64,000 nucleotides of DNA. Source: Punctularia strigosozonata HHB-11173 SS5 (Eukaryota; Basidiomycota; Agaricomycetes; Corticiales; Punctulariaceae). The translations under genes were made by a program, and so were the position numbers. The stretch lies in the NCBI RefSeq assembly GCF_000264995.1, contig NW_006767433.1, positions 3,351,521 through 3,415,520 of the forward strand. The letters are read 5' to 3'. The notes beneath the pieces are model-generated. The model saw only the letters and a program-made list of their open reading frames with translations, was not told where the DNA came from and did not search any database. Each line of letters opens with the position of its first letter. Position 1 is the first letter of the stretch. Below, in pieces: positions 1 through 64,000 of this stretch.

Positions 1-1
1 T

Positions 2-1565
2 GATGGACAAATATCCGTTGCGGCTGCAGAAAGAGCTGGAAGGCCACCGCCATTATACCTGGATTACCACCAGAGGGAATTGCAACTTCCCCAACATAGT
101 CAGGACCTGCCCCCTCCCGACGACAAGGATAGAAAGTACTTCTATAATGCGAACCATGCGCACGGTGAGTTCTCTCTCTCCTCAGCATCTACGTGTGCCG
201 CGCGTCGCCTCGCAATCACCCCGTCCCCATTCCTCTTAGTCTCTGATACGCCGAGGATCATTGGCACATGATGGTTGGTTTTCGAGAACCCAAGTGCCCT
301 CAGCCAAGGTCGATTACGATGCAACTAGCCTTATTAATCGCATCCATTAGGCAGTGGCTGGGGAAACATCCTGCAAGAGATGTTCATGACGACCTACCTC
401 GCGTACTCCGCCCAAAGATCGTACGTACGTTTTTGAATTCGTGGCCAGGTTATATGATCTCATCGCTCTGACAAAGCTTCGTGTTCACAAATTATACCTG
501 GAACAAGGACGGGTCCGCTTACTCTACCTTCGACAACGGGAGGAAAATTCCCTCTCAGATCCCGTTGAGCGCCCTCATCACTGGACCGATGGTGGGAGGG
601 CCCATGCCTATCGGATCGAACGCGCCTCGGTTCGTGAAGAAAGAATGGTTTGACAAGGTTTGCCCCAAGGCTGAGCGTACCATCATCCGGACTGAGGACG
701 TGACCAACGGACTGTCCGATGCCTCAGGCCAAGAAACCCTTGAGGCCTGGGTGAAGAAACTCGACTCATTGCCGGATAGATGCATAGAGATCGCTGAGGA
801 TTCCATACAAGTCTTCTCCATATGGTTCGTTGTCCGCTGCTGCTATCGGCAAGCTATCTCACGTTCTGCAGGTTGTTCGGCTCCCCGCGCATCCTCGATA
901 TTTTCCCGGGTCTCTCCAAATCTCCCATAATGGCCAACTTCGGGTGGTCATCCCTGATCACCTCTATCTATGCCAACAACCGCCAACTCTTTGAACCTAA
1001 TACGGAGCAGCGTGTGCTATCCTGGTTCGGTTCTGCCTCATCGGCAGCGAACGTTGATCAGAAAGCGATGATCCCCGGCCTTCTCGTCCTTCACATCCGG
1101 CGTGGCGACTTCGAGGGTCATTGCCGTAACCTCGCCGTATGGAATTCGGGGTTCAATGGGTTCAACTCCTTCCCTGAGTTACCGGATCACTTTACTCCTG
1201 CCCCTTGGCATGAGTGGTCTGAGACAAGGCCCGAACACTACGATCTGTTCCTACCCCATTGTTTCCCAAGCATCGACGAAATCGTGGAGAAAGTGCAGCA
1301 CATCCGGAAGACCTCGGCGGGCAAGGGTCTGCGGAACGTCTTCATTATGACCAACGGTGCTACGGAGTGGGTTGCGGAATTGAAGCAGGCAATGCGATTG
1401 GCAGCGCCCTGGGAAAAGATCGCGAGTAGCCGGGATATGGAGTTGACCTGGGAGCAAAAGTTTGTCGCGCAGGCCGCGGACATGCTCATTGGCCAGAAGG
1501 CACAGGTGTTCGTTGGGAACGGGGTGCGTGCCTATCCTCTCCGTACAATGCAGTTTGCCTCCTGA
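2..1565 (+). CDS. O-fucosyltransferase-like protein, 5'-truncated by window edge
   Basis: Proposed exons are 2-164, 351-420, 477-824 and 872-1565; the start lies upstream of the window. The product resembles a basidiomycete family related to GDP-fucose protein O-fucosyltransferases, normally secretory-pathway glycosyltransferases. Visible marks are GWGNILQEM, TNYTWNKDG, ALITGPMVGGP, the nucleotide-sugar-type motif HIRRGDFEGHC and, near the end, MLIGQKAQVFVGNG. Joins at 420/477 and 824/872 restore an unbroken frame and good family continuity. The 164/351 intron (186 nt) is unusually long and may hide a small exon. After VGNG the family usually continues for about 12 residues; here the frame gives an unrelated tail and stops. 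A GTGCGT...CAG segment at 1524-1553 is only 30 nt, too short for a normal intron, so the 3' end may be damaged or misread. Family fairly sure; donor and substrate unknown. Confidence 0.75.
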
Positions 1566-2509
1566 TCAACCCATCCTAGTTCTCAAGCCTTACTTCCAAT
1601 ATTGTCATGCTGCGAATGGCCCATGGTTTTGCTCCTGAGAGCACTCGGTTGTGGTAGCATATATGCTTACCAAGCTCATGACCGGCCCACACCTCTTTAG
1701 TTTAGATCAAGTATATTCATGATGACAGACACGTTAGTACTGAGCAGTTGACGATAATAGTACCATTTTCCTCGCATGCATCTTGCGCCCCTCGCCTTCA
1801 TAGTGACAATAAGCGCTGCTAGCTTATCCTGCGGGGCACGCGCGCAGTACTATCCATCTGTCCCTTCAACACAGCCATGAAGCCCACTCAGCACCTTCCG
1901 GCTGGCGAGCAGCGCTTGAGAAGATGTGTAGCAACACATTCACTGCTCGTAAGTGAAAGTCGCCGGACTGCGCTTTCCAGCAACCAGCGGCAAGCCTTAG
2001 AGGGCGCACCAACAACAAAGCTTCAGGTAATGTCGGAGGGCGAGCGGTCCGATGATGTTCTTTGACTTGTACTGCATAGACCACCAGCACGACGACGCAG
2101 TCTAAGTGCTGACCGAAAGACAAGCTGAGGCTGATCACCCTCGCCGGGCATCCACAAGGACCGCGAACATAGGCATGATTACGCTCCGTACGACGATGCG
2201 CTGAAGAAAAGTGAGGGGAAAAGGTCTGGCGAGGGCAAGAAGAACCGAGATCTCCTCAAAAGGAACCGGAGGTATTGCGCGCCACAGGGGCGAGCCGTAT
2301 TCTTCAGCCTGAAGGCAAACTGGATTTTTTATACTGATAATCACGTTTCGACGGCTTCGTATGTTTGGGAAGCACTGACCTCTGTAGCTGCAATGAATGT
2401 ACTATACCTGTGCATGAATGCGACGACCTGATCACTCCTTGGATGGTTCGAAGATAGCGGATCATAATCATGCACATATGTATCATACATGGAGGGCAGC
2501 TACGCAAGC
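1566..2509. other. Intergenic, convergent 3' ends
   Basis: This stretch lies between the 3' ends of the O-fucosyltransferase-like gene and eL28. It holds only open frames under 100 codons without recognisable domains or plausible exon joins. I see no RNA gene or mobile element in it. Confidence 0.6.
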
Positions 2510-3507
2510 TCATGCGGTAGCAGCATTTTTCTTCTTCCCCCGAACCTTCTTAGGCGGTGTGGGCTTGGGTTCCTTCTGCGCGGACAGCAGAGCCGAAACG
2601 CGGGCGACAGCGGCCTATCATCAATCCGTCAGTCAGAAACGTGTCATACAAAACGACAAGAATGACGACGAGATAAAAGAAAGGAACAAGGGACCAAAAC
2701 ATTGGAGTACGAATGGATAACGAATGAGCACGAATAAATATATAATGATGAATGTCATCGCCACATCGTCGGTCATCGCGTAGAGCAAACTGAGCGGGAA
2801 CGATAGCGTAGGGCGAGATACTCTGGGCGGTTTGATCGGCCGCCCAAAGCCGGATTGCTCTCGCAGACATGTCCACGCCCGGCCTTCCTGAAGTATATCC
2901 AGCGGGTTCTAGCTGTCTGCGACAATTTGTCGAGTTTCCACATGACAACAGCAAATCACGGGAGAGAGACTCAGTAATTAGAGAGACAACGCTGCTTACT
3001 GTACGAAGGTCAGGCCTGTAGCCGCGCTTCGCGTAGCTTGCAGCAACACCAGTAGCGCGGCGAGGACCCGAACGGCTACGGATAGTGGAGGTAGCGAAAC
3101 CAGGCTTGACCTGGTGCCTGCTTGCGCTCTTCTTGCGGTGCACGATGGTGACCGTAGAGTTGTTATCAAAAACGTGGAGGGTCTGGGCATAGACATGAAT
3201 ATAGAATCGAGATACAGCACATATGAAATGCAGGAAAGCCCACCTTCGAGTTAGCCAACCCGGAGTACTTGTGCGAGTGCAGGTTCAGCAAATTGCCCTA
3301 GGATACGTTTGTCGGCATCAACGGTAAAGCAGAACCAAAGGAAACATACCGGCTCCTTTGAAAATATCGGACCCTCCGGCACACGCTTAACGACGAAAGA
3401 GTTGCCACCCTGACGTGAAGTCATTAGCACGTTATGACTTATGTTGATAAACAACCCAATATCTTGGTACTTACGCGGAGGAGAAGCCATTCGAGATCGG
3501 TGGACAT
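2510..3507 (-). CDS. RPL28: 60S ribosomal protein eL28 (RPL28)
   Basis: A cytosolic large-subunit ribosomal protein of about 144 residues. Exons on the minus strand are 3475-3507, 3350-3409, 3244-3297, 3000-3182 and 2510-2614, all phase 0 at their junctions. The N-terminus MSTDLEWLLLR, then GGNSFVVKR and NLLNLHSHKYSGLANSK, match the N-terminal half of the eL28 family. The long exon carries the basic stretch KPGFATSTIRSRSGPRRA and the hallmark KRGYRPDLR followed by AAVARVSALL. The C-terminal tail is Lys-rich. Length is close to the usual 137-140. Four introns in such a short gene fit intron-rich basidiomycete ribosomal genes. It points away from the zinc-finger-like gene, leaving an 856-nt spacer that should contain its promoter. 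Confidence 0.95.
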
Positions 3508-4363
3508 TTTGTTGTATGTCTAAGGTCGTCGTCGGTGGCCCAGAGGGGGATGGGATTGAGGGCGTGGTAAAAGGTGGCACAAGTCCTGTACAGCTGAGAT
3601 TGTACCTTTCCGGCCATCATACACACTTTGCGTCGATTTCGCTTGTTACCAGTAATGCGACTATCTCTTCCACTGGCCTATGGGTTACCCTCCCAGGGGG
3701 ACGACGCCGATGTAATTTACTGGGCTCAAGACACTGACGGAGCGTCGCACCGAATACGTCACTTATATTCCATCCGACAGGGATACCGCTGTGACAATGC
3801 ATCAGCTATGAAACTTGTATGCTATATACATGGCTGTGATGCAATCAACATATTCTGCTGCACTTGCAATTCCTGCCACGCTAGCGGAAAAATCCGGGAT
3901 TGAACATCGAACTCCGGACACGTTTGCGTTCGAGGAATTCTGACTAGCAAAAAGTCGGCACCGGATTCAATAGTCCTACTGAAGTACTCATGGTCGTCTT
4001 TCCCCAAATCCTGCGATGATCTGGTCACCTTCAAGACATAGATGTCGTTGGCCGTCTCCGAGTTGCCTGGCCTGCACGTTCGTCCGGAGATATCGGAAGT
4101 ACAGTACTTATGATGCAAAGCCACCATCCCCACGACGTAATCGCTGAAACGCGACGGCACGATCAACCTGCTCATTGCTGTCAGTGATGATAGCCATCTG
4201 TGCGTGGCTCTCAGCAAAATTTTGCCGTTAGCGCGGCCCTTCCTCGGGGAACACGTTATGGACCTTCTATTGTGCCACGGGCCACTGCTATTGAGTCTAC
4301 AAATCGCGCTCAGAGGGCGTAGGGGAGTCCACGAACCCGCCCTTCACTGATCACCCCGTCGCG
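3508..4363. other. Divergent promoter region eL28 / zinc-finger-like gene
   Basis: This spacer separates two genes transcribed away from each other. It contains one 131-codon minus-strand frame, listed separately. Otherwise I see no conserved element. Confidence 0.5.
3822..4217 (-). CDS. Weak hypothetical ORF, 131 aa
   Basis: This is a single uninterrupted frame without a recognised domain. The central part is acidic-to-mixed and does not look strongly biased, but there is no signal peptide, membrane helix or family motif. It sits inside the divergent spacer upstream of eL28, where a 5' leader would be equally likely. Chance open frame is the main alternative. Confidence 0.18.
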   Translation of the reverse strand: MLRATHRWLSSLTAMSRLIVPSRFSDYVVGMVALHHKYCTSDISGRTCRPGNSETANDIYVLKVTRSSQDLGKDDHEYFSRTIESGADFLLVRIPRTQTCPEFDVQSRIFPLAWQELQVQQNMLIASQPCI

Positions 4364-4880
4364 TTGCCCAACATGGCGGGACCTTGGCCCGTCTCCCGCA
4401 CTGCTAGTTCTAGCTCGTCGTCCTCACAGGAATCCACGACGCTGTCGAACATAGCCTCAGCGTCCTCGTTGCCGGCGACGAGAAGTGCAACACCGTCGAG
4501 CAGCGCATCTTCCCCAGTCGGTAGGGTCAAGAGGTCTATCACTGGTGATATCCTCGTTATGACATGGTCGCGACCGAAGGACGTCCCTGAGTGTACGTAT
4601 GACTTCTGCTGGCGGCCATTACCATACTCATGGACACACAGACATTCATTATACCGACGAAGGGCGAAAAGCATACTGCAATGTCTGCCAAAAGCAGATT
4701 CGCATGGAGGTGCACTGGTGGAAGGACACCGGTGTAGGTGCACACCTGGGAAGATGGAGGCACCGCACGAACGAGCGGCACTGGCTCGCAAAGGAGGATA
4801 TTCGCAAAGCGCAACAAGCATGGGCAGCTAAAGGCGTGTCCGATCACAAGAACCCAACTTACCTGCAGCGGGCTGCATGA
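4364..4880 (+). CDS. Small protein with Cys/His zinc-finger-like C-terminus
   Basis: Two exons, 4364-4592 and 4642-4880, joined across a 49-nt GTACGT...CAG intron, give 155 residues. The N-terminal half is Ser-rich and looks disordered. After the junction the protein reads YCNVCQKQIRM, with a downstream His- and Trp-containing stretch (HWWKDT, HRTNERHW). This suggests a single C2H2/BED-like zinc-binding unit of a type common in small basidiomycete proteins, followed by a basic helical tail. I cannot name the family. An antisense frame of nearly equal length (4351-4821, minus) overlaps it. I prefer the plus strand because the splice join makes a coherent Cys-X2-Cys motif. A later start at 4373 is possible. 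Confidence 0.55.
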
Positions 4881-5073
4881 TGTTTTGACCGCGATGTGAC
4901 AGCGTCGTGATAGCGACGTTGGTTCGTCAAATCGCAGTGACTCGATATTGCGCAGGCGTATCGGTGAAGATTGGCACTAACGGACGATAGTAGACGTACG
5001 AAATACATAGAGCAACAATGACAGATAGCAACTTTACATGGTAATATAAAATTCGGACTCATTGGTATGATGG

Positions 5074-5887
5074 TCAAGGGGCTGGTGGCAATCGGGAAGT
5101 TGAATCCGATGCTTCGGTCTGACGGACGCTATGATATCCTTCATCAGGCTGCCAGCGGTGGGCAATCGCAAGGTGAATATTGGCCAAAATTAGAGCGGCC
5201 CTAGGGCGACGAGGTGTCTGGTCAACATTTGTCCATCATGTCGACGTGTACAGCTCACCATTCCGCCCAAGTAAAGATACGAAGGGCTTTCAAGAACCGG
5301 CAATATCGCCACTCGCCCCTATGAACAGTTATCGTCGTCATTCAGATTTTCATGGCGTGCAACATGACACACCAGCATTCGCGAGGATTCGCCGTCAAGG
5401 ACAACGCTCCAAAAGTCCAAATCACAAATGGTATCACAATTCTTATAACCAGGATCATGCATATTTGACGTCGACGACAATGCGCAGGCACTTACGAACA
5501 GACATTCGCGGCAAAGACTGCACGCTGGCTGATTCTGGGTATTCCAAGGGAGTTGCCCTTGTAGTACGTGAGGTAAATGAGGTTGGAGAGCAGTGTGCAT
5601 AGCGATGTCCACATGATCGGACGGATGACATCCAGCGTATCCTCGCTGGGCATTCGGTCAGGATCGGAGGTATACACCCCTACGAGGGAGATGGAAAGGC
5701 CAAGCTGCGTAAACATGTTCAGAATTTCAGTAGCATCTCCAGCGGGATGGGCATGTGAACGTACGTCGATGATGGCAAACATAAGAACCAAGGCGAGCAT
5801 TGCTGGATGTGCAGCAACGTACAACATCTCGCGGCCCTTGACGGGCAGGGCTGGAAGGACTTGCGCAAGTGGTTTAAGGGTCTCCAT
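5074..5887 (-). CDS. Four-helix membrane protein, MARVEL-like
   Basis: Exons on the minus strand are 5496-5887, 5373-5441, 5259-5318 and 5074-5200, giving 215 residues. The joins turn broken frames into a clean small membrane protein. Hydrophobic segments are PAMLALVLMFAIID, a second within WTSLCTLLSNLIYLTYY, IVIPFVIWTFGALSL just after the first intron, and AALILANIHLAIAHRW in the last exon. A short polar tail ends with a stop at 5074-5076. The four-helix pattern and a Cys-containing loop (RECWGEWRYC) resemble fungal MARVEL-domain tetraspan proteins, which act at plasma or vesicle membranes. The assignment rests on topology rather than a diagnostic motif, so treat the family as tentative. The gene structure itself is well supported by four consistent phases. 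Confidence 0.6.
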
Positions 5888-6246
5888 ATCCGCGTGTGAC
5901 GGTGGCAGAATGGGTGCCCTCGTTAGGGGACCGCCTGTAGATGCCTGAAGCCCCGGGTGATACGGACAAGTCGATAGGCACGAACTGGGTAACGCGTTAG
6001 ACGAAGGTCGCCGGGGACAGGTCGTGACGCCGGTCCCACAGCTTCAGCCACCTTCCTGTCATTCTCGTACTTCTGTAGCACGCTTTCCGCCCTTGCAAGA
6101 GCACCGATTTGGTTTCACTTTCCCTTCCAAATGGTCGATGTGATAAGGAGCTCTAGTTTGCACCCGGCCGGAATTGTACCCCATAGCTAGCGCATCGTCT
6201 ATACTACCTCGATACGACGTGTCAAGACTACCCATTCTACATCGCC
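5888..6246. other. Divergent promoter region membrane protein / carboxylesterase A
   Basis: Two genes start outward from this 359-nt spacer. I see no coding frame and no site that I can name with confidence. Confidence 0.5.
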
Positions 6247-8437
6247 ATGCTCAAATCTGCAACGCTGCTCTGTTCTGCGGCAGCGTTCTGTACCGCAGCG
6301 TCTCTCAATGTGTCTACGGGACTGGGCCATTTCCTCGGCTCGCGCAATCAGTCTACAACCATCGAATCGTGGCTCGGAATACGCTTTGCTACTCCCCCCA
6401 TTGGCGATCTGCGTTTCCGTGCGCCCGTCAGGGTCCCCGACGACATCTCATCGGTACATAACGCGACCAGCTTCGGCAATGCTTGTCCTCAGATTCCGAG
6501 CACGTCTCTGGGCGCCCCGCAGGCGGAAGACTGTCTATTCTTGAATGTAAGGGCTATGTGACGGCAACTTAAGCGGGCCACTGAAACCTCCACAGATATT
6601 TCGTCCCTCAGGTGTTCATCAGACAATAGCTGGGCTCCCGGTACTGGTTTGGTTCTACGTGAGAGCATCGCAGATGTTTTATCTTGCAACCAATAATCCA
6701 TTATTTCCAGGGAGGCGCCTATACCCATGGAGCCGCATCGGATCCATCTTTCGATGCTACCGGTGAGCTCGTTCCAAGTTTGGATCTCCATAGGTTCTGA
6801 GCACGGTACAGCCATGATTCAGCGCAGTGTTGATATAGGCAAACCTATCTTGTTCGTATCCGTGTAAGTCAACACAGCGATCAGCGGGTATATCTCAGCC
6901 TTCATCTCGCCAAGCAGGAATTACCGCGTCAATACATTTGGCTTCGTTAGTGATTCAAGTGATCCATTTGGGCTCGTTCATATGCCTGTACGATCTGTAG
7001 CTTGCGAGTCGACACGTTCCTGCTCAGGATCTCAACGCCGGCTTGCAAGATCAAATTGCAGCCCTTGACTTTGTCAAGGAAAACATCGGCGCTTTTGGGG
7101 GCGATCCTGACAAGGTGACGATTTGGGGACAGGTAATGTCACAGAACACATGGAATATCAGTCTGTTCGAGCTTGCTTTAGTCTGCAGGGGCTGGTAGCG
7201 TCTCAGCACACATTTTATATCCTGCAAATAGGACGCTGTTTCGAGGGGGTATGGCGAACTCTCCGACAGGGCCCTTGTAGGTATCCATCTGACTTCGATG
7301 ACAACGCTGATTCGATATGGTATCAGCAAAAGCTCTCCGTTCGCATTCCAGTATGACGAGCCGGGAAAGCCATATGCCCTCCTCACTTCCGTGCTGGGAT
7401 GTCCCTCTGACGGCCGGTCATTCGGGTGTCTGCAGCAGGTGCCGTTTGAGGTAGGTTAAGGTGCACATCTCGCATGGCCGTTGTGTCTGATTCGGCGTTG
7501 CAGCTTCTGCGAAATGTCAGCAACACTATGATCAGCAACACACTGAACGGCCAGCTCTGGGAGCCTGTTGTTGGTCCACCTGGTAGCCTCGTTCCAGAAC
7601 GGGAATCGGCACGGATCGCCAGCGGGCATTTCCTTCACGTGCCATATCTCGCCGGCACGAACAACAATGAAGGAACGTTCTTCACAAGCTCGGTTCGCAA
7701 TATCACTCATCAAGCATCCGAAGAGGCCGCCCTCTTCGACAACTATGTCGCACGCCTTGTGTTGGATAACCGTACGATCACCCAACCCATCCTGGACGAG
7801 TTCCGTCGCTTGTATCCAGCCAACGGCACAAATAATGGGGCTCCGTTCGAGACCGGCGATTCGTTGTTCGACAGGGTAGAAGCATGGTACACAGACAACA
7901 TGTTCCTTGCGCCGCGCAGACTCTTCTTTGATGCAGCGGCTGGCAAGCAGAATTTATACGGCTATTTCTTTAAAGAGTTGATTCCTGGGAATGATCCGAG
8001 TCTTGGAGGTAAGGCGGATGGTCAATCTAACCTCATCACTGCTGATGTTGTCGTTTCTACAGTGACACACGCCATTGAGCTGCAACTCCTGTTCGGTCGT
8101 CTTACGGTGGCTCCCAGCGAGGCCGAATTTGCTCTGAATTTCACAGACGCGTATCTGAATTTCGTAAACGATCTGATACCCGGACGTGCGTCGCCAATAT
8201 AGTCCTTCTATAAGCGTAACTGATGCGTGATATGCGACGCCGTAGCGTCCTGGCCCCGCTTTACAACCAATTCGCGGAAGGTGCTGCAGTGGACGAAGGG
8301 CAATATTACGCCCATCGCGGATGGTCAGTTGGCACGGCTTCATCTGTTGTGCATCGTCTGATACCATCATAGATTGGAATCTCGAACGCACGGGATATCT
8401 GGCATCACCCTTAGTCCTTGATGCATTCGAGAAGTAG
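6247..8437 (+). CDS. Secreted type-B carboxylesterase/lipase, paralogue A
   Basis: Twelve exons: 6247-6546, 6596-6658, 6711-6762, 6812-6863, 6918-6945, 7001-7132, 7182-7276, 7327-7450, 7504-8008, 8063-8185, 8246-8323, 8373-8437. The product has 538 residues, the normal size. An N-terminal signal peptide ([19 protein letters not shown]) is followed by the alpha/beta-hydrolase fold: [19 protein letters not shown], the oxyanion-loop segment [13 protein letters not shown] and the nucleophile elbow IWGQSAGAG (Ser210). The predicted acid is Glu338 in GTNNNEGT and the base is His453 in GVTHAIE. It should hydrolyse esters extracellularly; the substrate cannot be read from sequence. Paralogue B lies about 21 kb downstream with nearly the same exon lengths. 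The gene is convergent with the RBR ligase, whose stop is 90 nt away. Confidence 0.93.
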
Positions 8438-8527
8438 GTGGCGGCAGATCGCATACAGGAGATATCTTACAGACAATGGACGTGCAATGACGGGGCCCGA
8501 AGAGCGGCACGCTCGATACATTCGTGA

Positions 8528-10941
8528 TCACTGCTCATACACGCGACCTGAAAACAAGGCGCATCTGCCATAGTGTGCAGACACATGACTTCGGATATCG
8601 GAGAGCTTCACCGAACGCACGATTGTCTGCCCGCATTTGTAACAAAAGTGTCTGACACGGTACATGTGTTAATGAAGAGAAACACAATAAAGACTATGAC
8701 TAACGTGTTACATCCCGCTGACATGCACTGAGACGGTTCCCGCAGTTCAACGACTGCTTTGTTGCTGAGGGAGAGTTCGATCCACGTACCGTCATATGGT
8801 TGCATCCTTGTGTCTTCTCAACCGGAGTGCTACAGCCTGCAGGAGAAACGAGGTGTTTAAGTTCCGAAACCCTGGCGACGGGCATAGATGATGTCTGACC
8901 AGGGCAATGCTTCCACCCTCGTCGGTCCATGAGATCGTTCAGTTCTGAAGTACCGTCGCATGAATGCACAGAGGTGGCAATATCCACTTCACGAGAGCAG
9001 TCCTTGCACCACAAATAATTGCATGTGGGCAATGGGCATACTATCAGCTTCGCTTCTTCGTATTCGCGACGATCGACGAACACGGACTTGCTGCATCTAA
9101 CGGAATTTGCGTGGGATCAACTCCGATGATCGCCACACGGTTAATCATACGCACTTGCGGCAATGGAGTAAGATGGAGAAGCTTGCCATTTGCAACTCAA
9201 CGTACGTCTCATACTCTTTCTCCGTGATACCAACAGTATGCGCGATGTCGTCGTTCAGAGCTGCCCTATGTCAGTACACGTAATCAGCCAGCAGTTGAGG
9301 GCTCACTTCCGGGGTCGCGTCTGTCTTTTTCCGTCAAGCAAACGGGACATAGGATTGGGAACCGCTGTTCTCCAAGCTTGGATTGAAGATAAAGACGCAG
9401 GCACTCCCGACAGAACAGATGACCGCACGGATCGATTCGAGAGAGTGCGAAGGTGGATTGTGTCTCAAGACAGATCCCGCAATCGAAGGAGCCGGGATCC
9501 CCCGCTTTCAGTTCCTCAAACTGGGAGATCAGCTGAATATGCTCCTCCTCATATTCGCGCTGTTTATCTGCAGCGATGCGAGCATCTTCCAAGTCCTGTG
9601 CTTCAAACTCTCTCCTGAGTTGGTCCGCCAATGCGGCGTCATCCAGAGTGGGACGGGCGGGCGGTAGTGCAGTGGAAGGAAGACCGTCTTTCGTCTCCGC
9701 ACTCCTGCGAAGAGCCGCTGCGTATGATTTATCGTTCATTTCAGAATCTCTTGCCTTGCCTTTCGACGTCGAGTTGCTCGCGTTTGATGACGATGCTCCG
9801 TGAAATGGGGGCGAGGGTGATTTTTCCCGATGATGATTGTAGACGTCGGCAGGACGCAGATTCCACGGTAGCCAGCTCTGCTGGCGCTGACGCCGTTCGT
9901 CTTGTAAGTTCTCTACCTCGGACTCCAGACGAACGACGTCAGCGGTGAGATTATTGACGGTGGCTTGAAGGGACTGGCACTCGTCCTGCGCCTGGGCGAT
10001 GCCCACCTTCAGCTGTAGTTGTGTGACGGTGGATCTTGCGATGGCATCGAACCATTCATCTGGCAGAGGCGACACTCGCTTCGCACAGAAGACATGTGCG
10101 GAGCATTGCCCGAACAATTGGACCTCCCACTGCAGCGATGTATCCTCTAGCAAGCGTGCATCCACTCGGAATAAACCTGCCAGGTAGGAGCCAACGGCCT
10201 GGGCAGATGGAAGAAAGATAAAAGCGGCACCAGTGGGGTGGCTTGGGCGTGTATGGGAGTCGAATACCGCATACCGATCTTCGGCATTAGGGCGGACCAA
10301 GCGAAGGGCGACCACAATCTCAGGAGTACGAGTGACAACGACGGCGAAGGAGAGCGTGGGCAGCATCTGGCATGATTTCCTGGTGAAGACATCATCAGTG
10401 TACGAACCGAGCAAGGATGGGACCTCGCGCGTACTTGAGGAGAGTTGTGAATTCGCGTGAGTCGGGTACGAAGTAAGTCACTGATCTCTGGGTCAACGTC
10501 GTGGAGAACAGCGGTCCCTCAAAGATCGTATCGACGTCCAAGTGAGCGGAATCCTTCCATAGCGTGCAGATGCCGAGAATTTCCTGCTCGATAGGTCGTC
10601 AGAATCGGTATGGCCGGGACAGAGCTGCGGGTGTGGCTAGACAGGGCTAGACGCGACCGTACCTCGAACGTCCTTCTCTCAATCATGTCCAGCAGAAGAC
10701 TCACACCCTGTGTGCCTTCGCGCTCCCGACCGAGGACGACCCGAGCACAGTTCAACGCGGCCAGGCCACATGAAGACGCCCCTCCTGCACTGTTGTACTG
10801 GCTGCAATGAGGGCACGAGACGATCTCTGTCTCTCCGGCGAGGATGCGCCTGACGATGAGCTCGTCGTTCTGCGGGCGCTGCTGGGCCCGGGAGGACTCT
10901 GCAGGATCCATGTTGGCGTAGGCAGGATATCTGGGTGTCAT
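8528..10941 (-). CDS. RBR-type E3 ubiquitin ligase with papain-like (herpes-tegument-DUB-like) N-terminus
   Basis: Minus-strand exons: 10663-10941, 10435-10583, 9307-10379, 9155-9260, 8900-9096, 8790-8836, 8705-8727, 8528-8651; 665 residues. The C-terminal half is a complete RING-IBR-RING2 ubiquitin ligase: RING1 around 440-490 (CGICLETQ...CGHLFC...CPVC), IBR around 545-600 (LLHCRKCSKSVF, CPLPTCNYLWCKDC) and RING2 with the predicted ubiquitin-accepting Cys613 in QGCNHMTC, then FCYKCG. A coiled coil lies near 230-280, then a disordered linker. The first 220 residues show QYN (48-50), SSCGLAALNC with Cys58 and later FDSHTRP with Asp183-Ser-His185. This Gln/Cys...Asp-X-His layout resembles papain-fold deubiquitinases of the herpesvirus tegument (UL36/M48) type. 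RBR identity is firm; DUB activity is inferred. It diverges from the giant GTPase gene across 409 nt. Confidence 0.9.
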
Positions 10942-11350
10942 GGAACACCTGCTGGTGAACTTATCATTGTCTCGGATGCTATCGCGGATCGCTATTGGCG
11001 TTGCCTGACCTGCAAGGAATCCTCAGGCCTGCGGCTCGCAGCCACGATCTGCCAGGCCTGGTCCTGGCCTATTGACGGACATTGTACGTATAGCCTTTGG
11101 CTAGATGCAAATGGGGGGACATGTTCTGGGGTCCAAACGCTGTCTTATAATTCCTTCCTGACTTCGTTGGGCGGCCTGATAGCCATATGGAGCGGGGCTC
11201 GGTCCCCCCCTTTACTTATCGATTGGGACATTGACCAGCCCTCGCACCGTCCTTCTTTCGCGGGACGCTCGAAGCCTCATATACTCACCTCTCTGCGAGT
11301 CAGCGGGCAAGGGGCGTGCTAGACGCTCTCAATCCCGTCCATCTCTCGAT
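10942..11350. other. Shared divergent promoter, RBR ligase / giant GTPase
   Basis: This 409-nt spacer lies between two start codons facing away from each other. It is noncoding as far as I can tell and includes C- and T-rich runs near 11205-11216. It would be the place for co-regulation of the two ubiquitin- and GTPase-related genes, though no named motif is visible. Confidence 0.5.
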
Positions 11351-14300
11351 ATGGACTCGAGCTGGACACCTTCCAACGTGTTTCGCGATCCCGACTCCTT
11401 CATGGAGCCCGCCGATGACTCAGACGATGATTTGTATGCAGATGCTATGGACGCCGACATTGCCTATCAGTCGGTTTGTCGACCCCGCCATGCTCTACGT
11501 TTGAATCCTCACTGACGTGTTGAATGTAGCCGCTCGGTCAGTCTGTGCCCGTCAACATGGACGTCGACGCTGCTCCTCAAGGAGCTACGTCTTCGGACAC
11601 GGCACCGATCCCCATCGAAATCGAGGCAGCCCAGCACCAACAAGCAGGTGGAACGCTTCCCATGCCTGAATTACAGGCCCAGCCTGAGGAGCTGCCTACA
11701 GTCATTGGTCCTGAACAGACCAAGCCTTCCGCAACTGCGCCCACGCTGGACCTCATGTACTCCGTCAAGGGTCTCTACAGGATCTTGGATCTGATCAACG
11801 AACAAGGAAGCGGCGGCCTCGGTCCGTATTACTTTCTCGTATCAGGTTACGATTCTGACGCCAATACTTCCAGTGGATAAGATCATAATCGCTCAGGACT
11901 CGCTTGGATGCTTCATCAACGACATCTCATCCGGCGCATATACGTCGCTGACCAAAGTCAAATTCTCCGCGCTCGATCAAGTCCATCTGCAACCAATCGG
12001 CGTGTATGGTAGCAAATCGGAGATTGTCAAGTTCTTGCGGTTCAAAAACGTCATCGATGATTCGACGTGAGTCTTTATGATGGTGTTCATCTCGTTCCTT
12101 CCCTCACAACGAACAGTGCCACTTTACTCGCGTCCGTTGATGACTCGGCTACGGCTCGTCCAATGCTACGCTCGGGTCTATATTTCCTTCGTTCTCAAGA
12201 AGCCAACCATCCGAACAAGCTGTACGTCATCTATTGGCCCGAGGACAGCACATGGGACGATGCAGCGATATCGTCTGTAAGCCGTAACCGGATCACGTTC
12301 ATGCGGTATGTCCAGCAGGCGTATCGGTCGCTCCTTGGCTCACGCCCACTCAGCTACCTTACAAAGATCGCGGATCAGATTGTTGCGCTCATATCTCCGC
12401 ATCATGCGCAAGACTTTGTTTGGCGTGATAGGCTGCCGGGCACAGAAGCCCCTCCAGTTGAACTAGACGACGATGAAAGCGATCGTCTTTTTTCCTTTGA
12501 GGTTGCGAAGACTTTTGAACAGGACGAAGACGTAACAGCGCGGCCCGGCTTCACAGTACGCTGTCCCGACATTCTCGCCACGGCGAAGTGCGAAATCCCA
12601 CCGGCAGCCTCTTCACCCTCAAATAGCTGTTCCCCATGCCCAACTATCCATACTTCTGACGACCTTCTTGGAAGTGACTGCAGCCGTCTTCAGCCCCGTT
12701 TACTGTCAGGAGAAGCATCCTGCGGCATTCTCTCGGTGGAGTATGTACCACCTGCTCACAGGAAAGATGTGTTCGTCGAAAAATGCAACGCATTCCGTCT
12801 CAACCAACTGATGTAAATACATATTCTGTCTTGTGTTTGACAAACGTTGATTAATTATCTACCGCCAGCGAACACGAATCCATTAAGCTCGGCGACCAAC
12901 TCACCGACTCATCCTTAGTCGTGCTCTTGGAAAATGGTCTGGAGAAACGCTCGCCGAAGCCCTGCGCGTCGCTGAAGAAGCGTTTGGCGGACTTGCAGGA
13001 GAAGAAAAAGACAGAGATTCGTGATGAGGTAAAGAGCATGCAAGATGATCTTCATAAGGACGATGCCAAGCTGTGTTCTGCGATATCTTTATCGCTCATC
13101 GCTGTGTTGGCAAAGAAGTTCCCGTAAGTCACGTCCGGCAGACTCCCAGTTGAGCCCACTTCTTATGACCATTTCTTGAACCGGTTTCCCTATGCAGATC
13201 ATTGATGAGGGATGATGACGCGGAGCTTGACGGTACCTCTGTGCTGGCTAACTTGGACACATGGACTGGTGCTTCCACGTATCAAGGTGCGTTACAGGTG
13301 CTCAGCTCATCTTGCTTACGATTCAATTGGACCGCGGTCCACAGATTTTCTGAACCCAATCATGGAACGATGGCCATTCATCCATCGGCTACTGGAAGAC
13401 TTGCCGTCGGACAGAGCGTTGCGTTCGATCGCAAGCAAGACATTCAAGACGAACAAGGAGCGGTTGCTCTTGTTGCATCTTCTCCTCGCAGAAAAACCGG
13501 ACGTGCAATCGACCAGCCAATGGACCAGTATAGTGCCTACAACCATCGATGGAGATTTTCGACTTGCGATGGAGTCTTTGGGACCGATTCCGGTTTCATC
13601 TGGACACGGCAACGAAAAGAGCTGGTGGTCGAAGATTTCGAAATTCGGTTGGCCCGGCGCAACTCGTTCCACCAACACGTTCGATATCAGACGTTTTGCA
13701 GCGGATGTTCAGGATGATATATTCCTGATGGAGCTACCCCGCCTAGTGGATCTTGAGCCTACACTTGCTTCCATGGCAGCCGATACTATTGCAGAAGCGC
13801 AGGAGTTCTTGCGCTCCAAGGTCGCGGACAAGTCCAAGACGATTTGCGCGCGCATCAGAGCTCAACAAGAGAATGATCTCAAAGATGCGATCAGGGCGGC
13901 AGCGAATGCGCGTCATGGTGAAGCTGTCCGAGGGGCATACAGCATCTTTCGAAACAACTTTAAGGATCGGCTGATCAAAGACTCTGATATGTGTGTCATT
14001 TCCTGAACATGCGATAACGAGTTCTCACAGCATCATTGTCCATAGGAAAACCATGGTCATTCACGATGTTTCTCCTCAGAAGCTGGGGTGGGGTACGTCG
14101 GGTATGTCACAGGCGCTTCGTCGGCAATAAGCTATTCTTTTCATCTACTTCGTTACAGAGCACTTTGAAATCAGGGGCGAGTACAGGTATACGACAGACC
14201 CTGTGCTCCAGTACACCTGCTACCTGTTCCAGCTTTCCCAATCCGATCGCCATCAGTTGTCTTTCGATGCACTCTTTATCCCTTCGCCACAGCTCCACCC

Positions 14301-17300
14301 ACGCTCTGCGTTGTCGTTCAGGCTTCCTGTCCACCATCGTATACTGTGAGTGTCCTTACACGGACATCGATCTATGTACTGAAGTCATTGGTTATAGTCA
14401 CATCCAATTGCTTCAGGAGATGAGATGCCTTCTCATCGTCGACGATAGCAAGGGGGGAATACACGTATATCTGGAGAAACTGGAATCCCTCGACAAGTGT
14501 GTGGATCGCCGAGCTGCGAAGAAGACGTGGCATCGCGACAAGATCGGCGGTGACTTCGTGATAGCTTTCGATGAGACAAGACGCACGCTAGCTGTGTGTG
14601 GGAAGAAGAGCGTAAGTGCAGTGCACGATTAACGATAATCAGAATGCCAACTGTCGGCGTTTTCCCAGCCTGATCTCAACCTGCACATTTTCATCTTTGA
14701 TGACAAGTATACTTCACTCCAAGGTGTCGGCTCTATGATCAAACTTCAGCCTTGGTTTGACGAGACAACCTCGATCTCCCACATGGTTTATGTGCTCGGC
14801 AGTGAGGAACTGCTTTTCATCGATGGCTTAGCGCGGGCACGAATATTCTCACTTGTAACTCAGCAATTCAGGTGACCGTCCCACTGTATTTACCAATACC
14901 AGCTGACATGTCCCAATATCTACAGACCTGCGTCCGTGCAGCTACCGCGCGACCCGACACATGTTCTTTCCTCCCCAGATGGCTCTTGCTTCATTGCATC
15001 CGAGCTACATGACCACAAGACAATCTTCAGAGCATATCATTGGTCAACCTTTGGCTCTACTTGTGGAATACAAATTGAGGTCCCAGAGTTTCCACCTGCG
15101 GGCAACCATGTCATGACATCGATAGGTTCCAAAACAAGCATACATCTCGTATACATGGATGTCGCAGGAAGCTGCTGCAAATCAGTTGCACTCCATATCA
15201 CCCGAAGAGTTACCGAGTTCATGTTCCAGGAGAAGGGTGCACAACAGATGCAGGAAGGAAAATCCTCGATCACCTCTCACAACTGTCTCGTTGAATGCCA
15301 TGCGGATGTTTGGAAGCGCTTTCCTGTTATGCCTGCAGTTCAAAGGCGCACAATCACACCTGCTTCCTCACGTGCGCCTCGATCAATCTGTTTTGTTACA
15401 GATCGGGACTATTCGCAATTCCTCCCGCATTTCAAGGATCTCATAGCTGATTTCGAGCGCACGACGCGCAAGCCTGGCAGCGCGGAGCTCAATGATGTTC
15501 ACATATCCGCACTCGACTTTGACTCCTTCTGCACGCAGGAGTTATTATCCCAATCCTCATTTCTCACTGGTGAATGGCTGGTAGACCTCATCTGTCTTAT
15601 CCCGATCCACATTGCGGTGACCAAAGACAACCGGTTCGTGCCCCTCAAGGATGGTGTATGGTCTGCGCAGCTGGAGCGGTCCCTTCTCGGTGCCACTGTT
15701 GATCAAATCATCGATCAGTGCGTTCGTATTCTGGTCTTCTGCATACGTTTTCTCACAGGATCATAGTTTATCTTTTGGTTGGTATGAAAGTTTGTTCCAG
15801 TCGTATATGGCAAGCAAGGTACGGCACACGCCGCTTTACGAGTAATCGGCTGAACCTGTTGTTGCAGCCGGTGAAAGTAGTCTCGTCAATGGGTATTAGC
15901 ACCCGATTATAATCCAAACAACCTGTATCACTCACTCTGGAACAGGTGAACAATCTGTCGGGAAGAGCTTTGCTCTTAATCATCTAGCAGATACGTCCTT
16001 TGCCGGCTCCGCAATGCGCACCACCGAGGGCACGTAAAGTCTGAGAAAGTTGCTCAAGGCTAAAGCTCATTGCATAATCAGGTGTATGGTTATCTGCAAC
16101 ACCGACTGAAAATGAGATCATCGTCACCCTTGACTTCGAAGGTGAGTATTGTCAATAACTCAATGCCAGCCCTGAAAACTCGTGTACTGCAGGGGTACAC
16201 AGTATCGAACGTTCTGCGCAAGAGGATACACTTCTCGTCCTCTTCAACACCGCAATCTCTAACTTGGTAAGCTTAACTTCGAGTGCCTTCACGTTGGTAT
16301 CGTGGTCCTGATTCCTCTTGAAGGTTCTTTTCCGCAACAATTTTGCATTATCCCGAGATATTACTGGGCTTTTTCATTCTTTCCAAGCTTCGTCGTCCGT
16401 TCTAGACCCTTCTGCTAACCCTTCGCTCTTTCAATCAATGCTTGTGATCATCATCAAGGTAAGTTATCACAAGTTATCGTGGTATCATCATGGCTTGACT
16501 GGCAACCCCTAGGACGTGGTTGACTCTGATAAGAAGGAGATCACGAAGGAGTCAGCATCCTGTTCTCAAGTTATAATCAACCCTCACACTATCTTCCGTT
16601 GCAGATTCAGTTTGAAGTTTAGAGATATTGTACAGGAAGAACAGGGCTCCAACTTCATCTCACGCTTGCACGCCGGTCATCTAACTATTGTCCCTTGGCC
16701 TGTCATTGAATCAAGACAATTCTATGCTCTCTTTCCCGCAATCAAGAGGATGCTTGACAAGCAGCAGACCACGCACGCTAGTGGGGCCATATTTTTGCAG
16801 ACTCTGAAGACATTGATGGCGAAACTCAAGGTGGTGATTTTATACACATGTAAGATCAATAACACTCATGTTTTGCCATCCAAAGGCGAATGACTGGGGG
16901 GCCATGTCCCGTGAGTCGTGTTAGGGTTCTCCTATGCCATTCCATCGTCGAGCAACTTCACAGAGAACCTCGCTGCACACCGAGTGAAACTACTTGGATC
17001 TGTCCTTCCTAAAGCCCTCGAGTATGGTGCCAACGAGATAGAGCCAGATATCGATCCTCTCAGGGTCAGCAGACGATCCGGGCAATTTATTGCTGATACT
17101 GACCAGCTCTAAGGACTTGGACTCGAACATGCCCATAGGAGCACCAGACACTCAAGCTCGGTTTGCCTCGCTGCTACCGAACTCAGTAAACCAGGCAGCG
17201 GAGCGGGAGAGAATCCTTGGTAGACTCCGTTCGTCCTGGGATCTTTATGGAACGCGGCAACATGCGGAAGATAGCGATTGGTTGTCGCAGCTCAACGCGT

Positions 17301-20300
17301 ACCTCGAGCATACAGTGGATCTCCGTGTACAACATGTTCAAGCTTGGTTATCTACGAACACAACAAGGCTTCCGGTAGCGGATGCTAACGTGGACAGCTT
17401 ACGCCGCAGCTTCGACAGCATGGTCATCGACCTCAGAGCCAGTACTCAACTGTGTGGGATCCAATGCTCCACTTGCAGCTTGTACTGCCTTCGCCTTCGT
17501 CACCATACTGGGGATCATGACTGTCAGACATCACATCAGTGCATCCACACATGCCAGTTCGTCGAAGAATGCTCCAACCAGGAGAAATGCGGTCTTCCGT
17601 ATGCCATGTCCTTGCATATTCTGTGCACTATCCCTGACATACACCAACTTAGTGCGGGGCATTCAGGAAGACATGTGTGAGTTCACAAACATCGGAGTCG
17701 CTCCGTCCATCCAACGCCAGCCCCTGTTTGACACACTCTCACAGCTGCGATATCAAATCTCATCTTTGCGGCCGACCCTGTGCATTGTCCGGTCGGCGTG
17801 GTTGCCTAGATCACTGTTCCAAGGTATGCATTGTCTTCTATATAACCTCCAAGCTTATCCATGCATCCAGGTCGTGAATCATGACGATGGCGAGCACTTA
17901 TGTGAAGCGCGAGTGCATGAATGTGGACAAGTGAGTGGCAGCCTGTCGAAGGCCGTCATCTCTAACACCACTTTCTCAGCCTTGTAGCCTGATCGACGTT
18001 AGAGCAGAAGACGGAAGCCTTCACACTTGCCGCGAAACCTGCCGAATCCCGAGGTGATACAGTGGCCACACCAGCGAACGCAATCATAATGTTAACGGGG
18101 TTCTCACAGCCATGACGAGCATGTGATCCATGTTTGCGCGAAGACGTCATGCCCAATTCGCTGCCAACTATGCCGCAGACTTTGTGCTAGCGACGACCAC
18201 CTACATGGTCTTGATGAAGATGCACAACATCTCTGCGGGTGCGTGTCGTCTCATCCGGTTCATCACTAAGCCTGCAACACCATGTTTACAGGCAAGAACA
18301 TGCGTGTAGTGCATTATGCTCTGCAGATGGCATTTGTCACATTGAGACTGCACCGCAGTCGATAGAAGCGACATTCACCGGGACCCATCAAACATTCCAG
18401 TACACGAAGGCAAGTAATTCACTACACGAACGTGTGCGCTATACATAATTTCTCTAACTATTTAACCAACAGTACTCGCAAGGAAGGTCATCTGATACTC
18501 TCGACCTTTTCATCGGCTGAGTGTTGCATTGGTAGTGAGCAAGCGCCTTCGATGTGTCATAGCGATCCGTCCGGGTGCCACCACTCACCCTGGCCCACAT
18601 TGCCATAGTATTGATTCAGACGTCTTTCATTACTGCGAGAACAGGTACAGCAGTTTTGCGCTCCCCTCCGTTGCCTATCAAACATCTCCTCCAGATGCGA
18701 GAACTGCGGATATTTTTGCACCTTAGTTCGTGGTATGTTGAGGTTCAGATGTTGCATATATCGTCGATGACCAGGCATGTCCATCAGGTCACACTCAGCA
18801 GGAGCACGAGACCAGCCACGGCTCAATGTCGAGGACTCGTTGGACAATTGACGGACAAGATGGGGCAGCGGTGGAGCTCGATGGGCGCAAGTTTGGTCGC
18901 AGCGACGAAGGTGCTCCTTTGCTGGTTTGTATCTCGGTTGCTATCTGACTCCCACCGCCGGAAGCTAATCTCCTACTAGTGCTCTATGGTATGCCGCAGT
19001 ATGGGTCGCCATGTTCACGTTGATTACTGTCGCTCTGGACCCGGTGAACGTTGCTCTGGCCCAGAATTACAGCACATCTCAGCGCAGATGCTTCCGAATC
19101 CTAGCAAAGCCAAAGACTGGATTAGTCATAGCCTCTTTTGGAGGCGCTTGGGTCAGTGGCAGTAAATAACTCAGTGATGCATTTATCTTTTTACTAAACG
19201 ATTTTGCGACCAGGTTTCAAAGGTACATGGTAATATGATATAACCGCGATCAACACTCATGATCACAACCCACCTATAGATCCATACTCTCGTGAAGATC
19301 AGACACACTTTGGAAAATGGTGAGTTTCGAGGGCCTGTATCGCGTTGGAACGCTGAAGTGCTGTGTAGCGATGCTATGTGTTCAGGTGGGCATACTTGTA
19401 TCAAGTGGTGGATATATGACCGATACTCGTGTTACCAGGAGGCGAACATGCGGCAACTTCGACCAATCCAGCGCAGCCATCTTTCTGTACCTTGCCGATC
19501 TTCCATGCACCTCATAACAGAGATCAAATGCCATCAGGAGCTGTCGGTTATATTTCTGGGGATGGTCATTTGTTTTCTTGCAGGAATCCTAGCGTAATGA
19601 AGTCTGCTTTCCACGTGTGAGTGCTTTCGCGACAAGCTCATCGCGGCCAACATAACGATTATTGTCAGGATCTTCGTCATTGATAGGTGATTTCAAAGAT
19701 GTCATATATATCTGTATGCTGATGGATATAATGTAGATCGGGATCGATGAGTGCTGGCGATCGTCGGCCACTTTCAGGGACGCCTGTCACTGCGAATATT
19801 GCGAGCCGCTGCAACAATAGGCTGGGGGCAGTCTATTCCGCGCTTCATGCATTCTGGCAGTCGCGACACTCTATCGCGACTGGGCAAGGCTTGGCAGCGA
19901 ATATAAACCGCCGAGACTCGTATACAGTGGTTCTATTTGACCATGAGGTCAACAGCGTACTACGGAACGATTTCACGAGCACCCCCGACGTTCTGCTTAA
20001 CACCGTTCTACGTCATGAAGCAAGGGGTGGTACGAACTTCACCGCCGCGCTTGCTACGGCACAGGCAGAGATGGAGGCTAGTTGGAGTACAGAGCGGTGT
20101 GTAGCCATTCGTATTGTCATTATCTCGCTGACCCCGAGTGCCCTCAAGAAACCCTGTGATCATCTTCCTTTCCGACGGCGAATGTAACGTTGCGGATAGC
20201 GCGATCCGCGACCTCTGCCGTAGGGCCGTGGTTCTTGGGTACGTGCAAATTCCCTTCAGCGATGATTTTCCTGGCGTGTATTCAATGGCGTACAGCAAAG

Positions 20301-20587
20301 CACTTTCATTCCATGCGGTATCTTTTGGACAAGACAACGGTATCCTTAGGCGCATGTCTCAAGTAGCCACGGAAGTGCAGAACGGCGCTCCACAAGACCC
20401 ACTGCATCCTCATGTTCCGTGCTCCTTTGCTCAAGCGCTTGACTCCGTAAGTCTTTCTCTTGGATGTGTCTCAAACACACGGTTTACGCTTGTTCGATAG
20501 GTTCGTCTGGCAGAGACTTTCTTAGGGATCGCGGAATCTATGCGCAAAACTCGCGGAGCTCTGTTGCAGACGGGAACAAACGGCTGA
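11351..20587 (+). CDS. Giant GBP/VLIG-class GTPase with Cys/His array and C-terminal vWA domain
   Basis: Forty-three exons, all in phase, encode about 2,315 residues: 11351-11473, 11530-11821, 11874-12066, 12117-12812, 12869-13123, 13198-13286, 13345-13990, 14046-14092, 14159-14345, 14398-14611, 14669-14871, 14926-15717, 15767-15818, 15868-15892, 15946-16029, 16082-16141, 16193-16266, 16324-16458, 16513-16550, 16605-16830, 16886-16910, 16964-17064, 17114-17598, 17653-17676, 17745-17823, 17871-17930, 17980-18053, 18110-18238, 18292-18409, 18473-18482, 18536-18644, 18695-18725, 18775-18924, 18980-19151, 19214-19222, 19280-19319, 19369-19385, 19439-19616, 19669-19686, 19737-20096, 20149-20238, 20296-20446, 20501-20587. 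The GTPase core shows P-loop GEQSVGKS (1272-1279), switch TTEGVW, G3 DFEG (1317-1320) and IIIKD (1386-1390), as in guanylate-binding/VLIG proteins. Cys/His clusters resembling NFX1-type fingers run from about 1633 to 2000. The vWA domain carries MIDAS DRSGS (2086-2090). The N-terminal 1,200 residues are unrecognised. Confidence 0.9.
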
Positions 20588-20890
20588 AATTCCGAATACG
20601 ACTGTGTACAACACCTGCATGATTAATATGACATCTGAAGCTTGCATATTGATCCTCGCCTCCAAGTGGTACTGATTTCACCTAAGACGACTCCATTGCC
20701 TCGATAACACAGCCGTTGGAAAACATGTCCTGAAATATGCCAATGGGTGTTATCGCCGATAATGCCGACTGTTAGGATGCTATCAAGCCCGTACGAAACG
20801 AGGGTCGTCCGTAACCCAAAGGTGCTCGTGACGCCTCAGCCAAAGTGTCTCCACGGCAGTGATGGTGGTCCGGGAGATAGAGTAGCGCCA
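20588..20890. other. Convergent 3' spacer
   Basis: This is the downstream region shared by the giant GTPase gene and RVB2. I see no gene or element in it. Confidence 0.5.
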
Positions 20891-22635
<1,745 letters not shown>

Positions 22636-22842
22636 AAACTGTCAGACCTAGTGCTATGATAATCGAGTCTTATGTGTTTCACCATAGTGAACGGGAAAGG
22701 CAGAGGACGTGTAGAAGTCGCGCTCGGTGCTCAGCGCTCAGCCACAATCTCGCAGCGTTGACGTTATTCACAACCTATCACGTATCCACTGCAACGATAG
22801 AAGAGCCAACGCTTCATAGACATAGCTTGTGCTATCTATCGC

Positions 22843-23868
22843 ATGGTCGGCCGCGACTCCCGCTCTCCCTCTCCCTCTCGCCGCCGGTCTCGTTCGCCAG
22901 AACGACGAAAGCTGCCTCATGACGCGGAACCTTTATCAGAAGCCGACTATTTCCTCAAGAGCTCTGAATTCAAAGTGTGGCTCAAAGAAGAAAAGGACCG
23001 GTACTTTGACGAGCTTTCCGGCGAGAAAGCGCGCAGGTACTTCCTTTGAACTTGATACGCTACGGGCTATTGACGAACCAAACCGTACAGCTACTTTCGC
23101 AAGTTCGTGAAGGCACGTCATTGTGTCCCTGACGATACATCGTCTATCTGACAGTAACAACAGGCGTGGAATCGAGGGAAGCTGTCTAGTACGGTCCTCC
23201 TTTCTAGTCGCCGCCTCTTCGCTTATGCGCCGCATTCAGAATCCCTATACCTCGGCGTAGAACCCACAGCTCAATCGGCCACCGCCTACAAATGGTCCAT
23301 CAAAACTTCCGGCGATGACTTGTCGAAGATGAAGACTGCGCGCACCGAGGTGGAATCGGCGAACTACGAAGTCCACCGCTCCGCCCGGACTTCGACGGCG
23401 GCCAGCGGCAGCCGCACGATTGGCCCTTCGATGCCATCGCGGGAAGACGCCGTCCTAGCCCGCGAAGCAGAGGAAGAAGCTCAGGCAGCGGGGCGAAGCT
23501 TTAAGCGGAAGCGAGACAGACTGGAGGCCAAGGAGCGCATCGAGGAGATGGTCGGACCGAAAGAGGTGGGCCGGGCAGGCATGCTGGAGGCAAAGCGGGC
23601 AAGACGAGAGAATGACCGAGCCTATCGCGAGAGCCGAGACGACTCGATTGCGGAAGTCGACGAGGTGACGCTTGGACTAGGAGGCGGCGACTCCTTCCAA
23701 GAGCGCATACGGCAGAGGGACGCCGCTCGGAAGCGGGCAGAGGAGCGCAAACACGGGGGGAGGGCTCAGCACCAGGTAGAGACCAAGGAACGCAGTGAGG
23801 CCATACGGCAGAAGGAGCACGATACAATGGAGATGTTCAAGCGGATGGCAGCTGAGAGATTTGGGTGA
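22843..23868 (+). CDS. RS-rich conserved nuclear-type protein, family not named
   Basis: Exons 22843-23036, 23091-23112, 23164-23188 and 23240-23868 give 289 residues. The N-terminus is rich in Arg-Ser dipeptides (SPSPSRRRSRSPERRK), as in splicing-associated proteins. Next comes a conserved-looking helical block, DYFLKSSEFKVWLKEEKDRY then YFRKFVKAWNRGKLS. The C-terminal half is a highly charged, probably coiled helix with VGPKEVGR and GGGDSFQERI. I have seen this arrangement in eukaryotic RS-type proteins but cannot assign a name. The intron after FVKF-region codon AAG (23113-23163) uses a GC donor (GCACGT); without it the frame is lost. Role in mRNA processing is a guess from composition. 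Confidence 0.72.
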
Positions 23869-25776
23869 GGCAGCGAGAGGATCGTTCGTTCTAGGCGGGA
23901 GCAGGGGGTGTGGATTTTCTACATGGTGAGAGCACCGACTGTATGGTATCTTTCAATTAATGCGAACGCGGCCGCTGATGTTATCCCACAGGCCTGTCCG
24001 CGACGGATCCCGGGTGGTTGACGATATCGTATGGATTCAGATTCCAAAGATAACTACCAGTCGGATGTTTCGCGTTGGACGCGACGACAATACCTCGGAG
24101 ACATCTTCGTGAATTTGACGATGTGACGCGCGTGGCCCCGAGAACGGCGCGTCGATGACGCTGCCCATGGGGGATATCAGCTGTGGTTTTCGCCGTGGCC
24201 CCTTGTTCGAACCGCGGACGGAGGTTCATGGCATCATCCTCGGCGCAAGAAGCTGCTCCTCTGTGGGCAGCCGTCCGCCGGCCCGATGCTGGTGCAGCTA
24301 CCGCGACTCGATCCGCCCGAGATGCTCGTCTGTCCTGTGACCGTCGCCAGCGGTCAGATCCCAGAGGTCATGGCCGCTCGCTGCATTCAGTCGGCCATGC
24401 TCGCCTCCCGCTCGTGACCGTCAGATGAAAGATTACTGGTCCAGGACGTCTGAGAAAAGCCGCAGGAACGCAATGACGGACCGTGCCATAAGGCCCTGTG
24501 CCTAAAACGGGGCCGCCGCTCTCACCGGATGGCGCTCCCGACCGCCGCCCGCCACCGCCTCTGGCTTTGGCGCGTCGTTACGTCCATGTCGTTCACGCCC
24601 GCGGAGAATTCCAATGGGTGATGGCAGGGATGGACGGAACGCGGCGGAATCGTCCGGGCGTACCGCGCTTTCCTTCGTTGGACGCCCGTTCTCAAAGCAC
24701 ATGACGCTATCCCCGCCTTTCAGCAGCTCATGGCCGCCAGAGGCTGGACGAAGAAGACCTGGCGCCGGCAAACAGGTTCTCGGCAAGACTGCAAGGTACG
24801 CTCAGATCTATGATCTCCTGCTCTTGCAGGTCATGCTTTCCCTGCGCTAGGGCCGGGGCCGCGACGTGTCGCAACCGAAAGGGTGATCACGAGCGGTAAT
24901 GTTGCGTTCCTGTATATGTGTTGATCAACATTTATAGATCCGTCCAACAAAGGCCTCCTGCTTGCTCGGACAAGCACTGGCATTAAAAGGGAGGGCGCGC
25001 CTGGTCCTTCCCCAACAGCAGCCCAACCGCCCAACCTCCATCCCGAACACCAGTGAACACAGTTGCGTCCTAAATGGTCTGTCTTCGCTGTGTACCACCG
25101 ATGGTCGGCGGTTCTGATAATCAACCTCCAGGACTCTATCCGGCGAAACCCTCGATCCGACTCCATAGCGAGCTCGAACCATGGCCAGGATAGATCTCGG
25201 AGGTCACTGAAAACGACACTGCAGACGAAGCTCGGCCTCTCCACTCAGAAGCAGGTACATACCGCTCTCAGATCACATCGTAGATGATGCTCAACTGAGC
25301 ATCACAGTCGAACACGACATATGTTCACCTCACCAAAGCGCCGCCGAGGAGGATGACAATAGAAGCCAAAGGCCGTGTGGTTGGTACTGACATATCGCTG
25401 CCCGGACTTGCCTTGACACTGCATGCGCGCTAGGTTGGCCTTGCTTTCGAGTCGTACATACCCCCACCCCCATACTCAGAGAGAGAGATTCCATCTGAGG
25501 TATGCCTGCTTGACACTCGGCAGTATGTCCGACTGCTGACATCCAATTGCTTAACAGCCCATGGCTACCAACGGCGAATTCTTGGACGACGACAACCGTG
25601 CCTGGTGAAACGGGCACGGAGCGCTGGAGTAACTTATTCATATCACCGCGTAAATTATAGTGCTGGATAATACTGTATTCGCATATCGTCGCAATGGACC
25701 AATGACAAGCCATGACAAGAGCTGCGAAGGTGCTCAACAGAGCTGCTGCATGCGCTTGAGAGCAGATGCTGGCACT
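23869..25776. other. 1.9-kb stretch without a recognised gene
   Basis: Several overlapping frames of 60-140 codons occur on both strands between about 24150 and 25250, in GC-rich sequence. None shows a domain, signal peptide or convincing splice-joined continuation. A frame at 24831-25244 (minus) is the longest. I see no transposase or reverse transcriptase and no RNA gene. Confidence 0.4.
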
Positions 25777-27022
25777 TCAATTCTGCCGCTTCTGCACACC
25801 GCGTGGTCGCTCTTCGACGACGAATTTGTTGCTGTTCTTCGGGCCTTTGGGTCCGGGCCGGCGCGTGCGCTTGCCCTTCGTCTGCCAACCCCAGAGCGAA
25901 CGAGGAGGCTTGTTACCCTTGAGCTTTCCACGACCACCACCGTGAGGGTGATCCACGCTGGCGTGGGCATTAGCGAGGTAACGATGACCCGAAGAATTGA
26001 ATGACATACGCGTTCATGGCCATACCACGGACATGCGGCCTGCGTCCAAGCCACCGATTTCTCCCCGCTTTGCCCAGACTCCGGTTCTTCCACAGAGGGT
26101 TGCTCACAGAACCGACAGTGGCACAACAGTCCCTCAGCACCTTTCTCACTTCACCGCTCTGCAGCCTGACGAGAACGTACTTGGCCCCAGGCTCGTTGCC
26201 GGTGACCTGAGCATACGTCCCTGCGGATCGGACGAGGATACCAGGACCCTTGGGCTTGAGGGAGATGTTATGGATGATTGTACCGACAGGAATGAGGTGT
26301 AGAGGTAGGACATTGCCCGGCTTGAGGGTGATAGAACGGAGGAGACCGACGGAGAGTGAGGTCTCGGATTCGGCGCTTAACACATCCTCGTTGTTGTCTG
26401 CGGCCGACGACTGCGTTTGGGACGGCGTATAGTTCGGTACAAGGTCCTTCGGGATACCCATCCGATAGCTTTCCACGACGTCTCCTGCACGAAGACCCTC
26501 GGGGGCCAGTATATAACTCCATATCTGGTCGCCTTTCAGCGCAGCAAGCACCGCGCCCGTCTTCACTCGCCGTTTGATGAGGGCGATGTGTGCAGACCGT
26601 CCAGGGTCATATTCTATTCGTACGACGTCGTGGGGGCCCGGCGCCATGCGCGTAAAGTCGACGAGCCGTATCCGTCGTTTGTGGCCTCCGCCACGCGCAC
26701 GGACGGTGATGCGACCGTGGTTGTTGCGACCGCCCTTCTTGCGCTGGGCCACGGTGAGCTGCCTGATGGGCCGACCTTCCCATAAGTGCGGGTTGAGTGG
26801 GCGGCGCAAATGCCGGATACCAGGAGTGACGGGCTTGTATGTTTTGTAGAGGACCTCGGTGCGGGCCAGTGACGCGTTGATGTCCGACGGTGTCGACGAA
26901 GAGGCCGAGGCTAACGCGTTCACGCTGGCATGACGCTTTAATGAGGGTAAAGTTGGGAGAGGAGCTCTCCGAGCCGACGAAAGGCACGTCCTCAGCAAGG
27001 ACCCGAACCCACTGGCGAGCAT
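25777..27022 (-). CDS. RML2: Mitochondrial large-subunit ribosomal protein uL2m
   Basis: Two exons, 26010-27022 and 25777-25957, give 397 residues. The protein belongs to the peptidyl-transferase region of the mitochondrial ribosome. The first 40 residues are basic and Ser/Ala-rich, as in a mitochondrial targeting sequence. Then [23 protein letters not shown] and later [18 protein letters not shown] mark the N-terminal uL2 fold. The C-terminal domain has [22 protein letters not shown], then across the single intron [11 protein letters not shown], the universally conserved loop of uL2, and a basic tail ending KGPKNSNKF. The 52-nt intron falls exactly between the Asn-Ala and the Val-Asp-His-Pro-His-Gly segment. 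A roughly 30-residue acidic insert lies around residues 200-225. Divergent with carboxylesterase B. Confidence 0.96.
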
Positions 27023-27729
27023 CGGAGAGCAAGAGGGCGAAAACGGCAGTTTGCCGGTAAGTCTCGTTTAGTATTGAATGTTAAACGACTTACCGTTCGA
27101 AATGTATACTTTTATTAACCCACGATCACTTCGCATCAAGCCTGGCCCAGCATCAACTCGAACCAACACCGGTACCGCCTGTGCCGTATATTGAACTTGG
27201 GACCTTCGCTGCAACTATAGACGAACATTCTTGCCGCTGCACTAAAGTTTTGCATCTCGGCACGCTTGAATATCTACCCACTCTGTGGAGAACTAGTCTC
27301 TTGAGGTCGGTACGGCACCGGTGACTGGTGACCGGTGCCTCTGCTTGGGAATGAGATCGGGTCGGCAGCAGATCCTGTCATCACCGTCATGGTGCATTAT
27401 GCGCACCCGCCACTATCTTCAGTGTGTCTCGGAAACAGCGACTCCTGACTAACTCCGCGCCGCTTGGCAGCGGACGTTCGTTCTCTAGATACTACACGCG
27501 CCTTCGCTCGCATTGGCAAGGTCTTCCCAACGGATATCTCCCAACCATCGCGAGGCCTTGCGTTGGCGTATCCTGTGATGCCACTTCGCTGCAGCGTGTG
27601 CTCGACAGAAGCGTTCTGGAATAGCTGTTCCAAGAAGAGAAGATGCGCTATCTGCATATATTATGCCGCTCTTCTGCGCATTCACGGTCTCCCTTGCGCA
27701 GGTCAGGGTTCGCTCATCGTCAGCCAACG
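27023..27729. other. Divergent promoter region uL2m / carboxylesterase B
   Basis: This 707-nt spacer contains only short frames. An in-frame extension upstream of the chosen carboxylesterase start (to 27643) exists, but the signal peptide begins at 27730. Nothing else is recognised. Confidence 0.5.
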
Positions 27730-30010
<2,281 letters not shown>

Positions 30011-30316
30011 AATATAGTAATCAATGGTTCCTCATTGAACAGTGATTGAACGAGTTAGTCAAAGTATGACCCTCGCGGACTGTGCGTAGGTTGGGTGTCT
30101 TCACATTGGTCGTTCTGTCCCTGGATTGAAGATCAGCCGCAAAGCCATTGTGGTTGTATGCGTCATTGGAGTCCGGTCGTTCGTCATGACGTCACGTACA
30201 ACGGACTTCATAAAACCTTGCCTGGGGAATGCGCATCGCACAAGTGAACGCACTCGAAATCCGACCTACAATCCCCACCTAACTCCTATACCGTGACTTC
30301 TTTGTGAACTCTAATC
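30011..30316. other. Short spacer upstream of small hydrophilic gene
   Basis: This 306-nt spacer lies between two genes on the same strand. It should contain the promoter of the downstream gene; no specific motif was identified. Confidence 0.45.
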
Positions 30317-30735
30317 ATGTCTGGCGCCATGATGTCCAATGTCGGCAACGCCCAAGTCTACGAAAGCAACGAACAGAGAACTGGCAAATACGATACCCAG
30401 GAGCATCCCGCTCCATATGAAGCCGGCCAACCGAACGCGCACGATCAGCTAGACTCGCGTGATAATCGCAGCCTTCATCAAACCGCTGCGCAAGCAGAAA
30501 AGGTCGAAGCGGATCAGCTTCGTGCTGAAAAGCAGTTGGCGCGAGACCAGAGCAACCCTGATAGTGCAATTCGTCCCGTGTGTACTGCCCGTGGTCGTCG
30601 ACTGAGCGCTCCTAACTGATTCGTGCCCAAACGCAGGCTGAGATGCACGGCAACAAGCCATCGCGGGGTGCTCAAGTGGATAAAGAAATTATGGAAGATG
30701 AACAAGAGGAGTTGAGACAGAAGGGCCGCGCGTGA
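30317..30735 (+). CDS. Small hydrophilic protein, 119 aa, conserved in fungi
   Basis: Exons 30317-30577 and 30637-30735 join in phase 0. The protein is strongly hydrophilic, without membrane helix or Cys clusters. It opens MSGAMMSNVGNAQVYES, has a Gln/Asp/Ala-rich centre with helical character (AAQAEKVEADQLRAEKQL) and ends with HGNKPSRGAQVDKEIMEDE and a Gln/Glu-rich tail. The HGNxPSRGAxxD block recalls short, uncharacterised fungal proteins with LEA- or stress-protein-like composition. No function can be assigned. The splice join (CGTCCC|GTGTGT...CGCAG|GCTGAG) is standard, and the start is the first ATG of the frame. Confidence 0.68.
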
Positions 30736-31440
30736 GAAGTGATCGCTATCAAGAGAACATAACTTCATTGTAGTATGCCTTCGCACCAGCTGTAATCGCA
30801 CGAAACCACAATCTGTGTACCGTATACGGAGACAAAGGCAGTCATAGACTCATAGCCTAGTCATGACCTTGAGCTTAATTTCTCAGCGAATTGTTGTCGC
30901 CTTTTAAGCCCCCACCAATCAACGCGAACGCGTCGCGAAGGCATTCCTAACCTCTTACCTTAGGTCAGTCATAACGCTGCACGTGAAGTGAGTATTCCTG
31001 TTCTCAACCGTTCTGAATCTGACAAAGTGTAGCGGAGGACAGCTCCTCCTGCTTCATGATCATCATTGCAAGCCGACGCCCCGCTTCGTAATGCGCGGCG
31101 AAGTCGCTGACATGCGCAGTTATCGTGCATGTATGCACGCATGGTATGCGTAGGTCGATCGACCTCTACAGCAATCTCAGCAGAGCGGCGTTTGCTGATT
31201 CAAACCATGTCATATCATGATGCATATCCGACTAGCGATACATCAAATGGATTACCTATTACAACTCCTGGTAACACGTGAATAGCATGGGCAGGAGAAA
31301 CCGTATCAGCTCCCAATCGACTCCCAAACACCCCAGGGAAGCCGTTGGTCCAAGCGTGCGGGGCTTCATGTTGTGCATTACGGCTTCTGCCATCCTTCAT
31401 TGCGCGCGAGTCCAGGTGGCCGTCCTCGAGACACGATAGT
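30736..31440. other. Convergent 3' spacer
   Basis: This 705-nt region lies between the small hydrophilic gene and uL1, which face each other. I find no gene or repeat in it. Confidence 0.5.
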
Positions 31441-32346
31441 TTAGAACAGTCGGATAGGTTTGCCCATCGTGCTCTTGATGTGCAAACTCTTCACGTTTTG
31501 CCAATTCTTCTTGAGCAGGGAGACCAAGAAGTTGATGCTCAACATGACGTTAGCGAGCACCTGGTCATCAGTCATCTCGATGTGGCCGACAGCAACACCA
31601 AGACAGAGAACCTAGTGGAAAGCCCATGAGAAACATCGTGACGGGAAAACGGAACACAGCCAACGACGCACTTTCTTCAGCTGGAACTTGATAGTACTGC
31701 GTACCTCCGTCAGCTTGTTGGAGAGGTCCTCCGCATGCGAGATGGGTGTCGGGAACTTTCCGGCTGATGGGAATTAAACATCAGTTCACAGCGGGAACAC
31801 AGAGGACGTGCGTAATCACCCTTGGAAAGACCGGGGCCGAGCAGACGAGGAATCTGCTTGATGAGAGCTTCGGAGGCCAAGAAAGCATCATATTTTTTCG
31901 CCAGCTTCTTGACGAGCTTCTTGTTTTTGTTGAGCCTAGTGTTTCCACGAATGAGCGCGTCAACACATCACACTGTCGTCTGCCCCTACTTCTTCAAGTC
32001 GTCGACGCTCATATACTCCAAGTCGATCTGCTTGGCTCTGTCGATATCGGCAGCATCCGCGAGAATGCAGATGGTCATGCGCGGACGAGGGACGTTGGGC
32101 AACTTGACGGTTCCGGAGAAACGCTTGTCGCGCTGGGGGTCGTAGTTCTTGAGACCGATCTGTAGCTCGATAGTCTCGATGAAGTTGCGCTTCTTCTCGC
32201 CATTGGACTCGGCAAGGAGTTCCTTGATGGAGCCCCGCACGCTTGACACTGAGAGCTTGCTGCAGACAGTGACGGTGATTCACCAGAGTAAAGTAGAAAA
32301 TATCAGAACAGTCCGAGCCAGAGAAAGCGGGGCGGGCGGACCTCAT
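31441..32346 (-). CDS. RPL10A: 60S ribosomal protein uL1 (RPL10A)
   Basis: Minus-strand exons 32342-32346, 31990-32259, 31820-31935, 31672-31763 and 31441-31611 give 217 residues, exactly the usual size. The protein forms the L1 stalk that guides tRNA exit. The first coding exon is only five nucleotides (ATGAG); the join gives [17 protein letters not shown]. Further marks are [59 protein letters not shown] and the end [17 protein letters not shown] short first coding exon followed by an intron just after the start codon is common in eukaryotic ribosomal protein genes. It diverges from the homeodomain gene. Confidence 0.96.
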
Positions 32347-32656
32347 GCTTGCAGATTACAGAACCTAGGAGAAAGGTGAGCTGAGTCCTGTCGTACACTC
32401 GGTGGATAATAGAATCGTCAGGCTTTTGGTACTATACAGTTGCGCAGAACTGATGCTGACAGCCTCAAGGCTGTACAAGCACGTGCTTCTATGACCGGCG
32501 TGTAGTCATGTGATGTTCGCGGGGGCGTGATGCGCGTCGCTGTTGTATGAACGCGTACCGCGTCGTTTACACCCCAATGCACATCGTTACATAAATTCAC
32601 TGCTTGCTCTGCGCCGCCGCTCACAACACCTGCTCCAGACCGTGGCGTATACCGCA
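32347..32656. other. Divergent promoter region uL1 / homeodomain gene
   Basis: This 310-nt spacer is open in the homeodomain frame from about 32543 but lacks an in-frame ATG before 32657. No specific element was recognised. Confidence 0.45.
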
Positions 32657-34103
32657 ATGGCCAACTCGCTTTCCATCTCCAATTCATCAGCCAACTCACC
32701 CTGCGGTGACAACAGCCAGCTGCCGAAAGAACATGACAGCGCAGCTACCATATCAACCTACGGGAACGGATATTACTGTCGCCCTGCTTCGGATGATGGC
32801 ACAGACTACATATACAGAATGGACAGTGACCGGGAGAAGGAGAAGAGAACGCGGAGACGATTTACCACAGCTCAGCTGACTCTGTTGGAGCAACTGTACC
32901 ATCGCGTAAGCCATCCAACGCGCGAACAGCGCGAAGTGGTTGCACGAGAAGGCGACATGTGAGTAACGTCACCTGCTCATTTTTATTAGAGCCCATAGAG
33001 CTCGGAGAGTCGGACGATTGAGTCTTGACTCCGTGCAAGTGGCTTTGAACCACAATACTTGACTGATTCATCGGAGGATGTCGTTGACGCCGTTCCCCAG
33101 GGAGCTTCGTTCGGTCACTATATGGTTTCAGAACAAGCGTCAAACCGAACGACGATCCGCGACATCGCTTCCCAATGCATCGGAAAATTCGCCGCCTCCC
33201 CATTTTCCCAGTACAAACCGACGACCGTTTTCTTCCCATTCACAAGGCAAAGGATACAGGTCGGGTCCCCTTCCATCGCGCCAAATGTGTCGCACACTGT
33301 CTACTCCGGCACTTCCTCCTTCGTCACTCGCTCGTGGTCGCATTGCGCCTCTTGCACGGTCCACCAGTCTCAACATCGAGGCGATGAGCAGCCACAGCGG
33401 GCTTCGAACCTCTCTCCCGGTCCAAAGATGTTCCTCACTACCTTCCGCCCTCGAGTATGCATGCGAGAACGCTTCAAGAGCTATTGCTAAATCAAGAAGA
33501 CCCACGTTATCACGCCGGCCTACTATGGAGAATGTATTGGAGAACGCTTCCAGCTCATCTCGTAGAGTGGGAATGAACGTTCATACCGGTCGACCCACAG
33601 GCACAAACCCAGAGCCTCAACCATCCCCGCAAATCTACGACGTGATGCCTTCGTCGCCAATCACATCATCTCCTCAGCGAATTGGACCGCACACGCCTGA
33701 AGCCCACAGAGGCTTTGTCGAGTATGGGCGGGTGCGAAAGCGTACAACTTTGGAGTGGGCGTGTGCGGCTGCGAGATTGAACGGGCGTCGTGACAACGCC
33801 AGCAGTCACCCAGAACGCAAGGCGCTGCGTGGCTTTGTGCAGTCGGAGCCGAGCGGCGATGAGACAGAGACAGACATCGACGAGCTCCCGACGCCGCATC
33901 TGAGCTTTGCTGGAGGGTCGCCCTCAACATCAGCATCCACCCCTGCTACACCGGCCACGTCAGCGTCGATTTCGGAACCAACGCAGTTGATGAAGCCGGC
34001 GATCCTCACCGATGTCATGGTCATAGAGCCGCAGGAACACAGCAAAGACGAAGACACGATGCGTGCTGCACTTGCACTTTGTGGTCTTGGAGCGGGCCTA
34101 TAA
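32657..34103 (+). CDS. Homeodomain transcription factor
   Basis: Exons 32657-32958 and 33101-34103 give 434 residues. A homeodomain lies at about residues 68-128: an Arg-rich N-terminal arm (KRTRRRFTTAQL), helix 1 TLLEQLYHRVSHPT, helix 2 REQREVVAREGDM, and recognition helix VTIWFQNKRQTERR with the invariant Trp, Phe, Asn and Arg. The intron (142 nt, longer than most here) interrupts the domain between helices 2 and 3. The rest is Ser/Pro-rich and disordered, with an acidic C-terminal patch (SGDETETDIDELPTP) that could serve in activation. The motif is the typical 60-residue class rather than a TALE insert. I see no sign of a mating-type HD1/HD2 pair nearby, so a general regulator of development is more likely. 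Confidence 0.9.
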
Positions 34104-34485
34104 GTTGTACCTACACTGCTCAATACCAGGAAGCGCACGGGGGCGTCCTCTACGAACAGGTTAGAGAATGTTGGAGGGATAGGATGTTTTGTATATACTG
34201 TATGTCCTCAAGACCTCAGGCTAGATGTCGCGATTTGTATCAATCTGGATACAATGCACAACGAATAAATGGACATAATTGAATGCACACTGGGGCGTCA
34301 GACCGGCGTCAACCGCCGAAGTAGGCGAAATGATGATAGGCGATGCTGCTGATAACCGTCTGGGAAACTTTGTCGGGCTTGACAGGATGCTAATGAGCGC
34401 CCCCGGCAGGCTTACCGCTGCCCAGTCAATGCATAGCCCGTGAGTGCATCTGGATCACTCATGACGGAGTAGATGGCAACGTGAG
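34104..34485. other. Convergent 3' spacer
   Basis: Intergenic sequence between the homeodomain gene and the chitinase, which converge. Nothing was recognised. Confidence 0.5.
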
Positions 34486-36004
34486 TTACACTGGCCACGA
34501 GTCGGAGCGCACAGTGCTGATCCACGAAGACGCGGCATCAGGAAACTGCAGGAGGGGAGGAGGACGGGATTCAGGTACCGAATCCACGACAGGTTTTAAG
34601 CCGGACTCACCTCCCAAACCATAGCGCCCCCACTCCATCCCTGAGATTTAGCTTGCCCAATGCATACAGCTAGCGCACCTGAATGAGGATGTGTTTATGA
34701 ACTTCAACTAGGGCAATATCCAACAGTCAAAGCTCACTGGGGTCCATGTATCCTGAACTGGCGTCTCCGCTATTGGCGGGCTTTCCTATCACCAGCTTGT
34801 TCTCGGGAACACCAGACGCAGCGATTTGAAACAATGCGGAATTGGGCCATGTGCTTGACGATGCTGTGAGCAGACCGGCACATGTCGTATATTCGGTTGT
34901 ACCCTCTAAGAAACCTTAAGCTTCCGTGATCTCTGGGTCAACGGACAGGCTACGTACGGTTGTAGAACTGCACGTTGTACTGAAATGCTTTCAGGATAGT
35001 GTATGTATAAACAAACATGAAAATCATACCCAGTCAATCAAGTCCCCAACATCGGAGTCTACAGTAAGATACGCTCCACCACCGAATTTTCCAGGAGAGA
35101 ACCTGCCAGTGAATATCACAATCAGATTGATATGTTTGAGGCATGCTTCTTCGTACCAGGGTGCAACGGCTGAGAGATGTATCAGCCAGAGGTAGCACAG
35201 GACAGAACCTGCTTACGGGCATGTGTGATTATATATTGTCCCTGCGGAAGGCTTGTGCGGAGCTGTCTGGTAAATGTCGCAAGCCATGTTTCCGCCTTCC
35301 CGTCGCCTGCGTTGACGGCATTGAAATCCTGAGCGGCTGGATCAGGTCGGAAAGACGATAACATCAATGCATCAATATACCTCGTAATCGATGTCGATTC
35401 CATCTAAGTCATAGTCAATGACCCAAGCCGCCATTGAGTTCGCAACGGCTACAGGATCGGCGCCAGTACTTGTTGGCGCTACATCGGCACCGATATAGAA
35501 CAGTCAGTTCTGATACGCTCTAATGAACCGGCGGACTGATTTACCGTCCGTGGATCCGAACGCTGACACCAATAACTTGATTCCCGCGGCGACGTACTGA
35601 GATTTATACGTCGCACGTTCATCAGCCGTAAGTGACGCCCACGTCTGTGCTTGGTCCCATGCCCCTTCAATTAAAAGGAAGGATATGATGCTTATATGGT
35701 GGGGTCAGCTGCGATTTCATTGAATGATGCTGACTTACAACACATTGTAGCCCTGTCAATGACGACTGAATATCTGAACCACAGAATATAAGAATATCCG
35801 TACAGATATTTGCGATACCGACGGCGGTCCAGTTTCGCCCGAAACCCACTTATCACTATAAATCACCCAATATGGCGGCGATGGTGCTGCACGTTTGGAC
35901 ATCGTCGCACCCGAGCTTCGCAGCTGGCACTTTGGAGCCGCAAAACTATCAAGGACGATGAAGGATAACAACAGGAAGGACCAGAGCAAAGGACGAGTAA
36001 ACAT
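34486..36004 (-). CDS. Secreted GH18 chitinase-like glycoside hydrolase
   Basis: Eleven minus-strand exons: 35804-36004, 35739-35752, 35545-35690, 35381-35478, 35217-35328, 35157-35169, 35030-35102, 34958-34979, 34738-34905, 34611-34678, 34486-34545; 324 residues. Start Met at 36004 gives a signal peptide (MFTRPLLWSFLLLSFIVLDSF); an upstream in-frame Met would bury it. The fold carries YWVIYSDKWVSG, the catalytic motif DGIDIDYE with acid Glu153, QGQYIITHAPVAPWF, DWYNVQFYNQG and the closing AMVWEFPDA. It should cleave chitin or related beta-1,4-GlcNAc polymers outside the cell or at the wall. No carbohydrate-binding module or Ser/Thr-rich tail follows, so it is a minimal single-domain enzyme. 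Exons of 13, 14 and 22 nt make automated prediction likely to fail here. Confidence 0.93.
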
Positions 36005-36967
36005 CGTAACGAAGTGACTCTTTCTCGCCGATCGGGACAAGAGAGGGTGTCAATGGCGCCTTATATAGGTGCATGAGAATCGCCCCCGTTGGTGCGATCG
36101 CACTATATCTCTGCATGCCGCCGTTTTGCAGGCCTTCGTTTCTAGTTTTGCACCGGTCGCGGATCTCCGGTCATCTGCAACGCATGCCACAAAGGCCGGG
36201 GGGGGGGGTAGAAGATGCAACGAATCCATCTTGTCCAGGCGTGTAGCCATCTTCCAGAATAAGGCTAGCAGGTCCAGTTGGTAGGGGAAGAAGGCGCCGA
36301 AATCTATCGCTGCAACAATGGGAACTGGACAACCATGCGTACGTGCCGAATAGGGATACCTCTGAGGGCCCCGCTAGCAGCTGACTCGGTCCCGATGGCC
36401 TCTGCTGGTTGTCTGTCGGAAGGGGCGTGGCGTGAGACGGGCGGGTCACCCAAGATAGATCGCGCAGCCCAAAGTATGCACATGGGGTCGCCAAAATGTG
36501 CCCATTCTGAACGGTTCGATCTTGTGCGATAGATGCTGCCGCGCAGAGATTGGCCCGTCACTGGCAGGAAGGCAGGACTTCACTTGGGTTGGGGTGACCA
36601 GAAGACAGAGCGGGTGTTCCGGAAGCTCACGAGCGCACGTGAAAAGTATGATACGCCGGTATCTCGACATATGCAGCGTACACCTGCCGCCCTGGTGATC
36701 TATCTAGCAGGATGTTTGCTCGCGAGACCGTTGCTGAACCACCTATCGATCGCGGAACCGGCCCACCACCACAGCAATCATCGAACGATGCGAACAGAAG
36801 AAAAACTCCCATTGTGACATTGCAACTCCTGTTTGTTCCATCAATCCTTGGACCAACGGCGCTGTCGTGATGCATGCCGTTGAGATCTACAGAAAGTGGG
36901 TAGGTTAACATCAGGACCACAACCTGAGGCGAAAATTGATTCCCACATGGAATGCTGACAAGGTTTA
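36005..36967. other. Intergenic, upstream of chitinase
   Basis: This region contains a run of ten G at about 36198-36207 and only short frames. It should include the chitinase promoter on the right flank of that gene and the 3' end of VPS28. No regulatory motif was assigned. Confidence 0.45.
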
Positions 36968-37913
36968 TCACTTCAATCGGTGTCCTTTGAGGAGCTCCTG
37001 CTTAGATATCTGAAAAATTCTGCATATGCATGATCAACGTCGAAATGAAGCTAAGATCCGGACTATGAGTAAACTGAAGGAAGATCGCAGTCACAAACTA
37101 CCTGTCTGGATTGCTCCTCCGTAATCTCTTCCGATGCCTTCATCGCGTTCAATGTGATTAACCTGGACAAGCATCAGATAAGTCTGCAAGGGAGCCTACA
37201 ATGAACGATGTAATTAAGATGCACCATCCGACCATTTTACTACGTCCCTCCCAATCTTTACTGCCTTTGAACCTGGCATACCCTGTAACGAGCTCTTGTA
37301 GCAGGGGATGAAGCTGATCTTTCGCTCGCATTCTCAACTTCAGAGCATCCATGAAAGTGATGAACGCCTGAGAGAGTTCAGATGAGTGAGCATACCCATG
37401 AAAGCCGAGATTGATTACGAACCTGAGTTGTTTCTGCAACCCACTTTCCTGTCTCGGGACCAGCTTCGCTCGAATGCTCTACTGTAGCAGGCACTCCAAC
37501 TTTAAGCCGATGGAGCGCAGCTGGATGATCCATCTACTAAGGGTCATCAATGTGATCAAGTCCTGAAATAAGGAAACATACCCTGTAACGCGCCATGAAT
37601 GCCTCTATTGAAGGCACCTCGTCACCGACAAGTTTGTACATGGTCTTGTATTGCGAGAGCAAGCGAGTACATGCCGGCGAATACCTCGCTTACAGGAAGC
37701 CGATAAGCTGCATAAACACACGATGTTGGCGACGACTCACTCAGCAGCAGTGACGCTGTCACGAACGTAGGCGCGTTCCAGGTAATCGAGCGCGACAACG
37801 ATGCCATAGAGGGTCGCTAGCATCCCGTACTTCTCTCGCTCCGCATTGGAACTGTACAACCGTACTTCTTCGTCCAACGAGATGGCCCGATCATGATTTG
37901 TACGTGAGACCAT
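36968..37913 (-). CDS. VPS28: ESCRT-I subunit Vps28
   Basis: Minus-strand exons 37741-37913, 37582-37684, 37423-37533, 37225-37367 and 37102-37162, plus a tentative last exon 36968-36997, give about 206 residues. Vps28 bridges ESCRT-I to ESCRT-II in endosomal sorting of ubiquitinated cargo. The N-terminal domain has DEEVRLYSSNAEREKYGMLA, VALDYLERAYVRDSV and RLLSQYKTMYKLVGDEVPSI. The C-terminal four-helix domain begins AFITFMDALKLRMRAKDQLHPLL and ends WLITLNAMKASEEITEEQ. The usual last helix (a FDLxxAYNxF-like stretch) is not found; the frame available ends ELLKGHRLK. Either the final exon is missed or the C-terminus has diverged. Start at 37913 is the nearest in-frame Met. Confidence 0.87.
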
Positions 37914-40900
37914 CTCCGGGGGTGAAGCAAAGACGGCAATGGACCAGGATAATGAAGACGCTCAGCGCCGAGCCATCCGACGAGCTCAATGGGGATCATG
38001 TGACGTATTACTCTGGCGAATCCCTAGTATGATCCAGTAGCATATAGCTAGCAGACGGTGTACACTCAGCACGATGGTAATGATCTTAACGTCCGCATCC
38101 CTCAGATTCGCATCGTTTTTACTAGGCACCAAAGCGCTTGCACGATCATAGTCCAGGCGGCCTAGCGTCGTGGAATCTGAAGAAGTGACAAGCGAGCGTG
38201 GGATCCTCCGGTAACTAAGTGGGACCAAAATGGTAATTCCCGCCGTCTCCCCTCAAAGATTGGCGATGCCGCCCCATCTTCGTCAGGAGGTTTGAAATAT
38301 TCTACCGCTCCGCCTTACCCCAGGAGAAGCCCACAAGCCGCCCCGCAGAGCGTCCCCGGATCGAATTGCTTCCTGGAAGCAATGTTGGGAACGGAATCGG
38401 TGCATCCACATTGGCCTAGAACCTGCGTTTGAACACGACCATCCCCACCCCCAACTACTTCTTCATTGTGTGCACGCGCAGTTGAATCCATTGATCGCCC
38501 TTCCCCTGTAAGAGTGTTGAGCGTATGACAACCGTGGGTGCTGGTGTATGTACGTACTGCCAGCGGGTGAAGAGGAGATACTCAGTGTTCACTCCACTGG
38601 CCAAAGCCTGCTTTGAAGTTGTTGACGAATGACGCAGCAATAGATCCAGGAATAGTCTTAGGGTTCGGCCTATGTACTGAGATAGTCGATCCCCTCGCTA
38701 AATCTATCGCTCTGCCGTCTAAGTGAAGTCATGATCATCGTCACCTTCCGAAAACTTCGTGAAGACGTCTACGTTTACAAAACATACAGACACCACAGTG
38801 GAGTGAATAAGATGCCGGTCCATGTTGATATCAGCAAGAGCAGCGCCTCCCTCTGCGCGTGGCTTTGGCAGCGCCATGCGTAGACTGCTGTATAAGCAAA
38901 CGTGTGTTATAGTCATATTCAGAAAACATTGCATTATCGACCGCGCCTACCTTGCGAGAGGGGGGCTTGCGACGTAATTCGGATTTGCTTGATTGATAGC
39001 TGGCGATCCATATGACAACGTAAGCTATCTATACCCTTTCGGCAGGTGCTCAATAGCAACGGAGGAGATACGAAAGCTTGTACATTTCGAAACTAAGTAA
39101 GGAACCTGATGGAATCTGCGCACTGACCCTCTACAAGTTACAGGTGTCCAAACTCTACGCGAACGGCCGACGGCGTCCGAATGCGCTCTCATCGTGAGGC
39201 AGTGTTTTCGAAGTCGCCAGGATCCCGAAGCGCAAGGAGCCGCCATGGGATAGCAAATCAGGAACCCGTTCCAATTGAGGCCGCCTGGACTCTGAAGCCC
39301 GCACTAAGTACGTGCAAGAGGGGGTTGGCCTGACGCTATGTACTGAGATGGCGACGGTACCACCTCGTTAGCTATGCACGTTGTGCCGACTAACTGGACG
39401 GTGAGATGCATCGATCTTCCCTGTCCATGTCGTGCTCCCCACCATCATGTTCTCGGAGGCGTCCTCCGGCGCGCGTTCATATCTGGGCATCAACGTCTTT
39501 CTCACCGGTATACATTCCGATCGTCGAGAATAGCAAGGAGACCGCCGCAGATCCTCGGGCACTGACACGGTCGAATAATAGCGTCGAGCTTGTTACCCAT
39601 TCCGGGATGGCGCGAATCATGGCGAATTCTAAGAACGCGATGTATGTATATGTATTCCCGACGACGAGGTTGATAAGCCGGTGGCGAGCGTTCGGCAGTC
39701 GGCAATAGGACGGAAGGCAGTCCACAACGGACGATAGCCTAGGCAGAACAGCGGGGACAGCACAAACCATAGGAAGACGACGGCTTTCCGGCGTGAGGTG
39801 ACAAGAACGTGAGATACGGGCTCCTTGCGCGGGACTTCCAACGAGCAGAGCTACAGACTCGTTCCCAAATAGACCCACGAGTTGCGTGATGGTGCAGAGA
39901 TCACGAGAACCTACTTACCCAGGTCGCGTCAGAGAAGTCGTGCCCGGCCAACCCTCTCAAGTTCGATCATTCCAACGAGAGAACCTGGGTCAGAGTTTGG
40001 ATGCGACACGTCAATGGATCGTCATGCAGAATCGATGCCGGTCTGTGGAACGTTCGAGGTGAACCTAGGGGAATAAACATAAGGCCAAAGCGGATACTGG
40101 TTTATGTACCTTGTTCCAAAGAATCATCGGCAGGGATGCCAACGGGTCGGAGCGCGCACAGGGTATGCGAATCGGCGGATTCGGACATGCCTGGTGGGAA
40201 CACGGTAACGCTGCGAGGGTCCCATGTATGTATCCGCATTTTGGGAATCCTTTCCGGGCTGTCCCGCATGTTGTGACGTGAATGATGACCTGCTGTTGCG
40301 CATGGAGATGTTCGGGGTCGGTGCTTAAGTAGGAGGCGTGACATATGAGGGCCGGTGGGCACGGAGGTGCTTGGTGGGTAACGGCAAAGCACAATGGCCA
40401 AGAATATCCCCAGATTAGCGAATTGGCCGAGAAGGCAGAGAAGGCAGGGCCAGGGGAGGGATCATGTCAAAAAGACGGCCAGGAGGGATCAAAGTTTGGA
40501 GATCAGGACGTCGCATTGGCGAGGTTGTTCGCCATCAGCGGCACATGTCGCGACGAGGCAGATTGACCGGCGCGGTATGCGGGCGTATGGGCGAGTGACT
40601 GATCGACTTGGTGGTGAGACAAAGCGGTGGCCGGGAAGAGTGCGGGAGGGAAAGCCGAGGGGGAACCGGCCAGATTAGGCAGGTAGCGGGTCGCACGCTC
40701 ATTGTTCGACGGTCCGTACGCGATAAGATTGACTCAGCCGGCGAGAGAAAGATGGGATCGGGACGGGAATTTGCAAGAGTGGAGCGTCGGCCTGTCTAGA
40801 AGGGACTTCGCAGCCTCGCATGTTCTGCGATACCAAGGGAATCGCCCGTATCAGCCGTCAGCCGAAAGTTTTCGTCCCGTTATCAGCACGCCGCCCTGCC

Positions 40901-41160
40901 ATCCCGGCCCTCCCCACCCTGCCCGCTGTGGCGCACACCTCCTCCTCGCTGTTGCCGACGACGACGGCCACGACCTCCACGACGCTCCCCGCTCTGTGAG
41001 CAACGCCCACGACCATCACGTTGCCTGACGTCACCGAGCGCCTCATCCCCGCCTGAGACTCAGACCACAGTCTCACTTCCCCACGTCTATACCCCAGGTT
41101 GCCCTCCTCCCCAGCATTCGCATCCGACCCCCCGGGCGTCCGAGTCCCCTCGTCATTCTA
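37914..41160. other. 3.2-kb stretch without a recognised gene
   Basis: This is the largest unassigned stretch. Minus-strand frames at 39477-39878 and 39629-39841 (one with a hydrophobic segment, AVVFLWFVLSPLFCLGY) and at 40102-40401 could be exons of a degenerate or unknown membrane protein. They could not be joined into one coherent model. A 14-nt sequence, CTATGTACTGAGAT, occurs twice, near 38670 and 39337, in partly similar surroundings. 40400-40800 is purine-rich. I see no transposon protein. Confidence 0.35.
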
Positions 41161-43772
41161 ATGGTCTACACTGCCCCCACTGCCAACCTAGAGGAGCCCG
41201 CGGCACCCGTCCGCCAGGGTCACAGGCGGACGCGCTCTTCGGGTCACCCTACGTTCCCCTCCGGTTCCTTCAGCCCCTCATCGAGTCCTGGTCCCTTTGG
41301 CTCGCTCGGCGTCCTGCCTCGCCGGAAGACGACGGGGAAGAAGGCGTTCTTCCTCAACGACGAGTCGCCCGAGGAGCAGGATGACCCGATGATCCCGGCT
41401 CCTTCGCCCGTCCCCGCGCACGCGCACCTGGGTCTGCACATCAACACTACGGCGCTCTCGCCTTTCCCGAACGGCGGTTCGCCCCGCATCCCGTTCCCGC
41501 GCGCCAGCTCCTCGGGCCCGCCCTCACCGTCGGTCATGCCGTCCTCGCCGCGTCCTCAGATCCAGCGGACGCCGTCGAGCCCGGTCGTGTTGTCCAACGG
41601 AAAGCCGCTCAAGTCGTCGCTCAAGTCGTCCTCGTCCGTGCCTCACATCCCGGACGAGCTGATGCCGAACCACCACAGCTTTCACCTGCGCACCAAATCC
41701 GAACCGGCCACGCCGTCGGTCAAGTCGGTTCACTTTGCGGAAGAAGAAGACGGTGGGCTCGAGAAGGTCAGGGTCTACAACCGGCAAGGCCGGCCTGCGA
41801 ACCTGCTGGTGAAAACGGGCGAGGACACCGAGACGGAAACGGAAGCCGAGTTCCCTTTCCCGAGCCTCGCGCGCGGGAACGCAACGGTCGGCGGAAGCGA
41901 CGCGCAGGCGACGTTCGAGCTCGAAGACTCGCACACGGGCAAGACGAGCGCCATCCCGCAGACGGAGCCGGACGCATACGCCAACGTCTACCTGGAATCC
42001 ATGAGCCTGCCGAAGACGCGGCCGGTGGCCATCCGAGGTAGGCACCGAGCGGCCGTGCGCATCTTATCTGACTGACGATGGCAATCGACAGGGTCCGTGC
42101 TCGTCCGCAACGTGGCGTTCGAGAAGCACGTCGTCGTCCGCTTCACGCTCGACGACTGGCAGACGACCTCCGAGGTCACTTGCCACCACGTCGTGTCGCT
42201 CCCCGGCTTGCCCCCTCCGTTCCCGAGGGCGCGCACCGCAGGAGATGCGGTCCACGAAGTCGCCAATTCCAGTGGTTCGTTCTTCACGTACCGCGCTGTG
42301 CCCCCATATCATTCTCACGCGAGCTACAGGCGACGACAATGCACCGCGATGGGACCGTTTCTCGTTCCAGATCCGCTTGGAAGACTACGAGCACAAGCTA
42401 TCGGATCGCGTCATGTGGCTCGTCGTCAGATACAGCTCACCGGGCGTCGGGGAGTGGTGGGACAACAACCACGGAGGAAACTACCGAGTTGGCTTCAGGA
42501 AGGCGGTCGCGACCAGCTCGGTAAGCGCTCATCGTTGTACGACGATGGCCTCACGTTGATCGCAAATACCTTCTCCAGCCCGTCACCCCAGTCACCAGTC
42601 AGCAAAGGACCTTCACGGCTCCAAGCACTCTTCGTACCACGCCCATGAGCGGGTCTGCTGTGGCTTCGCCGCTGGCCATGGTCACAGGCCCGATGTCGCC
42701 GCCGATCGCCTCATCGTCGATGCCCATCCCGATGCCATCGACCGCTGCTCCAGTACATCGGCCGTCTGCGATCGCATTCGGGGCATCACCCCCTACGTCT
42801 TTTATTGCTTCGACCGTACCTGCATCTCCTTCGGAATCTGCGAACGGCGTGCCCTTCCCGACGGCATACCCCTCACCGCCCAACAGTGCGCTCCCGTCTC
42901 CGGAGACGGCACCCATGCCTCTGCCGGAACAAAAGGCGCCACACTCTTGGTCCGCTACGGAAACGTTGCTCACATCTCGTCCGTCCCTGAGGCCGGCAAG
43001 CATGCAACGTTCGAATTCCTCGCCGCCATTGTATCATCCTGCGGCGCCAGTGCTCAAGATTGGGTCGAAGCTCAGCTTGAAGAATTACGCGGCTCCAAAA
43101 ATCGATTCTGCTGTTAGCCTTCCTGCCCATGGTCATTCCTCGAGCGCCACGGACCTTGCCTCCCAGTTGAAGCGGGTCATCATAGGAGGGCAACCAGCTT
43201 CCGTACCGGCGGCACCAACGTCCTCGACGCCGGTGGTGCGGGTGACTGGCGTTAAGAACCGGACCGACTCGCTGGAATCAGCCAACGAAACGCCGGCGAT
43301 GACCATGAGCCCGTCCAGTTCGCGCTCCGCCTCACTCGACAGCGTGTCTTCATCGTCTTCCGCGACTACCACGCCGTCCATGCTCCGTGCTCTCCCCTTG
43401 GCGACACTCGGCGCTCCTCGCGCTTCCTCTCCGCTCACCTCGCCAAGGTCATCTCCTGGAATATCGCCTAGCTCATCGTTCACGCACCTCGCCAGGGCCG
43501 CGAGTCCGTCTGGTAGCCCGCGTCGAGGCTCGCCCCAGCTTGGATTCTCGCAGTTGCCCAGGACCGCCGGTGGCGGACGTGTGGACTCGAGCGACCCGAC
43601 CTACGCGGCGTTCGTCAAGCAATGGTGCTTTGCGCAGAGCCCGGTGCCCAGTCCTACTGTTGGCCCGGTTGAGTCAGCGGACAAGACTGCCCCCAAGGAG
43701 GAAAACTCGTGGCTGGGTGCTGGCAGCTACAACGTTGGTGCCACGGTGAACTGGGAGGCCGGTAGGGCATGA
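41161..43772 (+). CDS. Protein phosphatase 1 regulatory subunit with CBM21 (glycogen-targeting, GAC1-like)
   Basis: Exons 41161-42037, 42092-42274, 42330-42520 and 42579-43772 give 814 residues. A long disordered Ser/Pro-rich N-terminus contains a PP1-docking RVxF-type motif, KSVHF (188-192). The CBM21 domain follows at about 293-415: [23 protein letters not shown], then [12 protein letters not shown] and the signature [14 protein letters not shown]. These domains together define glycogen-targeting PP1 subunits such as yeast Gac1, which bring Glc7/PP1 to glycogen synthase. The C-terminal 400 residues are again low-complexity Ser/Thr/Pro. A single exon encodes each low-complexity arm, while introns cluster in the CBM. 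Codon third positions are strongly G/C in exon 1, more than in neighbours. Confidence 0.93.
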
Positions 43773-46028
43773 ACCTCCTTTCCCAGCACCGACATCGCCA
43801 TGGTGTGTTGGTATGCAGGTTTTCATAGGCTGCATCGCTGACGACATAGGTTCATTCAGATTAGTTTCGGTCCTTCGTCGGATCACGACGCTCCACCTAA
43901 AACCGGCCGCGACCTGCCATAACATCATCGACACGACACTATATGAATTCGCAATGACATCGACACGAAATATCATGGTCGCAATATTTATACTGTGCGC
44001 ATACGCGAATCCTCCGCTACGGAGACTCGTTGTATGCGCCTTTGGGTGCTCTGCGCGCCAAGACAAGCCGCCCGCGACCGCACCTCGCGTGGCGCATCTA
44101 CTTATCCCTATCTCGTTATCCGCCGGCCCGGTCCGCTCTCTACACTATCGCTCTCCCTGTCGTTTACAACGTCTGTACACCATCTTCCTTCTACAGCGTT
44201 CAACACCAATTATACATGGGCCGGTCCGACACCTCCCTCATCTACTCGCGCAATGCACTCTACAAAACTGGTGCAGTCACCTCTGTGCCACCCCTTCGCA
44301 AGTTGGCTTTTTTCTCAACCACGTTTCGAATACCCCCGTGCACCTTTCTCGCCCCACCTCATACACGGGTTTCTTCTCGTCTTTCCTTTATCTACAAAAT
44401 GTACAACAGTAACGCCATACCATCGCCAACTTACATCTCTCGCCCATCTCTTTTCCATACCCCCTGGACTGCGTCCCGCGGCTGACAGACAGCCTTTGTC
44501 ACCTACCCCATTACTCCATCTCCCGCATTGGCTCATCCGTGGTAGCGTGTACTATAGTGTATATAGATAGCTGTGGGATGCTCGGACAATCCGTCTTCTT
44601 TCCTTCTCTTGATCGCACGTCTCCCTGTACATACACTGTCTCAATGCATCCATTTGAGTCTGGATACCATGTTATAAGCTTGTATCGAGGGATGGCGCGG
44701 CTAGCCGGTGACTATGAAAGACAAGACGATACGAGGTCAAATTGCGTCGACCGGGCTGTTGCCGAACCCCGCAATAGAACATCTTGACGGGTGATTCCCG
44801 ATGGGGGGTCTCCAGAAAAAGGTTGATAAGAGAATCCGACCAGGGCCGAAGGTGCGGGGTGTGGGTTAAAGCAGGACAAAGCGCGCCAGGATGGAAGCCC
44901 ATGGATGGCCGACGGAGCACTAGGGCTGGTTCCTCAGGGCGGTGGCGCGTTCGTTGATATCGGCGTTCGGGTCGGTAAGAATGCACAACGTTCGATGCTC
45001 ATGCCAGATTGGCGATTGCAAGTATATGTGTACAAACCCGATGCAGGAGGAAGCCAGGCGAACATAAGATAGCGCCCTGGTGAGATCTCTTCGCTTTTGC
45101 GGGTAGTACCGAGAGAATGCGAGCAACTCTGAACGTCGAGAGCTGGAGAGGCACGGATCGTCTTCGTCAGGGCTGAACGTGTCTGATGCCAGCAATAGAG
45201 TTCGACTTCGTGCCGAGCTAGAGAACCTTTAAGCTCATCGGGTCCATGCGTGCTAGTTGTTTCGCGGACAGGCCGAACCCGACATGCGGGAGGCACGCGA
45301 GCGCGAGATGCGTATTACAACCGTCTTCGTCGCCAGGGTGCAGGTCGAACATTCTACACGGCGACTGGTATTCTGGAGTGCAGGGTTGTCTCGAAGGCGA
45401 AAGGGTCGGGGGCGGGACTGGAGGCCGACACCCCGTCGGCGCCGCTTGTACTCTACATGCGAGTTACGGCGGATGTGTCGTTGGTATGTTCGAGTTGGAC
45501 CTGTGCTCGACAGTCAGTTACAGCCCGCTCCTCTGCCTCCACCTCTGCAGCCCGTGTCCGGGTCCCGCGATGCCGGTGCCGAGCGACGAGGGTGTATATC
45601 GAGCGCGCCGCGCTGTTGGACACGGCCTGCTTCCCGAACGGTACATAGTGGGAATAGATGCAAGCTGTCGGCGATGTTTCAAACCATCGTCCAGGTTGCT
45701 TTCTGCCGCCACCATGGCCATCCCCGACGACCTGTCCGTCGCTGCGACCGACGACGATCAGCGGTGCGGAGCAGGCGACAGGGGCGCGGGGTCTGCTCGC
45801 CGTCCGTTCGAGTTGCCGACGTGCCGTGATGCTTGTCAATGTGACCGATGACCGGACTGACATCCGTGCTTGCCCTGCGTTCGTCAACTTTCGTCCCGTT
45901 TCCTCTCGTCGTCGGCGTAGCCAGCGAGCTCTCTAACAGACCGTAGCCTCCAGCTCCGGCTGCTGATCTCCCGTCCCCACTATCTCTCTACCTCTTCATC
46001 GTAATTTACCGGAGCGACCGCCTTCGCT
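43773..46028. other. 2.3-kb stretch without a recognised gene
   Basis: The left part (44080-44540) is pyrimidine-rich and opens long but low-complexity plus-strand frames. 45240-45900 has overlapping frames in all phases, as expected of GC-rich sequence. No domain, signal peptide or consistent splice model was found. The right end should contain the promoter of the deacetylase gene. Confidence 0.4.
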
Positions 46029-48065
46029 ATGCTCTCGCGCGCCTTCCTTGCCGCCTTCCTGCCTCTGCTGGTCGTCGCCCAGGATGGATCCATCAGCGGG
46101 CCCACCAGCAGTTCCCAAGCTGCTGGGTACTCCTGCGACACGTCCAAGTGCAAGCTACCAGACTGTAACTGTGCCAGCACCAGTCCGCCTGGCGGTTTGT
46201 CACCCGTGAGTTACGTTTCCGTTGCATGAGTTCCGCGCGATTTCGCACGAGTTGCCGCTGCTCGTCGTTGGCGCACTCGCTGGGGTGATTCACCGGATGA
46301 GGCTTGCTTTTTATTCATTCAGAATCCTGTCGCGATACCTCCGATGCTGACGGCTTCGAAATAGTCCCAGGTCCCTCAGTTCGTCGTATTCACTGCCGAT
46401 GATGCGGTCCAGTCGTATACTATCGGTATGTCGCTGTACTTCGGGCCGAGATACATCGATGACAATGACGCCGGCGGCAGACGCGGTGAATCAGTTCCTG
46501 GCCCACCGCAAGAACCCGAATGGATGCACACCCAAGATGACCTACTTCACGTCGCTCAACTACACGAACTATACCCTCGTCACGGATTGGTTCGTCGCCG
46601 GGAACGAGATAGCTGATCATACGTCAGTCCCATCTCGTGGAGCATCTTTTCTTCGCTATGCTCACGGGGACGTAGTATGACACATGTTGGAACGCCACCT
46701 TCGGACGAGATCAACGGCAACCTGGTTGCGCTGAATGCGCTTGCCGGTATCCCTCTCAACTCGATTCAGGGATTCCGTGCTCCGTATCTGAACTACTCGG
46801 TCGACACCCTCAAGCTCCTGGCTCAAGCGGATTTTACCTACGATTCATCCGCGTCGGCATCCATACCGGTTACTGATGACGGCACGGACGCTTTCTGGCC
46901 TTATACGCTCGACTACGGCATGGCGAACGATTGCCTGAGCGTCGATGGGATCTGCAAAGGCGAGCCCAAGCTGCCTGGCTTCTGGGAAATTCCTATGTAT
47001 GCCTTCTTCGACAACCTTGGCGTTAATGGCCCTCACTTGATGGACCCTTGGCTGTCAGTATTCCCCTCCTACTTGGCTTGGTGTTGTCGAGGCTTATGAT
47101 CATTCAGGGACGCCGCCAACGGTGGTTCGAGCGTCAACGATACCGCGACGTTCGAGTACATGAAGAACACCTTCACCGCTCATTACACTAGCAATCGGCA
47201 GCCCATCGGCCTTTACACGCACCCTATCCATGTTTCACTTTCTTACCCAGGCTCTACCGCATCCAACTCGACTATCAAGATGATCAACGCCTTCCTTGAC
47301 TGGGCGCAGGAGCAGGACAACGGCATGTACCTTACTCTTGTGCACTCCTGGCCTCGTGTTAAACACCTCCTGCAGTGTGGATTGTGTCCAACGAGCAACT
47401 TCTGGCTTGGGTGAAGAACCCCGTACCCGTCGACCAGCTCGATCAGGTTGACGCCCTCAAGTGCTCGACACCCGATGTTGATGCATCGGAGAAGATCTGC
47501 AACGGTATCCCGCAGAACGAGGCCGGTCTACTGTCTCACTGCGCGTTCTCAGACTTCCCATTCTACACCTGCGTGAGTACTGTGGTCCGTGCTTCATGTT
47601 CTGTTTGCTTAAGGCATGACAGTACGGTTGCCCGGAAGTTCCGCCTTCACCTTCAGACCCCAACCCCCCTCAGCAGGTTCCCGATGGCGAACAAGCGCGC
47701 TTTAGACGTGAGTGTGATTCGTTTGCTACAGCCGACGTCATTGCTCAGCAGTACGGTTGCGCACAGTCCCATCAAACTGCTCCACGCCCTTCTGGGACCC
47801 GATCGACGGCAAGTGCATCTGCAACTCCTCGACGTGCTCCTTTACGGACGCCTCCCGTCCCATCGGCCCCAACGGCGCTAACCTTACCGGTGGCGGATCC
47901 GGTGGAACCTTTGGAAGTAGCGAATCGGCGAGCGCTACGGCTACTTACGTCCCGTTTAACGGCAGTGGCGCAGTTCCTTCCATGAGCCTTCCGACCGGCA
48001 TATGGGCTGCGGCCCTTGTGGGCTTGATCGGTGCCGTATATGGTGCTGTGGGCGTCATGGTCTGA
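46029..48065 (+). CDS. GPI-anchored polysaccharide (chitin) deacetylase-like protein, CE4
   Basis: Exons 46029-46205, 46365-46425, 46481-46622, 46676-47053, 47108-47322, 47376-47572, 47623-47707 and 47752-48065 give 522 residues. A signal peptide (MLSRAFLAAFLPLLVVAQ) precedes a Cys-rich segment (CDTSKCKLPDCNC) and a NodB-type fold. Motif 1 reads FTADDAV (68-74), keeping the Asp pair of the usual TFDDG. The zinc site is HTMTH (126-130). GFRAPYL and PIHVS correspond to later motifs. The C-terminus has a CxC-type Cys cluster, a Ser/Gly-rich stretch and a terminal hydrophobic helix, typical of a GPI-anchored wall protein. The 47323-47375 intron needs a GC donor (GCATGT). The altered motif 1 leaves real activity on chitin open. 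Confidence 0.88.
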
Positions 48066-48421
48066 CATAAACCTGCGCAAACGCCCAGCATGTTATCTCT
48101 CATTTATCGGACCTTGGACTTGGATAGGAATCGCACTTTAGTTAATTTTGCCTAGGCGTTCACTGTCCCTCACGCGCAAACCACTTTGCACCACTCCTCG
48201 CATGATCGTAGTACCTTACGCCGTGATAATAGCAGCATATCTTTCATGTCTTGATTCATGTCTGGAAAAGCGCTACATTCTACAATCATACATGACAGAA
48301 TAAACGACGGTCAACATCACGTTTGAGGTAACGTACACACGACCATTCGCATATGGTAACAATCACAAAAGGCCTGGAACACGGGTACGCATCATACGGA
48401 TAGGGACGAAGAGTTCGCGTA
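48066..48421. other. Convergent 3' spacer
   Basis: This 356-nt spacer lies between the converging deacetylase and STAND-N-like genes. It is AT-richer than its flanks, and nothing else is recognised. Confidence 0.45.
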
Positions 48422-49412
48422 TCAAGCCAGGAAGGGGGAAAGAGGCTGAGGGGAACGTGGACGGCCAGTGTCAGAGGCTTTACGAACGGGAAGGCAACCC
48501 TCTAGTGATGCTCCGTTTCCGGCGAGGCAGACTGGCTCCAGTTGCCGTCGTAAGGGGTGGGCGTATGAGGACATGAAAGACGTCGGGATCTGCGTGACTG
48601 GGGTATCGATGGGAGTGGTGACTTCGAAGGGTGTCCAAGAGTGGCATGCTGCATCACTGCTCCCCACAACGGGTTCATCATCGTTGACGTTGAAGGACGA
48701 TATCGGCGCAGGGAACACCGAGACGGGCTCGACGATGAGACGCGCAGCAGGAAACGGAGGAGCAGATGCGTTCTTGTTATGGGCGTGAAGTGGGAAGGCT
48801 AGTAGAGTGTTCATGCTGCTATGCGCCTGGAGAGCTGGGGTAGTTAACGAAGAAATGGTGTCGACGACATCATAGAGAATCGCTCTGAGAGTATGGATAC
48901 GACGTTCATTAGCAAGACGCAGCTAAATTGCGGACAAAAACCGCTTACGAATTGACCGCGGTCGTCAACGCGTGAACAGTGGACATATGCCGCCGTACGT
49001 CCTCTCGATAGCGAGAGATCTCGTTCTCGGTAAAGAGACCCCAACCGATCTTCCGCCACGACTCCATCCACCCGTTATGCGGGCTTCGTCGTTTCAATTT
49101 CTTTTGGAACTCCAACACACGGGCACCGATGTCGTGCACGGTGCGGCGGCATTCTCGTGTGAAACCCTCAACGTGCTGCTGTCGGAAGGGGAGACCCGCA
49201 CCGGGTCGGGCGTGGTGAGAGACACGCGCTCGCTCAAGCAAGTGCTCGAGATGGACCAAGCAATCGTGGAAACAGTCCAGTTCCATGATCAGCGCCTGAT
49301 AAGCCGTTGACGCGCCGGTCGAGCTCGACAGAGCCTGAACCACGCGCGTGAGCAGGCCACAGACGGTCGCGATGTCACCGAACGCGCCGAAGGAGAATGC
49401 CACGAGAGGCAT
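48422..49412 (-). CDS. Stand-alone protein resembling the N-terminal domain of fungal STAND/NLR receptors
   Basis: Minus-strand exons 48949-49412 and 48422-48818 give 286 residues if translation starts at Met 49412. The first 150 residues begin with a hydrophobic stretch (PLVAFSFGAFGDIATVCGLL) followed by amphipathic helices (LTRVVQALSSSTGASTAYQA, LDCFHDCLVHLEHLLERA). This matches the pattern of the helical N-terminal domain found on many fungal STAND proteins. Here no nucleotide-binding or repeat domain follows; the second exon encodes a Pro/Ser-rich, probably disordered tail. The intron (48819-48948, 130 nt) is longer than average. The same frame is open upstream to 49538, so a longer N-terminus is possible, but it would place the hydrophobic stretch internally. 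The family call rests on pattern, not on a catalytic motif. Confidence 0.58.
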
Positions 49413-50518
49413 GCCGGGCGTGCATGGCAGGATGCTATGCGTCGAGCTGCCTGTTGGACCATTTATGAGCGGTTTCGAGCCCGAATTGCGAGGCCACGTA
49501 CCCTCCACAGCACGAGGCTTCCGTGTCAGCGCCCGCAACCGCAGCGCAATGATGCATCCAGTGAGCGAGTGAGAATATCAAGGAGATAAGAGGATGCTAT
49601 TCCAACTCTACCTGTTCAGGCCGAGCAACGTTTGCCTGCGCAGCTGCACTGGTGCAAGCCATGGTGCTAGCTGATAAGTACGCTATACGGATCAGGGGCT
49701 GTAGCCGAACGACAGCAACCTCCGCTGGTTGCTTCAGTGCTCCTCAAGAAGGTGGGCGATGCTCCATTGAGGATACGCAGGATCAGGCCTAGGAGAAGCG
49801 AGAGAGCTCTGAAGATTATCCAAAACCACCGCATGTACAGTACATGCTGAAACCCGAGCGCAAGATTAAACAGGAAAAGTGTTCGTTGTCGTTGTCACTC
49901 GCAGCCGCGCTGTGATTTGAGAGACGAACACTCACAAGAGCTAGAGTGACGCACGTGTATCTACTGGTCGCGCGGTCGATCTCCAAAATCTTCATGCAGT
50001 ATCCTTTCTATCACTGGATTCCTCTCGATTATGAATATCATTAAATGAAAAGGCACGAGGTACAGTAGCTAATTGCAATAGATCGACCAAATCCGGCGCG
50101 GATACGTATACGTACATGCTACCGATAATTCGCGAGTGATATTTCTTGCGAGTTGTGACTGCGATAAAAGAGGGGCTGCATGCAATACTGAGACGACGAA
50201 TGACCGAAGCTGATAAAGCGATAAAATATTTGAGGGCATGCCTCAGGAACGTCCCGGGCATTGATGCAGCAATCCGAGGTGAACGTTTGACGAGCGAAAG
50301 CCAATGCAAAGTAGCATGCACCAAATGAGGTGCAGCAGTCCGAGAAATATTGATGGCGCAGAGAGATCGGGACCAGAGGATATTGAAGCCGTTGTTTCTT
50401 GAAAAAAGGGTGTGTTATATATTCGCTGCCGCAGGTTTGAAGATGAAGACGTCGTTAAATTCCTGTGGGCGCGTGCGGTTGTAATCGAATACGATCGGCT
50501 TGCAGGTGTTCAGCAAAC
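49413..50518. other. Intergenic, 1.1 kb
   Basis: This region lies between the STAND-N-like gene and the 3' end of the Pumilio gene. The centre is AT-rich (50020-50230) with only short frames. Nothing was recognised. Confidence 0.45.
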
Positions 50519-53131
50519 TTAGTAGCCATAATACGCTCGCATACGATCACTGTGGGTGGAGTCATGAACGGACAAATTCGGATAACGGCCAAAAACAGAG
50601 CTCACAACAGCCATATGACTTTCGAGCCAGTCTTGCACCCCCGTAAAGTCACGATGTGCCCGCGGATGGACTCGTACAGGATATTGCGCTGTTCCTTGTC
50701 AACCTGAAGGGTATGCCATTTAAACACACTGCATCGCTTCGAGGTACAAAACATACGTTCGGTAGCACATTGGCAATGAGCTGGCTTCCCGTCACAGATA
50801 AGGCGAGATCGACGATCATCGCGCGTCGCGCACTGTGCCTTTCATCAATGACGTCGCGTAGCAGGGGCAAGTAAGCGTTACCCCTTCGCCGGATCTGCCA
50901 TTCGTTGTACAATGCGATCAAGGGCATCCTTGCCGCCTTCTTTCAGAGCTTTGTTCACAGATTTTGCTCCTTGCTCGTGGGTCGCATACTCAAGAAGCCC
51001 TGCAAGTAGATGTTCGATGGTCATAGTACGGTGCTTGGGTGAGCCATGCTCCAGTACTGCGCCATGTGACGTCAGTTTGCCAATGTAGCTGCAGTAGACT
51101 CGGAGACGAACTGTGCTGGATGCAGTATGAGCCCCATTGGTTCTTCGCCACCTGGGCGAATACCACCGGACCTTTGTTCAGCAGTTCGTCTACTATACTG
51201 CTTTTCGCTGACTCCTCGAGATTTTCAAACGCGTGCTGTATCAAGTTAGAGCGTCGTTTTCCAGAAAACAACTAGGACGAACTTGAACAACAAGAGAACC
51301 AGTCTCGTGACAGGCAAGTGCCGCCCATTGACCTTGCAAAGATTTATGGACGCTACGTGATCGGTCAGTGCTGTTGGTCGTGGCGGAAGGTGAGCACATA
51401 CTAAGCAAAGATGGGGGGCGCCGGCGATGACCATGTCAGTTCCATGATCTTGTAGGGATGTCAACAGCTGGCTGCAAGATAGATGAGGAACATACTTTGC
51501 TCCAGACATGGGACGCGTGCTTGTTAACGAGTGTCTGCGCGGGATCCCCGAGCAAGAGCTCAGATACAATAAGGAACCTAATGTCTTCTTCGCAGTCCAG
51601 AGCCTTCTGAAGGACATGACAGCCGTAGCAATTCGTGGCAAGCTCCACCACGCGGCCCCTTTCGACGAATTTAGATCAGATATCGGCAAGCAAGTCTCAG
51701 ACCGAGACTCAGTACCTCATGCAAGATGCAATCTTCCTTCGTTCATCAGCCGTCGTGGCAGCCTCCAAGCATCGCTGAACCGCCCAGTTACCAAACCTAT
51801 GAGCATAGCAAACACTGCTCAGCGTCAACTGAGTTTTGAATGGTAGTAGATCGTACCGATGAGCCATCATCTCATATCCCCTAGTGCAGATGGCGTCAAC
51901 GATCTTGTGACGTTCTTCGAGATTGGCAACTTTGAGTTTCTGCTGGAGGAAGATCGAAGCTTGCTGGTCCGATGATTTGATGATCCGCGTAACGAACAGA
52001 TGGTATGGCGGCGACGACGAAGGATGAAGCAAGGAGAGGAAATTTATTGGCTGCAAGCATTCAAGTTGCTCGGGGCGATGCTCACAAACAAATGACGAAG
52101 GAGACGGTGGACTCACGTCATTGTTTGATGCTGCAATGGGGATTGCAGCCCTGGTGTCGCTTTGGTATAGCATCTCGAACGACGCACGGCCAGAGTGTGC
52201 ATCACGACCAGTCATCTGCGCAACACCCGGCGCATCAGGGGTCGATGGGTCGAGCCATTCAGATGCTATAGACGACTGGGAATACCACGGTAGATCCACA
52301 CGCCGAGAAGGCGGATTAAAGGCCTGAGGAACGGGTGGTGTACTAGAAGGGAACGGCTGGCGCTTGAGTGACGGGGAGATTCTATCGGCAGTAGTGTCGT
52401 AGAAGGCGATATGATCAGAGCGTGGAGAACCAGAAAACACATCCACGACGTGCGATTGCCTATGAAAGTTGTTATGCGGCGAAGAAGGCGGCATGTCGTA
52501 TAAACGCGGAGACTCGCTGTCCCCAAACAAAGGATGACCGGTCAGGACAGATGGCCCGAAGTCATGAGCAAAACCCGTTTTGATGTTGGGTGGAGTGCGA
52601 GCAGGAGAAAGGTCCACCGGGGTCAGCAGCGCCGATGTCTGTGACATCGGAGATACATCTGGAGACAGCCCACAGTCCAGAGAAAGAGCTGCAGGCTGGG
52701 GCGGTGGCGGCGAGTTTAGATTCAGGGTTCGAAACAATTGTTCGACGTGCTACAGCAGCGCGTAAGTTCGTGGTGCATATATGCATCATGATGGAGCCTG
52801 AACTGACCGCATCTGGGAACCCTTGACGCGGCCTGCTTCTTCCGTCGCCGATGGCGCCGATTGGGCTGGAAACACCAGTGTTCATCGCGTCCGCGCCTCC
52901 GAAGACATCCGACAGGCGATCGTTGCCGGAGGCGATCAGCGGGTGAAAACCCAGGCCCTCCACGCGCTGCGGAAAACCTATGGCCTCGTCATGCGAGCGA
53001 GGAAAACCGGTGGCCCAGGATTCATCCAGTTCAGAGCGAGCTGTCTGCTGCTTTGGCGCCCACATCGACGCGCCGAGGTTATTAGAGGGAGTGGAGGCTT
53101 TGAAAGGATCGAATGGATGCTGGGACGCCAT
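50519..53131 (-). CDS. Pumilio/PUF-family RNA-binding protein
   Basis: Eleven minus-strand exons: 52808-53131, 51857-52749, 51716-51796, 51496-51658, 51402-51448, 51283-51352, 51112-51235, 50882-51056, 50757-50838, 50606-50703, 50519-50549; 695 residues. PUF proteins bind 3'-UTR motifs and repress or localise mRNAs. The first 330 residues are disordered and Ser/Pro-rich. Then come helical repeats with recognisable RNA-facing helices: FGNWAVQRCLE, CYGCHVLQKALD, ASHVWSK, TGSLVVQHAFE, WGSYCIQH, GAKSVNKALK, TGSQLIANVLP and GSKVIWLFDRM, so seven to eight units. The end, RMRAYYGY, is usual for the fungal form. The 60-nt intron at 51797-51856 has no stop and is a multiple of three. The frame is also open upstream of Met 53131, so a longer N-terminus is possible. 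Confidence 0.92.
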
Positions 53132-56100
53132 GACAGGGACAGAAACCGAGGGGACGATCCGGGGGATGGTGGTGGTCGAAGCCAGGGAGAAAATCCGGCG
53201 GGCCAGGTTTTTCTGTGCGGCGCAACTCGTCACAGAAGGAGTCGTGACATTCGAGGTTCGTGTCGCAACGGCGGCACCTGCTTCGCCCAATATGGCAACG
53301 ACATGACCGGATTGGGATCGTCCAGGCTTCGCCCTCGGCGGCGTAGCTCGCAAGCGTCGACGACGATCCACTTTGATGAGAGAAGCGTGTCGTATAGACC
53401 TGCAGAGTCTAAGACCTTGCCGGAAGCGCGGTGGCAAGCGCAGATCGCACCCCACGGCCTATTATTAGTCTTGGTTCGTAACCATCCTGTTTCAGGTGCA
53501 GCGAACGCCAGCTGCAGGGTGTCACGGTCAGCGCGGCCAAGAGCGATCCTATTTTCCGTGCATGGAGCTTGGCCGACCGGTGCACACGTGAGGATAGTTC
53601 AATCATGGATGGCGAAGCAGGTTCGTAACGTGAGACCTTGACAGTGGAAATGCAACAAGTGCAAGAGTCGACCTGAAAAGAGGTTGCGCGGGACAGGCAT
53701 GGACAGGTGATATCTGAATTTCCAGTCCATCAACGATCCAACCTGGGACCGGATATGTGCGATCTGTGGCTAACTGGGCGGCGAGGGAGTGCGGTCAGCA
53801 TTCACGCAAATGATATATCTAGGTAAACCTCACCATTGCCTGGATCGGCGTTGATTGGCTTGAGAGGCAAGCGGCTTTCGCAGGCCTGACTTGTTGCAAG
53901 TCACCGGCACGGATCGCAGTGAGGTTGAGATGTCCACATAGCAGAATCATCGCGCTTGGGGTTTCCAAGGGACTTGCTAAGCTCAACCCCAGCTACCTAA
54001 CCACAACTGTAAGATTCTCTGCCGTGCGATCAACTCCGGGAGAAATCTAACCCACGGTATCGCGGAAGAGCTGGAGCTGAGATGATCTTCCCGTAGGTAT
54101 CCGGCGCAACGACGCTCCCCGTCACGTAAAAATGGGAGATGCGACATTTGTGTGCATGCCGGTAACGTTGGGAAGGGCTCGCACCTATGACAACGGCGCA
54201 TGGTCAGTACAACCTAAGTCCCCAAGTCGGAGAAACAGCAAATGACCCTTTTCTTTAACTGCACAAGGCCGCTATCATGATACGATGGGGCGTTTTGAAC
54301 GGATTACTTAGCGTTGTGAGATCATCGGAGATACGCTGTTTGACGAAGGCAAAATCCATAGGCGCAGCGATCCTGCAGCTACGAGCCGGGCAGTCGGGTC
54401 AACAGTTTGCTGCCATACATTGACGACATGAATGCAGAAGCACACATCCAAGATAAACTCACCAAACTCGAGCTTGGAGCCCCGCGAACTGCGGGTTCCG
54501 TTCCAGAGGCGGGACTTGCAGCAACTGTTTTGCAGGTTTGAAAGACACCACTCTATTGCGGGCAGCATGGGTGGCTTCGCCATCCCGCCCGGTCGTCATG
54601 CAGTTCTGAGACGGTGCACATACGGCTTGCCGTAATTATAACGTAACTTCACAGGATCGTTGCAACATGTCGATAAGCTTTTCCACTGAGGGAGCTGTTT
54701 TGAAGGCCGGGTAAGCTCAATGTGACCTGTCCACCATAATCTCGAGGGACTCTGGACGAGTTGCAAATCCTGTAGCTCCGACACATGCAAGCAGTGCTGA
54801 CGGCGAGCTATCGCTAACGTGCCCGGGTGCTTTGAGCCCAGACGATGCGTTGCGAAAGCGTCCACGCTAGAGGTCGTTACCCTTCTGCGCCTGCCTTGAC
54901 GTGAGAAACATACTTCGGGAAGACGGACAACGGGACGAGGTGTCAGCGAATGGCGTCTGCAGAAAGGAATACTTTCCACCTTCATCTCAGGACCTTCCAC
55001 GGCAGATTGATGACAATGAAGCACCCTATTTTACGTTTGACCTTTATGAAAGGTCAGTAATTAACGGCACCGCACGTTCGTATTGACCGAATCGGACAAT
55101 CAACTTCGCGAGCTTGATCTGAGCCGAAAGCGCCCCCCCCCGCGCGCGCCGGTTACGCTCCTGCAATACATAGGTCGCGATGCGGGTTCTCAATGCGAAG
55201 CCATTATTCGGGGTATGGTTCTATCATTGGTGCCGCCGAGGACAGCGAACGGCGCTGATGCACATGGACAGTCGTTCGCCATGTTCACCGCCGGTGGCCC
55301 CACGAACAGTCTTCGGCGAGAGATCCCAGTGAGCGAATGATCCAGACTTGGACGAAGCGACGACGGCGATCAAGGCGGAGAAGAAGAAAAGTTCCAGAGT
55401 GGGAATGAACTGACCCGCCAGGTACCGCGTGAGATCGGGATCGGAAGGAGACAGAAGGCGGGGTCGATCACTGGTCGTTCATAGTGGCATGCGATCTCTG
55501 AGATATGCATATGAGATGCGAGGAGCGCGCATCTTGAGGCCGTACATGCGACAACACGCGCGCGGGGGAACATGCCAGTCGTGCTTGGCGGGCGGCCATT
55601 GCGGGGCTCAATCCAAGAGCTCTGTGGGAGATTCGGGTCGTTTACGTCACCATGGCTGACCTCTCCCGCACCATTGAGTCCTGGCCGGACCCGCGAAATC
55701 CGGGGTCTGGTGAACGGACCTGTCATGGGCATTGAGCGCTGGGACCTAGTACCAACTGTGCGACGTGAAGACCTAGTCGTGAAGACGGCCAATGGGATCC
55801 GCACCGCAAGAGCAAACATCGGGCCGGTGGTGGATGGGCTGCAGCGGTTCGACGCCGGGATGGCGAGGCGGATCCGTGCTGTAGCGCCTTGTAGCGCCGC
55901 CTCACAGGCGCCCGTTCTCTTGTTCAGGAGTTGCCTCTCTGGGTGGCCGGAGTCAAGCGCGCGAATGCCGAGGAGGCGGCGATTGTCCCACGATCAGCTC
56001 GGCTCCTGGCTCGGCTACGCGGGCGGATGCATCGTAGACGGTGTCTTTAGGTAAGGGACGTGGAGTTGACCGCAGACATGCCTGGGTGCGCATCTCCGCC

Positions 56101-56205
56101 TTCTCTGGCCATTCATCGAGAATCGCAAACGTCTTTGAACGGTTATAAGACGCCAAGGGCCGCATCTTGCTGCCCCTCCCGCACCCCTCCGCCACCTCTC
56201 GAAGC
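53132..56205. other. 3.1-kb stretch without a recognised gene
   Basis: The left end is open in the Pumilio frame and is probably its leader. Between 54300 and 55900 there are several frames of 80-160 codons on both strands (for example 55370-55819 minus and 55572-56054 plus). They overlap each other and show no domain. I could not build a convincing spliced gene and see no mobile-element protein. Confidence 0.35.
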
Positions 56206-58494
56206 ATGAACGCTCTGCGACCAACCTCCGCGTCGATCATTCCTCGCTTTCCACTCGAGATCCTCGAAAACATCGCGGTACATATCGTCTTTGACGACCC
56301 TCATGGCCACCCTGCCGGGCTCGTACCGTTACTCTGCACATGCAAAGCCGTCTATGGGCTGCTCTCATATTCGACCAACAATACCCTTTGTGCTCGTGTG
56401 TTCAAGGGCATGTTCGACTTCCGTGCAGCTCGAAGACGCGTTGGACGTATAACACACATGTCGTCCAATCTAGCGGCCCAACTTAAGCTGCAATGTGAGA
56501 CGTTACGTCGCATCCGTGCCCGGGATCTGTCCTCTCCCTCCTTGGTTGACGATTTCTGGGTGGCGTTCGTGATGATGTCCGAGAACGACGGTCGGAACAG
56601 AATTCAGCTCGAGAAGGCGGGACTTCCCGAGCTCCTTGAAATCTGGGTCCGGCAGGGTCTGTGGGAGAGGAATCGGCGAGATGAATGGCCGGCAGATGAC
56701 GCTGTGAGGTCACTTGGTCTCTGGCTACTATGGTTTATGACTGACGAAGGTACGTCCCCGCTTGCCACTCGCCGTACTACTCCGACTGATCGTCCAATGT
56801 AGCCAAACTCTCCGTGGAATCACCACAAAGAAGGGCGGAAATCATGAGCGCTGTCAGGCCTTACGTGCTTCTTCCATGCCGCGTAGGTCCAACAACACGC
56901 GTCGATCCGCGCCGCTCATACGACACATCGATATAGTATCCCGCCTTTCTGGTCCCTGATAACCACTTCAATGTACCCCTGGATTGGGACGATGAAACGG
57001 GCCCCGAACGTCCGCCTCACTCGATGATCTCCGGGCATGGGCCTTGGCCCGTGTACCGCGATCCTGAAACTACGGGCACGATGATCTGGCATTACGGCAG
57101 GCAACTGCACGTTGTCACGCCTTTAATCACACTTGCCGCAGAATTAGTCTTCTTCAGCCGAAGAGAAGTGGATCCTATCGGGATCCCCCCCAACATTCCT
57201 CGAAATCGGGCTGAAGCCGTCGCGTTGGGACGCCAGGAGCCCAGTCCGACCCTTGAGGATATCATCGAGTTCCGGAATAAGCACACTGTTATTCTGCCGC
57301 GCGCTACTTGGAACTGGGAGGAGAGCCTCACCGCAGAAGAGCTGGCCGCGGAAAATGAGTGTCGGCTGGGCCAAAACCTCAAGTCCTTGAGCTCAAAATG
57401 GGACGATGATTGGGCCAGATGGACCTGTTGCTGGAATGCATGGGAAGGGCAGATGTTGAAATCGCCCGTGTTCACTCCAGGAAGCCTACGCGGCCTATGG
57501 CAAGGTAGAATGCTGGTGCGTCGTGTGTCATTCCCAACATAACGTTTTCTGAATGACCTCGTTGTAGTATCCGGCGGAGATGCAGTACCGCAGTCTCATC
57601 GTTTCCCCTCATGTTCCGCAGGGTTTCGGCGAGATGTCACCATTTGTGACGAACGCGCCGCTATATATGAGGCTTCGCGAACACCATTGCATCAGTCCCG
57701 CCCAAACCGCCGCGCTGGGAGGCGACGGCCAGGGATTCGACGACGGTGTACTCAACGGATGGCTGCCTAACGGCGTTCGACTGCGCGAATACGATGTGAG
57801 CGCTCATGTGTTTTCTAATATATCTATTCACCGATAGTGGCGAATAGGACAAGCTCTTCATTCATGACCCCGATTCGGACTCGCCGGCAATATACGACAC
57901 CTATGACCCGGATAAACCTAGCTCGCATAAACCTGAAACGTGTGCACGATGTCAACAAAGGTTACATGCATTGACCCAGGAATCGCGCGAGCGGGTTACG
58001 GAGGAGTTAGCAGTGGCATCGGAGAGTCCGGACGGAAACGACTTCGATCTGGATGAGCTCTTCTCCGACCTCGAGGAGGAAGATTTCCGAGGCACGGACT
58101 TCGTTGACGACAGATGCCGTGGCATCCAGGACTTCGTGATCACGGGCGAGGTGTGCTCTGCATATTGCTGTCCTACTTTCTTCTTGGGGTTTATTTGCAT
58201 TTGAACAGACGGACGACAGGCATGGCCGTGCCTGGGGCCATTACGTTATGTACGGTCGCATCCGCCATTGGGACGGCATGATTTGCATTGTCAGACAACC
58301 GGTAAGGATCCTTTCTCTGTAGGAAGCTCATGCTGATTTAACCACAGCGCGACCCTCGCTTGGGCCGGCTGATCTTCCGCGGTTATCTTGTTGGCGGTCA
58401 GAATTTTGTCGGGTTTTGGCGCCTGCGAACGGACGCGGGCCCTGGTGCCATACCATGGGAGGGTGCCTTCACAATGTCGCTTCGAGCGGACTGA
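56206..58494 (+). CDS. F-box domain protein, basidiomycete-type
   Basis: Exons 56206-56749, 56803-56882, 56937-57515, 57568-57795, 57848-58150, 58209-58301 and 58348-58494 give 657 residues. An F-box-like segment lies near residues 13-55 (FPLEILENIAVHIV, VPLLCTCKAVYGLLS), which would dock the SCF ubiquitin ligase via Skp1. The middle is helical, with LWLLWFMTDE at the first intron and FRGTDFVDDRCRGIQDFVIT later. The C-terminus carries HYVMYGRIRHWDGMICIVR and GRLIFRGYLVGGQNFVGFWR. I know this pair from a large family of Agaricomycete F-box proteins, where it probably forms a beta-rich substrate-binding domain. The acidic linker EELAVASESPDGNDFDLDEL is notable. Substrate unknown. Confidence 0.85.
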
Positions 58495-58863
58495 AACTGC
58501 ACAACCACCCTGATGTATACATGATTTAGGTGCTGACTAGGCTGTGCCTTGTTCAACATACAGACAATTAGGACGGATATCATTTTCTTGGATCAAGGAC
58601 TAGGGTACATCATTTATGTCAAGTTGTATCATTACCACTACCGCCTAGTACATTGCTGTGTATTGTCGTTAGTTGCACGCTCGCACACGTTGACCCACCC
58701 GGGATAAGCCTTGTCCCGTACGCGTGGCCCTTCATGCAGAAGTCCTTCCACCAGGCTTTTAGCAGGTGCCAGTACCATGAATTAGATTAGATCTACTCCA
58801 GCAGATTTCTGTTTCCTACAGCGACATCAGGCTTCCGGATATCGACAATACAACCTAGTACTG
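58495..58863. other. Spacer upstream of amidohydrolase
   Basis: This 369-nt spacer lies between two genes on the plus strand. It should include the amidohydrolase promoter; no named motif is visible. Confidence 0.45.
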
Positions 58864-60591
58864 ATGCATCTCGTAGCTGCCCAGTCGTCGGCTCTACCAC
58901 CGCACGGGAGGATGACGAAACTCGTGGTGTCCAAGTTATTCGACCCGGAGACGGAACAGTTCATCACCAATCGTATAATCACTGTATCTGAAGACAGCGG
59001 CTTAGTCCTAGACGTGACACCCTTCTCTTCAGAAGATGTGCACTCTGTTCTCGTGGACTCAAGGACCGTGGACTTGCGAGGCTTGACGGTGCTCCCGGGA
59101 CTAGTTGATACGCACGTTCACTGTGAGTGATCAGCACACTTTGCTGACATCGAATGACGCGGAGACTGCAACATATCCCGTGGCCAACCCTATCCTTACC
59201 TGCGATAGTTTTCTTGCACCCGTACTCGGAAGTATCATGGGAGGATCAGCTCACGAAGGAGAGCCTGGCTGAACGCACTGTGCGTGCCACCGTGCACGCC
59301 AGATCCACCGTAATGGCTGGTTTTACCGCTGTTAGGTGAGCGTGTATGCTGACGATGTACTGCTTAGTTTTAGCTTGCCAACAGAGATTTGGGAACGGAA
59401 GGCGCAGAAGATGCCGATATTTCACTGAGGAAATGCCTATCGGGCCCTAGTCCATTGATTGCAGGACCTAGATACTTCTGCGCAAATCGTGCAATCGTCC
59501 CCACTGGCGCTTACGGTACGCTCAGATGCAGAAGGGTTATTCACGCTATGAACCTAATCTCCATCAGGCCCTAAGAGCTTGATACGCCCGAACCAAGACG
59601 GCATTGACGGAATCACGGGTGCTGAAGTTGCCGATGGTGTGGTCGAATGTACCAAGGCGGTGAGAAGACAAATCGGCGCTGGTGCTGATTGGATTAAAGT
59701 AAGCTGGTGCCAAAATGTCCAGTTCAGTGAGACTAATCATACACCCGGTGAAGATCTACGCAGATTACCGCTTCCGGTCTCGCTTGGGCGTCGGCGTGTC
59801 GAACAAGGCTTCGCGGGCCTCCATCGCAACATTTACTCGTCAGGAGCTAGAGGCGATGGTGAAGACTTCTGAGCAGTATGGCGTGAAAGTTGCGGCTCAC
59901 TCGACAGAACGACTCAGCATGCAACTGCTTCGTCACATTGGTGTCCACTCCATCGAGCACGGATACAACATAGGAAGTGGATTGACCAGTGCAGCCTTGA
60001 AGGATGAACTTCGTCTATTCGCGCAATCCAAGACGTTCTGGGTAGTGCGTGGCCACAGCGTCCCACCTTGCATGTTAGGTTAACCCAGTGCTTCAGCCTA
60101 CTCTAGCAGCCTATTATACTCTAGGACAAGACGGAGGGCAATGGGAGGCGGCAACGGCTACATTCAAAGCTGCCCTAGAAGTTGGCATGGATAATATTGC
60201 GTGCGGTGGCGATACGGGCGTCTTCTCGCACGGGGACAACTCCTTCGAGTTGAAACTGATGGTACGGCTCGGTGCACCCGTACCGAAAGTTCTTAGGTGG
60301 GCAACACTCGGCGGATGGCGTCTTGTGCGCAGTGCCGCCTGGGAAGGTACATCAGGGATGGAACGGTTAGCGAGGATTGAAGAATTGAACGAGGATTTGA
60401 GGATTGTCGGTGATAACGAAGTCCCATTCGGTATGGTGAGGAAAGGATTCGCAGCAGATATCATCGCGGTTCACGGAGACGTCGAGGCGGATTTCGAAAA
60501 GACGATCTCAAAGGAGAGCGTAAGGTTCGTGATGAAAGGGGGCAAAATCCTCAAAAAAGACGGGCTTGAAACGTTCGGTTGCGCCGCATAA
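58864..60591 (+). CDS. Metal-dependent amidohydrolase
   Basis: Exons 58864-59122, 59209-59335, 59385-59515, 59568-59698, 59754-60044 and 60097-60591 give 477 residues. The fold is the TIM-barrel amidohydrolase of the imidazolonepropionase/Xaa-Pro-dipeptidase-like branch. The metal site is visible: DTHVHF with His84 and His86, ADWIK with the candidate bridging Lys216, AAHSTER, SIEHGY and the catalytic Asp in CGGDTG. The N- and C-terminal beta-sandwich is present (VSKLFDPET, then GFAADIIAVHGD and VRFVMKGGKIL). The protein lacks a signal peptide, so it should act inside the cell on a cyclic amide or dipeptide. The 59753/59754 acceptor (GTGAAG) is weak but keeps the conserved Lys-Ile-Tyr-Ala segment in frame. 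The first Met at 58864 is chosen; Met 58912 would also leave a complete barrel. Confidence 0.9.
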
Positions 60592-60737
60592 AAGTACAAG
60601 TCATCTCAGGCCATCTCAGGCGCCACATCTAGTATTCGGTATATGTGTATCGCGGAGTCATCACGACACCGCAGTGACATGATATCCGCTGCTCTCCAAA
60701 CAATGCATAGGGATCGCGCATAGGTCATGGCATACTA

Positions 60738-61541
<804 letters not shown>

Positions 61542-62404
61542 TATGGGTCACAAGATGTATCGAGCGGGAAAAGCTGGGGGAAGTCGACGAGGAGGCGACG
61601 AGGAGCGGGTGATGGTTCGTTGACAACGCGGAGCTCCACTAGAGAATGGAGTATGATTCATCACACATGCCGTTCCCACGCACGGAGCAGTCGATTTGAA
61701 GCGACAAAGACGCGGAAGATTCAGAAATATTGCGATTTTTCTTCGATTTTCTCCTTCCGCGGTTTCTTCAACCCTCCTCCTAGATTCAACTGCCATCATC
61801 GGTCCATATCACTGCGGAGGGGCAATTGAATTAATTTCATAGCTTGAAAGCAAGAGCGGCCCTCTACAGGAATTCTGGCTCTTCGACCGAGACACACCGC
61901 GCCAGCGGCGCCACACACCGCACCTGCCTCGAATTTACGCGCCTCGTCTGACTACCGGGCCTATCCCATTATGCACACCAGTGATTATCTGTACATGACT
62001 CCAAGCTTTCTTTGGAGGCACGGTTAAGACATTTTGACCGATCTGCTTTCTGAAACATGCTAAGAATGTTGTCCACAGATGGGTGGACGTTACGAAAGCT
62101 CCCTGGGTCAATCTCAGAGCCAGATCTAGAGCTCGGATTCTGCTTTTATATTCGGGAAACAGCTCCAGAGATCCGCACACACAGTCTGAGTGGAGAAACG
62201 GTCAAGGCTGAACCAGCAGTGACTCATTGCTCAAACCGAGCCTCATTATGAGGCCTTAGCCCAGTTTGCTGACCGTCAATCACGTGACGTCATCTCACCC
62301 TGATCGAAGATCCGACTCGAGGCAGTTCCTGCGCCTCCTCGACCCCGCACCTCCTTGGTCGCAACATAGCTCACACCAGTTCAGCCACGTCTATAGTCAT
62401 TGCA
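61542..62404. other. Divergent promoter region histone H3 / SNF1
   Basis: This 863-nt spacer holds the start regions of two outward-facing genes. Several T- and C-rich tracts (61735-61800) occur near the H3 side. No coding frame was recognised. Confidence 0.5.

Positions 62405-64000
<1,596 letters not shown>

Follow-up and report, generated by a model that had tools for sequence, protein, structure and literature searches.

In the window, which is the whole 64,000-nt stretch of Punctularia strigosozonata DNA that was analyzed, a 43-exon gene is predicted to encode a giant GTPase protein (Table 1). The order of parts read from its sequence is about 1,250 residues without a convincing match, the GTPase domain, a Cys/His-rich array and a C-terminal vWA domain. 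A RING-IBR E3 ligase gene is arranged head to head with it, and the two start codons are 440 nt apart. The 3' end of the RING-IBR gene is uncertain, as four ends have nearly equal scores. In the N-terminal part of its product, SSCGLAALNCAR and FDSHTRPSHP look like the Cys and His residues seen in papain-like proteases, and because of these lookalikes the protein may be a protease-ligase fusion; Pfam returned no match at this region of the N-terminal part.

Table 1. Features of the GTPase locus and its neighbours (positions in the window; aa, residues of the GTPase protein).
Feature	Position	Strand	Residues	Remarks
Carboxylesterase-family ORF	7450-8202	+		PF00135
RING-IBR E3 ligase gene	8528-10911	-		Divergent neighbour, separate from the GTPase protein
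GTPase gene, whole	11351-20587	+	2,318 aa	43 exons, 6,957 nt, stop at the end only
N-terminal part	11351-13990	+	aa 1-748	Acidic head rich in Pro and Ser (aa 1-112); unmatched thereafter
Strand-rich part	14046-15409	+	aa 749-1130	Many strand-forming residues; no Pfam family
GBP/Sey1-type GTPase domain and its end	15868-17064	+	aa 1251-1524	
G1 P-loop GEQSVGKS	15946-15968	+	aa 1259-1266	Preceding intron interrupts the first codon
G3 DFEG	16132-16194	+	aa 1304-1307	Split by intron 16142-16192
G4-like IIIKD	16447-16515	+	aa 1373-1377	Split by intron 16459-16512; aligns at Sey1 VIRDH
Single open exon	17114-17598	+	aa 1525-1685	Spans the junction between the post-GTPase segment and the first Cys/His motifs
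Cys/His-rich array	17450-19600	+	aa 1637-2078	42 Cys and 38 His in 442 residues
C-terminal vWA domain	19669-20587	+	aa 2084-2318	MIDAS DRSGS (2089), GGTNF (2187), LSDGE (2217)
RuvB-like TIP49 helicase exons	21417-22293	-		PF06068; just downstream of the GTPase gene

The gene was modelled with an exon/intron dynamic programme followed by refinement by hand. Many splice sites were set by hand, and the Cys/His part was guided by the Cys/His pattern and by prior expectation from fungal relatives. The 42 introns of the final model (40 GT-AG and two GC-AG) are 47-74 nt long, with a median of 53.5 nt. Introns of such size and density suggest a basidiomycete host. Both GC-AG introns, 18410-18472 and 16030-16081, occur within the model of one gene. 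Tiny exons were observed in the part from the Cys/His array to the vWA domain: 19214-19222 (9 nt), 18473-18486 (14 nt), 19369-19385 (17 nt) and 19669-19686 (18 nt). Such exons of 9-18 nt are a likely source of misannotation in relatives.

Four ORF stretches (855 codons) from other parts of the window were used to build a codon table. With this table, the frame used by the model ranked first among the three possible frames in 28 of the 32 exons with a length of 60 nt or above. The automatic exon model based on the same table scored 171.5. The reverse complement scored -73.0, and dinucleotide shuffles (60 attempted, 10 without a legal path, 50 scored) averaged -124.5 (SD 17.5, maximum -89.0). 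The Pfam GBP/RHD3 and vWA matches span splice junctions of the final model. The single gene proposed in the initial annotation is confirmed at the sequence level by the stop-free model and by this score, and the motifs named there were located at aa 1259 (GEQSVGKS), 1304 (DFEG), 1373 (IIIKD) and 2089 (DRSGS). It is highly improbable that two or more adjacent genes were merged into one reading, as the automatic model across the whole stretch is far above the shuffles, no stop codon interrupts the final model, and the segment after the GTPase shares one exon with the first Cys/His motifs. What such a merger could draw on is that the model is a prediction from genomic DNA, that the modules differ in descent, and that three of the 42 introns (12306-12353, 17599-17652 and 20239-20295) are optional, in that they can be retained without a stop or frameshift. 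The automatic models also disagree in detail: training on the gene itself gave 35 exons and 2,422 codons, and training on other ORFs gave 43 exons and 2,225 codons, both differing in details from the final model. The junction between the Cys/His array and the vWA domain hangs on one 18-nt exon.

The N-terminal 1,200 residues, described at the outset as matching nothing recognizable, gained no convincing match from Pfam or PDB. In Pfam, the sole match for aa 1-748 was Ntox1 (E 0.47), under its cut-off, and no family matched aa 749-1250. The PDB search gave one match with E 0.33 for aa 111-748 and none at E <= 10 for aa 749-1076. From residue composition, aa 749-1130 could possibly be a beta-propeller; the exon 14927-15715, folded by itself, reached a mean pLDDT of 36.4, which is of no use for reading the fold. 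Hydropathy windows at aa 1181-1200 peak at 1.69, and the hydropathy scan of the protein revealed no clear transmembrane segment.

The G domain passes the curated cut-off (21.1) of PF02263 (GBP) with 26.9 bits, or 24.3 bits with a shorter query, in agreement with the large GTPase near GBP that had been annotated; the match is confined to profile positions 16-99 of 264. The bits for PF05879 (RHD3) are higher (34.2 and 35.8) but do not reach the curated cut-off of 42.4, and this match ends at profile position 86 of 245. For comparison, a Sey1 fragment of the same genome, queried with one misread letter, scored 261.1 bits against PF05879. The VLIG class, also suggested initially, is not borne out by PF25683 (VLIG/URGCP), which gave 16.6 and 16.4 bits against a cut-off of 55. 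PF00350 (dynamin proper) did not match the G domain at E <= 1, and an Mgm1 fragment of the same genome matched it at 3.9e-48. No match was returned by the NCBIfam search with the G part or by the PDB search with the second half of the G domain (E <= 10), and no G5 motif was identified in the domain. Pairwise scores were used in place of a GTPase phylogeny for branch placement. By these scores dynamins and a small GTPase are more distant from the G domain than GBP and Sey1 are, and the domain is about equally close to Sey1 of the same genome and to GBP5, with GBP5 slightly better; the GBP5 alignment of the G1-to-G3 stretch has 34 identities over 106 residues. Because the GTPase is about as near Sey1 as GBP, it is more safely named by the "GBP/Sey1 branch". 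The features that define GBP proper and Sey1 are only partly present, and therefore the protein appears assignable only to the GBP/atlastin/Sey1 branch, by pairwise scores and not by a tree.

Outside the Cys/His-rich array, the remaining 1,876 residues contain 86 Cys and His. The array includes four half NFX1 motifs, C-X(1-6)-H-X-C-X3-C, two of which sit within an H-X-C...H-X-C-G-X-P-C repeat, and no complete one. The pattern scan found no complete NFX1, RING or PHD pattern, Pfam NFX1 did not match at E <= 1, and the PDB search with the array gave no match at E <= 10; "NFX1-like", as the array had been called, is thus a label. Given a bonus for Cys/His, the automatic model scored 131.6, against a mean of 41.3 (SD 11.8, maximum 74.4) for shuffles (100 made, 93 valid), and its 93 Cys and His in 589 residues exceed all 93 valid shuffles (maximum fraction 0.150). 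Two fractions speak against the array reading: 56 of 526 residues (0.106) in the model without the bonus, about equal to its shuffle maximum of 0.106, and 84 of 582 (0.144) in the final model, under the bonus shuffle maximum of 0.150. Four half motifs are present in both the final and the bonus model and two in the model without the bonus, while 92 of the 93 valid bonus shuffles have none and the other has one; 8 of 5,000 residue shuffles of the array reached four. The half-motif count, well above chance, is the stronger point, and the plain Cys/His fraction is only moderately above chance because splice choice can favour such codons. The array may bind zinc.

The vWA domain that had been annotated with a MIDAS motif is well recovered. 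The VWA_2 profile matched over its full length (positions 1-107 of 107) with 53.2 bits and an e-value of 5.2e-14, over the cut-off of 27, and all segments of the MIDAS pattern DxSxS...T...D are present. With a complete MIDAS, the domain would bind a divalent metal. The PDB search gave one match (E 0.37), and the NCBIfam search gave five families, all far under their cut-offs.

Queries with the G domain, the vWA domain, the Cys/His array and aa 111-748 were run against the genome (33.57 Mb, 32 contigs). Among the 28 matches listed, 27 are within the gene itself. The other, a Cys/His match on contig C4 (E 0.11), was rejected as chance; its frame overlaps a long ORF on the opposite strand (L019). 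No second copy was thus found with the four query parts, and diverged copies could be missed because the search runs exon by exon and scores the best candidates only. A search with the GBP profile matched nothing in this genome or in 14 control genomes, and is hence void. A gene with a dynamin-type P-loop, GNQSAGKS, was observed on contig C10 around 805452 (L041), and we presume that it may be a fungal Mx-like MxF protein. MxF proteins of fungi are described in PMC11789081. Two scans of viral_contigs gave 7 and 9 pattern matches and a scan of genome_contigs with an 88-aa query gave 116, none of them confirmed as a relative, and tblastn against phages found no relative; these scans say nothing on other fungi, since the collections include few eukaryotes and only close relatives are detectable. 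PADLOC had no match at E <= 1 for three parts of the protein.

We give even chances to the explanation that a large soluble, GTP-gated and self-assembling scaffold of the GBP/atlastin/Sey1 branch is the product of this one gene, for which the genome searches gave no second copy. Evident from the sequence are the continuous gene model, the motifs G1, G3 and one like G4, and the complete MIDAS; neither a clear transmembrane anchor nor a CaaX box is seen. About 1,250 residues on the N-terminal side of the G domain would form a platform, and the Cys/His array and vWA domain would follow on its C-terminal side. GTP binding would let the G domains dimerize as in GBP and Sey1, and GTP hydrolysis would move the flanking parts. 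The Cys/His array would fold around zinc, and the vWA domain would use a divalent metal ion to grip an acidic residue, either in a partner or in the next subunit. Partners would be held by the array as well as by the metal site, and the scaffold would gather on an intracellular target that the N-terminal part recognizes. The missing P-loop arginine, the join by an 18-nt exon, the partial Pfam matches, the empty PDB search with the rear half of the G domain and the lack of a G5 motif argue against this reading.

GTPases of this kind serve cell defence and membrane fusion in animals. A housekeeping organizer of membranes, cytoskeleton or septa, closer to Sey1/atlastin than to immune GBPs, is rather doubtful. 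It would fit the closeness of the G domain to Sey1 of the same genome, about the same as to GBP5, the Sey1-like QSxGKS P-loop, the higher bits for RHD3 than for GBP and the lack of a detected second copy, whereas the RHD3 cut-off is missed, the GBP5 alignment is slightly better than that of Sey1, and no transmembrane hairpin is expected after the G domain because no 19-residue hydropathy window there is >1.6. A fungal cell-autonomous defence GTPase, analogous to the GBPs of animals and plants, is possible and on balance unlikely; it would recognize a virus, a bacterium, or an incompatible nucleus or hypha, assemble under GTP, and cooperate with the divergent RING-IBR ubiquitin ligase. Arms races are expected to yield expanded gene families, unlike this gene, for which the searches gave no second copy; head-to-head neighbours are common in compact genomes, which counts against this role, as does the absence of PADLOC matches. 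The GBP-class G domain, the head-to-head RING-IBR gene and the immunity role of animal and plant GBPs (PMC12489281) are on its side. The initial annotation is partly supported overall; the defence or stress role that it suggested, with a zinc array as sensor and a vWA module for assembly, is a conjecture.

It is quite unlikely, though conceivable, that the protein represents a third, fungal branch of the GBP/Sey1 type turned into a soluble surveillance machine. Its N-terminal part would recognize targets, GTP would drive assembly, the Cys/His array and the MIDAS would lock the assembly or seize clients, and the head-to-head RING-IBR ligase would mark the catch.

The GTPase, the Cys/His-rich stretch and the metal-dependent binding domain form an unusual combination in one protein. 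Mushroom genomes presumably carry unnamed proteins of the same make-up ("VWFA domain-containing"), and because of these relatives the claim of novelty is kept modest. No report of such an architecture in fungi was among the literature matches listed (titles and beginnings of abstracts). In the reviews consulted, GBPs are assigned to animals, plants and social amoebae. A 2025 survey of the dynamin superfamily including fungi covers Vps1, Dnm1, Mgm1, Fzo and the Mx-like MxF, without any word starting with "guanylate" in the main text (PMC11789081). If a soluble giant protein of a fungus combines a G domain of the GBP/Sey1 type with a MIDAS, the range of uses known for this fold would become wider, and as the gene has no evident second copy, the question is testable with one knock-out.

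Among known systems, GBP1-5 resemble the protein in passing the PF02263 cut-off and in the alignable G1-to-G3 stretch of GBP5. The P-loop arginine (GxxRxGKS) has a role in GBPs, and since the P-loop is GEQSVGKS here versus GLYRTGKS in GBP5, catalysis of the GBP type is not assured. The C-terminal helical domain of GBP had no Pfam match at E <= 1 (492-aa query), the CaaX box of some GBPs is missing (the C-terminus is LLQTGTNG), and the G domain is central in 2,318 residues, whereas the full GBP chains compared have about 590. Sey1/RHD3 and atlastins share the QSxGKS P-loop, EG and then ER around G3, and IIIKD at the position of VIRDH, but the PF05879 cut-off is missed and no C-terminal transmembrane hairpin was seen after the G domain. 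The likeness to VLIG/URGCP is a weak match around G1, with a score below the cut-off and under those of RHD3 and GBP. NFX1 zinc fingers are approached by the four half motifs but not by a complete motif or a Pfam match. RNF112 also joins a GTPase of the atlastin type to a domain that binds zinc; it differs in having a RING at its N-terminus and, by prediction, a transmembrane helix (PMC12012479), whereas the present protein has no RING pattern and carries a vWA domain in addition. Gnbp of Dictyostelium likewise combines, outside animals, a GBP-type G domain with a long motif-free stretch, but it is reported with a signal peptide and a C-terminal membrane helix (PMC8565484), neither of which is evident here by hydropathy. 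From its sequence, the protein probably works most like a scaffold GTPase of the GBP type, with its membership limited to the GBP/atlastin/Sey1 branch.
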